43,268 nucleotides of DNA, taken from NCBI GenBank assembly GCA_019429385.1, contig JAHYIS010000023.1, forward strand, positions 1-43,268, written 5' to 3'. Origin of the DNA: ANME-2 cluster archaeon (GTDB taxonomy: Archaea > Halobacteriota > Methanosarcinia > Methanosarcinales > Methanocomedenaceae). A program made the position numbers and the translations under genes. The first letter of the stretch is position 1; every line of letters starts with the position of its first letter. Under the pieces are notes generated by a model. The model was given only the letters and a program-made list of their open reading frames with translations, was not told the DNA's origin and ran no database searches. Below are positions 1-43,268 of this stretch, one piece after another.

Positions 1-231
1 AAAACCATGCAGCAATATCAAATAACCTATAGGAGCTTTTGAAGCGTGAACCAGCAGGTCATCAAATTCGGTACTGGTCTTTTGTGTGAGATGGATTAAT
101 TTCTTCTCAACAATATGCAGGAAAATGGATCTTACAATGTAGGTAAGCAATATTATGATAAAGAATAGCCCGAGCTTTTCCAGTGAGAGGTCAAGCATTT
201 CTATGTTTAAGATGTCGGGTATTTTTATCAT
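1..231 (-). CDS. MscS-family mechanosensitive channel, N-terminal part (runs off the window)
   Basis: Reading the minus strand from ATG at 231 gives 77 uninterrupted codons to the window edge, beginning MIKIPDILNIEML. A hydrophobic helix lies at about residues 18-34, followed by the segment EFDDLLVHASKAPIGYL. A membrane helix followed by an amphipathic stretch with a TEFDDLL-like motif is typical of the start of MscS/YnaI-type channels, which release solutes under membrane tension. The C-terminal beta and alpha/beta domains lie outside the window, so the family call rests on the N-terminus only. The gene points away from everything else at this end. Confidence 0.6.
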   Translation of the reverse strand, partial: MIKIPDILNIEMLDLSLEKLGLFFIIILLTYIVRSIFLHIVEKKLIHLTQKTSTEFDDLLVHASKAPIGYLILLHGF

Positions 232-312
232 GGGACTTCGGGGATTTAAGTGTTAACGATACTTAAAAGTTACCGCTATGGATTAGATTATACAGGCAAC
301 CACTAAGGTGGA

Positions 313-507
313 CTACAACAGTACCAGCGAGAATACAATACCGAAGAAATATGACGTCAGTATCCACGCATATATCATGACGCTCGTACACAGTCATAGC
401 TCGATAATAAAACTGACTGATCCTATGACCACATTGCCCCTGTCATAAAGGAAGAACCCGTAGTAACCGTGAAAGTACTTTTTATCCTGAAGTAGTTTAA
501 CATTGTA
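313..507 (-). pseudogene. Remnant of a small membrane protein with an in-frame TGA
   Basis: On the minus strand one frame reads KYFHGYYGFFLYDRGN and then VVIGSVSFIIEL, meets TGA at 396-394, and continues in the same frame as SVMIYAWILTSYFFG up to TAG at 315-313. Both halves look like real protein, and the second is a membrane helix. There is no start codon downstream of the preceding in-frame TAA, so this is probably a decayed gene, missing its start and carrying a nonsense codon. I do not recognise the family. The rest of the interval between the MscS start and the ATPase at 551 shows nothing except the ATPase promoter. Confidence 0.35.
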
Positions 508-517
508 AAATTATGAA

Positions 518-528
518 ACCTTATATAC
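518..528 (+). promoter_or_regulatory. Probable TATA box of the DUF234 ATPase gene
   Basis: CCTTATATACT lies about 25 bases upstream of the ATG at 551. That is the archaeal TATA-to-transcription-start distance, and it suggests a leaderless mRNA starting at or next to this ATG. It is one reason for preferring ATG 551 to the TTG at 533. Confidence 0.5.
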
Positions 529-550
529 TTACTTGCCAGTATGTTACTAT

Positions 551-1930
551 ATGGTAAGATTCTTTAACCGTGTACATGAACTGTCAATGTTCGAAGATAT
601 ATATCGCACCCCATCCTCCTCACTCATCGTGCTCTACGGGCGCCGCCGTGTGGGAAAAACAGAACTTACCCGGGAATTTATCAAAAACAAGAAAAGCATA
701 TATCTTTTTATTGAGACAAAACCCGAAAAACTCCTCTTAAAAGACATGGAAGAATCTCTCGAAAAGATATTGGATTTCAGGCCCAGGCTGGATAACTGGG
801 ATGATTTTTTCAATCTTCTCTTCAAAACCAGTGACAAAATAATTGTAGTGTTTGATGAGTTCCAGAATTTCAAAAAAACAGACCCTGGCTTCTTCTCCAA
901 GTTCCAGAAATACTGGGATGCATATCACAGGGAAGCACCCCATATGTTCATAGTTATAGGTTCATATGTTGGAATGATAAAAAAAATATTCCAGGGAGAA
1001 AAGGAACCACTTTTCGGCCGTGCCACATTGTTTTATAACCTTATGCCGTTCACTTTTTCAGAAAGTTACACGTTCCTGCGCGGTTTTTTGGATGTGGATA
1101 TAGAAGAGGCAATGAAATTTTACTTTATCTTTGGTGGTGTGCCTAAATATTTACTATTTGCAGGGGAATTCGGCACACCTGATGCTGGTGAGACGTTCAA
1201 GAAACTCTTTATCGACACCCATATATTAATGGAAGAAGGTATGAACATCCTAAAACTTGAGTTCGGCACTGAACACAAGAGCTATTTTTCAATTCTTGAA
1301 GCCATCTCATTAGGCAGGTCAACGCCCAGGGACATATCAGATTACACGGGTATACAAGCTTCCACAGTCTCAAAATACCTGCATGAATTACTATATGACT
1401 ATGAGATTATAAAAAAGGAAGAACCGGTTATAAAAACAAAGTCAAGAAGTGGAAGATACTTTTTGGGTGATAATTTTTTCAATTTCTGGTTCAGGTTCAT
1501 CTATAAAAATTATGGAACATTTGAAATCGATCCTGATATGGGACTGGAGTTGTTCAACAAAGACATCAATGCCTACTTCGGCTTAGCTTTTGAATGCGTT
1601 GCCAAAGAATTGCTGATTGCTGTAAATAAAACCGGGGAACTTCCGTTCAGGTTCCTGAAGCTGGGCAGGTGGTGGGATAAAGATGCTGAAATTGATCTGA
1701 TCGGTTTCAATAAAACGACCCGGGAAATCCTGTTGTGCGAAGTTAAATGGAAACATCTTACCAGAAAAGAGGCAGACAGGATCATAAAAGACCTGAAGGA
1801 AAAAGCAGACAGGGTGAAAGGCAAATGGAAGCAACATTATTGCCTGATTGCTAAAGAAATTGACGAAAAAGAACGACTTGATTACCTGGCGTTTGATATT
1901 TCAGATATGGAAATGATGCAAGCTCACTGA
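551..1930 (+). CDS. Archaeal AAA-type ATPase with C-terminal DUF234 domain
   Basis: The protein has 459 residues from the ATG (MVRFFNRVHEL). Its N-terminal P-loop domain has a clear Walker A, GRRRVGKTEL (about residues 30-39), and a Walker B-like IIVVFDEFQNF. Next come a winged-helix-like segment (STPRDISDYTGIQASTVSKYL) and a C-terminal DUF234 region with acidic/lysine elements (DAEIDLIGF, ILLCEVKWK) that resemble a PD-(D/E)XK nuclease fold. The family is very common in archaea, often in multiple copies and in mobile regions. Its role is not well established; DNA-related or defence functions have been proposed. An upstream TTG at 533 could add six residues. It stands alone between a remnant and queC. 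Confidence 0.85.
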   Translation: MVRFFNRVHELSMFEDIYRTPSSSLIVLYGRRRVGKTELTREFIKNKKSIYLFIETKPEKLLLKDMEESLEKILDFRPRLDNWDDFFNLLFKTSDKIIVVFDEFQNFKKTDPGFFSKFQKYWDAYHREAPHMFIVIGSYVGMIKKIFQGEKEPLFGRATLFYNLMPFTFSESYTFLRGFLDVDIEEAMKFYFIFGGVPKYLLFAGEFGTPDAGETFKKLFIDTHILMEEGMNILKLEFGTEHKSYFSILEAISLGRSTPRDISDYTGIQASTVSKYLHELLYDYEIIKKEEPVIKTKSRSGRYFLGDNFFNFWFRFIYKNYGTFEIDPDMGLELFNKDINAYFGLAFECVAKELLIAVNKTGELPFRFLKLGRWWDKDAEIDLIGFNKTTREILLCEVKWKHLTRKEADRIIKDLKEKADRVKGKWKQHYCLIAKEIDEKERLDYLAFDISDMEMMQAH

Positions 1931-2008
1931 CCATTCATCGAACATCCATTAACCATCCACTGATCATATACAAATCATTTTTTACCTTCAAACCGTTAAT
2001 CCCTCATC

Positions 2009-2695
2009 ATGACAGGCGCAGTAACATTACTCTCATCGGGTCTGGATTCCACAGTAGCCTTCAAGCAGGCCCTGGACACCTTCGATAACGTGATATGCCT
2101 TACCTTTGACTATGGACAGCGGGCAGCGTCCATCGAAATAGAGAAGGCCGCTGCCATCTGTAAAAAGTACCATTGTAAACACCATATTATCCCCCTGCCC
2201 TGGTACAGAAACTTCGGCGGTGCCCTGACCGGAACTGAAGAACTTTCCACCCCTTCCATGACCGAACTGGACGATGCCACAAAGTCAAATGAGACCGCCC
2301 GCAGCGTATGGGTCCCGGCGCGAAACATGGTATTCTTATCCATTGCCGCCTCCTTTGCCGAGGAGCACGGGCTGGAATGTATCGTGGTGGGATTCGATGC
2401 CGAGGAAGCAGCCACCTTCCCTGACAACTCACCTGAATTCATAGAATTGTTTGACAGGGTCATGGAATACGGCACCCTGAACCATCCCCGGATATTCGCA
2501 CCTCTTGCAGACCTGGACAAGGAAGGTATTGTCAGGTTGGGGCTGGAAATAGAGGCGCCCCTGGAATATTCGTGGTCATGTTACACGGCCGGGCCCGTTC
2601 CCTGTGGTGTATGCGAGTCGTGCATGCGCCGGAAACGTGCTTTTTCAAGGGTAGGTGTTCCTGACCCATTACTGGAACGACTGGGAAAATCTTAA
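2009..2695 (+). CDS. queC: 7-cyano-7-deazaguanine synthase QueC
   Basis: The 228-residue protein converts 7-carboxy-7-deazaguanine to preQ0 using ATP and ammonia. In archaea preQ0 is the base inserted at tRNA position 15 on the way to archaeosine. The PP-loop ATP motif is SSGLDST (residues 9-15; the usual form is SGGxDS). The family segment VPARNMVFLSIA is present near residue 102, and a C-terminal zinc site is formed by Cys191, Cys199, Cys202 and Cys205 (CGVCESC). Length and motif order are normal for the family. It ends 28 bases before the DRG GTPase start, so the two are probably co-transcribed. No queD or queE lies in the window. Confidence 0.93.
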   Translation: MTGAVTLLSSGLDSTVAFKQALDTFDNVICLTFDYGQRAASIEIEKAAAICKKYHCKHHIIPLPWYRNFGGALTGTEELSTPSMTELDDATKSNETARSVWVPARNMVFLSIAASFAEEHGLECIVVGFDAEEAATFPDNSPEFIELFDRVMEYGTLNHPRIFAPLADLDKEGIVRLGLEIEAPLEYSWSCYTAGPVPCGVCESCMRRKRAFSRVGVPDPLLERLGKS

Positions 2696-2723
2696 TGCTG
2701 ACACCAGTGGTTATAGATTCGAA

Positions 2724-3815
2724 ATGAGCCTGGACGAAGAAATTACAGAGATAGAGGACGAGATACGCAAGACCTCTTACAATAAGGCAACCTCACACCA
2801 CATCGGCAGACTGAAAGCAAAACTTGCCCGCCTGAAAGAAGATATGGTAAAACGTGCCTCGTCAAAAGGCGGAGGAGATGGTTATTCGGTCCGTAAATCG
2901 GGAGATGCGACCGTGGTACTGGTGGGGTATCCTTCAGTGGGCAAATCCACATTGCTGAACCGGTTGACCGGTGCCCAGTCCAGGGTGGGGGCATACGAGT
3001 TCACTACCCTGGACGTGGTCCCTGGTACCATGTTCCATAAAGATGCCACTATCCAGATACTGGACGTTCCCGGCCTGGTGCGCGGGGCAGCCTCAGGGCG
3101 CGGGCGCGGAAAAGAGGTCATATCAGTGGTCAGGAATGCTGAACTTATCATATTCCTTATCGACGTGTTCCAGACCGGGCATCTGCAGGTACTTGAAAAA
3201 GAACTCTATGATGCCGGTATCAGAGTGAACACCCGCAGGCCTGATGTGAAGATAGTGCGCAAGTTCAGGGGCGGTGTCGGCATCAACTCAACCGTGGAAA
3301 CGGAACTGGACCGGGAAACCATCCTGTCCATACTCAAGGAATACAAGATGCACAACGCTGACGTGCTGATACGGGACAACGTGAACATAGACGAGTTCAT
3401 TGATGCGCTGCTGGGTAATCGCAAGTACATCAAAGCAGTTACCGTTATCAACAAGGCTGACCTGGTGGACGAAGCCTTCAAAACCAATCTCAGAGCCAAT
3501 TTCCCGGATGCAATGCTCATCTCGGCTGACATGGATAAGAACCTGGACCCCCTGAAAGACCTTATATTCGACAACCTGAAATTCATCCGCCTGTACATGA
3601 AACCTCAGGGAGAGCCAGCTGATATGGACGAGCCCATGATTATCCAGGAAGGGGTCAGTGTGGGTGATATCTGCGACAAACTGCACCGTGATTTTAGAAA
3701 AAGGTTCAGGTATGCCCAGGTATGGGGCCCCTCTGCCAAACATGCAGGCCAGCGCGCCGGCCTGGAACATATATTAATGGACGGCGATGTATTGACCATT
3801 GTAACCCAGAAGTGA
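2724..3815 (+). CDS. DRG/Obg-family GTPase with TGS domain
   Basis: The 364-residue protein is a translation-associated GTPase of the DRG (developmentally regulated GTP-binding) type. It starts with a charged helical segment, then has G1 GYPSVGKST (about 68-76), a T-rich G2 (EFTTLDVVPG), G3 DVPGL (about 114-118) and G4 NKAD. A C-terminal TGS domain (about 285-363) ends in EHILMDGDVLTIV. ATG 2724 was chosen because it gives the normal DRG start; upstream codons in this frame overlap queC and do not look like family sequence. DRG proteins bind ribosomes or RNA. It follows queC closely and precedes a small membrane protein by 7 bases. Confidence 0.9.
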   Translation: MSLDEEITEIEDEIRKTSYNKATSHHIGRLKAKLARLKEDMVKRASSKGGGDGYSVRKSGDATVVLVGYPSVGKSTLLNRLTGAQSRVGAYEFTTLDVVPGTMFHKDATIQILDVPGLVRGAASGRGRGKEVISVVRNAELIIFLIDVFQTGHLQVLEKELYDAGIRVNTRRPDVKIVRKFRGGVGINSTVETELDRETILSILKEYKMHNADVLIRDNVNIDEFIDALLGNRKYIKAVTVINKADLVDEAFKTNLRANFPDAMLISADMDKNLDPLKDLIFDNLKFIRLYMKPQGEPADMDEPMIIQEGVSVGDICDKLHRDFRKRFRYAQVWGPSAKHAGQRAGLEHILMDGDVLTIVTQK

Positions 3816-3822
3816 CCTTACC

Positions 3823-4089
3823 ATGGAGCAGCGAATCACACCTAAAAAATTCAATATCCTATTGACCGTTTGTATCTACCTGTCATTTATCGGCGCCATA
3901 ATCTCCCTGTACATGACCTGGGTGTTCGTGGTATGGATATTCCTGATCCTCGGCCTGTTATTCTTTATGGCCCGCAATGCCACGTTTATTATGGAAAAAG
4001 TGGTACAAAAGCGATTTAGCTATGATAAGAGCTCTGGTTCTCATTTTGATGATGACCTTGGTGAAGACACTGATGATAAGAACCGGTGA
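3823..4089 (+). CDS. Small two-helix membrane protein, unknown function
   Basis: This 88-residue protein has a basic N-terminus (MEQRITPKKF), two closely spaced hydrophobic helices (about residues 11-29 and 31-49), and a polar tail ending in an acidic stretch (DDDLGEDTDDK). The positive-inside rule suggests both ends are cytoplasmic. It begins 7 bases after the DRG GTPase stop on the same strand and ends just before the convergent aminotransferase, so it is probably the last gene of the queC-drg unit. I do not recognise a family. Confidence 0.65.
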   Translation: MEQRITPKKFNILLTVCIYLSFIGAIISLYMTWVFVVWIFLILGLLFFMARNATFIMEKVVQKRFSYDKSSGSHFDDDLGEDTDDKNR

Positions 4090-4095
4090 CCACGG

Positions 4096-5256
4096 TCAAC
4101 CCAGGAACGTTTCTATACGTTCAAGCGCGGTTTTTAGTTCATCCAGACCGGAAGCATAGGAACATCGTAAAAATCCGGCACCCGATTCCCCGAATACATC
4201 TCCGGGAACCACGGCCACCTTTTGCTGGTTTAACAGTTCTTCTGCAAACTGCGATGAGGTCATGCCTGTGGATTGCACAGACGGGAATGCGTAGAATGCA
4301 CCTCTTGGCTCAAAGCAGTCCAGGCCCAGCTCGTTGAGTCCTGTTACAAAAAGCTTCCTTCGCCGGTTATATTCCCTGACCATGGCCTGCATCTCGGAAT
4401 CGCCTTTGTTCAGAGCCTCGATAGCCCCTATCTGGGATGTGATGGGTGCGCATAACATGGTATACTGGTGAATGAGCAGCATGGCTTTGATAATATCGGG
4501 CGGGCCCATGGCATATCCAATGCGCAGCCCGGTCATGGCATGGGACTTTGACAGGCCGTTTAGCAGTATGGTACGTTCATCCATACCGTTGAGTGATGAA
4601 AAACAGGTGTGTTTACCGTTGTAGGTAAGCTTGTCGTACACCTCATCAGATATGACCAGCAGGTCGTGTTCCACTGCCACATCTGCCACTTCCTCAAAAT
4701 CCTTCCTCCCCATCACAGCACCGGTCGGGTTGTTGGGGTAGCTCAGTATGATGGCTTTGGTCTTTGGGGTAATAGCATCTTCCAGTTGTGCCCCTGTCAA
4801 CCGGAATTCGTTTTCCCGGGTAGTGGAAACGGTAACAGGATTGCCTCCGGAAAAAACAATACACGGTTTATACGATACGTAACTGGGCTCGTGGACAATG
4901 ACTTCATCCCCCGGATTGACCACAGCACGCAGGGCAAGGTCAGCGGCCTCGCTGACACCGGTGGTTACAAGTATCTGGTCTACGGGGTCATAGTTCACTC
5001 CATAGTCCCTCTGGAACGAGTTGGACACGGCTTCCCTGAGTTCAAGCAGGCCGGCGTTGGAAGTATATGACGTGAAACCTTTCTCCAGTGAATAGATACA
5101 TGCTTCCCTGATATGCCAGGGCGTAACAAAATCAGGTTCGCCCACACCCAGGGAGATAACATCATCCATACCGATGACCATATCAAAGAATTTCCTGATA
5201 CCCGAAGGTGGGACCACACGTACCCTGTCAGAAACAAATTTTCGTGTCTGGTTCAT
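4096..5256 (-). CDS. Class I/II PLP-dependent aminotransferase
   Basis: The protein has 386 residues. Fold-type I hallmarks are all present: SYPNNPTGAV (substrate/PLP contacts, about 172-181), ISDEVYDKL (Asp204 for the pyridine nitrogen), and the PLP lysine in SKSHAMTGLRIGY (Lys237, with Arg245 contacting phosphate). The family transfers amino groups between amino acids and 2-oxo acids; archaeal members of this length are usually annotated as aspartate or aromatic aminotransferases. The exact substrate cannot be read from sequence. It lies 17 bases downstream of an Lrp/AsnC regulator on the same strand, a pairing that suggests the regulator senses an amino acid linked to this reaction. Confidence 0.88.
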   Translation of the reverse strand: MNQTRKFVSDRVRVVPPSGIRKFFDMVIGMDDVISLGVGEPDFVTPWHIREACIYSLEKGFTSYTSNAGLLELREAVSNSFQRDYGVNYDPVDQILVTTGVSEAADLALRAVVNPGDEVIVHEPSYVSYKPCIVFSGGNPVTVSTTRENEFRLTGAQLEDAITPKTKAIILSYPNNPTGAVMGRKDFEEVADVAVEHDLLVISDEVYDKLTYNGKHTCFSSLNGMDERTILLNGLSKSHAMTGLRIGYAMGPPDIIKAMLLIHQYTMLCAPITSQIGAIEALNKGDSEMQAMVREYNRRRKLFVTGLNELGLDCFEPRGAFYAFPSVQSTGMTSSQFAEELLNQQKVAVVPGDVFGESGAGFLRCSYASGLDELKTALERIETFLG

Positions 5257-5273
5257 CGGTCGCTCACATCATC

Positions 5274-5759
5274 TTAGGGAGTAATGGCCAGTCTTTTTGA
5301 CTTGTCCTTCTCGAATAGGGTAACTCCGTCCTCTTTGTAGGTCTTGAGCACGAAATGTGTTACCGTGCTCTGCACCTGGTCGAGGGTGGCGATCTTCTCT
5401 GCTACGAAAAAAGCCACGTCCTTCATGGAATGGCCGCGCACGGTCAGGGAAAGGTCATGGTCGCCCGATATCAATCGCACAGACCTGACCTCGGTAAAAT
5501 TGGCAATGCGCCTGGCGATGACATCGTATCCCGACCTGTCACCCAGGGAGATCTTGAGTTCGATGATGGCATAGAGGTATTCTTCACCCACCTTATCCCA
5601 GTCAATGACAGCCTTATATTTTCGGATGATACCGCTATCCTCCAGTTCCTTGATGCGGGAGCGAACCTCCGTCTCAGGATAACCGGTAAGCCTGGCAATT
5701 TCTGCCGGGTCGATCTTTGGGTCCTGCTCTATAATCTCTAATATCTCATTCATGTCCAT
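5274..5759 (-). CDS. Lrp/AsnC-family transcriptional regulator
   Basis: The 161-residue protein has an N-terminal winged helix-turn-helix (DPAEIARLTGYPETEVRSRI and onward to about residue 60) and a C-terminal RAM ligand-binding domain with alternating beta strands (YAIIELKISLG, VRSVRLISGDHDLSLTV). These proteins act as dimers or higher oligomers and respond to amino acids. ATG 5759 was taken; ATG 5753 is the alternative. Its gene is followed by the aminotransferase and preceded by a long inverted repeat (5773-5817) that could be its own operator. Confidence 0.9.
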   Translation of the reverse strand: MDMNEILEIIEQDPKIDPAEIARLTGYPETEVRSRIKELEDSGIIRKYKAVIDWDKVGEEYLYAIIELKISLGDRSGYDVIARRIANFTEVRSVRLISGDHDLSLTVRGHSMKDVAFFVAEKIATLDQVQSTVTHFVLKTYKEDGVTLFEKDKSKRLAITP

Positions 5760-5772
5760 GCCTCACTTCAAA

Positions 5773-5817
5773 TAAGCGTATTTTCTATGTATTTACAGGA
5801 CATAGATATTACGCTTA
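5773..5817. promoter_or_regulatory. 18-bp inverted repeat between isf and the lrp-like gene (operator or terminator)
   Basis: The left arm TAAGCGTATTTTCTATGT (5773-5790) and right arm ACATAGATATTACGCTTA (5800-5817) match in 16 of 18 positions around a 9-base centre. The element begins 13 bases before the Lrp-like start codon and ends two bases from the stop of the flavoprotein gene upstream. An autoregulatory Lrp operator is the favoured reading. A transcription terminator for the flavoprotein gene is the alternative, although no clear U-tract follows. Confidence 0.55.
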
Positions 5818-5818
5818 C

Positions 5819-6385
5819 TTACACGGGTGCAAGCCTGTCAAGGGTATCGCACAATTTATTCACGGTATCCTCTACGGTCTTCATGCCCTCTTCATCGGTA
5901 TCGGCTTCCTTTTGTGTGATGCCGCCAAAATGACTGTTGTCGCCTACCACTATCATACCGTGGATATGCATCCAGGCATGAATGGACCAGACAGTATATT
6001 CCTGCCCACCATTACGGGAGGCCCCGACGGACAGTGCAGCACCGACCTTATCCTTCAGTAAAAACCCATTTCTCCTCAGGGGAAGGGTACGGTCGAACAG
6101 CATCTTTAACTGTCCGGACAGGGTTCCGAAATATACGGGCGAGGAGGCAATGATGCCATCGGCAGATGCAAGAGAACTGTTGATCCCTGCCATATCATCC
6201 TCGATGGGGCAGCTGTTTTTTTTTCTGCATACATGGCAATCCGTACAGGGGGATATGCGGGTATCGGCGAGGGAGATCTTTTCGACTTCAAATCCTCTTT
6301 GCCTGGCAATGTCCAGGCAACGGTCGATCATGTGGCTGTTACTGCCGTCCCGGTTGGGACTGCCGGATATTCCAACAATTTTCAT
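5819..6385 (-). CDS. Iron-sulfur flavoprotein (Isf), NADPH-dependent FMN reductase fold
   Basis: The 188-residue protein has a flavodoxin-like FMN-binding fold: GISGSPNRDGSNSHM is the phosphate loop (residues 5-19) and SPVYFGTLSGQLK the second flavin contact. A compact cluster motif with Cys47, Cys50, Cys53 and Cys59 (CTDCHVCRKKNSC) is the hallmark of Isf, whose [4Fe-4S] centre passes electrons between ferredoxin and FMN. In methanogens Isf is linked to oxygen/peroxide handling and electron transfer. It acts in the cytoplasm as a homodimer or tetramer. It is a single gene with the inverted repeat on its 3' side. Confidence 0.88.
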   Translation of the reverse strand: MKIVGISGSPNRDGSNSHMIDRCLDIARQRGFEVEKISLADTRISPCTDCHVCRKKNSCPIEDDMAGINSSLASADGIIASSPVYFGTLSGQLKMLFDRTLPLRRNGFLLKDKVGAALSVGASRNGGQEYTVWSIHAWMHIHGMIVVGDNSHFGGITQKEADTDEEGMKTVEDTVNKLCDTLDRLAPV

Positions 6386-6517
6386 AGTATTACTTCACCA
6401 AACCTTCAGGTATCATGGTTACCGGGGTAATAACTTTTCCTGTGCGTTCTTCTTTTTTTTGTATAAATTACCATACTTTTATTGAATTATTTTAATACGT
6501 TAACTTGAATATGATTG

Positions 6518-6727
6518 ATGTCCCATCAGGAATTGATGATCGAGAATAAACAGAATATCATCACTTTTTTCCAGAAAAGTGATGCTGAGGTTACTATAAT
6601 GGATATCGCCGACAACTGTCAATGAGAGTGTACTATCGCTGAAAGATATTTGACCATCCTGGTATTGAGCAGCGTAATCAGGATGAACCGAAATTCAGGT
6701 CAGCATGACCTGTTTTCACTGCGGTAA
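6518..6727 (+). pseudogene. Small helix-turn-helix-like ORF broken by an in-frame TGA
   Basis: ATG 6518 opens MSHQELMIENKQNIITFF, runs into DAEVTIMDIADNC, and hits TGA at 6623-6625. The same frame resumes as ECTIAERYLTILVLSSVIR and ends at TAA 6725-6727. The parts flanking the TGA look like the two helices of a short winged helix, so one point mutation would explain the break. The rest of the 6386-6760 interval shows nothing convincing. A frame this short could be chance, hence the modest confidence. Confidence 0.35.
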
Positions 6728-6760
6728 AATCAATGAAAAATGTTGTTCAATAGCAACAGG

Positions 6761-7042
6761 CTACCTGATAATGTTCAGCTTGCTCAAATCTTCTTTTGTG
6801 ATGAGATAATAAGCATCATATCGTTCAGCGAAATCCATTATCTTCTGGTTCACAACTCCCCGGCTGTGTGCATACGCGGCATCATGTCCTGATTGCTGCA
6901 GTACGTATTCATTGTTGCCGACCTTAATTACAGTAAAAATATCTTCTCCGTCCCCGACTCCTATATGGAGCACATCCCCGGATTCCAGATCCTTTACGAT
7001 ATTGGGTCTATTCTTGGTCTTGACGCCGTATTCAATACTCAT
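6761..7042 (-). CDS. Hypothetical protein, 93 residues
   Basis: This compact soluble protein (MSIEYGVKTKNRPNIV) has a probable beta-rich N-terminal half (DVLHIGVGDGEDIFTVIKVGNNEYVLQQSG) and a helical C-terminus. It has no Cys, no membrane segment and no motif I recognise. It is a single gene between Isf and the riboflavin-pathway reductase. The composition looks like a real protein rather than a shadow frame, and nothing competes with it on the other strand. Confidence 0.55.
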   Translation of the reverse strand: MSIEYGVKTKNRPNIVKDLESGDVLHIGVGDGEDIFTVIKVGNNEYVLQQSGHDAAYAHSRGVVNQKIMDFAERYDAYYLITKEDLSKLNIIR

Positions 7043-7261
7043 TTGATTACCTTCAGTTATTAATTGGAATTATGCCATTGAAAAAGAACGCACCGCTTGT
7101 TTTAGTGCATCCACGCATGGCGGTACTCTAACAAATGCTGCGTTATCATTTAAAACTATTTATTGATACACTGATACTACGTGAAACACTGCTACGCAAT
7201 AGCCTTCGGTTGAAGCTGCTCAACCATACATGACTACCCTCATATCACTATTTTTCGCATG

Positions 7262-7273
7262 AAATATATACCT
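7262..7273 (+). promoter_or_regulatory. Probable TATA box of the riboflavin-pathway reductase
   Basis: GAAATATATACC sits about 25 bases before ATG 7294, the spacing expected for a leaderless archaeal transcript starting at the ATG. No Shine-Dalgarno is visible in between. Confidence 0.5.
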
Positions 7274-7293
7274 GCAGACCAATCCAGTGCACC

Positions 7294-7986
7294 ATGCGCC
7301 CGCACATAACCATCAATGCAGCCATGTCCGCAGACGGAAAGATATCCACTCACAGGCGAAAACAGGTCAGGATCTCCGGAAATGATGATTTTAACAGGGT
7401 GGATACTATACGTGCACATGCCGATGGTGTGATGGTGGGTATAGGGACCGTGCTTGCTGATGACCCCAGTCTTACAGTAAAATCCGGGCAGCTCAGGTCT
7501 GAGCGCAAAAAGCGGTGTGGCTCTGAGGACCCGGCCAGGATCGTAGTTGACAGTATGGCAAGGACACCCCTAGATGCCGATATTTTCAAAAAAGGAGAGG
7601 GGGAAAGGATAATTGCCGTGTGCGAGAATGCACCAAAGAGCAGGGTCGAAGCACTGCAGCAACAGGGAGCCAGGATTATCACAACAGGTGAAAAGCAGGT
7701 GGACCTTGCAGGACTGATGTCAGAATTAAAGGCGCTTGGCATTGATACGCTGATGGTTGAGGGTGGAGCGACCCTGAACTGGTCACTGCTATCCCAGGGA
7801 CTGGTAGATGAACTCTCTACGTACATCGGTGCCCTCGTACTGGGAGGACAGGGCGCACCAACATTGGTGGACGGTATCGGGTTTGCCGATATCACAGATG
7901 CTGCCGGGCTGGAACTGGTGTCAATGGAGCCGATGGACAACGGTGTATTGCTCAGGTGGAGTGTACTGGATAAGAAAAGTGGATAG
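7294..7986 (+). CDS. rib7: 2,5-diamino-6-(ribosylamino)pyrimidinone 5'-phosphate reductase (archaeal riboflavin pathway)
   Basis: The 230-residue protein has the RibD C-terminal (dihydrofolate reductase-like) fold. Visible are ITINAAMSADGKIS (residues 5-18), IRAHADGVMVGIGTVLADDPSL (substrate and NADPH pocket), DTLMVEGGATLNWSL, and the C-terminal VDELSTYIGALVLGGQGAPT. It reduces the ribosyl side chain after the GTP ring-opening steps on the way to riboflavin, F420 and FAD. In archaea, unlike bacteria, reduction precedes deamination, and the enzyme is free-standing without a deaminase domain, as here. It is a single gene. Confidence 0.88.
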   Translation: MRPHITINAAMSADGKISTHRRKQVRISGNDDFNRVDTIRAHADGVMVGIGTVLADDPSLTVKSGQLRSERKKRCGSEDPARIVVDSMARTPLDADIFKKGEGERIIAVCENAPKSRVEALQQQGARIITTGEKQVDLAGLMSELKALGIDTLMVEGGATLNWSLLSQGLVDELSTYIGALVLGGQGAPTLVDGIGFADITDAAGLELVSMEPMDNGVLLRWSVLDKKSG

Positions 7987-8100
7987 GTACACTCATAAGG
8001 ACACGGGTAAGTGGACAGGTATGTGCACCTATCCGGCAGGATAAGGATCCACTCTGCAAACATATAAACTAATAAATACGGGCTGCGCATATTGTGAGCC

Positions 8101-8631
8101 ATGAACACCAGGCACGTAAAACTTATTGCCACTGTAATGCTTTTATTAATACTGGCGGTATTCGTCACGGCATGTACCGAATCAGAAAAATCCGGACAGA
8201 ACCGGGTGGCTACACTCGAGACCAGTAAAGGGGTCATCAAATTCGAACTCAATGAAGATAAAGCCCCGATATCCACATCCAATTTCATCGAACTGGCACA
8301 GTCGGGTTTCTATGACGGACTGGTATTCCACAGAGTGGTCCCCGGATTTGTGATACAGACCGGCGACCCCACAGCTACCGGCACGGGCGGCTCTGATAAG
8401 ACCATCCCGCTGGAGATACATCCTGACCTCACGCATACCCTGGGCGCAGTGGGTATGGCGCGCTCTTCAAACCCGAACAGTGCCACCAGCCAGTTCTACA
8501 TCACACTTGCACCCCAACCCGGCCTGGACGGCAGTTATGCGGTTTTTGGGCAGGTACTCGAAGGCCAGGATGTGGCATCCCTGATACAGCAGGGTGATAC
8601 CATGATAAAAGTAACAATAAGTGAAAAATAA
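8101..8631 (+). CDS. Cyclophilin-type peptidyl-prolyl isomerase with lipoprotein signal
   Basis: The 176-residue protein has an N-terminal signal of about 24 residues with a hydrophobic core ([13 protein letters not shown]) and a lipobox ending in Cys25 (VTAC). It is therefore probably exported and lipid-anchored on the outer face of the membrane. The cyclophilin domain follows: [36 protein letters not shown] (catalytic Arg in FHR), [27 protein letters not shown], and YAVFGQV. It speeds proline isomerisation in folding of exported proteins. It is a single gene followed by a short AT-rich gap before nadA. Confidence 0.93.
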
Positions 8632-8730
8632 CTTTTTTACAATCTCTATTGAACCGCTGTTGGAAAGTGTTTTATCCCATCTTAATAAATGTATCATTGA
8701 ACAGTATTATTGATCGTACAGGAAATTTCC

Positions 8731-9657
8731 ATGAGTCAACAGGATAAAGATGAGCTTATAAAAAGAATCCTTGAACGAAAGGAGGAACGTAATGCTGTCA
8801 TCCTTGCGCACAATTACCAGCGGGGGGAGGTCCAGGACATTGCTGATTTTGTGGGTGATAGCCTGGGATTGAGCCAGCAGGCTGCCAAACTTGACGCTGA
8901 TGTCATTGTATTTTGTGGTGTGGATTTCATGGCAGAAAGTGCTGCAATACTGAGCCCTGGCAAGACCGTGCTGATGCCTGAAACCTCGGCAATGTGTCCC
9001 ATGGCTGCCATGATCACACCGGAAGACCTGGTCAGGACCAGGCAGAAATATCCTGATGCTGCAGTTGTATCCTATGTGAATACCAGCGCAGCTGTAAAGG
9101 CGGAATCAGATATCTGCTGTACGTCATCCAATGCCATCCAGGTGGTGAACAGCCTGGATGAGGATGTGGTGATATTCGTGCCTGATAAGAACCTGGCACT
9201 ATATACCCAGCGCTTTACTGATAAGATGATCATACCCTGGGACGGGTACTGCCCTACTCACCACCAGATACTGCCAGGCGATATCCTGCTCATGAGAGAA
9301 GACCATCCCGAAGCTGAAGTGATCGTGCATCCTGAATGTAAACCCGAGGTTATTGATGCAGCAGATACGGTGTTGAGTACCGGGGGCATGCTCACTCATG
9401 TAAAGAAGTCACAACATAAGGAGTTCATAATAGGGACCGAAGTTGGTATGCTGCACCGGCTCAGGAAGGATAATCCTGATAAGATATTCTATCCGGCCTC
9501 AAAGTACGCGGTTTGTCCAAACATGAAAATGAACGACCTGAATAGCATCGTTATGGCACTTGAGGAGAACAGGCATGTCATCACTGTACCTGAATCCGTG
9601 CGGGTACGGGCCAAACAGACACTGGACCGCATGCTTGAAGCGGGACGGGGCGATTGA
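8731..9657 (+). CDS. nadA: Quinolinate synthase NadA
   Basis: The 308-residue protein condenses iminoaspartate with dihydroxyacetone phosphate to quinolinate, for NAD synthesis. Visible are the three-fold repeat motifs and the three cluster cysteines: one in AMCPMA, one in HPECKPEV and one in AVCPNMKMN. Also present are [43 protein letters not shown] and VPDKNLA. ATG 8731 is preceded by AGGAAA at a suitable distance; a TTG at 8710 is in frame but less likely. Its stop overlaps the ATG of the UbiA-family gene by one base (TGATG), implying translational coupling. No nadB or nadC is in the window. Confidence 0.95.
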
Positions 9658-10538
9658 TGCCAGAGAGTGTAAAGTATGTCAGGGCGGTCTTTGAACTGCT
9701 CAGGTGGGGTAATTGTGCTATGGCAGGGTTTGCCGCCCTGGTGGGTACATTGATAGCATTCCTGGCATTACCTGATTCTCTTGAGGTTGTGCTGGTGTAT
9801 GAACCGGTGCTGGTGTTTGGTGCTGTTTTCCTGATAACAGGGGCAGGTAATGCTGTAAACGATTATTATGATTTTGAGATAGACCGTATAAACCGGCCTG
9901 AGAGGCCCATACCATCAGGCAGGGTCGGGCGCTCATCTGCCCTGTACCTGTCATTCCTGTTATTTGCGCTGGGGATCGCTCTTTCCTCCTTGCTGGGGCC
10001 CTTATGCCTCGTTCTGGCCATGTTCAATTCAGTGATGCTGTTTTTGTATGCCAGCAATTTTAAACGCATGGCATTGATGGGAAACCTGGTTGTCGGATAC
10101 CTGACGGGTTCGACCTTCCTGTTCGGGGGCGCACTGGCCGTTTTTCAGGGGACAGGCATCCAGTCTACAGTGATATTGTTCATACTGGCAACCCTGGCCA
10201 ACCTGGCAAGGGAAATAGTAAAGGATATCCAGGATATGGAAGGTGACCTTAAGGGTGGGGCGCATACCCTTCCGATAAAAATTGGTGCCCGTGGTGCGGC
10301 CCGAGTCGCCGCTGTGGCCGGGATATCGGGTGTGGTTCTCAGCCCGCTTCCATTTTTGTTCAATGTGAACAATGCTTTTGGTATATCTTATCTTGCAGTA
10401 ATATTTATTGCGGATATGTTGTTCTTAGTAGCGGTAAATGAGGTATTGTTCAGAAACAATGCAGCTAAAGCCTCAAAATTATTAAAGATGGCCATGTTCG
10501 TGGCTCTGGTTGCCTTTGTTGTGGGTGCGGTTTTGTAG
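9657..10538 (+). CDS. UbiA prenyltransferase, probably geranylgeranylglycerol-phosphate geranylgeranyltransferase
   Basis: The 293-residue integral membrane protein has about eight or nine hydrophobic helices. The first Asp-rich motif is NAVNDYYDFEID (residues 65-76) and the second is VKDIQDMEGD. Both bind the prenyl diphosphate through magnesium. Archaeal members of this length usually make digeranylgeranylglyceryl phosphate, the second ether bond of membrane lipids; other UbiA substrates cannot be excluded. The ATG overlaps the nadA stop. A 34-bp minisatellite starts six bases after its own stop. Confidence 0.85.
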   Translation: MPESVKYVRAVFELLRWGNCAMAGFAALVGTLIAFLALPDSLEVVLVYEPVLVFGAVFLITGAGNAVNDYYDFEIDRINRPERPIPSGRVGRSSALYLSFLLFALGIALSSLLGPLCLVLAMFNSVMLFLYASNFKRMALMGNLVVGYLTGSTFLFGGALAVFQGTGIQSTVILFILATLANLAREIVKDIQDMEGDLKGGAHTLPIKIGARGAARVAAVAGISGVVLSPLPFLFNVNNAFGISYLAVIFIADMLFLVAVNEVLFRNNAAKASKLLKMAMFVALVAFVVGAVL

Positions 10539-10544
10539 TAGGCA

Positions 10545-10744
10545 TTGTGCTGGAGTGAGCGCGGTCTTGGAGGAGGAGTTGTGCTGGAGTGAGCGCGGTC
10601 TTGGAGGAGGAGTTGTGCTGGAGTGAGCGCGGTCTTGGAGGAGGAGTTGTGCTGGAGTGAGCGCGGTCTTGGAGGAGGAGTTGTCTTGGAGTGAGCGCGG
10701 TGTTGGAGGAGGAGTTGTGCTGGAGTGGGCGCTACGTTGGAGTG
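10545..10744. repeat. Minisatellite: 34-bp tandem unit, about 5.9 copies
   Basis: Units begin at 10545, 10579, 10613, 10647, 10681 and 10715. Each begins TTGTGCTGGAGTGAGCGCGG and ends TCTTGGAGGAGGAG. Units 1-4 are identical as read, unit 5 has two substitutions, and unit 6 is truncated and diverged. The period is not a multiple of three, and the frames crossing it keep no repeat periodicity, so it is not coding. The remainder of the interval up to the histone gene (to 10929) is AT-rich promoter-like DNA. Confidence 0.93.
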
Positions 10745-10929
10745 CTTTTTTAGATTTTATACAATGAATCACATTACGATTTCTATATCAGAAATCCTAT
10801 GTGGTCAATTTACTGTATTGGGGTTTATTTTGCCCTATATTATTATCATAATGTTTAAATAGGCTTAATAATATGTTAGGGAATTGATTTACTGCCTGAT
10901 TTATATTATATCGAAGGAAGTACAGTATT

Positions 10930-11148
10930 ATGAAAGACAGAATTGTTCCAACAGCACCGGTAGAACGTCTCATCAGGGCAGCTGGCGCACACAGGGTTAG
11001 TGCTACTGCCAGTGATGCCCTCGCAAAGCATCTGGAAGAATATGGTATTAAAGTGGCCAAAAGAGCTAACAGTCTGGCCTTGCACGCAAAAAGGACAACC
11101 GTTAAGGGAGAGGACATCGAAGAAGCCCTTAGACAGATGAATCCGTGA
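10930..11148 (+). CDS. Archaeal histone
   Basis: The 72-residue single histone fold begins MKDRIVPTAPVERLIRAAG and contains RVSATASDALAKHLEEYG, IKVAKRANSLALHAKRTTVK and the terminal helix GEDIEEALRQM. Length and residues match the HMf/HTz type. It dimerises and wraps DNA into nucleosome-like particles. A Shine-Dalgarno-like GGAAG lies about 10 bases upstream of the ATG. A hairpin with a T-tract follows the stop, so it is monocistronic. Confidence 0.96.
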   Translation: MKDRIVPTAPVERLIRAAGAHRVSATASDALAKHLEEYGIKVAKRANSLALHAKRTTVKGEDIEEALRQMNP

Positions 11149-11159
11149 AAGCTCCAAAC

Positions 11160-11192
11160 GCCTGTGTACCTATACAGGCATGCTTTTTTTTT
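11160..11192 (+). terminator. Hairpin/T-tract terminator after the histone gene
   Basis: GCCTGT (11160-11165) pairs with ACAGGC (11174-11179) across an 8-base loop. A run of nine T follows at 11184-11192, twelve bases after the histone stop. It also separates the histone from the convergent roadblock-like gene. Confidence 0.75.
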
Positions 11193-11206
11193 AATAAATT
11201 GTTACA

Positions 11207-11602
11207 TCAAAGATTTGTCTGATTAATACTGGTGACCATCGTTTCCATTTTTGCCAGTATATTGTTCACATCTGCGTTAGGTTCCACCAGAACCATAATC
11301 AATGTGTTCGTGTTAATTTTTCGCAATGCTATTATGCCATTATCAGTGTAGGTCAGATTGTACCTGAAGCCTGTATAATCCAGCCGCGTGGCCATTTCCT
11401 GGGTGTATCGATAAATAACAGACGAAACTGCGTGGGCCAGTTTTGTATTTACTTTCCTGTTAAAATGACTTGACACTTCAAGTCCTGCGGGAGTGGAGAT
11501 ACCTATACCCACAACACCTTCCACAGTAGAGCAATAATCATCAAGCAAATTATATAACGTCTCAGACAAACGTTCACTCAATTCAATTTCATCCCCATTC
11601 AT
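11207..11602 (-). CDS. Roadblock/LC7-like protein
   Basis: The 131-residue soluble alpha/beta protein resembles the roadblock/longin fold: a helical start (LSERLSETLYNLLDDYC), a strand pair VEGVVGIGISTPAGLEVSSHF, a central helix (LAHAVSSVIYRYTQEMATRL), then strands YNLTYTDNGIIALRKIN and TLIMVLVEPNADV, and a last helix. Archaeal roadblock proteins often act with small GTPases; none is adjacent. The family call comes from strand order and the GI.I.T..GL.V pattern, so it is moderate. It converges on the histone gene and is divergent from thiL. Confidence 0.6.
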   Translation of the reverse strand: MNGDEIELSERLSETLYNLLDDYCSTVEGVVGIGISTPAGLEVSSHFNRKVNTKLAHAVSSVIYRYTQEMATRLDYTGFRYNLTYTDNGIIALRKINTNTLIMVLVEPNADVNNILAKMETMVTSINQTNL

Positions 11603-11681
11603 TTTTTACATTATTAACAAATACTATGTAAATCTAACAGATGATAATATTTACGATTTATATTGAAACCAGGGTCAGACC

Positions 11682-12668
11682 ATGAAATTAAAAGATTTGA
11701 ACGAACGGGACATTATTTCCCTCATTACCGGGATCTTTCAGGCGGAACCAATTGATACTGTATCGCCCTTTCCAATAGTGGGGCCCGGTGAGGATGATTG
11801 TTCGGTTATAGAGTTGGGTGAAGGCAGATACCTGGTATCGTCCACAGATATGCTTCATGAGAGTACGGATTTCCCCAAAGGGATGACCCCGTGGCAGATA
11901 GGCTGGATGAGTGTGGCTGTAAACCTCAGTGATATTGCCGCCATGGGGGCTAAACCTGTTGGTGTCATGATGGCACTGGGACTGCCCCCTACTACCGAAC
12001 TGGATTTTATTAAGGAACTTGCCAGAGGTATGGATGCCTGCGCCCGCCAGTATGGAACAAGCATTATCGGTGGCGACGTTGACCGGCACGATGAACTGAC
12101 CATCGTGGGCTCTGTACTGGGTTTGGCCGATGACGGATATCTGGTGCGAAGAAAGGGAGCACAGGTAGGTGATGTGGTGTGCGTAACAGGTGAACTGGGT
12201 GCAGCCGGTGCGGCACTGGATTCGCTCCGGAATAAAACAAAAGCATATCCCTATGTAATGAAAAAACTCTACATGCCTGTACCCAGGATACGTGAAGGGA
12301 TGGCCCTGGCACAAACAGGCTGCCTGACTTCGATGATGGATATCAGTGATGGACTGGCATTGTCGTTGCACGATATTGGAGTGGCCAGCGGTGTGGGATT
12401 TTGCATCAATCCTTCCAGTATACCGGTACACAGGACCGTTCGGCAGATGGCTGGTAATGAAGCCCGGCTTGTTGAGTGGAGCGTGTATTCCGGTGGTGAT
12501 TTTGAACTGCTGTTCACTATCCGGGCCGGGTGTGTGGAAAAGGCCAGGAAAATGGCTCATTTCACGGTGATAGGTGAAGTCACTGCCGGCGGGATTGTCT
12601 TTTTGCAGGATGGCCACACCACTGAGCTGGAGGCCAGGGGATACCTGCAGTTCGGGGATAAAGTATAA
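11682..12668 (+). CDS. thiL: Thiamine-monophosphate kinase ThiL
   Basis: The 328-residue AIR-synthase/PurM-fold kinase phosphorylates thiamine monophosphate to the diphosphate cofactor. Signatures: GPGEDDCSVIELG near residue 33, STDMLHESTDFPKGMTPWQIG, VNLSDIAAMGAKPVGVMMALGLP (metal and nucleotide site), SIIGGDVDRHDELTI, CVTGELGAAGAAL, SMMDISDGLALSLHDIG, and VYSGGDFELLFTI. Length and motif order are standard. A 25-base gap leads to the next gene on the same strand. Confidence 0.94.
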   Translation: MKLKDLNERDIISLITGIFQAEPIDTVSPFPIVGPGEDDCSVIELGEGRYLVSSTDMLHESTDFPKGMTPWQIGWMSVAVNLSDIAAMGAKPVGVMMALGLPPTTELDFIKELARGMDACARQYGTSIIGGDVDRHDELTIVGSVLGLADDGYLVRRKGAQVGDVVCVTGELGAAGAALDSLRNKTKAYPYVMKKLYMPVPRIREGMALAQTGCLTSMMDISDGLALSLHDIGVASGVGFCINPSSIPVHRTVRQMAGNEARLVEWSVYSGGDFELLFTIRAGCVEKARKMAHFTVIGEVTAGGIVFLQDGHTTELEARGYLQFGDKV

Positions 12669-12693
12669 TTAGCTGCAATTAAAGGTTGATACC

Positions 12694-13764
12694 ATGGTTA
12701 CATGTCCCACATGCGGAGGAACAACCTGTATCGACCCGGCCGATGATGTGCTGGATTCCCTCTACCAGATATATATGGCCTGCCCGAAGTGCCAGCCTGA
12801 ACCGGGATGGAAAAAACATACTGCTCTTGCAGACCAGCCCGGCCTGCCTGCATTGGAGCATTTTGATGCGGGTATGTTGCGGTGCACCTCTTGCGGCCGC
12901 AGACCCCTGGATGCAGTGATGGCACATGCCCTGTCCATTATGATGGAGCACGGGGACCGGAACAATGATGCAGGACTCTCACAGGTAGGTACACCGCTTA
13001 TTGCCAGGGGATTCCCCATCATGTACCCGCCCAGGTTGGGTCCTGATAGTATTGTCCTGATAACAGATTCTATAGGACAGGCGACAGCTGAGGATATTGT
13101 GAACAGGGTGCCCGAGGTCAGGGGCGTGGTGTTGCGGCATGGCGGACAGGCCCAGAGCGTGGGGATACTTGACTCTGGCTCCAGCCCGCATGAATATACC
13201 CTGCTTGCGGGTTGTGACATGAGATGTGATGTTGCCCAGACCGCTTTTGGTGAGCTGGTGATATATAAGAGCCAGAGCAAGATACATATCGAGTTCGATA
13301 ACCGCCATAAGATGGATATGCTCGGGAAACTGGACAGGGAAGGTCTGCTGGCTGGTAAGGTGGTGGTGGATGGGTTGTGCGGTCCCGGTACCCTTGGACT
13401 TATGGCTATGCTGGCGGGTGCCTGCAAGGTGGTGTTCAATGATGCCTGGCGCCCTGCTATTGAGAACGTGCTGTTGAACATTGAAGTCAATAAAGCGCTG
13501 CTGGGTGCGGATGCGGACCTGGAAGTCATCACGACATTGGACGTACTGCCTCTGGTGGGGGATGAACCGGTACTGGTAGCCAGGGTGATGCGGGAAAGGG
13601 GACGTGTTGCGGCTGAAGTGTATTTTGGGGACCTGCGCAAACTCGCGGGAATCGTTGAAAAATGGGATGTATGCCTGATCGATGCTTTTCCGGCAATGGA
13701 GACTTCGGCGCTTGTCAATACCTGGACCGCGAAGCATCCCGGTGGTAATGTGGTTGTGGTATGA
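12694..13764 (+). CDS. Zinc-ribbon protein with class I methyltransferase-like domain
   Basis: The 356-residue protein has Cys pairs at 4/7, 30/33 and 64/67 (CPTC, CPKC, CTSC), consistent with two small zinc sites in the first 70 residues. A middle region carries DSIVLITDSIGQATAEDIVNRV. The C-terminal Rossmann-like domain has a motif I-like VVDGLCGPGTLGLMAM (about 224-239) followed by VVFNDAWRPAIENVLLNIEVN, which resembles the SAM site of Trm5-type RNA methyltransferases. The catalytic NPP-type motif is not obvious, so activity and substrate are unknown. It follows thiL by 25 bases and precedes the convergent RNase P RNA. Confidence 0.6.
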   Translation: MVTCPTCGGTTCIDPADDVLDSLYQIYMACPKCQPEPGWKKHTALADQPGLPALEHFDAGMLRCTSCGRRPLDAVMAHALSIMMEHGDRNNDAGLSQVGTPLIARGFPIMYPPRLGPDSIVLITDSIGQATAEDIVNRVPEVRGVVLRHGGQAQSVGILDSGSSPHEYTLLAGCDMRCDVAQTAFGELVIYKSQSKIHIEFDNRHKMDMLGKLDREGLLAGKVVVDGLCGPGTLGLMAMLAGACKVVFNDAWRPAIENVLLNIEVNKALLGADADLEVITTLDVLPLVGDEPVLVARVMRERGRVAAEVYFGDLRKLAGIVEKWDVCLIDAFPAMETSALVNTWTAKHPGGNVVVV

Positions 13765-13810
13765 GAAAAAAAGGTATGGAAGAGGGGTGAAGGGTTAATG
13801 ATAGGTAAAT

Positions 13811-14196
13811 GAGTGAGGATAGTAAGCCCCCTTCTGTTTTAGCGGCACTTCCCTTGGGATGTGGTCCGCCATATAACGGCATTCGGCTAAGCGCCAACTC
13901 CGGGCCGGCCCCGGACGTGCCGTATGGCCCCTGTTTGGCTTGCACCCACGAGGATTCACGCGTTCCATCCGCTTATCCGCGCGACCTCAACCTTGCGGTA
14001 TCATTGCATTGACGCGGTGCGGTATCGTTTCTGTGCCATCATGCGGCCCGGCGTTAAGCCAGACCGTGAGCCGCCGGTTTTGCACGGCAGCTGCCAGGAC
14101 TCTCATCCTACGTCCACTACAGGCGTTCGTGTGTCCGGGTGGTGGGGGGACTTTCCTCAGGTCAATTGACCCGGAGGCCGTCCTTCCTCTCTCGGG
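13811..14196 (-). ncRNA. rnpB: RNase P RNA
   Basis: On the minus strand the universal core is present: GAGGAAAGTCC near the 5' side (14160-14149) and ACAGAAGGGGGCTTACTATC near the 3' side, with GC-rich arms between. The ends pair as P1: GAGAGAGGA (from 14193) with TCCTCACTC (13819-13811), one A-A mismatch. This is the catalytic RNA that removes tRNA 5' leaders. A TATA-like CCTTATACC lies about 25-35 bases upstream of the 5' end. The exact ends are estimated from P1. A copy of its promoter and first bases recurs at 15403-15475. Confidence 0.92.
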
Positions 14197-14334
14197 ATGT
14201 AATAGGTGGATGTGGGGTATAAGGTTTGTTGTTGCTTTGTTATTGTTTGTGGTTACACCACACGCAGGGATGGAATAATAGGATCGATTCCATTAGATAT
14301 CTGTACTTACGATAGAAAGAAAAAAAGAGTGGTT

Positions 14335-14355
14335 GTGGGTAAAAAATTTACCCAC
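14335..14355 (-). terminator. Hairpin terminator after the small membrane operon
   Basis: GTGGGTAAA (14335-14343) and TTTACCCAC (14347-14355) form a perfect 9-bp stem. In the minus-strand transcript it lies about 25 bases past the stop of the last membrane gene and is followed by a T-rich stretch (CTCTTTTTTTC). It separates this operon from the rnpB promoter. Confidence 0.65.
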
Positions 14356-14380
14356 TTAAAACTGATTTAAGTTGAAAAAA

Positions 14381-14710
14381 TTACTTTTTCGTGCTCTTGT
14401 TCAACTTGTAACCACCATAAATGAAGAGACTTGCCTGGAAAATATAAAATATACTTTCAAACCACTTCAAACTAAATTCTGTATTAAATCCGAATTCAAT
14501 TCCATGACCAAAGTATCTGCCTGAAGCACTCAGGAATCCGAAGATACCCATTAATAATAGAAATTTGAGTAAATCCTTGTTAAGCGCTCCTTCAAATGCC
14601 TTATACGCTTTGTAATATAGGAATATTACACCTACATATATCAGTGCAATGACTATTTTTAATGCGGGATTGAATATGCTAGTCTCATAATTAAAATCTA
14701 ACATTTTCAT
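14381..14710 (-). CDS. Four-helix membrane protein, paralogue of its neighbour
   Basis: The 109-residue protein has hydrophobic segments at about 17-34, 47-64 and 85-101 and a weaker one between. It shares a layout with the gene just upstream: N-terminal ..NYET/KTS.(F/L)NP.LK, then a helix ending FLYYKAYKA / LFYKARKA, then a Lys-linked helix and GIFGFLSASGRYFGH / GIAAFTFRFLGD. The two are tandem paralogues of equal length that overlap by 20 bases and are probably co-translated. I do not recognise the family; it could be a small membrane sensor or transport-like subunit. Confidence 0.65.
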   Translation of the reverse strand: MKMLDFNYETSIFNPALKIVIALIYVGVIFLYYKAYKAFEGALNKDLLKFLLLMGIFGFLSASGRYFGHGIEFGFNTEFSLKWFESIFYIFQASLFIYGGYKLNKSTKK

Positions 14711-15020
14711 TCACCTCTTTGACATATTTCAAGAATTTTGCAGCAACAAGCAAATTCATAAAGGCAAATGCCAGGAAGAATAATGATTCGCCCCATTTGA
14801 AATCGAGGGTTATAATATCCCCTAAAAATCTAAAGGTAAACGCCGCAATTCCAAGAACCAGACTTACCATTAAAAAATTAAGTCCTTTCTTAAAATCGCC
14901 ACCATATGCTTTACGTGCCTTATAAAAAAGTATCAAAGCAATTACATAAAGTAAAGGAGCTAACCACTTAAGTATTGGATTTAACATACTTGTCTTGTAG
15001 TTTAGTATTTCTATTACCAT
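14691..15020 (-). CDS. Four-helix membrane protein, paralogue of the downstream gene
   Basis: The 109-residue protein MVIEILNYKTSMLNPILK has four probable membrane helices (about 16-32, 47-63, 72-85 and 86-98). The start is supported by a strong Shine-Dalgarno (GGGGTGA) eight bases upstream, directly after the stop of the 44-residue ORF. It overlaps its paralogue by 20 bases. The A+T-rich, Lys-rich composition is unlike the surrounding housekeeping genes and hints at acquisition. Function unknown. Confidence 0.65.
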   Translation of the reverse strand: MVIEILNYKTSMLNPILKWLAPLLYVIALILFYKARKAYGGDFKKGLNFLMVSLVLGIAAFTFRFLGDIITLDFKWGESLFFLAFAFMNLLVAAKFLKYVKEVNENVRF

Positions 15021-15032
15021 TTTTTTTCACCC

Positions 15033-15167
15033 CTAAATTTTATCAAATTCTTTTGCTTGATCTTCACCCAAAAATACAGTTACTTTCTCCCTGCATTTTC
15101 GAACACATTCATCCTCACTTAATCTATCAACGGTTGCAGCACTTGCAGGACCGAAGAATTTCGCCAT
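15033..15167 (-). CDS. Small Cys-containing protein, first gene of the membrane operon (start interrupted by an A11 run)
   Basis: From ATG 15167 the frame reads MAKFFGPASAATVDRLSEDE, then CVRKCREKVTVFLGEDQAKE, and ends FDKI (44 residues). It has a CxxxC pair and strongly protein-like helices. A better start lies at ATG 15196 with GGTGA eight bases upstream, but 11 A residues (minus strand, 15190-15180) put that start one base out of frame. With 12 A it would read MAKKKKCKELMAKFFGPAS. Either the internal ATG is used, slippage occurs on the A run, or the run length is an assembly or sequencing error. It is followed closely by two paralogous membrane genes. Confidence 0.6.
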   Translation of the reverse strand: MAKFFGPASAATVDRLSEDECVRKCREKVTVFLGEDQAKEFDKI

Positions 15168-15215
15168 GAGTTCTTTACATTTTTTTTTTTCGCCATAGAT
15201 TCACCGCCCGTGAAT

Positions 15216-15265
15216 AATGTCTATATATCATCATCATTGTGATGAGGATATAATATATAGACATT
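15216..15265. promoter_or_regulatory. Large palindrome upstream of the small membrane operon
   Basis: AATGTCTATATAT (15216-15228) is perfectly inverted at 15253-15265 (ATATATAGACATT). A smaller inverted pair CATCA/TGATG lies in the centre. It sits about 20 bases before the first possible start codon (15196) amid overlapping TATA-like sequence, the place expected of an operator overlapping the promoter. No dedicated regulator gene is adjacent. Confidence 0.6.
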
Positions 15266-15302
15266 AATATATATATATCGTTATTGTGCGTCCTCGAAAG
15301 TA

Positions 15303-15400
15303 GCTCTCATGATGTCCTGCAAAATGGTTGAGCGATACTTCCGGGTAGGGGCAACTTCTGTTCCCACAGGATGTTCAGGAAGTCCTTCAGCGAGGTTGAC
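15303..15400 (-). pseudogene. Fragment of a panE-like (ketopantoate reductase) gene
   Basis: On the minus strand one frame reads LKDFLNILWEQKLP and the next frame continues PTRKYRSTILQDIMRA. These match QEFLQILWERKLP and PTREHRSSMLQDIVRG of the intact panE-like gene near 21300-21400, with a frameshift between them. Only about 30 codons remain. Its upstream side is joined directly to a copy of the rnpB 5' end, at a point where both parents carry ATTGACC. It cannot make a functional enzyme. Confidence 0.7.
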
Positions 15401-15402
15401 CC

Positions 15403-15475
15403 CCGGTCAATTGACCCGGGATGGTCCTTCCTCTCATGAATGTAAAGAATGTATGTGGAGGATAAGGTTTATTTT
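15403..15475 (-). repeat. Duplicated rnpB promoter and 5' end
   Basis: This segment repeats the rnpB start region (about 14163-14235) with scattered changes. Both carry GGTCAATTGACCCGG, then GTCCTTCCTCTC, then ATGTAA, and finally GATAAGGTTT or TATAAGGTTT at the TATA position (plus-strand reading). The RNase P core beyond the first 30 or so bases is absent, so this is not a second RNase P RNA gene. If the TATA is still active, it would transcribe leftward through the panE fragment toward the membrane operon. Confidence 0.7.
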
Positions 15476-15586
15476 GGCAATGGCAGGTTGGCCAGGTAAC
15501 ATGTACCGGGCCGGACAGGTAAAAGATTTGCCAAAATCTTGTTCCTGCCTGTACCAGTAGAGTTAACGTAAACGTACTCTCAAAAT

Positions 15587-16795
15587 TTAGCGATTTCTGC
15601 GCCTGTTCGGTTGCTGACTCGTTCTTGAGATAGCGTTATTCATGTTTTTATAGGGTTTTCGCACCACAACTTTCTCAAAAGCAGGGACTTTCACTTTCCT
15701 TATCTCTACATTATTGTGTTTCAATATGCTTGAAAAATTGTCCTTATCACTTTCGCAAAGGATACTTATTGCCTTCCCTTTGGCTCCTGCTCGTGCAGTT
15801 CTGCCGATCCTGTGGATATACTGGTTGCTCTCCCTGGGTATATCATAATTGTAAACATGGGAAATACCCTCGATATCAAGCCCTCTTGCAGCCACATCGG
15901 TGCATACAAGGACACATGATTTCCCTGTATGGAATTGCTTCATGACACTGATCCGTTTACCCTGGGTCAATCCGCCATGGATTGCCTGTGCATCAATATT
16001 TGAAGCCCTCAGGTTCTTTGCAACTCTATCCGTATTTCTTTTCGTATTGCAAAAAACCATTACGAGGTCTGATTTTTCATGCTGTAACAGATGCACCAGT
16101 AACGATAATTTCATATCATCTCTAACCTGGTAGTACGCCTGGTCCAGATTACCTGCATCAACAAACGGGTCAACAGAGACCTGGACCGGTTTGTTCATAC
16201 TGTTCCTGGAGAGTTTGACAATATCACTTGAGATCGTTGCCGAGAATAAAAGGGTCTGCCTGTCCTTAGGACACTGCTTGATGATCTTTTCCACATCATT
16301 TTTGAATCCCATATCAAACATGCGGTCTGCTTCATCGAGGACAAGGGTTTCTATATCACCCAGTTTCAACGTTTTTCGTGCAAGATGGTCAAGCAGCCTG
16401 CCTGGTGTTCCTACCACAACATCTGCGGTCTTCAATGCCTTTATTTGAGGGCTGATACCAATACCCCCATAGACTGCAACAACCTCTAAAGGTTTGTATG
16501 CTGAAAATTGCCTAAAACTGCTTGCTACCTGCTCGGCCAGTTCCCTGGTAGGTGTCAGGATCAAAGCCTGGGTACCTTTTCCTTTGACAGAATTCTGCAA
16601 TATACCTACTGCAAACGCGAGCGTCTTTCCTGAACCTGTGGATGAACCTGCAATTACATCGTTTCCTGCAAGGATCAATGGAATGGCTTTTTCCTGTATT
16701 TCGGTGGGATTTTCAAATCTCTGTTCAATAATTGACTTTAAAATAGGCTTCGTTATACCTAATTTTCTAAAATTTTCCATAGTAAGACTTTCCAT
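15587..16795 (-). CDS. DEAD-box ATP-dependent RNA helicase
   Basis: The 402-residue protein has two RecA-like domains and little else. Visible: Q-motif region with Phe and PTEIQEKAIP (about 29-39), Walker A SSTGSGKT (51-58), PTRELAEQ, TPGRLLDHL, DEAD (154-157), SAT (185-187), then VMVFCNTKRNTDRVAKNL, DVAARGLDIEGISHVYNYDIP and HRIGRTARAG. The C-terminus is a short basic tail rich in Arg and Asn (QQPNRRRNR). It unwinds RNA duplexes in the cytoplasm; archaeal and bacterial relatives help ribosome assembly or cold growth. It is a single gene. Confidence 0.94.
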   Translation of the reverse strand: MESLTMENFRKLGITKPILKSIIEQRFENPTEIQEKAIPLILAGNDVIAGSSTGSGKTLAFAVGILQNSVKGKGTQALILTPTRELAEQVASSFRQFSAYKPLEVVAVYGGIGISPQIKALKTADVVVGTPGRLLDHLARKTLKLGDIETLVLDEADRMFDMGFKNDVEKIIKQCPKDRQTLLFSATISSDIVKLSRNSMNKPVQVSVDPFVDAGNLDQAYYQVRDDMKLSLLVHLLQHEKSDLVMVFCNTKRNTDRVAKNLRASNIDAQAIHGGLTQGKRISVMKQFHTGKSCVLVCTDVAARGLDIEGISHVYNYDIPRESNQYIHRIGRTARAGAKGKAISILCESDKDNFSSILKHNNVEIRKVKVPAFEKVVVRKPYKNMNNAISRTSQQPNRRRNR

Positions 16796-16989
16796 GATTT
16801 TTCAAAAAAAAGCTGTTTCATGGCTTTTTATTGGTAATTTCGCTGAATATATAATTAAACAATTAAGAGCCATTAGTACAACTTATGATAGTCAAGATTA
16901 ATTTACGCTTAAAAGTTATTGAGCTCTTCTAATGCTGGGTGCATCCTTATACTTTTGCCTGGTCTATCACAATAAACTACGATTCGCCT

Positions 16990-17099
16990 GTAAGGCACCT
17001 GATTATTCTATATATCATTCATTCTGCCTGGACCGTCGGTATAGGTATGGGTCAGGTTTGAGGTAAGGCACCTGATTATTCTATATATCATTCATTCTG
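16990..17099. repeat. Two perfect 37-bp direct repeats 36 bp apart
   Basis: Copies at 16990-17026 and 17063-17099 each begin GTAAGGCACCTGATTATTCT and end ATATATCATTCATTCTG. The unit contains a TATA-like core (TTCTATATATCA), and the sequences following the copies are loosely similar, which points to an imperfect tandem duplication of about 73 bp. It precedes the 897-residue gene by about 110 bases and may carry its promoter. The rest of 16796-17210 shows nothing else I can name. Confidence 0.75.
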
Positions 17100-17210
17100 T
17101 CCTCGGCCAGATTCGGGTCCAAGGTTTTTTCATTATATTCACTTCCTGAATTATGTAATCATGTCAGTAGTAACGTTCAAAATTGAACAAAAATTGGCCG
17201 AAATGTTTTT

Positions 17211-19904
17211 ATGAGAGTGTCATCATACTATTTTAATAAGTTGCTGGGTTGGGTGATATTTTTGGGGTCAGATTTCAGAGTATTCGGAAGAATTACAGAG
17301 TCCTGGTCACAGGCCGGGATGGCCGGACTTATCGTGGAAGCATATGACAAAGATAGCGTTAATGACGATCTCCTTGGCTCGGTCACTACCGGAATAACGG
17401 GAAATTTCGAGATAACATTTGAAAAGTCAGATTTCAAGGAGAGATACGGGGATGATAACCCTGATATCTACCTGAGGGTAAAAACGCCATCTGGAACGAC
17501 TATCTATTCATCGGAAGAGAACGTACGATATCGAGCTAACGAAGAGGAGGAATTCATTATTGCGATTGAAGAAAGTACCCTGAAGAGCAGAAAGCATACC
17601 CTGAACACCAATCTGGATCTCAGTAACGTTAAAGATGCGGATACAACCAGGTCCATCAAGGTCGCTGCCGTAAGGGATGGGAAGATTCTCGAGTCAAAGG
17701 TCATTAAACTCAGTGAAGTTGAGAATATCAGCTCAATTCCCATTGAGATCGAATACTTTACGGGTGAAAGGGAAAAACCCCTTGGAGTGAATTTAGTGGC
17801 CGGACCTGATGTACCGGAGAAGGATTTCCTGGCGGCAAGTAATTATTCCCGGTGGATATCACCGAAAGCTGGTTGGAAGGACTTCACCAATAAAGTACCC
17901 AACGTAGTTATTCCTGATACTATTTTCAAATGGCTGTGGTGCCACACGTACACCATTCGGGGAAAGGTGGTTTGCCCTGATGGAAATCCTGTTCCCGGTG
18001 CAACAGTAGTGGCAAAGGACGTTGATTGTTTCTGGTGGTGGTGCCGGGAAGATACGGTAGGTACTGCAACCACAAACCCGGACGGGACCTTCGAAATGAC
18101 ATTCAAATGGTGTTGCCGCTATCCGTACTGGATATTACGGTTGCGGGACTGGAGGATCAATCCTGATCTGCTGGACAAGATAACGCACCTTGCTGAAATT
18201 CCGCCGATCGGCATACCACCCCTTCCTGACCCTGCCCCTGATCTCAGGATCTTTGGAGATATCATAAACCTTCACCGCTCCGTGAATCTCTCAGAGGACC
18301 TGAACAGGACAACTGGTATTAGGGAAATGAAAAACATATCTGCGGTCCAGCCCGGTAATCTTGAAACAATGAGGACTGAACTCTTACAGATACTTCCGGC
18401 TAATCCTGAATTAAGTGCCCTTCGCATCTGGCCATGGTGGCCATGGAAAGATTGCAGGCCGGACATCATCTTTGAAGTCAGGCAGGACTGCAAGCAACCT
18501 GATACCGTGATCTACAAGGAGAATTATTTCAATACACGGTGGAATATCCCCACCCTTCTTGAAGGCGTGACCCTGATAGCGAATGAGGACGCCTGCTGCA
18601 TACCGGTAGTGGACCCGCCGGAAGGGAATTGTTTCAAATTCTCTGAAGTGGGTTGCACTTCTTTGATGAATATTGGCGGGAACGATCCAATGTCACCGGT
18701 GGTAACCGACCTTGAAGGGTTCGCATATCCTGATAATCTTGACAGGCCTTTCGGGGAGACGCTGTCCATCAAGGGAATATTCGGTGACCTGGCAGATGTG
18801 GATTACTACAGAATAGCATTTTCAACTGATGGTATCACGTATAATGAGATGCTGCCGGATATGGTAAATAGTTATTCAAGGGTCTTCTGGGGACCGCCTC
18901 TTGCTGGCGGGCCGGCCCAGTGGAACACTGTCCTGTTCAAGAAACAGGAAATTGATGGCCACTGGGTCTTTGAGACACGGGAGAAATTTGAGCGGGACAA
19001 TGATCCTGCATCGTGGGGGATCACCCGTTTCTGGACTTCCAACAAGTATCTGGTAGTGTCCTGGAATACCGATAAGATGGCATCAGACGGTCTTTACTAC
19101 CTCAAGCTTGTAGCATACGATGAGGGACCGGGCGATACCCTGGTCAATGAAAGAGTTATGCCGCAATGTGGCAGTGAGACCAGTACCAGTCCGATACCCG
19201 AGACCTTGCTGATATGTATCGACAACCGGATCATGGGGGTACATCCTCCGTCAGTGCCCAGCCACCCCTGGGGTTCCGGTTTTATCCATCTTGGGACTGT
19301 TGAACCGGACTGTGATATCCTGAAGGTCATTAAGAATCCGGGCCAGGCAGATGAGAAGGAGGTAAAGCCCTGCAGCATCCTGAGGCTTAAGGCCGCAGAT
19401 GATATGCGTATATGCTTCAATGCCAGTGATGTGGACGGTCACCTGCAGGCCTACCACCTGTCATTGCACTGGGGTGAAAGTTCTTATAAGGTGTTGATCA
19501 ACGGTTTCAACGGGGCATCACTGGGCACGATACAGTGTGTCAATAATGCATGTGGTACTGTTGACCCCTGTGTGAAAGGACATGAGAAGGGACCAAGATA
19601 CCAGGATGCTGTGGCCCAGGGTGCTGACAGGCCCATATGGTATGGAGGGAATTACCGGATCGGTTTGAAGGGTTCTGATTTCCCCACCTGTTGCGCCTAC
19701 CAGTTGAAACTCAGGACCTGGAAGAGAACCTTCAGGGGCTGCGATGATCCGTATAATTTCCACTGGAATGTCACTGAGTATAGCTTTACGGTGATCAGGG
19801 AAGACCTTATTGGAAATCCTCTGTTCAAGGAATGCCAGGAGATATGTCCTGATAGTCTTAAGAAGGAAAAGGCCGCTAAGATGCTGACTGATGTTATTCA
19901 ATAA
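17211..19904 (+). CDS. Large Cys/Trp-rich protein with carboxypeptidase-regulatory-like (transthyretin-type) domains
   Basis: The 897-residue protein has two segments that look like transthyretin/carboxypeptidase-regulatory beta sandwiches: FRVFGRITESWSQAGMAGLI onward (about 22-115) and YTIRGKVVCPDGNPVPGATV onward (about 247-320, with DGTFEMTF). Between and after them are striking clusters: WLWCHTY, CFWWWCRED, KWCCRYPYW, RIWPWWPWKDC, EDACC. No confident signal peptide is visible, only a short hydrophobic stretch at about 10-19. The rest is beta-rich and has no catalytic motif I can see. A role as a structural or binding protein is only inference. It ends in a hairpin terminator and stands alone. 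Confidence 0.6.
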   Translation: MRVSSYYFNKLLGWVIFLGSDFRVFGRITESWSQAGMAGLIVEAYDKDSVNDDLLGSVTTGITGNFEITFEKSDFKERYGDDNPDIYLRVKTPSGTTIYSSEENVRYRANEEEEFIIAIEESTLKSRKHTLNTNLDLSNVKDADTTRSIKVAAVRDGKILESKVIKLSEVENISSIPIEIEYFTGEREKPLGVNLVAGPDVPEKDFLAASNYSRWISPKAGWKDFTNKVPNVVIPDTIFKWLWCHTYTIRGKVVCPDGNPVPGATVVAKDVDCFWWWCREDTVGTATTNPDGTFEMTFKWCCRYPYWILRLRDWRINPDLLDKITHLAEIPPIGIPPLPDPAPDLRIFGDIINLHRSVNLSEDLNRTTGIREMKNISAVQPGNLETMRTELLQILPANPELSALRIWPWWPWKDCRPDIIFEVRQDCKQPDTVIYKENYFNTRWNIPTLLEGVTLIANEDACCIPVVDPPEGNCFKFSEVGCTSLMNIGGNDPMSPVVTDLEGFAYPDNLDRPFGETLSIKGIFGDLADVDYYRIAFSTDGITYNEMLPDMVNSYSRVFWGPPLAGGPAQWNTVLFKKQEIDGHWVFETREKFERDNDPASWGITRFWTSNKYLVVSWNTDKMASDGLYYLKLVAYDEGPGDTLVNERVMPQCGSETSTSPIPETLLICIDNRIMGVHPPSVPSHPWGSGFIHLGTVEPDCDILKVIKNPGQADEKEVKPCSILRLKAADDMRICFNASDVDGHLQAYHLSLHWGESSYKVLINGFNGASLGTIQCVNNACGTVDPCVKGHEKGPRYQDAVAQGADRPIWYGGNYRIGLKGSDFPTCCAYQLKLRTWKRTFRGCDDPYNFHWNVTEYSFTVIREDLIGNPLFKECQEICPDSLKKEKAAKMLTDVIQ

Positions 19905-19936
19905 GGGGAAACCCTTATTGATTCTCCTTTTTTCTT
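19900..19936 (+). terminator. Terminator overlapping the stop codon of the 897-residue gene
   Basis: AATAAGGG (19900-19907) and CCCTTATT (19912-19919) form a perfect 8-bp stem closed by a GAAA tetraloop, followed by a T-rich run (CTCCTTTTTTC). The TAA stop (19902-19904) lies inside the stem. Confidence 0.75.
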
Positions 19937-20140
19937 CGTGCTTTGTGTTGAGATAGTCACGGACCTTCTGCAAGAAGCAGGAGGCATCAAAGCTGATTCT
20001 CGAATAATTAAAATGCTAATCTATTAATGGAATTTATGCTACAATGAAGCGCAGGCATCCAATTTTAAATAAGGGAAGCTGATTACTGATTGAAAAGATA
20101 TATATTAATTAGAAATTAACATGATATTAAGGTGATATAT

Positions 20141-20380
20141 ATGGTTCAGGCGATAATAAATATTGAAGAACATACTAATAGAATCTTGAATATCGTCAAA
20201 GCCAAATATAGCTTAAAAGACAAAAGTGCTGCTATTGACCTCATGGCAACACAATATGAAGAAGAAATACTCGAACCAGAATTAAAACCAGAATATATTG
20301 AAAAAGCCGAGAAAATAATTCAGCAAAAACCGATTGATTTAGGTGGTGTTGAAAATTTAAAAGATAGATTAGGCTTTTGA
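20141..20380 (+). CDS. Antitoxin of a RelE-type pair (DUF2683-like)
   Basis: The 79-residue protein begins MVQAIINIEEHTNRILNIVK. It has a short N-terminal strand followed by helices (YSLKDKSAAIDLMATQYEEE), as in small DNA-binding antitoxins, and an extended acidic/Lys C-terminal half that would wrap the toxin. ATG 20141 was chosen because AAGGTG lies six bases upstream. It ends five bases before the toxin ATG. By analogy, the antitoxin represses its own promoter, alone and with the toxin. Confidence 0.75.
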   Translation: MVQAIINIEEHTNRILNIVKAKYSLKDKSAAIDLMATQYEEEILEPELKPEYIEKAEKIIQQKPIDLGGVENLKDRLGF

Positions 20381-20385
20381 TCTTT

Positions 20386-20652
20386 ATGTATAATTTAAAG
20401 ATAAAGCCTGACCTTGAAAAAACGCTTAAGAAACTGGCCAAAAATAATAGGAAACACGTTGAAATAATTCTAAAAAAAATTGATGAAATCCTAGAGAATC
20501 CTCATAGATATAAAAACCTTCGTGCACCTTTGAATGATTGGAAACGGGTACATGTGGATAAACATTTTGTTTTGATTTTTTCAGTTGATGAAGAATCAAA
20601 GAGTGTTACGCTGGAAGATTATGACCACCATGACAATATCTATAAACACTAA
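20386..20652 (+). CDS. RelE/ParE-superfamily toxin
   Basis: The 88-residue protein MYNLKIKPDLEKTLKKLAKN has the RelE layout: an N-terminal strand, two helices (KHVEIILKKIDEILENPHRYKNL), then strands with WKRVHVDKHFVLIFSVDE and the C-terminal LEDYDHHDNIYKH. The basic and His residues at the end are consistent with a ribosome-dependent mRNA interferase. Start ATG 20386 follows the antitoxin stop by five bases; a TTG at 20377 is the alternative. Together with the antitoxin it forms a two-gene stability or stress module. Confidence 0.8.
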   Translation: MYNLKIKPDLEKTLKKLAKNNRKHVEIILKKIDEILENPHRYKNLRAPLNDWKRVHVDKHFVLIFSVDEESKSVTLEDYDHHDNIYKH

Positions 20653-21174
20653 GCTTTTGAATTAATTTGCGCCTGCTTTGGATTAGATAATCTTTTTTTT
20701 CAATTATATTGACGCGACCATGAACTAGCTGATGTACAATCACTATACCCCGGACTTAAGTCACAAGGCCTATATAGAGCGTTTTTAGGTATATTTCTAT
20801 GATATGATTATTCAATGAAAGTTGAAATATACTTTTGTTAGGAGATTTCTAAGTTAAAATAATAATTGATTTACTTTTTTAATTTTTCGAAATATCTAAA
20901 TCATCCAAACGGTTCTATTTCTCAAATTCATTGATGATATTGCATTTCTTAGATATGTCTCGTACTTTTGGCAATAGCCGGATATCTTCAAGAATTTTTA
21001 TTTCTTTTTTAGGATTAACAAATCTCTTCCATATTCAGTTACTGAATAATTCAGTAACTGAATTACTTATGCTCAAGCACATCTTTTAATCCGGACATTC
21101 CATTGACGCTCCAACGTACTGGTTGCTGTAAAGAATCACAATATTCTCCAGCCTTATACAGGATCTCCTCAGTA
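20653..21174. other. Gene-poor AT-rich interval with protein-like remnants
   Basis: No intact gene is seen here. On the minus strand, protein-like fragments occur without plausible starts: GLIDTEEILYKAGEYCDSLQ (ending at TAA near 21069) and KEIKILEDIRLLPKVRDISK (around 20910-21010). They suggest decayed genes of unknown family. The interval also holds a 31-bp palindrome at 21033-21063. Confidence 0.4.
21033..21063. repeat. 31-bp perfect palindrome made of two 15-bp palindromes
   Basis: ATTCAGTTACTGAAT (21033-21047) and ATTCAGTAACTGAAT (21049-21063) are inverted copies of one another around a single A, and each is itself a palindrome around its centre. It could form a long hairpin or be a tandem operator. 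No intact gene depends on it obviously. Confidence 0.7.
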
Positions 21175-22212
21175 TCAATCAGACCCCAGCCCCTCCTTCG
21201 CCTTCACCATCCGCACCACAGCACTATTATACGGCGTCCCAATCCCGTGCTCCTCACCCAGCCTCACCACAGCCCCGTTGATAAAATCGATCTCGGTCCG
21301 CCTGCCTCTCACAATATCCTGCAGCATGGACGAGCGGTGCTCCCGGGTCGGGGGCAGTTTACGCTCCCATAATATCTGCAAAAACTCCTGCGGCGAGGCC
21401 AGCCCCAGGTCAATACCCTCTGCCCTGGCCACCTCAAAAGCCTCTGTAATCATCTGCCCGATAAGCCACCTGGTATGAGGATTGTCAGCGATGCGCCCGT
21501 ATGGCACCTGGAACAGGGCGGACAGGGGGTTCAGGGCAATATTGTACAGCGCCTTGTGCCAGATATCCCGCATGATATTGTCAGATACCAGGGTGGGTAT
21601 GCCCGCATCATCCAGCATCCGTGCCGCAGCCTCCACCCTGGGAGCGGGAGGTCCGTCCAGCTCTCCCAGCAATGTCTCGGACGCAATCACTGTCACCTCA
21701 ACGCTGCCGGGCCCTGTCATGACCGCGCCAAAGATGGCCATGCCCCCCACCATCCTGTCCCTGCCCACAATACCGGCCAGGGTCTCAACATTGCCCAGCC
21801 CGTTCTGCATGGATATCACCATGGTGTCCGGTCCCACCAGAGGGAGAACCTCCCGGGCAGCCAGGGCCGTATCAAAGGACTTGACTGTTATGAACACCAT
21901 ATCCTGGTATCCGTCCTTGTGTTTGGCATGCTGCCGGTCTGGACAGGGAACCGGGGGGGCGGTGCAGGCCGCAATGCTGCGCACCGTATGTTCACCCCAG
22001 ATGCCGCTGATGTGCAGCCCGTCCCTGGCTATCGCTTCCATGTGGGGCTGCCTGCCAATGAGCGTCACCCTGTGCCCCTGCCTGGCCAGCATGCCGCCGA
22101 TGACCGAACCTATTGCACCCGCGCCCATGATGGCGATATTCCTGCCATCATGGATAGTCCGCCCTTCAACTGTCCGGGGTGCGGTACCGTCAATATGAGT
22201 ATTCATACACAT
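21175..22212 (-). CDS. panE: 2-dehydropantoate 2-reductase (ketopantoate reductase) family
   Basis: About 345 residues. The N-terminal NAD(P)-binding motif is IAIMGAGAIGSVIGGMLARQ. The family segments FITVKSFDTALA, ISMQNGLGNVETL and the catalytic Lys region NIMRDIWHKALYNIALNPLSAL are all present, as is the C-terminal SSMLQDIVRGRRTEIDFING. It reduces ketopantoate to pantoate for CoA synthesis; archaeal paralogues may have other substrates. The ATGs at 22212 and 22206 both fit a TATA-like TATTTATTAG about 25 bases upstream. It is divergent from hef. A fragment of a paralogue lies at 15303-15400. Confidence 0.85.
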   Translation of the reverse strand: MCMNTHIDGTAPRTVEGRTIHDGRNIAIMGAGAIGSVIGGMLARQGHRVTLIGRQPHMEAIARDGLHISGIWGEHTVRSIAACTAPPVPCPDRQHAKHKDGYQDMVFITVKSFDTALAAREVLPLVGPDTMVISMQNGLGNVETLAGIVGRDRMVGGMAIFGAVMTGPGSVEVTVIASETLLGELDGPPAPRVEAAARMLDDAGIPTLVSDNIMRDIWHKALYNIALNPLSALFQVPYGRIADNPHTRWLIGQMITEAFEVARAEGIDLGLASPQEFLQILWERKLPPTREHRSSMLQDIVRGRRTEIDFINGAVVRLGEEHGIGTPYNSAVVRMVKAKEGLGSD

Positions 22213-22273
22213 GAACTGGTCGGGCAACCACTAATAAATAGCGTTTTAAAGTGTAGTGATTATCATACCACAG

Positions 22274-24616
22274 ATGGAAAAACACACCGGAACCTCCCCG
22301 GCCCGGGAACAGGACGGACAGGTTCGTGAAGAGCTCGTTGAGGAACAGCCTGCCGAATATATCAAACATCCCCTCATAAATCCAAATACCATCGAGCAGC
22401 GGCTCTTCCAGCTCAACCTTGCAGCCATGGCACTCAAACAATCCACCCTGGTGGTACTGCCAACAGGCCTGGGCAAGACCATAGTTGCAATGCTGGTCAT
22501 CGCAGGCAGGTTCACGCAAAAGAACGGCAAGGCCCTTATCCTGTCACCCACCAAGCCCCTGGTGGAGCAGCATGCGGCCTTTTTGAAGAATGCCATGAAC
22601 ATCTCCCCTGATGACATCGTGGTGTTCACAGGCAGCACCCCGCCCGCAAAACGCACAGCCCTTTGGAATAACGCCCGGGTCGTGGTATCCACACCCCAGG
22701 TCATAGAGAACGATATGCTCTCCCGCCGCATCGACCTGTCCGACGTGGTCCATATCACCTTTGACGAGGCCCACAGGGCAGTAGGCAACTATGCTTACGT
22801 GTACATTGCAGAGAAATACCAGGCACAGGCACATGACCCGCTGATACTGGGCATCACAGCCAGTCCCGGTTCGAACAGCGACAAGATCGACGAAGTGACC
22901 CGCAACCTCCATATCTCAAGTATCCAGGTGAGGACAGAGGATGACCCTGACGTGAAACCGTATGTCCATTTCAGGGATCTGGAATGGAGGCACGTGATTG
23001 TTCCAGTGGAAATGAAGGGGCTCCTTGATTCCATGAAAACGGTATTGGAAGACAGGTTAATCCAGCTTGGTAAACTGGGTTTTGTGGCCCCCGGTCAGAA
23101 ATACCTGAACAAACGCGAACTCCTGGACCTCCAATCCAGGCTGCAGGGTAAACTGAGAGGCGGGCCTGACCAGATGGTCTACAAAGCTATCTCCCTGGTC
23201 GCAGAGGTTTTCAAGGTGGCACATGCTATCGAAGTGGCCGAAACCCAGGGACCAGAGGCCCTGGCCAAATATTTCGACCGTCTGGAGCATGAGGCAAATT
23301 CAAAGTCAGGCAGCAAGGCATCCCGTAGACTGGTGGATGACGTGAACATGCGCCATGCCATGTACGCCCTGAAGGAACTGGATGCGGTCCATCCCAAACT
23401 GGATGCCGTGCGGGAGATCGTATCAGGACAGCTGAAGGAAAAACCTGATTCCAGGGTGATCATATTTACCAATTACCGGGATATGTCCGAACTGGTGACA
23501 CAGAGCCTGGAAGAAGTGGAAGGTGTCAGGCCGGTAAGGTTTGTGGGCCAGGCCAGCAAGTACAAGGATACAGGCCTCACCCAGAAACAGCAGGTGGATA
23601 TCCTGGACCAGTTCAAGTCAGGGGAGTACAATACCCTTGTAGCTACCTCGGTGGCAGAAGAAGGACTGGATATCCCTGCCACTGACCTGGTGCTCTTTTA
23701 TGAACCCGTGCCCTCGGAGATCCGCAGTATCCAGCGTAAAGGGCGGACCGGACGCAGTCATGCCGGTAAGGTGATCGTGCTGGTTGCCAAGGGTACCAGG
23801 GACGAGGCATATTACTGGAGCAGCCGCCGCAAGGAACAGACCATGAACACCAAGATGCGCCAGCTTAGCAGGAGTGCATCTGATGCAGTCGGCCTTATTC
23901 CTGATGGAGTACATTTGGTTGATACACACCAGGCAGGACAAAAACAGATATTTGATTTCGAACAGGAAAAACCCCTGGTATATGTGGACCAGCGCGAGAT
24001 TCGCTCGGGCGTGGCCCGGGCCCTGGATAGCGGAGGAATTGATATTGTGCTTTCCACCCTTGAAGTGGGTGACTATATCGTTAGCGACCGGGTAGCCATT
24101 GAGCGCAAGACCGATATGGATTTCCTGGATTCCATTATTGATAAGGAACGCAACATCTTCAGGCAGCTTTCAGACCTGGCCCGGACCTATGAACGGCCTG
24201 TGCTGATCATCGAAGGGGAGAATCTCTATACCGGCAGGCAGTTGCATCCCAACGCTATCAGGGGTGTGCTGGCATCCATTGTTACCGATTTCGGGGTCCC
24301 TATCCTCAATACCAGGGATGAAACAGAAACAGCAGAAATGATCGGTGCTATTGCCAGGCGTGAGCAGGAAGATAATAAACGGACGCCAAGCCTTCACGGG
24401 AAAAAGACAGCTATGACATTGAAGGAACAGCAGGAATATATCATCTCGGCCATTTCCAATATTGGACCTTCTGCCGCGGGCAAGTTATTGCGCCATTTCG
24501 GTAGTGTGGAGGCGGTGATGAAAGCCAGCACTGATGAGTTGATGGAAGTCGAGTTAATAGGCCAAAAGACCGCGCAGCGTATCAGGGAAGTGGTGGGTGG
24601 CGATTATAAGGGTTGA
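22274..24616 (+). CDS. hef: Hef: archaeal helicase-nuclease of the XPF/FANCM family
   Basis: The 780-residue protein is complete. Helicase part: VVLPTGLGKTIVAML (Walker A, 63-69), LSPTKPLVEQH, FDEAH (163-167), GITASPGSN, then ATSVAEEGLDIPATDL and QRKGRTGR (487-494). Nuclease part: VYVDQREIRSGVARAL, EVGDYIVSDRVAIERKTDMDF (ERKxxxD catalytic motif near 610-616). A helix-hairpin-helix pair closes the protein (NIGPSAAGKLLRHFGSVEAV). Hef processes stalled replication forks and branched DNA. ATG 22274 is preceded by a TATA-like TTTTAAAG at leaderless distance. Divergent from panE. Confidence 0.96.
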   Translation: MEKHTGTSPAREQDGQVREELVEEQPAEYIKHPLINPNTIEQRLFQLNLAAMALKQSTLVVLPTGLGKTIVAMLVIAGRFTQKNGKALILSPTKPLVEQHAAFLKNAMNISPDDIVVFTGSTPPAKRTALWNNARVVVSTPQVIENDMLSRRIDLSDVVHITFDEAHRAVGNYAYVYIAEKYQAQAHDPLILGITASPGSNSDKIDEVTRNLHISSIQVRTEDDPDVKPYVHFRDLEWRHVIVPVEMKGLLDSMKTVLEDRLIQLGKLGFVAPGQKYLNKRELLDLQSRLQGKLRGGPDQMVYKAISLVAEVFKVAHAIEVAETQGPEALAKYFDRLEHEANSKSGSKASRRLVDDVNMRHAMYALKELDAVHPKLDAVREIVSGQLKEKPDSRVIIFTNYRDMSELVTQSLEEVEGVRPVRFVGQASKYKDTGLTQKQQVDILDQFKSGEYNTLVATSVAEEGLDIPATDLVLFYEPVPSEIRSIQRKGRTGRSHAGKVIVLVAKGTRDEAYYWSSRRKEQTMNTKMRQLSRSASDAVGLIPDGVHLVDTHQAGQKQIFDFEQEKPLVYVDQREIRSGVARALDSGGIDIVLSTLEVGDYIVSDRVAIERKTDMDFLDSIIDKERNIFRQLSDLARTYERPVLIIEGENLYTGRQLHPNAIRGVLASIVTDFGVPILNTRDETETAEMIGAIARREQEDNKRTPSLHGKKTAMTLKEQQEYIISAISNIGPSAAGKLLRHFGSVEAVMKASTDELMEVELIGQKTAQRIREVVGGDYKG

Positions 24617-24656
24617 TATGGGTAAGTGGCGAATATGAAAGACGGTATTCCCTTAT

Positions 24657-25292
24657 CTAATTTATTTTTCTCAGGTTTTTTAGTGCCTTTGTACCGGATT
24701 TAATGGCTTCCATCTGCTGCTGTATCCTGCCAAGGTCGGTTTCCCGCTGGAGGTCAAGGCAGAGCTGAACAACTTTGTTAATGATGGTATTATTGATGAA
24801 ATCCTGCGTTTCGGGTGCAATAATCCTGGCTGCAGTTCTGGTTGTTACTTCACGCTCTGATGCTTCATACCCTGAAGTTCCATGACTTGATGTTTCATAC
24901 CCTGAAGTTCCATGACTTGATGTTTCATACCCTGATGTCTGCCCGGATGAAACTGGAGGCTCTGAAGATGTAACTATTTTTGGTGTTGGCGGTGCTCCCT
25001 GTGTCACTGTCGCATGGGATGATGCAAGTTGTCCTTGGGAAGATAATGCCTGGTGTGGTATTGAAGGATTTGTTTTACCCGATAACGTGTTGGTCGTATT
25101 TTTTCTTGATTCGATAATGCCAGTATTATTAGAACCCTTAGAATTATCGGAATCACAAAGAGGACATACCACATTACCATGGTAACGGAACAGGGGAGCA
25201 CCGCACTCACAATGCTTTGCCAGCATAGTTCCTCCCATCTCGAGGTATTTTCCAATTTTTTCAAGTTTTGTATCTTCTTCAGTCTTTACCAA
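24657..25292 (-). CDS. p27/Sjogren-autoantigen-like zinc-ribbon protein
   Basis: About 211 residues from TTG 25292, which follows a good Shine-Dalgarno (GGTGA). A zinc ribbon with CECG and CPLC (HCECGAPLFRYHGNVVCPLC) is the mark of the UPF0148/autoantigen p27 family, usually about 100-130 residues. Here a long Ser/Thr/Gly-rich linker with a 10-residue repeat (SGYETSSHGT) is followed by a C-terminal helix (LCLDLQRETDLGRIQQQMEA). The function of the archaeal family is unknown. The linker makes this protein longer than usual. Confidence 0.75.
   Translation of the reverse strand: MVKTEEDTKLEKIGKYLEMGGTMLAKHCECGAPLFRYHGNVVCPLCDSDNSKGSNNTGIIESRKNTTNTLSGKTNPSIPHQALSSQGQLASSHATVTQGAPPTPKIVTSSEPPVSSGQTSGYETSSHGTSGYETSSHGTSGYEASEREVTTRTAARIIAPETQDFINNTIINKVVQLCLDLQRETDLGRIQQQMEAIKSGTKALKNLRKIN
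24861..24935. repeat. 30-bp in-frame tandem repeat in the p27-like gene
   Basis: Units at 24861-24890 and 24891-24920 differ by one base (TGCTTCATAC / TGTTTCATAC starts), and a 15-base partial unit follows. It encodes the decapeptide SGYETSSHGT about 2.5 times in the low-complexity linker. Confidence 0.85.
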
Positions 25293-25445
25293 TATTATCA
25301 CCGAAAATGTTTCATATATTATAAGCAATATATACACTTAAATAAACCGCTGCTTTTTAAAGTAAGTTAAAATTACAAAATAATAATGAAATTATTGATT
25401 AAACATGTATCGGTTTTAATTGTAAATGTAAGGATGTGTTCCGAA

Positions 25446-25727
25446 ATGATGAGAAAACCACTAGAACCAGCTGAAGTGATAAGACAATGTATAGAAGTTA
25501 TTGACCGTATTATTAATGATGATTCAGTTCCAAGAAATATAAGACGTTCTGCTGATGAAATAAAAATCATTCTTTCCAATAATGAAGATTCAACAGCAAT
25601 CAGAGCTGCTAAAAGTATAAGAATTCTGGATGATATAAGCACAGATCAGAACCTGCCTTTACATACAAGAACAGTAATATGGAATTTGGCAGGGCAGCTT
25701 GAAACTGTTCCGGTTGATTTTATTTAG
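25446..25727 (+). CDS. UPF0147 family protein
   Basis: A 93-residue all-helical protein from ATG 25446: MMRKPLEPAEVIRQCIEVID, then INDDSVPRNIRRSADEIKI, AIRAAKSIRILDDISTD and LPLHTRTVIWNLAGQLE. The repeated VPRNIRR / LPLHTRT pattern and length match the conserved archaeal UPF0147 family, whose role is unknown. Upstream in-frame codons would add a hydrophobic N-terminus not typical of the family. AGGA lies about 11 bases before the chosen ATG. It is followed by the proposed replication origin. Confidence 0.85.
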   Translation: MMRKPLEPAEVIRQCIEVIDRIINDDSVPRNIRRSADEIKIILSNNEDSTAIRAAKSIRILDDISTDQNLPLHTRTVIWNLAGQLETVPVDFI

Positions 25728-25932
25728 GAAATTGATATTGATATCAGAAAACTTTGTTTTTTTGATATAGATGATATTACTACAAGTACACAGAGTAATT
25801 CAAAGTCAAAAATTTGCTGTTGATTTTACTTTCTATGTTCTCTGTGAACTACTTGATTTAACAGTTATCACTTGTTTTCGTTGACTTTTATGAGTTAGTA
25901 TTTTCTTAGTTTTTACTTTGATGAGAAGACTA

Positions 25933-25962
25933 CCCCCTACCCTATGATTTCGTCTGGAAATT
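25933..25962 (-). promoter_or_regulatory. ORB-like box a
   Basis: On the minus strand TTTCCAGACGAAATCATA is followed by GGGTAGGGGG. It has the ORB layout of a TTCCAGnnGAAA core plus a G-string, and it shares GAAATCATA and GGT with box b in the opposite orientation, so the two face each other across the AT-rich core. Confidence 0.65.
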
Positions 25963-26013
25963 TAATGTAAATGATGGGATGAGATTTTTTATTATTTTTA
26001 AGTTGCATAATTA

Positions 26014-26090
26014 TTTTTCTTCTTTTCTTCTCTTCTTCTCTTCTTCTTCTCTTCTTCTTCTCTTCTCTTCTTCTTCTCTTCTCTTTTTAT
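26014..26090 (+). repeat. Polypyrimidine TTC/TCTTC microsatellite
   Basis: Almost pure T and C, built of CTTCT/TCTTC words, with strong strand asymmetry. It lies between ORB-like boxes a and b. A hypothetical frame through it is Ser/Leu/Phe low complexity and not a credible protein. Such tracts unwind or form triplex structure easily, which suits an origin core. Confidence 0.85.
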
Positions 26091-26246
26091 TTTATTTATT
26101 TCATTTATTTTACCTGAAATTTTCATTCTATATTATATATTTTAAACAACTGAATAGAAAACTATATATATATATTAAACAAAGTAGACGTCAATACTAT
26201 TTTTATTATTATGTTATATAATCATACTTTCTATTTTTATTATTGA

Positions 26247-26271
26247 GTTCCAGTTGAAATCATACGGTCCC
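26247..26271 (+). promoter_or_regulatory. ORB-like box b
   Basis: GTTCCAGTTGAAATCATA is followed by CGGTCCC. It shares the TTCCAGnnGAAATCATAnGGT pattern with box a, in opposite orientation. Confidence 0.6.
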
Positions 26272-26286
26272 TCTTCTTTATAAACT

Positions 26287-26310
26287 CTCCAGACGAAATA
26301 AGGGGGTGTT
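26287..26310 (+). promoter_or_regulatory. ORB-like box c
   Basis: CTCCAGACGAAATAAG is followed by GGGGTGTT. It shares CCAGACGAAAT with box a and the trailing GGGGTGTT with box d. Confidence 0.65.
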
Positions 26311-26401
26311 CCAAAAAATAGTGTATTTGCCAATCTCAATTCAAAAAAAGTAATAAAAAATTTCGAGAATAAATTGCTCTTATGATATTAAAATATTTTT
26401 T

Positions 26402-26571
26402 GTAACTATTCAGCCCTACAAATTATGGCTACTGATACCGAAATGATATTTGGTAGCTTTATGTGAAGAATTTATAGCTAATGTCTTACGATATCGATTT
26501 AGAAATTCCTAAGACATTAAAGACGAAAAGCGCAGTGGCTATTGAAAGCGTTTAATAGGCTGAATAGTTAC
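26402..26571. mobile_element. IS66-like miniature inverted-repeat element (170 bp)
   Basis: The ends are perfect 14-bp inverted repeats: GTAACTATTCAGCC (26402-26415) and its complement (26558-26571). They are flanked by a perfect 8-bp direct duplication, TATTTTTT (26394-26401 and 26572-26579). Ends starting GTAA and 8-bp target duplications are the known signature of the IS66 family. No transposase frame fits inside, so it is a non-autonomous element moved by a transposase elsewhere. It is inserted between ORB-like boxes c and d. Confidence 0.88.
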
Positions 26572-26600
26572 TATTTTTTTTTATATTTTGGTGTTTTTGT

Positions 26601-26624
26601 TTCTACAAGAAATGAAGGGGTGTT
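26601..26624 (+). promoter_or_regulatory. ORB-like box d
   Basis: TTCTACAAGAAATGAAG is followed by GGGTGTT. It is the box closest to the orc1/cdc6 start (about 120 bases) and resembles the distant boxes at 41107 and 42818 in GAAATGAAGGGGT. Confidence 0.6.
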
Positions 26625-26746
26625 AACCAGAATCTATAAAAAGGTACACTTCCTATGCATCATGTGGAGAACACAAACATCCGGTTTGTAGTTCTGGTGG
26701 TAAAAACTTATTGAAAACGTTATTGTCATTAAACATTCCTGGTGGT

Positions 26747-28033
26747 ATGCAAGTGTTAGACCTAAAAACAGAAACAAATTTTTATGAAAAAAAATCTTTG
26801 AACGGACTTTTTGAGGACTATCTTAGTAATGTTGTTATCTTTGATAATAAAGAAGTCCTGAGACCGACTTACACACCTGATTATCTTCCCCATAGGGACG
26901 AGCAGATCCAGTCCGTAGTCAGTATATTGGTGGCAGCGCTCAGGGGAGATACACCATCCAATATCTTGATCTATGGAAAAACCGGTACAGGCAAAACTGC
27001 TGTTGTTAAATATGTGGGGAATGAGCTTGAAAAGACCGGGGAATCACATGCAATGCCCTGTACGGTAATATACATGAACTGCGAGGTCGTAGATACTCAA
27101 TATCGTCTCCTGGCCACGTTAGCCCGGCATCTTGGTAAAGAAGTACCCATGACCGGATGGCCTACTGACCAGGTATATGAAGAATTCAAGAATTCTCTTG
27201 ATGAGCAAAAACGTGTGGTCATTGTAGTCATGGATGAGATAGATAAACTTGTCAGAAAGGGAGATGATGTATTGTACAATCTGTCAAGGATCAATGCAGA
27301 CCTTAAAAACGCAAGGGTCAGCCTCATCGGTATATCAAATGACCTGAAATTCACTGAATTTCTCGACCCGAGAGTAAAGAGTTCACTGGGCGAAGAAGAG
27401 ATCATATTTCCGCCATATGATGCCGAACAGATACACGATATCCTGGAACAGAGAGCAAAAATAGCATTTAAACGAAATGCACTTGATGAAACAGTAACAC
27501 GCCTGTGTGCTGCATTTGCTGCCCAGGAACATGGTGATGCACGACGTGCTTTGGACCTGCTCAGGGTTTCAGGTGAGATTGCTGAGCGGTCCAAATCCTC
27601 GATTGTTGAAGAAAAACACGTAAGGTCTGCCCAGGATAAAATAGAGGTGGACAGGATAGTAGAAGTAGTGCGCACCCTGCCAACCCAATCTAAATTGGTA
27701 CTGCTAAGCGTATTGAAGATCAAAGAGCGGCTGGAAAAATCTGGTGACAACATTTCCACAGGCGAGGTATATACTGCCTATAAACAGATGTGCGGTCACA
27801 TAGGTGCTGACTTCCTTACACAACGCAGGATAACAGACCTGATATCTGAACTGGACATGCTGGGTATCGTGAACGCCATGGTGGTAAGCAAGGGCAGGTA
27901 CGGGAGAACCAAAGCCATATCACTGAGCGTTCCTGAGAATAACACTAAGAACGTACTTCTGGAAGATTACCGGTTAAAACCCCTGGAAGACTTTATCCCG
28001 GTCATGCCTGCCGGGCAGTCCCAGCTATTTTAA
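26747..28033 (+). CDS. cdc6: Orc1/Cdc6 replication initiator
   Basis: 428 residues from ATG 26747 (TTG 26711 is in frame). The AAA+ domain has Walker A YGKTGTGKTAVVK (77-84), Walker B VVIVVMDEIDKLV (Asp163, Glu164), sensor 1 GISNDLKFTEFLDPR and sensor 2 GDARRALDLLR. A C-terminal winged helix follows (STGEVYTAYKQMC, RRITDLISELDMLGIV). It binds ORB elements, melts the origin and recruits MCM. Family starts resemble MQVLDLKTETNFYE, which supports the ATG. Located directly downstream of the proposed origin. Confidence 0.95.
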   Translation: MQVLDLKTETNFYEKKSLNGLFEDYLSNVVIFDNKEVLRPTYTPDYLPHRDEQIQSVVSILVAALRGDTPSNILIYGKTGTGKTAVVKYVGNELEKTGESHAMPCTVIYMNCEVVDTQYRLLATLARHLGKEVPMTGWPTDQVYEEFKNSLDEQKRVVIVVMDEIDKLVRKGDDVLYNLSRINADLKNARVSLIGISNDLKFTEFLDPRVKSSLGEEEIIFPPYDAEQIHDILEQRAKIAFKRNALDETVTRLCAAFAAQEHGDARRALDLLRVSGEIAERSKSSIVEEKHVRSAQDKIEVDRIVEVVRTLPTQSKLVLLSVLKIKERLEKSGDNISTGEVYTAYKQMCGHIGADFLTQRRITDLISELDMLGIVNAMVVSKGRYGRTKAISLSVPENNTKNVLLEDYRLKPLEDFIPVMPAGQSQLF

Positions 28034-28090
28034 GCTGGGATTATTTTTACATTCAAAAATATACTGTTAAAATACACTGTACTCGCTCCA

Positions 28091-28669
28091 TTAATGGACT
28101 GCAAGTGAAAGATATCCTACCCAGGGAATGTGCCACCGTGCAACTCCGATGATCCATTCTTTCTTGACAGGTTGATGCCTGCTTGTGGAAGCTGCCTGGT
28201 CGATATCCCGGTTATTGTCTCCTTTGGTAATATATCCGGCATGAGGGGCAGGAGGTCCGCCGTTCCACATTGGCTCACCTTCATCCACCCAGTACATGGC
28301 TCTGTGGATGATAGGGGTATAGCTTTTGTTGCCGAATTTATGGTAAAGTATTACATCCCCATAATTGTCAAAAGATTTGTATCCGGATAAACTTCCCTGT
28401 GTGTATGAGATAATCTCTGTCCTGTCGATAGACTGGATCAACACCACATCACCAATACCGATGTTGGGCAGCATGCTGCCTGATTCCACAGCCACGGCGG
28501 GCCTGGGAGTGCCCAGGGTAATCTGGGATACCAGCATGATAAGGAGGATCATACCAGCAATGAAGATGAGGTCTCTTGTGAGCCCTATCCAAAAATTATT
28601 ACTGGTTTTGAACTGCTCAATTATGTTGAATATCTTTTTTATGCTTGTTTGCCGATCATGAGAATTCAT
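28091..28669 (-). CDS. Archaeal type I signal peptidase (S26B, Sec11-like)
   Basis: The 192-residue membrane protein has a helix at about 33-52 followed by the active-site segment VAVESGSMLPNI with catalytic Ser65, then GDVVLIQ, a His in YTPIIHRAMY (His122), and TKGDNNRDID with the acidic residues. A second hydrophobic stretch at the C-terminus (IPWVGYLSLAV) is short. The Ser-His type catalysis is that of Sec11 rather than the bacterial Ser-Lys enzymes. It removes signal peptides on the outer face of the membrane. Divergent from the PolD small subunit gene. Confidence 0.85.
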   Translation of the reverse strand: MNSHDRQTSIKKIFNIIEQFKTSNNFWIGLTRDLIFIAGMILLIMLVSQITLGTPRPAVAVESGSMLPNIGIGDVVLIQSIDRTEIISYTQGSLSGYKSFDNYGDVILYHKFGNKSYTPIIHRAMYWVDEGEPMWNGGPPAPHAGYITKGDNNRDIDQAASTSRHQPVKKEWIIGVARWHIPWVGYLSLAVH

Positions 28670-28701
28670 ATTGGCGAATATTTATTGCGTGTGAGGTGAT
28701 A

Positions 28702-30375
28702 ATGTTTTGTGCGAATTTTATGAACATGACAAACCAGGATTCAATGATAATTGAACAATTTGCGCAGGCCGGGTACCAGATTGACCCTGATGCCCTGTCT
28801 ATCTTAATTGAGAACAATTCAACGCAGGGTTTCATCAATACTATCCTGGATTCACTTGACGAATCCATCCTGGTAGTCGGTCCCGAACATATCCGTCACG
28901 GATTACTAGTACCTTCAAAGATACCTTCATCAGCATCACCAGATATTTCCTCATCAATCACGTCAAAGGTGCCTTTATCGGCATCACCGGAAATATCCTC
29001 ACCAATAACATCAAAGAGACCTTTTTCAGTATCACCGGAAATATCCTTATCAGTTACACCGCAAGCACCATTATCCGAATGTTACCGCGCACCTGTCAGG
29101 GATCCTGATTTCGAAGATGAATGGACATGGGACCTGGATGTACTATCTGATATAACTGACCAGTCAACCTGTGTAGGTGAGATAGGGGAATTCGTGGATT
29201 ATTTCAGGGACCGGTTCACAAAATTGAGCGAAATGCTGAGGAACCGTAATGTCAGTTTCCGGCCCATCGAAAGTCTGAGCCGGCGCACGACCGGGCTGGT
29301 AGAGGGACGTGAAGAAGTTTCGCTCATCGGTATGGTATCTAATATTCAGACATCCAAGAACGGTCACAGGATGATAGAGATAGAAGATACTACAGGCACT
29401 TTCCGTACCATGGTATTGAAAAAGAACAAGGAACTGTTTGACCAGGCCATGAAAGTAATGCTGGATGAAGTGGTGGGCATTACCGGTACATTGAGCGATG
29501 ACGGAAACCTGCTTTTCATAAACAATATCATGTGGCCTGATATTCCCACAAGGAACAGTATTGAACTTGGAAAGCCCGGTAGTACAGGACTGGCCGTGCT
29601 GATATCAGATATACATGTTGGCAGCGACACTTTTCTGGAACATGAGTGGCTGGCATTCCTCGATTGGTTGAACGGAAATAACAATAACAAAAATAACGGT
29701 TCGATCAACGTGTCAGATATCAAATACCTGGTCGTCGCCGGTGACGTTGTAGACGGTATAGGGGTATACCCGGACCAGGAAAAGGAACTGTCCATCCTTG
29801 ATGTATATGACCAGTACCGCAAGGCAGCCGAATATTTCAACCAGGTGCCCGAACATATCAAGGTAATTATCTCGCCTGGTAATCACGATGTTGTGCGGCA
29901 GGCCGAACCCCAGCCTGCTTTACCTGATAAGGTTAAAAAAATGTTCAGACCGGACGTGATCTTCGTAGGCAATCCGGCAGTTGTATCCATGGATGGCGTG
30001 AATACTCTTATCTACCACGGGCGAAGCATTGATGACCTTATTGCCGCCCTGCCTGGGATGAAATACGAGGACCCAGCCAAACCCATGATAGAGATGTTAA
30101 AGCGCAGGCATCTTTCACCCATCTACGGCAGCAAGGTATCCATCGCACCCGAGAGGACCGACCATCTGGTGATCAATAAGATACCTGCCATCCTGCACTG
30201 CGGTCATGTTCACACAGTAGGCTGTACCAATTACCGCGGAGTTCTGGTAGTGAATAGCGGCACCTGGCAGTCCCAGACCGGGTTCCAGAGACGCATGAAC
30301 CTCCAGCCAGACCCTGCACGCGCCGCAGTAGTGGACCTTGGGAGCCTGGACACAAAGATTATCTCGTTTCAATGA
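28702..30375 (+). CDS. polB: DNA polymerase II (PolD) small subunit DP1, 3'-5' exonuclease
   Basis: 557 residues from ATG 28702, which follows GAGGTGA closely; ATGs at 28720 and 28726 are alternatives. Order: short N-terminal helical domain, a repeat-rich linker (about 72-125), an OB fold (GMVSNIQTSKNGHRMIEIED), then a calcineurin-like phosphoesterase with SDIHVGSD (about 302), AGDVVDG (about 346), SPGNHD (about 391) and HCGHVHT. These metal-binding motifs are intact, so the proofreading nuclease should be active. It partners with the large subunit DP2, not in the window. Its stop overlaps the taw1 ATG. Confidence 0.95.
   Translation: MFCANFMNMTNQDSMIIEQFAQAGYQIDPDALSILIENNSTQGFINTILDSLDESILVVGPEHIRHGLLVPSKIPSSASPDISSSITSKVPLSASPEISSPITSKRPFSVSPEISLSVTPQAPLSECYRAPVRDPDFEDEWTWDLDVLSDITDQSTCVGEIGEFVDYFRDRFTKLSEMLRNRNVSFRPIESLSRRTTGLVEGREEVSLIGMVSNIQTSKNGHRMIEIEDTTGTFRTMVLKKNKELFDQAMKVMLDEVVGITGTLSDDGNLLFINNIMWPDIPTRNSIELGKPGSTGLAVLISDIHVGSDTFLEHEWLAFLDWLNGNNNNKNNGSINVSDIKYLVVAGDVVDGIGVYPDQEKELSILDVYDQYRKAAEYFNQVPEHIKVIISPGNHDVVRQAEPQPALPDKVKKMFRPDVIFVGNPAVVSMDGVNTLIYHGRSIDDLIAALPGMKYEDPAKPMIEMLKRRHLSPIYGSKVSIAPERTDHLVINKIPAILHCGHVHTVGCTNYRGVLVVNSGTWQSQTGFQRRMNLQPDPARAAVVDLGSLDTKIISFQ
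28915..29075. repeat. 48-bp in-frame repeat in the PolD small-subunit linker
   Basis: Units begin TCAAAG at 28915, 28963 and 29011, with a diverged partial unit after 29059. Each encodes 16 residues of the form SKxPxSxSPxISxxxT. The region is a Ser/Pro/Ile/Thr-rich flexible linker between the N-terminal domain and the OB fold. Confidence 0.85.
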
Positions 30376-31328
30376 ACTTACCAGATGCAATGAACACTTC
30401 ACCTGACCAGTTCGACCGGTTCAAGAAACAGGGCTATCATATTGTAGGTGCCCACAGTGCGGTAAAACCCTGTCTGTGGTCGGGCAGGGCAGTCAAGGAT
30501 GAAGGTAGTTGCTATAAATCAACGTTCTATGGTATAGATTCCCACCGCTGTATCCAGATGACACCGTACCTGGGCTGCAACCAGGCATGTATCTACTGCT
30601 GGCGTCCCATCGAGCATCCGGTAGACGCTCCCCGACACTGGGACGCTCCCGAGGTAATCGTTGAGGGCTGTATCAATACCCAGCGCAGGTTCATGTCAGG
30701 ATACGGGGGACTGGAGACTATTGATAAATCATTGTGGCAGCAATCCCTGGAACCCAGGCACGCAGCAATTTCATTGGCAGGTGAACCTACCCTGTACCCT
30801 CATCTGGATGGCCTGATAAATGAGTTCCACAACCGTGGCCTTTCTACTTTTGTGGTTACCAACGGCACCAGGCCTGAAGTGATTGAAAATATCAGGCCTA
30901 CCCAGCTGTACATGAGCCTGGATGCACCTGATAAAGATACTTACAGGGATATCTGTAACCCGCGCAATCCCGGTCATTGGGAGCAGATACTGCGCTCCCT
31001 GGCAATCCTGCACGACCACCCTTCCAGAACAGCTATCAGGATAACGCTTGTGAAGGGGCTCAATATCAAGGATATCCAGGACTATGCCAGGCTCATCGAG
31101 ATGGCATCACCTGATTTTATTGAGGTTAAAGCCTACATGCACCTGGGATATTCACGCATGCGTCTCGAGCGGGATGCTATGCCCCGGCATGAAGAGATAC
31201 TCCAGTTCGCAGCCCTGCTGGCAGGTGAACTGGATTACCAGGTAACGGATGAGGTTGAGCCCAGCCGGGTGGCCCTGCTGTCAAAACACGGCGCGGTAAG
31301 CCAGATAGATTGGGGAGATTTAAATTGA
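30372..31328 (+). CDS. taw1: 4-demethylwyosine synthase Taw1 (TYW1), radical SAM
   Basis: The 318-residue enzyme adds two carbons from pyruvate to N1-methylguanosine-37 of tRNA-Phe, forming the tricyclic wyosine core. The radical SAM cluster site is CNQACIYCW (Cys69, Cys73, Cys76). Cys34, Cys47 and Cys60 are spaced 13 and 13, as in the known second [4Fe-4S] cluster of archaeal TYW1. The segment SLAGEPTLYPHL is the GGE-like motif, and SLDAPDKDTY follows. The ATG overlaps the PolD subunit stop (ATGA), so the two are translationally coupled. Confidence 0.93.
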   Translation: MNLPDAMNTSPDQFDRFKKQGYHIVGAHSAVKPCLWSGRAVKDEGSCYKSTFYGIDSHRCIQMTPYLGCNQACIYCWRPIEHPVDAPRHWDAPEVIVEGCINTQRRFMSGYGGLETIDKSLWQQSLEPRHAAISLAGEPTLYPHLDGLINEFHNRGLSTFVVTNGTRPEVIENIRPTQLYMSLDAPDKDTYRDICNPRNPGHWEQILRSLAILHDHPSRTAIRITLVKGLNIKDIQDYARLIEMASPDFIEVKAYMHLGYSRMRLERDAMPRHEEILQFAALLAGELDYQVTDEVEPSRVALLSKHGAVSQIDWGDLN

Positions 31329-31363
31329 ACAGCTTTGATACATCGTATCCGGATTGACAAAAA

Positions 31364-31440
31364 TGGCGGGCTGGAAGGGATTTGAACCCCTGGCCGATGG
31401 ATTAAGAGTCCATCGCTCTGCCTGTCTAAGCTACCAGCCC
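31364..31440 (-). tRNA. tRNA-Lys (anticodon CTT)
   Basis: The minus-strand cloverleaf is 77 nt including an encoded CCA. Acceptor GGGCTGG pairs with CCAGCCC, the discriminator is G, and the anticodon stem ATGGA/TCCAT encloses loop CTCTTAA with anticodon CTT. The T arm is CAGGG GTTCAAA TCCCT-like. No intron is seen. It lies 35 bases after taw1, on the opposite strand. Confidence 0.96.
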
Positions 31441-31566
31441 ATGTTGATGTTTTCTCTTAATTACATTATCATAATATATACGTTTCGTAGATGAATTATT
31501 GACAACCTTTTAATATTCAAAGATTAACTAAAATACCATTCAGTACTAAAAGAAATAGTGGATTAC

Positions 31567-32679
31567 ATGAAAAAAGACCTCTTAATGTGGGATGAAACCA
31601 TATTCAAAGACCCGGACCTTTTCGAACTGGACCATATACCCGAATACTTTGCACACCGTGATACCCAGATGCAAACCCTGATGTATTGCGTAAAACCTGC
31701 CCTGCGCGGCGGCAGACCCGTCAATGTGCAGTGTATAGGTTCACCGGGCACCGGCAAAACCACAGGAGTGAACAAACTGTTCGAGGAGATAGAAAAGGTC
31801 AAATCGAAAGTTATACCTGTTTACATTAACTGCCAGGCCAATTCCACGCGCTTTACAGTATTTTCCCGAATATTTAAGAAATTGTTCAATCACAGCCCTC
31901 CATCGTCAGGTGTATCGTTCCAGAAGATCTATGAAAAGATAAACCAGCACCTGGCTGACGAGGAAAAAGTGCTGGTAGTCGCTCTGGATGATGTGAATTA
32001 CCTGTTCCATGAAGGTGAACATGACAAAGTATTCTATTCATTGCTTCGCGCCCATGAAACAAATCCAGGTGCCCGGATAGGTGTGATATCAATATTAAGT
32101 GACACAGGCACCGGATTTCATTTGGACCCGAAGGTGGAGTCCGTGTTCCTCCCTGAAGAGATACAATTCCCCCGATACAACACAGACGAGATACGTGATA
32201 TCCTGAACAACAGAATAAAAATAGGTTTTTTCCCTGATGTAGTGAGTTCTGATGTCCTCGATGCAGTGGTCGAATATGCCGAACTGCTGGGAGATTTAAG
32301 GGTAGGTATCGATCTGCTTAAGCGCTCGGGCCTGAGCGCTGAAAAACGTGCGAACAGGACCATTTCACTGGATGATGTAAAGAGTGCTTACGAATCCTCA
32401 AAACTGGTGCATCTCACGTACCTGTTAAAGTCATTGAAAAAAGAAGAAAAGACCTTAATGGACCTGATCCTTGACCTTGCGGAGATTACAACTGGTGAAC
32501 TTTACCGGGCATTCCATGAAAAGACAGGGCTTGGATATACAAGATACTATGAGACCCTGGAAAAATTACTGGTCCTGAAACTGGTGGAAACAAATTTCAC
32601 CGGTAAAGGTACACGGGGACGGAGCCGGATTATCACATTGCGATATGGAGCAGACGAAATTCGAAAGCGCATGGGTTAG
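31567..32679 (+). CDS. Orc1/Cdc6-like AAA+ protein, second paralogue, altered Walker B
   Basis: 370 residues from ATG 31567 (GTG 31558 possible). The family segment HIPEYFAHRDTQMQTL is followed by Walker A CIGSPGTGKTTG (58-66). Walker B reads VLVVALDDVNYLF with Asp141-Asp142 where the family has Asp-Glu, so ATP hydrolysis may be weak. Then come sensor-2-like LGDLRVGIDLLKRSG and a C-terminal winged helix (TTGELYRAFHEKTG). Archaea often carry divergent Orc1 paralogues that regulate or antagonise the main initiator. An ORB-like box lies 14 bases past its stop. Confidence 0.88.
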   Translation: MKKDLLMWDETIFKDPDLFELDHIPEYFAHRDTQMQTLMYCVKPALRGGRPVNVQCIGSPGTGKTTGVNKLFEEIEKVKSKVIPVYINCQANSTRFTVFSRIFKKLFNHSPPSSGVSFQKIYEKINQHLADEEKVLVVALDDVNYLFHEGEHDKVFYSLLRAHETNPGARIGVISILSDTGTGFHLDPKVESVFLPEEIQFPRYNTDEIRDILNNRIKIGFFPDVVSSDVLDAVVEYAELLGDLRVGIDLLKRSGLSAEKRANRTISLDDVKSAYESSKLVHLTYLLKSLKKEEKTLMDLILDLAEITTGELYRAFHEKTGLGYTRYYETLEKLLVLKLVETNFTGKGTRGRSRIITLRYGADEIRKRMG

Positions 32680-32692
32680 TGTATTTCAGTAA

Positions 32693-32714
32693 GACCCCTG
32701 CATTTCAAGTGGAA
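32693..32714 (-). promoter_or_regulatory. ORB-like box e, just after the second orc1-like gene
   Basis: On the minus strand TTCCACTTGAAATGC is followed by AGGGGTC. The core and G-string match boxes f and g far downstream and resemble the origin boxes. It sits between the stop of the orc1-like gene and the S27ae gene. Confidence 0.6.
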
Positions 32715-32836
32715 TAGAGTGTCGAAATGTACCAGTATTGGGACCACTGACAGCGCTTGTCAGACCTGTCTGGCTTTGTTTAAGGTTATTTTTCATTCCG
32801 GGGAATGAAAATGATACGAAAAAAGTGTGTGTGCAA

Positions 32837-32986
32837 TTATTTCTTGAACTCAGTATAATTGCACTTACCGCAGGTTAGCCTGTCCTTGTGTTCTGCGAGG
32901 AAGAACCCCTCTCCACAGCGGGGGCAAGCCTGCCTGATCTTCTTGATTGAGTTACCTGATACTTCGTAGTATTTATGTGCAGCCAT
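32837..32986 (-). CDS. rps27ae: Ribosomal protein S27ae
   Basis: The 49-residue zinc-ribbon protein [20 protein letters not shown] carries [10 protein letters not shown] and CGKCNYTEF, the two Cys pairs that bind zinc. Length and sequence match archaeal S27ae of the 30S subunit. It is too short to stand out by length but is unmistakable. It is the last gene of the minus-strand ribosomal/transcription cluster, 43 bases after S24e. Confidence 0.93.
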
Positions 32987-33029
32987 TATCATCACCACTA
33001 TTCGTCAGTATATTCCGATTCCCAAAACG

Positions 33030-33344
33030 TTATTCCGCAACCGGCTCTTCTTCAACTTCTGCCACAGGTTTGGGTTTATTTCGCTCAATGATATAGTTGT
33101 TTTCCACTACTGCTGCACGTTTTGCATCAGAATATATCTTGGCATACCCTACTGTTTTCTGGGTACCGTATTCAGTGGCCAGGTTACCTAAAATCACCAG
33201 TTCGTAGCTGGAATTAAGCAGTGCGACCAGTTTGTTCTTTACATCGTCCCTTGAAGGGGTAGCACCGGTATTTGCGATGTTGAATGTAATCTCGTTTCTA
33301 TCAAGCAGAGGGTTTTTCCTCTCTTTTGTAATTTCAATGTCCAA
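33030..33344 (-). CDS. rps24e: Ribosomal protein S24e
   Basis: The 104-residue protein begins MDIEITKERKNPLLDRNEIT and has the family strands ATPSRDDVKNKLVALL and YGTQKTVGYAKIYSDAKRA. The tail is acidic (AEVEEEPVAE). It is a 30S subunit protein. It sits upstream of S27ae and downstream of the dephospho-CoA kinase, with a 92-base gap that may hold its own promoter. Confidence 0.93.
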   Translation of the reverse strand: MDIEITKERKNPLLDRNEITFNIANTGATPSRDDVKNKLVALLNSSYELVILGNLATEYGTQKTVGYAKIYSDAKRAAVVENNYIIERNKPKPVAEVEEEPVAE

Positions 33345-33436
33345 ATTGAATCCTCCATTATACTATCGTTAGAATATAGCCTTCATTAATCTTATTATTG
33401 AATATGTACTTTTCTATCAAACTGAATTAAAATCTT

Positions 33437-33982
33437 TCATTCGCTGGCCATTCGTTCCAGCATACTATATATCTGGGTCTTTATGTCAGATGTGACCTTT
33501 ACCATAATGGCACCTTCATCAGGCAGGCCGTATATTACTACTGATGACGGAGGCGCAAGCACAATTGCCGGTAATGCGGCAAGGTCCTCTTCACCTTCCA
33601 CCATGATCTGGACCGGTTCGTCAGCATCCAGGGCCCTGGTAAGTGCTGATACCAGTTCATGGGTCACACAACCTGCAGGGTTTTTAACATGGACTTCCCT
33701 GAAATCCGGATGTCTTATACCCTTGATTATCTTATTCTCTGCAGGGACTCGGTGTGTTTTCTCATCAACGAATGAGATGTCAGGTACAATGTCACACAGG
33801 AGCATATTGAATGTTGAGATGTCACCAACGACGATAAGCTTGGCAGGATTGCCGATATCGGCAAGCAATTTCCGGGTTGTTTCTACACTATTTCCAGGGT
33901 AAAGCACGCCGAACTGTTTTCGCATCTCATGGCGCATGGACTCAGGCAGGCAAAATGTCTTTCCAAGGATGGTCTCAAGCAT
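33437..33982 (-). CDS. GTP-dependent dephospho-CoA kinase (DUF359)
   Basis: The 181-residue protein has the DUF359 signatures: LVVGDIST-like LIVVGDISTFNMLL, VDEKTHRVPAENKI, VKNPAGCVTHELVSAL, VEGEEDLAALPAIVLAP, VVIYGLPDEGAIMVKV. The family makes the last step of CoA synthesis in archaea using GTP, as shown biochemically in Thermococcus, and is unrelated to bacterial CoaE. In many euryarchaea the gene sits between spt4 and rps24e, as here. It starts 7 bases after the spt4 stop. Confidence 0.92.
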   Translation of the reverse strand: MLETILGKTFCLPESMRHEMRKQFGVLYPGNSVETTRKLLADIGNPAKLIVVGDISTFNMLLCDIVPDISFVDEKTHRVPAENKIIKGIRHPDFREVHVKNPAGCVTHELVSALTRALDADEPVQIMVEGEEDLAALPAIVLAPPSSVVIYGLPDEGAIMVKVTSDIKTQIYSMLERMASE

Positions 33983-33989
33983 AAATACA

Positions 33990-34175
33990 CTACCGGACCT
34001 TCAGTGCATATTCACCGCGCAGGTCCACCTTGAGTCTTTTTGCTATATTTGAACGTGATGGGTCGATAATTACTACGTAACCGCTCCAGTCGGAACTGAG
34101 GACATTAGAACCACAAACTACACATGCGGTACCTGAAGTGATCCTGTGACATTCATTACATGCTTTGTCTGGCAT
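33990..34175 (-). CDS. spt4: Transcription elongation factor Spt4 (RpoE'')
   Basis: The 61-residue zinc-binding protein begins MPDKACNECHRITSGTACVV and continues CGSNVLSSDWSGYVVIIDPS. The four cysteines (CNEC, CVVC) hold zinc. It pairs with Spt5 to clamp RNA polymerase and raise processivity. It is tucked between rpo7 (17 bases upstream) and the dephospho-CoA kinase. Confidence 0.92.
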   Translation of the reverse strand: MPDKACNECHRITSGTACVVCGSNVLSSDWSGYVVIIDPSRSNIAKRLKVDLRGEYALKVR

Positions 34176-34192
34176 CTCTGTATTACCTCTTT

Positions 34193-34759
34193 TCAGGCCT
34201 CAGCCTTATCCTTTATTCTCTGGTCTTCTTCGATCCACTCTAACTTGCCAAGCGCGGGTTGACGCATAGTCAGGCCTATTTTGCTATCTCTCGGTTCCTG
34301 CTCGTTTATGCTGACAGCAACGATCCTGGCGCGGACACGGTCCCCTTCTGAGATAGACCTGTTACTTTCTTTTGTAACCAGACGGGCGTTCTTGGAATCA
34401 TAGGAAATATACTCGTCTGTTATCTGGCTGACATGGATTAGTCCATCCATCGGTCCTATACCGATGAAGGCACCGAACTCCACGATTTCGACAACACTTC
34501 CTTCGATGATCTCCTGCAGTTCGGGCTTGAAAACCAGTGCATCGAACACGCTTTCATAATATACTGCGCCATCTCCTGCAATGATGTGACCGTCACCAAC
34601 TTCTTCAACATCCATGATGGCAACAATGGCACCTACTTTCTTATCTATCTGCCCTTCCAGTTTGTGTATAAGGGCAATCTTGACTGCATTGTTAACATCG
34701 TCTCCCAGCAGTTCAGGAGCTATGCGTACAGTGTCAGCCAGTTTCATTTTCTTGTACAT
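34193..34759 (-). CDS. rpo7: RNA polymerase subunit Rpo7 (RpoE')
   Basis: The 188-residue protein has the N-terminal tip domain (MYKKMKLADTVRIAPELL, then IDKKVGAIVAIMDVEEVGDG) and a C-terminal S1/OB domain from about residue 80 (GSVVEIVEFGAFIGIGPMDG, LIHVSQITDEYI). With Rpo4 it forms the stalk of RNA polymerase, aiding open complex formation and RNA binding. Length and layout are standard. It is followed by spt4. Confidence 0.93.
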   Translation of the reverse strand: MYKKMKLADTVRIAPELLGDDVNNAVKIALIHKLEGQIDKKVGAIVAIMDVEEVGDGHIIAGDGAVYYESVFDALVFKPELQEIIEGSVVEIVEFGAFIGIGPMDGLIHVSQITDEYISYDSKNARLVTKESNRSISEGDRVRARIVAVSINEQEPRDSKIGLTMRQPALGKLEWIEEDQRIKDKAEA

Positions 34760-34821
34760 TCAATAATCCTCTGTATTAGTAAATTAATGGAAATAATAAT
34801 TAAGTGAATATGCCGTACTTT

Positions 34822-35187
34822 TCACATCTTTTCAAGATGATCTTTTCCGCGCAAGTACACTACTGTGATGTCTTTACTACATAATCTTTTCTTAAGTTCT
34901 ATATCATTTGTCAGAACTGCAGCTTCTTCTTTAATAGCCAATTCTATGATAGCATCATCGACAGGCCCCTCGGTCATCACCTGAGTACACTGCTGTGTCA
35001 GGGTAAAACCAGCATTTGCTGCCAGTTTATCCTTGCCCTTTGCCAGTTGTTTCAAGGTTTTCAGTTCCCTTACAACGCCTGATGGCGCCATATACTCATC
35101 ATATCCCAATCGGTTCAGTTCCGTGAAGATATCCACTCCGAACTGGACAGGGATCATGAAAGCATTGGTATCGATAATCACTTTCAT
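34822..35187 (-). CDS. PIN-domain protein (Fcf1/Utp24-like)
   Basis: 121 residues from ATG 35187, 14 bases after the aIF2gamma stop. PIN acidic residues are visible: IIDTNAFMIP (first Asp), GVVRELKTL (Glu), PVDDAIIELA (Asp) and VLTNDIELKKRL (Asp). The family contains metal-dependent single-strand RNases. Its fixed place between aIF2gamma and rpo7 in many euryarchaea, with no antitoxin, favours an rRNA-processing role like Fcf1/Utp24 over a VapC toxin. Longer upstream frames overlap aIF2gamma and are unlikely. Confidence 0.85.
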   Translation of the reverse strand: MKVIIDTNAFMIPVQFGVDIFTELNRLGYDEYMAPSGVVRELKTLKQLAKGKDKLAANAGFTLTQQCTQVMTEGPVDDAIIELAIKEEAAVLTNDIELKKRLCSKDITVVYLRGKDHLEKM

Positions 35188-35201
35188 CGTAACGATTTTG
35201 A

Positions 35202-36425
35202 TTATTTTATAGTGCCTGAACCAATAAGTCGCCACCTGGCGCCGACTCTTCGGCTGATTGCCACGCCGTCACCTTCATCAGCACAGACAGGTCTTTTCAG
35301 TTTAACTTCAACGTCCTTTTTGCGGGCACTGGTTACCAAACCCACGGTAGTAGCGGTCCCTATGTTGAGCATAAGCGGTTCATTGGAATGGATGGGGTCG
35401 ATAACCAGTTCATCGGCTGAACCCACAACCCTCTCGAGCAATCTTACTTCCATGACAAAACCGTTCCTTGTGGGGGGAAGAGCCCCTGGCTCGCCTGCCA
35501 CCTGGCCTACCAGACTATCGCTCTTGGTGATGGAAGGGTCAAGTTTGGTCCCAACTCCTATCAATCCGCCGGGTGTAGCTGTGTCCAACTTTTCAGTTCC
35601 GGCCATGATAACAGTGACTTCCGTTTCTATAGGCTCCCAGCTCATTGCTCCGCCGGATTCGATCTTGCGTCCGGGCCTGATCTCTATCTTATCACCCGGA
35701 CCGAGGGAACCCTGGCTTATGGTCCCGCCAATCACACCGCCTGTTATCTTACCAGGTTTTGTGCCGGGTTTGTTGATGTCAAAGGAGCGGGCTATGAGCA
35801 TCCGGGCTGGTTTATCTATGTTCTGTTCAGGTGTTGGGATGTTCTCTTCTATGGATTGGATTAAAAGGTCAATATTAATAGACTGCTGGGCAGATAATGG
35901 GATAATGGGGGCGCCTTCTGCAACGGTCCCTTTGACAAAATCCAGTATCTGTTGATGGTTCTCAAGGACTTTATCCCTGCTGACCAGGTCAATTTTGTTC
36001 TGGACTATGACGATGTTCTTGATACCTATGATATCCAGGGCCATAAGGTGTTCTTTGGTCTGGGGTTGAGGACATTTCTCATTGGCTGCAATGACCAGGA
36101 CCGCCCCGTTCATGATCGCTGCACCGGAGAGCATAGTGGCCATGAGCGTCTCGTGGCCGGGGGAATCTACAAAAGATACTGTCCTGACCGCTTCTGTTGC
36201 GGTGTTGCAGTGTTCACAGGAATCGGCGACTGTGTAGGCATCAGGTACGCTGCATTTGGGACATTTTTTAAAGGTGGAATCGGCATAACCGAGCCTGATG
36301 GAGATGCCCCGTTTAATCTCCTCGCTATGCTTGTCGGTCCACACGCCTGATATGGCGCTGACAAGCGTGGTCTTTCCGTGGTCTACATGGCCCACGATGC
36401 CGATATTAACAGTAGGTTTGCTCAA
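35202..36425 (-). CDS. eif2g: Translation initiation factor aIF2 gamma subunit
   Basis: 407 residues. GTPase motifs: [13 protein letters not shown] (G1, about 8-20), a zinc knuckle CPKC...CEHC (about 55-75), DSPGHE (G3), NKIDL (G4), and SAQQ near G5. The beta-barrel domains follow ([20 protein letters not shown]). With alpha and beta subunits it brings initiator Met-tRNA to the small ribosomal subunit. It is the first gene of the minus-strand cluster leading to rpo7 and the ribosomal proteins. Confidence 0.96.
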
Positions 36426-36506
36426 CTATATGTGTCCTCCAGTGATAAAATGGAAAGTTATGATGCTCTATTGTAGTATTCTTTATATTTAATATCATTG
36501 ATGAGG

Positions 36507-36932
36507 TTACACATACTGGCCGGGTTGGGTATAGACAATCTGTCCTGAGCGTAATTTTTTACTGGCCCAGTTTTTCAGATATTTTTTAAACAGGACCCGG
36601 GTGCCGGGTATAAGCAGCAAAAAGCCGGTAATGTCGGTGAGTATACCGGGCGTGAGCAGCAGTATGGCGCCAATCAACACCAGTACGCCATCGAACAGGG
36701 CATCTCCGGGCATCTGACCGAATGACATCTCACTCCGGATACGACGCAGTACACCCAGCCCCTGGTGCTTTGCCAGCGCGGCCCCGGCTATTCCGGTGAC
36801 GATTACAAGCATAAGGGTGGGCAGGAGTCCCAGTTGCCTGCTCATTTCCATGAGTATATAGAGTTCTATGAAAGGGACTGTCACAAAGAGTATCAATAAT
36901 TGTCCAAACATATTATGAGCATAGAATCTCAT
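36507..36932 (-). CDS. FxsA family membrane protein
   Basis: The 141-residue protein has the FxsA pattern: an N-terminal helix with FVTVPFIELYILMEMSRQLG, a helix LPTLMLVIVTGIAGAALAKHQG, a soluble connection, then DGVLVLIGAILLLTPGILTD and GFLLLIPGTRVLF. FxsA-like proteins are linked to phage exclusion in E. coli, but the archaeal role is unknown. ATG 36932 fits a TATA-like GTATAGATAC at leaderless distance; ATG 36911 is closer to the usual family start. Divergent from the ferredoxin. Confidence 0.85.
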   Translation of the reverse strand: MRFYAHNMFGQLLILFVTVPFIELYILMEMSRQLGLLPTLMLVIVTGIAGAALAKHQGLGVLRRIRSEMSFGQMPGDALFDGVLVLIGAILLLTPGILTDITGFLLLIPGTRVLFKKYLKNWASKKLRSGQIVYTQPGQYV

Positions 36933-36989
36933 AAGAGTTAACGGTAATCGTATCTATACGGTAATCAGGATATTTGTGAGGGATTCCAG

Positions 36990-37190
36990 ATGGCAGACCA
37001 TGAGAAATTAGTATGGAAGGAAGAGATTTGCGCAGGGTGCGGTATCTGTGAGAGGAGTTGTCCCGGCAGGCCGAGGGCCATTGTTATAACAGGAGGTAAG
37101 GCTTTTATAGACTTCGACCTGTGTGATGCCTGTGGCATTTGCATCAGGGAATGCCCGGTCAAAGCACTGAGCTTTGAAATGCTGGCATAA
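36990..37190 (+). CDS. 2[4Fe-4S] ferredoxin
   Basis: The 66-residue protein begins MADHEKLVWKEEICAGCGIC and has two cluster motifs: CAGCGICERSCP and CDACGICIRECP. All eight cysteines are present. It carries low-potential electrons in the cytoplasm. The first motif is followed by a Gly-Arg-Pro-Arg insertion. It stands alone, about 250 bases before the radical SAM gene on the same strand, and could serve it as reductant; that link is inference. Confidence 0.93.
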   Translation: MADHEKLVWKEEICAGCGICERSCPGRPRAIVITGGKAFIDFDLCDACGICIRECPVKALSFEMLA

Positions 37191-37276
37191 AAAACAAAGC
37201 TACCATTTCATTTTTTCATTGTACATAAAGTATACCTTTGTGTGCTCAAGTTAATCCGACCGTAGGGAGGATTTTC

Positions 37277-37402
37277 TTGTTTAATTGGCTTCGTTTTGAC
37301 TGGATAGATCAAACTCCATTTACCGCTGACAGGACATCGATGGATGATCGATTCTTATTATTCAGCGTAATTGCTCTCTCTATTCTACCGGAAAACTATT
37401 AA
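37277..37402 (+). CDS. Possible 41-residue small ORF before the radical SAM gene
   Basis: TTG 37277 follows a strong Shine-Dalgarno (GGGAGGA) and opens a frame MFNWLRFDWIDQTPFTADRT ending in LPENY before TAA at 37400. It has no cysteine and no recognised family. It may be a chance frame in an interval that otherwise holds nothing, so the support is weak. It is listed because of its ribosome binding site and its position just ahead of a peptide-modifying-type enzyme. Confidence 0.2.
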   Translation: MFNWLRFDWIDQTPFTADRTSMDDRFLLFSVIALSILPENY

Positions 37403-37444
37403 ACCCATTAATACTTTGAAGAAACTGAAATCAGGAGATATTAT

Positions 37445-38587
37445 ATGCCTTTTCATGTTATGCTGATACCAACGTTAGGCTGTCCTGCTAATTGTGCGTA
37501 TTGCTGGAGTTCAGAGGAAGACTCTCCGGTAATGAGTGTTGAAACTATCGAAGAAGTGGTAAACTGGCTCAAGGATTTCCGGAACGAACCGGTTACTTTT
37601 ACCTTCCACGGCGGTGAGCCGTTGTTGGCGGGTGCGGATTTTTTCAGGAAAGCCTTACCATTGATCGCAGAGGGGTTGGGTGAACAGAAAATTGCGTTTG
37701 CATTGCAGACGAATCTGTGGAAAATGACGCCGGAACTTGCGCAGATACTGGCTGAGTATGATATTCCTATTGGTTCAAGTATGGATGGCCCAAAGGAGCT
37801 GAATGATTCACAGCGGGGAGAAGGGTACTATGATAAGACGATGCGGGGCTATGAAATTGCTACCCAAAATGGTCTTAAGGTAAGCTTTATCTGCACGTTT
37901 ACCTCAAATTCTGTGAAGTCCAAAGAGGATATTTTCAATTTCTTCCTTGAGAACGGCCTGACCCTTAAGTTACATCCTGCACTGCCATCGCTTCGCAGTC
38001 ATGACCCGAACGAGCTGGCACTTGAACCTGAAGAGTACGGGGAATTGCTGGTGTACCTGCTGGATAACTATCTGGAACACCTGAACGATATTGAAGTTAT
38101 GAATATTAACGATCTGTGCAGGTGTGTGTTCACAGGCCGGGGTAATGTTTGCACGTTTGTGGATTGTATGGGGGATACCTTTGCCGTTGGGCCTGATGGC
38201 AGTATCTATCCCTGCTACCGCTACGTGGGAATGGCGGACTATGTTATGGGCAATGTATATGACCGTCCCACTATGGAAGACCTTACCCGGTCTGATGCAT
38301 GGAAGCTTATGCAGGAATTCAAGGCTCTTGTGGACAAAAAATGCGGGGATTGTAGTTACATTCGTTTTTGTCGTGGAGGATGCCCCTACAATGCCACTGC
38401 ACCGTATGATGGTAAAATTGTGGATGTAGACCCCCACTGTATTGCCTATAAGAGGATTTTCAAGGAGATCACTGACAGGCTGAATAATGAGATGTTTGGC
38501 GGTCCCGGTCTGGAGATGGGCGGCTTTCAACCAGTAGCTCCGGTGAATAGCAAGGCAGGAATAATGGACCTGATGCGAAAGCATTAG
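37445..38587 (+). CDS. Radical SAM/SPASM protein, putative peptide-modifying enzyme
   Basis: The 380-residue protein has the radical SAM cluster LGCPANCAYCW (Cys13, Cys17, Cys20), the SAM motif TFHGGEPLL (about 55-63), and a SPASM-type C-terminus with CTFVDC, GSIYPCYRYVG, CGDCSYIRFCRGGCPYN and DPHCIAY, enough Cys for two more clusters. It resembles the methanogen family annotated as putative peptide-modifying radical SAM (Mhun_1560 type, from memory). Substrates of such enzymes are short Cys-rich peptides; the nearest candidate is the 47-residue peptide at 41655. ATG is preceded by AGGAGAT at good distance. Confidence 0.85.
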   Translation: MPFHVMLIPTLGCPANCAYCWSSEEDSPVMSVETIEEVVNWLKDFRNEPVTFTFHGGEPLLAGADFFRKALPLIAEGLGEQKIAFALQTNLWKMTPELAQILAEYDIPIGSSMDGPKELNDSQRGEGYYDKTMRGYEIATQNGLKVSFICTFTSNSVKSKEDIFNFFLENGLTLKLHPALPSLRSHDPNELALEPEEYGELLVYLLDNYLEHLNDIEVMNINDLCRCVFTGRGNVCTFVDCMGDTFAVGPDGSIYPCYRYVGMADYVMGNVYDRPTMEDLTRSDAWKLMQEFKALVDKKCGDCSYIRFCRGGCPYNATAPYDGKIVDVDPHCIAYKRIFKEITDRLNNEMFGGPGLEMGGFQPVAPVNSKAGIMDLMRKH

Positions 38588-38731
38588 GTTGAGTTTTTCG
38601 AGTAAAATTTTGGCGAAATAATTTCGGGATACAACAACGGTATCTGAAATGCAAAGAGAAGTTTCAGATGAATGTGACACTATCCTGCACTCAGGGAGCC
38701 CTTTACAGCGAGGGATTTTGCGGCAATCATT

Positions 38732-38938
38732 TTATTCCAGCAGTATCTCAACCCTGCACTTGAATACGTTGATCTGGTTATTTTCAACTCCCACGTTAAA
38801 ACTTTTCACATTGACCTGTGTGATGTTGCCCTTTGACTTGAAGATGGGAAGTTCAGACGCTTCATCTACCGCATTCTTTATTGCAGCTTCCCAGCTTTCC
38901 GGGGACGAACCAATTGTTTCGATTATTTTCACTACCAT
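38732..38938 (-). CDS. Dodecin family protein
   Basis: The 68-residue protein MVVKIIETIGSSPESWEAAI, then KNAVDEASELPIFKSKGNIT, then QVNVKSFNVGVENNQINVFK, matches the dodecin pattern of one helix packed on three strands (VVKIIE, SPESWE..I..AV..A). Dodecins form hollow dodecamers that store or buffer flavins. The canonical flavin-stacking Trp near residue 36 of haloarchaeal dodecin is not seen: the matching segment reads PIFKSKGNIT, so the ligand may differ. It lies 12 bases after the GXGXG-protein gene and is likely co-transcribed with it. Confidence 0.85.
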   Translation of the reverse strand: MVVKIIETIGSSPESWEAAIKNAVDEASELPIFKSKGNITQVNVKSFNVGVENNQINVFKCRVEILLE

Positions 38939-38950
38939 TCACATATCCTC

Positions 38951-39943
38951 CTATTTCTTGTTATCAACTTTTCTCATTACTACAGAACCATCACGCATAT
39001 GCACTTTTATGTATTCATCTTTTTTCGAGCCAACTTCGTACTTGTTGTACAGCATGGCCTCCAGCCGACCCGCACCCAGTACCCTGCGCAACATTTTGGT
39101 GTTTTCATTGCTCTTTTTTCCGGGTGCGGCAGGCGGACTTGGTGTCAATTTCTTCTTTGAATATATGGCGCCGCCGGTCATATTCGCACCCACGTATCCT
39201 TTGGCCTCATTGATGACCAGGTTACCGGATTTCATGTACGCGCCTGCGAACTCATGCACTTTGCCGCTGACCACTACGGCACCTCCGGCCAGCCGTGAGC
39301 CTGTGTTCATACCGGCATTTCCTCTCACATAGACCGTGCCCCTCCGCATGAGCAGGCCGGTCCCGTTATAGACATCACCTTCCACAACCACCGTACCTCT
39401 GCAATCCATGCGGGCGCCGATGGTACCTCGCAGGATACTGTCGCTGAGGGTCAGGATATTCCCCTCCTTTTCAAGGGAATTGGACACCAGGGTATCTTCA
39501 CCAGGCCCGTTACAGAGAATATCGGTGACGGAGCGGAATTTCCTGTAGCCATCCTCATCGGAAACCACCTCAATTATGTTACCCAGCGGCTCCTTCAGGG
39601 TCCCGCTGACATACAGCTCACCGGCCACCATGCCCATACCAGCTTCGGCGCCCACATTCCCGTCAACGAACAGCCGGCCTGCCGGCTCTGGCTTTCCTGT
39701 CCCTCCGAGATGCTTCAGGTCAGAACCCATGCCAAAGGCCAGGCGCTCACCCACATCGCCCTTGATATGGACATCTGCACCACTTTTCAGGGCGTCCACC
39801 ATGTCTCGGTATGTGTATGACCCTTCGGTCTGGTCTGGTATTAGCGACTCCGGGTCCAGTTTCTGGTTCAGGTAGTGGAAGTTGAACGTATAATCGCACA
39901 GGTTATCTACCGGGGACGTGAGGACAAGGCTGATGTCTTCCAT
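38951..39943 (-). CDS. GXGXG-repeat protein (FwdC/GltB C-terminal-domain-like)
   Basis: The 330-residue protein is dominated by a right-handed beta-helix type repeat: IKGDVGERLAFGM, LFVDGNVGAEAGMGM, LYVSGTLKEPLGN, RGTIGARMDCRGTVVVEGDV, YVRGNAGMNTGSRLAGGAVVVSGKV and GYVGANMTGGAIY. This fold occurs in formylmethanofuran dehydrogenase subunit C and the glutamate synthase C-terminal domain, where it is a scaffold rather than a catalytic part. A Pro/Lys linker and a small C-terminal domain are extra. It is flanked by a ferredoxin and dodecin, not by other Fwd subunits. Confidence 0.8.
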   Translation of the reverse strand: MEDISLVLTSPVDNLCDYTFNFHYLNQKLDPESLIPDQTEGSYTYRDMVDALKSGADVHIKGDVGERLAFGMGSDLKHLGGTGKPEPAGRLFVDGNVGAEAGMGMVAGELYVSGTLKEPLGNIIEVVSDEDGYRKFRSVTDILCNGPGEDTLVSNSLEKEGNILTLSDSILRGTIGARMDCRGTVVVEGDVYNGTGLLMRRGTVYVRGNAGMNTGSRLAGGAVVVSGKVHEFAGAYMKSGNLVINEAKGYVGANMTGGAIYSKKKLTPSPPAAPGKKSNENTKMLRRVLGAGRLEAMLYNKYEVGSKKDEYIKVHMRDGSVVMRKVDNKK

Positions 39944-39949
39944 ACCGGT

Positions 39950-40318
39950 TCAACCGTGTATCAACATGGGAAGGCAGCGTGTGCACACCCATTCGCTCTT
40001 CATCTCATGGCGCAGGGGCAGGAGGTATACCTCGTTCTCCCCTTTGTGGCAGTTGAAGCACTGTATAGATATGTCTGATTTCTTTGGTTGCTTTTCCGCC
40101 TTTATCTCATTGAATTCCACGGTCTCGCGCTCCTCTACGGTCATGGCACCTTCGGGACAGATGCCGATACAGTACCCCATGCCATCGCACAGGTCCTCTG
40201 ACATTACTTTTGCCTTGCCATCTATGATCTGTATGGCTCCCTCTGCACACGGTGCAACGCACTTTCCGCACCCGGTGCATTTTTCTTCATCTATTGTCAC
40301 AATCGTTCTTTTGACCAT
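39950..40318 (-). CDS. Ferredoxin with one incomplete cluster motif and a C-terminal double-CxxC domain
   Basis: The 122-residue protein has a complete first motif CTGCGKCVAPC (Cys14, 17, 20, 24). The second, CDGMGYCIGICP (Cys44, 50, 54), is one Cys short of canonical. A C-terminal part carries CFNC and CTRC, a probable zinc or rubredoxin-like site. It would pass electrons to a partner, plausibly the GXGXG protein 6 bases downstream or the CGGC protein 14 bases upstream. The operon arrangement suggests one complex. Confidence 0.85.
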   Translation of the reverse strand: MVKRTIVTIDEEKCTGCGKCVAPCAEGAIQIIDGKAKVMSEDLCDGMGYCIGICPEGAMTVEERETVEFNEIKAEKQPKKSDISIQCFNCHKGENEVYLLPLRHEMKSEWVCTRCLPMLIHG

Positions 40319-40332
40319 TTATTTCATCTCCT

Positions 40333-40809
40333 TTAGTGGTGAGTGCCTTCAACCAGTTTGATACCTGCATCTGTTATTGTCTTTTTAATGGAATCGATGT
40401 GCGGGCATTCGGGATAATCTTCCATCTGCATGCAGGAACTCAGGTGCACCACATCCACGCCGAATTTTTTCAGGGATTTTACCAGCCGGTAGACGCGCCG
40501 TCCTGAACAGCCACCGCAGGTGAAATAGGCCATCATCTGGGCATTCTTGTCATAGTCCTTAAAGTGACTCGTCCGCTTGTTAAATGCCATAAAGCAGGCA
40601 ACACCGGGGCAGGCTTCTGACACGATATCGCACCTGATGACTGCAATTTTGGTGGGTTTTGTGTCGGTACTTTCTATGGTGTTCACCTCTTTTCTGATAA
40701 TTGATGAATGAAACATATACATTGTACAATTATGGATTGTCTTTTCTCGATATGTCTCTTGTGTTATCAGGTATGTTTTGTCTGGAACCGATATAAGAGT
40801 TTTCTCCAT
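40333..40809 (-). CDS. CGGC-domain protein
   Basis: The 158-residue protein has a core from about residue 52: KIAVIRCDIVSEACPGVACF, FTCGGCSGRRVYRLVKSL, VDVVHLSSCMQMEDYPECPH. This Cys-rich pattern, including the CGGC motif, defines a small family thought to bind metal or clusters. Function not established. The first 50 residues are not typical, so the real start may be internal (GTG 40687 before VNTIESTD is a candidate). ATG 40809 fits a TATA-like ATATTTATC at leaderless distance. First gene of the CGGC-ferredoxin-GXGXG-dodecin group. Confidence 0.75.
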   Translation of the reverse strand: MEKTLISVPDKTYLITQETYREKTIHNCTMYMFHSSIIRKEVNTIESTDTKPTKIAVIRCDIVSEACPGVACFMAFNKRTSHFKDYDKNAQMMAYFTCGGCSGRRVYRLVKSLKKFGVDVVHLSSCMQMEDYPECPHIDSIKKTITDAGIKLVEGTHH

Positions 40810-41237
40810 TTATCAACATAACAATGATAAATATCTGGTATTCTGTAGGATTTGAGGTACGTCAACGACCCAGGATTTCGCGATGCTCAATTTCGTGGCA
40901 TAGGAGAAGGGAAGAAATTGAGACCGCAGGAATAATGCTTTTTTAGTGAGCAGGGAGGAAAAAAGACTGCTGTTCTCCTGGATGAGTAATCGGGATTAAC
41001 AGGATGTGAAAGTGGTTTACCCCATCCTATAAATTCTGTAAATAGGCATCAGCTGTCACAGTGGGAAATATCTGTCGTAGCTGTGGTACGAAAATCGTCG
41101 ATTGCCAACCCCTTCATTTCCAGTGGAATTTTATATTGATGGATATATACAATCAAAAGTATTATCATAATGATGAGATTTTACACTGTGCAAACCAACC
41201 CATGTTCATTTTTATCCAGGCATTCAGTATTGAATAC
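40810..41237. other. Gene-poor interval with an ORB-like box and possible antitoxin debris
   Basis: No intact gene is seen. One frame on the plus strand contains EGKKLRPQE and then GGKKTAVLLDE around 40905-40990, interrupted by stops. It faintly resembles the end of a Phd/VapB-type antitoxin and is too short to assert. ORB-like box f lies at 41107-41128. Confidence 0.3.
41107..41128 (-). promoter_or_regulatory. ORB-like box f
   Basis: On the minus strand TTCCACTGGAAATGAAG is followed by GGGTT, an almost symmetric TTCCAnTGGAA core plus G-string. It is nearly identical to box g at 42818. Both are followed (plus strand) by a similar AT-rich stretch with TATCATAA. Confidence 0.55.
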
Positions 41238-41564
41238 CTACTCCTTCCTGCTCTCATTAAGGATGCACCCGAACGCATTAATAAAATAATCGATCGCCTC
41301 GTTGACGGCTGTCCTCCCCTTGTCAGTCAGGGAATAGATGACCTTCCTCCCCTCTTTATGGGAGATTATCAAGCCGTTGCTCTGCAGTTGTTTTAAGGCC
41401 GGGTAGATGGTACCCGGAGAGGGTTTGTTGCCCTTCATTTTTTCAAGTTCCGTTGCTATCTCTTCGCCGTACATGGACTTTTTTTTGAGAAGCCATAGTA
41501 CCATAAAGGACAGCAGTCCCCTCATGTCACAGCAGCTGGGGGGACAAATCTTTTTTTTATCCAT
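41238..41564 (-). CDS. PadR-family transcriptional regulator with Cys-rich N-terminus
   Basis: 108 residues from ATG 41564. PadR winged helix: [60 protein letters not shown] and YSLTDKGRTAVNEA. The N-terminus MDKKKICPPSCCDMRG has three cysteines and may sense metal or redox state. Longer upstream frames would run through the operator repeats and are unlikely. The gene is divergent from the 47-residue Cys-rich peptide, sharing a control region with three copies of a 22-bp box. Confidence 0.85.
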   Translation of the reverse strand: MDKKKICPPSCCDMRGLLSFMVLWLLKKKSMYGEEIATELEKMKGNKPSPGTIYPALKQLQSNGLIISHKEGRKVIYSLTDKGRTAVNEAIDYFINAFGCILNESRKE

Positions 41565-41570
41565 ATGAGC

Positions 41571-41634
41571 TATTATTGGACGTCCGATATATTTATATAT
41601 TATTATTGGATGTACGATATATCGGACGTCCAAT
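41571..41634. promoter_or_regulatory. Three-copy operator between the PadR-like gene and the Cys-rich peptide
   Basis: Box 1 (41571-41592) is TATTATTGGACGTCCGATAT plus AT. Box 2 (41601-41622) differs by two bases (GGATGTACG). Box 3 (41617-41634) is the inverse of box 1 (ATATATCGGACGTCCAAT) and overlaps box 2. TATA-like sequence lies between boxes 1 and 2. This arrangement suits a dimeric regulator that controls both divergent genes. Confidence 0.8.
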
Positions 41635-41654
41635 AACTACAAAGGAGGTGGACC

Positions 41655-41798
41655 ATGGAACAGAAATGTTGTGAAGTGCAGTGTTCAGAAACTGATGAAG
41701 GTTTCAGGATCGAACTGAAAGGAACCGGTATTCAGGAATGCATCAAATCCCTGAAAAAAGGGACATTCAGTTGCTGCAACACAGGGAAGGGGCAGTAA
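41655..41798 (+). CDS. 47-residue Cys-rich peptide
   Basis: MEQKCCEVQCSETDEGFRIE, then LKGTGIQECIKSLKKGTFSC, then CNTGKGQ. Six cysteines: a CCxxxC group near the start, one in the middle, and a CC pair near the end. The start is certain: a perfect AAAGGAGGTG Shine-Dalgarno lies a few bases before the ATG. It looks like a metal-binding peptide or the precursor of a modified peptide; small Cys-rich peptides of this kind are linked to SPASM radical SAM enzymes in methanogens, and one such enzyme is at 37445. Controlled with the PadR-like gene by a shared operator. Confidence 0.75.
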   Translation: MEQKCCEVQCSETDEGFRIELKGTGIQECIKSLKKGTFSCCNTGKGQ

Positions 41799-41906
41799 GC
41801 CCCTCCCAATTACCCTGACGATATATGAGAAATACCCCCCTCTCTAAAATCCCCTGTAGATATCTGCCGTTATCTGTTTGATTTACGCTATAATGGTAGC
41901 TGAACT

Positions 41907-41943
41907 GTCTCAATCCTTGTTTTCATGGATGCTGGTCGGTGAT
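41907..41943 (+). repeat. Solitary degenerate CRISPR repeat
   Basis: This 37-bp segment matches the array repeat at 43168 in 32 of 37 positions (it begins GTCTCAATCCTTGTTTTCAT and ends TGGTCGGTGAT; the array repeat begins GTTTCAATCCTTGTTTTAAT). There is no second copy next to it. It lies 1.2 kb from the array, beyond a lipoprotein gene. Confidence 0.8.
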
Positions 41944-41964
41944 AGTATTAGTTTTGATGGGGAA

Positions 41965-42546
41965 TTATTGGTATTTAATAGTAAACGAATTCACAACATG
42001 TTCGAAAATGCCTTCTGAGGCGTTATACAACTTTTCATCTGCCCCGTAGTCGAATTCATAGATCCTGCCATTGACGAAAAATACCACCATCTTGGATTTT
42101 ACCGGATAATTTGTTGATTGATGCGTCAGTTCATATCCTTTTATACCATTGACCTCTATCATTCTTTCGTTCAATATATCCTCACGGTACATCACTGTTT
42201 TTGCTTCGTCCAGGTTTTTCCAAAGTGAAGTTATGGCTATGACTGTGATGCTTGTTCCTTCTGGTTCATCGACAAACATTTCGGCATTTAATATGCCGCC
42301 ATCCATTGTAAAATACTCAGGACCGCTGCGCATTGTCCAATTTTCCGGATATTCATATCCGTAGCCTAAGTCGTGGTTGAAACTTCGAATATATCCCGGC
42401 GATACGGGGGTTGTTGATAGTGGGGGGATTAGCAGTTCAGAGGTTGTTTCTTCTGACTTCCACAGGCATCCACTTGTTAAAACGACCCCTAACGCGACCA
42501 TTAACAGGATGAGAAATATTCTCCATTTTTTTGTATTTATTATCAT
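41965..42546 (-). CDS. Lipoprotein of unknown function
   Basis: 193 residues from ATG 42546, which follows GAGATGAT. The signal peptide has a hydrophobic core (IFLILLMVALGVVL) and a lipobox TSGC with the lipid-bearing Cys27. A linker of Ser/Thr/Pro follows, then a beta-rich domain with GYGYEYPENWTMRSG, which is reminiscent of the PsbP/DUF1795 type (a YP.NW motif near the start and strands ending in VNSFTIKY). Function unknown. An upstream ATG (42567) would add seven residues. It lies between the two CRISPR-related repeats. Confidence 0.7.
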   Translation of the reverse strand: MIINTKKWRIFLILLMVALGVVLTSGCLWKSEETTSELLIPPLSTTPVSPGYIRSFNHDLGYGYEYPENWTMRSGPEYFTMDGGILNAEMFVDEPEGTSITVIAITSLWKNLDEAKTVMYREDILNERMIEVNGIKGYELTHQSTNYPVKSKMVVFFVNGRIYEFDYGADEKLYNASEGIFEHVVNSFTIKYQ

Positions 42547-42705
42547 ACAATCATCTCGTCTATTCATTCTTTATCAAGGTTGGTTTCTTAAGTATAAGGA
42601 ATTGTCCCTTATCTTGTTTGCGTACGTCATTCTAATGTACCGATTATTTTGTCATCCACATTTTTAATAATTTTCCATTTCCTGTTTGCCTTTCGGTTTC
42701 AGGTA

Positions 42706-42819
42706 ATGAGGGATAAGCAAAGGGTAACTTTTGTCCAGAAGGGCCTGCGGAATATTCACCGGGAAACAATCAGGAATGAAGAAGTTGACTGTTCCGGTAT
42801 GAAAAAGGTCGAAAGTTAA
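42706..42819 (+). CDS. Possible 37-residue small ORF
   Basis: ATG 42706 reads MRDKQRVTFVQKGLRNIHRE and ends EEVDCSGMKKVES, with its stop overlapping ORB-like box g. AGGTA lies just before the ATG, too close for a good Shine-Dalgarno. Not recognised; it could be a remnant or a chance frame. Confidence 0.2.
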   Translation: MRDKQRVTFVQKGLRNIHRETIRNEEVDCSGMKKVES

Positions 42820-42839
42820 CCCCTTCATTTCAAGTGGAA
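42818..42839 (-). promoter_or_regulatory. ORB-like box g
   Basis: On the minus strand TTCCACTTGAAATGAAG is followed by GGGTT. It differs from box f by one base in 22, and from box e by the G-string side. Very AT-rich DNA follows on the plus strand. Confidence 0.55.
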
Positions 42840-42944
42840 TTATATATTAATAATAGAATACTATCATAAACATTATTATTATCATGAAACTTTCTGATGT
42901 GTATACCAGCTAATTTTTATTTTCGCATCTGGATAGTTAATATA

Positions 42945-43068
42945 TGCTGGAGGTCCGGCCTTCGGTAGCAAGGGAAGGTTGCCGGGGGGTGGAGTTGCCG
43001 GCCTGCAAATTGGGGTGTGGTCTGGTGATGGGGGCGTTTAATCCGAGCGTCTCCGACCTCGTTTAAAA
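42945..43068. ncRNA. Candidate structured RNA next to the CRISPR array
   Basis: This GC-rich segment stands out in AT-rich surroundings. CCGGC plus CTTC (42955-42963) can pair with GAAG (42974-42977) and GCCGG (42981-42985), and GTTGCCGG occurs twice (42979 and 42994). TTAATATATG just upstream (about 42937-42946) is TATA-like for the plus strand; a nine-A run after it would be a T-tract for the minus strand, so the strand is undecided. No protein frame is convincing. It could be an unrecognised ncRNA; identity unknown. Confidence 0.35.
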
Positions 43069-43167
43069 AAAAAGGGGCAACTAAAGGATGCTCATTTTCA
43101 ATATTTCAGTTTGTTTGAAAGATATTAATAATAAAATTTCAGTACTTCGCTAATTTTATATTGTGAA

Positions 43168-43268
43168 GTTTCAATCCTTGTTTTAATGGATGTCGGTCGG
43201 TGACCTGGAGATGATTCTGACATATTAATAATTTGATTATTGTTTCAATCCTTGTTTTAATGGATGTC
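43168..43268 (-). CRISPR. Edge of a CRISPR array: one full repeat, one spacer, one partial repeat
   Basis: A 37-bp repeat (43168-43204) begins GTTTCAATCCTTGTTTTAAT and ends GGATGTCGGTCGGTGAC. A 37-bp spacer (43205-43241) and the first 27 bases of the next repeat (43242-43268) follow. The repeat resembles those of Methanosarcina. Read on the minus strand it ends in ATTGAAAC, the usual crRNA handle, so transcription probably runs leftward and the visible edge is the older, leader-distal end. The spacer has no target in this window that I can see. No cas genes are visible. Confidence 0.9.

What the first reader, a model, noticed from the sequence alone, without database searches (positions are those of the whole stretch)
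41238..41798. PadR-like regulator and a 47-residue six-Cys peptide sharing a three-copy operator
A strong, clean Shine-Dalgarno and a 22-bp box repeated three times (two direct, one inverted) indicate tight regulation of a very short Cys-rich peptide. The regulator also has a Cys-rich N-terminus. This looks like a metal- or redox-responsive circuit, or the precursor locus of a modified peptide.
Basis: partly seen in the sequence, partly recalled or inferred. Interest (0 to 1): 0.6.

Follow-up and report, generated by a model that had tools for sequence, protein, structure and literature searches.

The report
Archaeal stress switch with mini-protein
A small gene regulator and a 47-residue cysteine-rich mini-protein share one control region, and the same regulator with the same DNA switch recurs across many archaeal lineages beside arsenic-detoxifying enzymes, flavin reductases or other tiny cysteine-rich proteins, so this is probably an on-demand defence against arsenic-like or other thiol-attacking toxins.

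Summary
A 108-aa PadR regulator (41241-41564, -) and a 47-aa six-Cys ORF (41655-41795, +) diverge from a 90-bp gap. The gap holds three copies of one 16-bp dyad, TATYGGnnnnCCRATA, around a single TATA-like stretch. No other copy with at most one mismatch was found in the genome. The peptide is a real gene: homologues of 47-48 aa (53% and 44% identical) diverge from PadR genes in a Euryarchaeota MAG (L087) and a Hadarchaeum (L073). Against L087, synonymous sites are saturated while dN is 0.36.

The wider pattern was not foreseen. Fifty-three PadR loci (Cys in the N-terminal [DNK]-M-[RK]-G motif in 51) carry the same operator (57 boxes in 8.5 kb upstream, 4 in 454 kb elsewhere) whatever the divergent partner: arsenite methyltransferase (13), FMN reductase (5), small Cys peptides (7), or a Cys/Gly-rich mini-protein in Micrarchaeota (17). 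The window PadR's nearest relative faces arsM.

Best reading: an autoregulated repressor that senses metal(loid) or thiol stress and releases a metal(loid)-binding peptide. Inducer and peptide function are inferred. The modified-peptide precursor reading is not supported.

The parts
41241..41564 (-). PadR-family winged-helix regulator, 108 aa; Cys7, Cys11 and Cys12 in a poorly ordered N-terminus just before DMRG; long C-terminal helix that holds Cys100
   Evidence: Pfam PadR 3.7e-15; AlphaFold model pLDDT 88, residues 1-5 below 50, helix 81-107; Foldseek hits LmrR, hsRosR, Rv3488; Cys12 nearly invariant among homologues
41655..41798 (+). 47-aa six-Cys peptide gene (stop included)
   Evidence: homologues in L087, L073, decayed in G010; synonymous sites saturated, dN 0.36 against L087
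41641..41650 (+). Shine-Dalgarno AAAGGAGGTG of the peptide
   Evidence: sequence
41574..41589 (.). operator box 1 TATTGGACGTCCGATA, beside the PadR start
41604..41619 (.). operator box 2 TATTGGATGTACGATA
41620..41635 (.). operator box 3 TATCGGACGTCCAATA, abutting box 2
41590..41603 (.). TATA-like stretch TATTTATATATTAT between boxes 1 and 2, candidate shared promoter core for both genes
   Evidence: sequence; function inferred

Best explanation
This is a self-contained stress switch. A PadR dimer binds three dyads (TATYGGnnnnCCRATA) that bracket the only TATA-like stretch between the two genes, so it should repress both its own gene and the divergent peptide gene. When soft metal(loid)s, arsenite being the best candidate, or other thiol-reactive agents bind or modify the Cys cluster of the N-terminus (CPPSCCDM), the repressor lets go. 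The strongly translated six-Cys peptide is then made and buffers the agent through its N-terminal and C-terminal Cys pairs, like a minimal metallothionein or metallochaperone. Shown: the parts, the genome-wide uniqueness of the boxes, that the peptide is coding, the conservation of regulator, Cys motif and operator, and the arsenite methyltransferase and flavin reductase partners of the same regulator elsewhere. Inferred: repression, the inducer, and metal(loid) binding by the peptide.
For: Boxes occur only here in the genome. Boxes lie in 32 of 53 homologous loci (score 11/12 or better) at about 760 times the background density, whatever the partner gene (per-locus shuffles). Thirteen loci have arsenite methyltransferase starting 87-137 nt upstream and divergent (two tested members pass the NF008823 cut-off), in Methanosarcinaceae, Bathyarchaeota, Methanomethylicota, Nitrososphaeria and Hermodarchaeota. 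Five Methanoperedens-type loci have an FMN reductase. Peptide homologues diverge from PadR in L087 and L073 with the same boxes. The window PadR groups with the L044 arsM-facing PadR, the FMN-reductase set and L087 at 96/98 support. Cys12 is in the nearly invariant set and lies in a flexible N-terminus. The host genome has the Acr3 arsenite exporter but no arsM, so arsenite exposure is plausible.
Against: No binding, expression or metal data. The Acr3 gene of this genome carries no box, so the circuit is not joined to the known arsenic export gene. Flavin reductase partners would also fit an electrophile or redox signal. Two peptide-linked PadRs (L093, L094) lack the Cys of the motif but keep the boxes. 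The peptide model is of low confidence (pLDDT 68), and no metallothionein family was matched.
Confidence: 0.5

Rival explanations
1. Redox or electrophile switch: the PadR senses oxidants, quinones or other electrophiles through Cys oxidation, and the peptide is a thiol redox buffer or small electron/sulfur carrier rather than a metal(loid) binder.
For: FMN reductase partners in Methanoperedens and flavin reductase or FMN reductase next in line at L094, L078, L079 and L064; structural similarity to hsRosR, which is known as an oxidant-response regulator (own knowledge); Cys-bearing regulator.
Against: Thirteen of 53 homologues sit divergent to arsenite methyltransferase with the same operator, which points to metalloids. 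Arsenite is itself thiol-reactive, so the two readings overlap.
Confidence: 0.25
2. The peptide is the precursor of a radical-SAM-modified peptide, processed by the TIGR04083 enzyme encoded at 37445-38584.
For: TIGR04083 matches at 685 bits in the same window; the peptide is short and Cys-rich; no convincing TIGR04165 target was found in the genome.
Against: Peptide has no hit to TIGR04165 or any NCBIfam model. TIGR04083 is present in 15 of 29 related genomes, and only one of the 15 (G010) holds even a decayed copy of the peptide. The genes beside the enzyme in sister genomes are not those of this locus. No radical SAM gene was seen by eye among the long ORFs around the peptide in L073 or L087 (short flanks, not family-scanned).
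Confidence: 0.05
3. The peptide is a small protein partner of the regulator itself, delivering or removing the inducer or changing DNA binding directly, so that the pair is a feedback timer rather than a detoxification device.
For: Regulator and peptide share boxes found nowhere else in the genome; linked pairs recur in L087 and L073, and with a related-looking peptide type in Methanoperedens and DPANN genomes.
Against: In most homologous loci the partner is an enzyme or an unrelated small protein, so the regulator does not need this peptide.
Confidence: 0.12
4. Toxin-antitoxin-like or mobile cassette of no stress function.
For: Small protein with autoregulated partner; patchy distribution; the cassette lies between a 128-nt element and a degenerate CRISPR repeat.
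Against: Divergent and not co-transcribed; no PADLOC or PHROGs match for the peptide; no plasmid or phage homologue of it; partner swap with arsM and FMN reductase argues for stress cargo.
Confidence: 0.05

Closest known systems
PadR family (PF03551), short form with one C-terminal helix: LmrR, Rv3488, hsRosR, TA0346
   Same: Winged helix and dimerisation helix; sequence and fold match; small dimeric regulators
   Different: Cys-bearing N-terminus CPPxCCDMRG and a conserved TATYGGnnnnCCRATA operator shared by one archaeal set; divergent arsM or small Cys proteins as cargo
ArsR/SmtB metalloregulators with arsM or arsenic operons
   Same: Works alike on this reading: Cys-based metal(loid)-sensing repressor next to its detoxification gene
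   Different: Different family: NF033788 gives 25.9 bits against a cut-off of 55, whereas PadR passes its own cut-off
Metal-linked PadR regulators, E. coli YqjI (nickel/iron) and M. tuberculosis Rv3488 (cadmium); roles from own knowledge
   Same: PadR fold with metal response, YqjI through an N-terminal extension
   Different: Bacterial, other operators and targets; no linked Cys peptide known to me; not close in sequence
TIGR04165 methano_modCys peptides with TIGR04083 radical SAM enzymes
   Same: About 50 aa and Cys-rich; enzyme gene 3 kb away
   Different: No sequence match; co-occurrence absent
Metallothioneins
   Same: Small and Cys-rich; proposed metal(loid) binding
   Different: Only 13% Cys, predicted beta hairpin plus helix, no family match

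Membership tests
PadR family (PF03551) | Profile match above curated cut-off | tested here: met
   56.1 bits against 27
PadR family (PF03551) | Winged helix plus long C-terminal dimerisation helix | tested here: met
   model pLDDT 88, helix 81-107; Foldseek PadR hits at probability 1.00
PadR family (PF03551) | Binds a dyad operator and autoregulates | not testable with these tools
   conserved dyads upstream support it; binding not shown
ArsR/SmtB metalloregulators | Profile match above curated cut-off | tested here: not met
   25.9 bits against 55
TIGR04165 radical-SAM target peptides | Profile match | tested here: not met
   no match at E up to 10; peptide not found by the family search of the genome
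TIGR04165 radical-SAM target peptides | Co-occurrence and linkage with TIGR04083 enzyme | tested here: not met
   enzyme in 15 relatives, one of which (G010) has a decayed peptide copy and the rest none; not linked in sisters
Metallothionein | Sequence family match and very high Cys content | tested here: not met
   no Pfam match; six Cys in 47
Metallothionein | Binds metal in thiolate clusters | not testable with these tools
   experiment needed
Toxin-antitoxin | Co-transcribed toxin and antitoxin genes | tested here: not met
   genes diverge

The most novel reading that the evidence does not exclude
A previously unnamed archaeal class of PadR-type metalloid sensors, defined by a C-x(3)-CCDM[RK]G-like N-terminus and the operator TATYGGnnnnCCRATA, controls interchangeable detoxification genes (arsenite methyltransferase, FMN reductase or dedicated Cys mini-proteins), and the window peptide founds a new family of metal(loid)-binding mini-proteins.
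Probability: 0.4. Interest if true: 0.72.

Novelty: new variant of a known kind. Interest (0 to 1): 0.55.

Why it matters
Microbial arsenic methylation is usually discussed with ArsR-type control (own knowledge). Here a PadR regulator with one conserved operator stands before arsM in at least five archaeal lineages, and before small Cys proteins in others. That gives a directly testable regulator, DNA site and inducer, and puts a function hypothesis on mini-proteins that have no match in Pfam, NCBIfam or PHROGs. Searches of the held open library found no paper describing it; subscription papers were not searchable.

Tried and rejected
Peptide search of 100 relatives gave only the decayed G010 copy as a convincing hit; the other weak hits checked were not Cys peptides. 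Profile search of 394 genomes of the phylum found only window and G010 convincingly. The G048 hit is a chance match beside cobalamin-type genes. Radical SAM target idea tested and dropped. CopK match of the peptide profile (E 0.008) is one weak hit, not used. The kinship of the window-type peptide with the 44-53 aa Methanoperedens/DPANN type is only suggestive (hhalign probability 25%): same place, size and Cys ends, but homology not shown. PadR homologues in viral contigs are only distant (30-31%). Bacterial-type promoter scan gave nothing beyond shuffles. PadR-set members in another part of the phylum (L157-L163) have a weaker box but no small peptide.

Full report
Setting. The window is contig 23 of a 2.40-Mb genome. 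Its order contains Methanosarcinaceae and Methanoperedens: PadR loci of genomes in that order, G105 and G025, correspond to named records of those groups. The order is therefore taken as Methanosarcinales; the genus is not identified.

The observation. All elements exist as described. The PadR gene starts at 41564 on the minus strand and the peptide gene at 41655 on the plus strand. The 90-bp gap holds three 16-bp dyads at 41574, 41604 and 41620. Boxes 1 and 2 are 30 bp apart and box 3 abuts box 2. The stretch between boxes 1 and 2, TATTTATATATTAT, is the only TATA-like sequence that I see in the gap outside the boxes. A TATA element there would place the peptide start near the junction of boxes 2 and 3, and the PadR start inside box 1, with almost no leader (inference from the usual archaeal TATA-to-start distance). 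A repressor on these boxes would then shut both genes.

More than chance. Shuffles of the region give 0.04 boxes against 3 found. In the whole genome the three boxes are the only exact matches; ten further sites with two mismatches are near the level of the reversed control. The circuit therefore appears to serve this gene pair alone.

The peptide is a gene. It has no family in Pfam, NCBIfam, PHROGs or PADLOC. Homologues of 47 and 48 aa, 53% and 44% identical, diverge from PadR genes in L087 (a groundwater Euryarchaeota MAG) and L073 (Candidatus Hadarchaeum). Between window and L087 synonymous sites are saturated (25 of 27) while dN is 0.36, the mark of a conserved protein. G010, of the same family as the host, keeps a decayed copy with an in-frame TAG, without the N-terminal Cys, and without a recognisable PadR on that contig. 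Conserved Cys: the N-terminal Cys region, the C-terminal CC, and Cys29 in two of the three intact members. AlphaFold gives a beta hairpin and a helix at low confidence.

The regulator. It passes the Pfam PadR cut-off. The model is a standard PadR winged helix with a 27-residue C-terminal helix and a floppy N-terminus that holds Cys7, Cys11 and Cys12; the best structural matches include LmrR, hsRosR and Rv3488. One collection scan yielded 55 archaeal loci with homologues; the 53 closest were analysed. In 51 of these the N-terminal motif C-[DNK]-M-[RK]-G keeps its Cys, by reading the sequences; L093 and L094 are the exceptions.

Conserved operator, changing cargo. Upstream of these 53 PadR genes, 57 boxes scoring at least 11 of 12 lie in 8.5 kb, against 4 in 454 kb of the rest of the same loci; 32 of 53 loci have one. 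The consensus was chosen after seeing the window and a few loci, but a 760-fold enrichment cannot come from that choice, and five unrelated PadR loci have none. Divergent partners: arsenite methyltransferase in 13 loci (87-137 nt from the PadR match) and FMN reductase in 5, by tblastn and position; a Cys/Gly-rich '..FLTKEEK..' mini-protein in 17, mostly Micrarchaeota (16 by tblastn, and L065 by sequence). Two methyltransferases tested pass the NF008823 cut-off. Two loci carry the window peptide type and five Methanoperedens/DPANN loci a related-looking 44-53 aa peptide. By partner, boxes at 11/12 or better are present in 12 of 13 arsM loci, 5 of 5 FMN reductase loci, 2 of 2 window-type peptide loci, 4 of 5 of the second peptide type, and 3 of 16 Micrarchaeota-type loci (9 of 16 at 10/12; that dyad often ends in CCTATA).

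Evolution. In the PadR tree the window protein groups with the arsM-facing PadR of a Methanosarcinaceae MAG (66% identity), the FMN reductase set and L087 (96/98). arsM partners need at least two separate placements, and the three window-type peptide loci are not one clade. So the regulator-operator module has exchanged its target gene several times, or the window peptide type moved with it; the tree does not decide between these.

Mechanism. Taken together, a Cys-bearing repressor with arsM as a frequent target is best read as a sensor of arsenite or similar soft metal(loid)s; flavin reductases also fit general thiol stress. A six-Cys peptide released by the same switch is most simply a metal(loid) buffer. 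The genome has Acr3 but no arsM, and its Acr3 gene has no box, so the peptide would be an independent first line. None of this is shown by experiment. I give 0.5 to the metal(loid) reading and 0.25 to a purely redox one.

The radical SAM neighbour. The TIGR04083 gene at 37445-38584 invites a modified-peptide reading. It fails on three tests: no TIGR04165 match, the enzyme present in 15 relatives of which only G010 holds even a decayed peptide copy, and no shared neighbourhood in sister genomes.

A curious address. The cassette stands between a 128-nt element (41085-41212) and a degenerate CRISPR repeat (41907-41942). A second copy of that element (42796-42923, about 74% identical) precedes the intact CRISPR repeats that start at 43168. 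The full-length element occurs nowhere else in the genome; a third short match lies on contig 29. The simplest reading is a relic CRISPR leader with the PadR-peptide cassette now lying between it and its first repeat, which would fit arrival by insertion. This is inference and does not bear on function.

Noticed in passing
window 41085-41212, 41907-41942, 42796-42923, 43168-43268: A 128-nt element occurs twice, each time upstream of a CRISPR repeat (RF01320 at 43168); the first copy has the PadR-peptide cassette between it and a degenerate solo repeat, suggesting a relic CRISPR leader with an inserted cassette.
   Followed up: partly
window 37445-38587: TIGR04083 peptide-modifying radical SAM enzyme (685 bits) with no convincing TIGR04165 target in the genome; its substrate here is unknown.
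   Followed up: partly
window 38951-40809 (-): Possible operon of a CGGC-domain protein, a dicluster ferredoxin and a GXGXG (FwdC-like) protein, with a dodecin-like ORF at 38732-38938 beyond it; not conserved beside the radical SAM gene in the sister genomes fetched.
   Followed up: partly
L044, L050-L056, L060, L066-L068, L083: PadR genes divergent from arsenite methyltransferase with a conserved operator in several archaeal lineages, apparently an undescribed mode of arsM control.
   Followed up: yes
L057, L064, L065, L070-L072, L075-L077, L079, L081, L082, L084-L086, L088, L089: Divergent mini-proteins of about 45-75 aa, often with a Cys/Gly-rich N-terminus, ending in FLTKEEK..EYKxxLEKExKGxxExIKEL (weak DUF5320 likeness in one), in several loci followed by FMN reductase or LUD-like genes.
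   Followed up: partly
L002:1501-1623 (G010:C95:8391-8513): Decayed copy of the peptide gene with in-frame TAG and lost N-terminal Cys; no PadR recognised on that contig.
   Followed up: partly
window 41965-42567 (-): PsbP-like lipoprotein between the peptide gene and the second 128-nt element.
   Followed up: no
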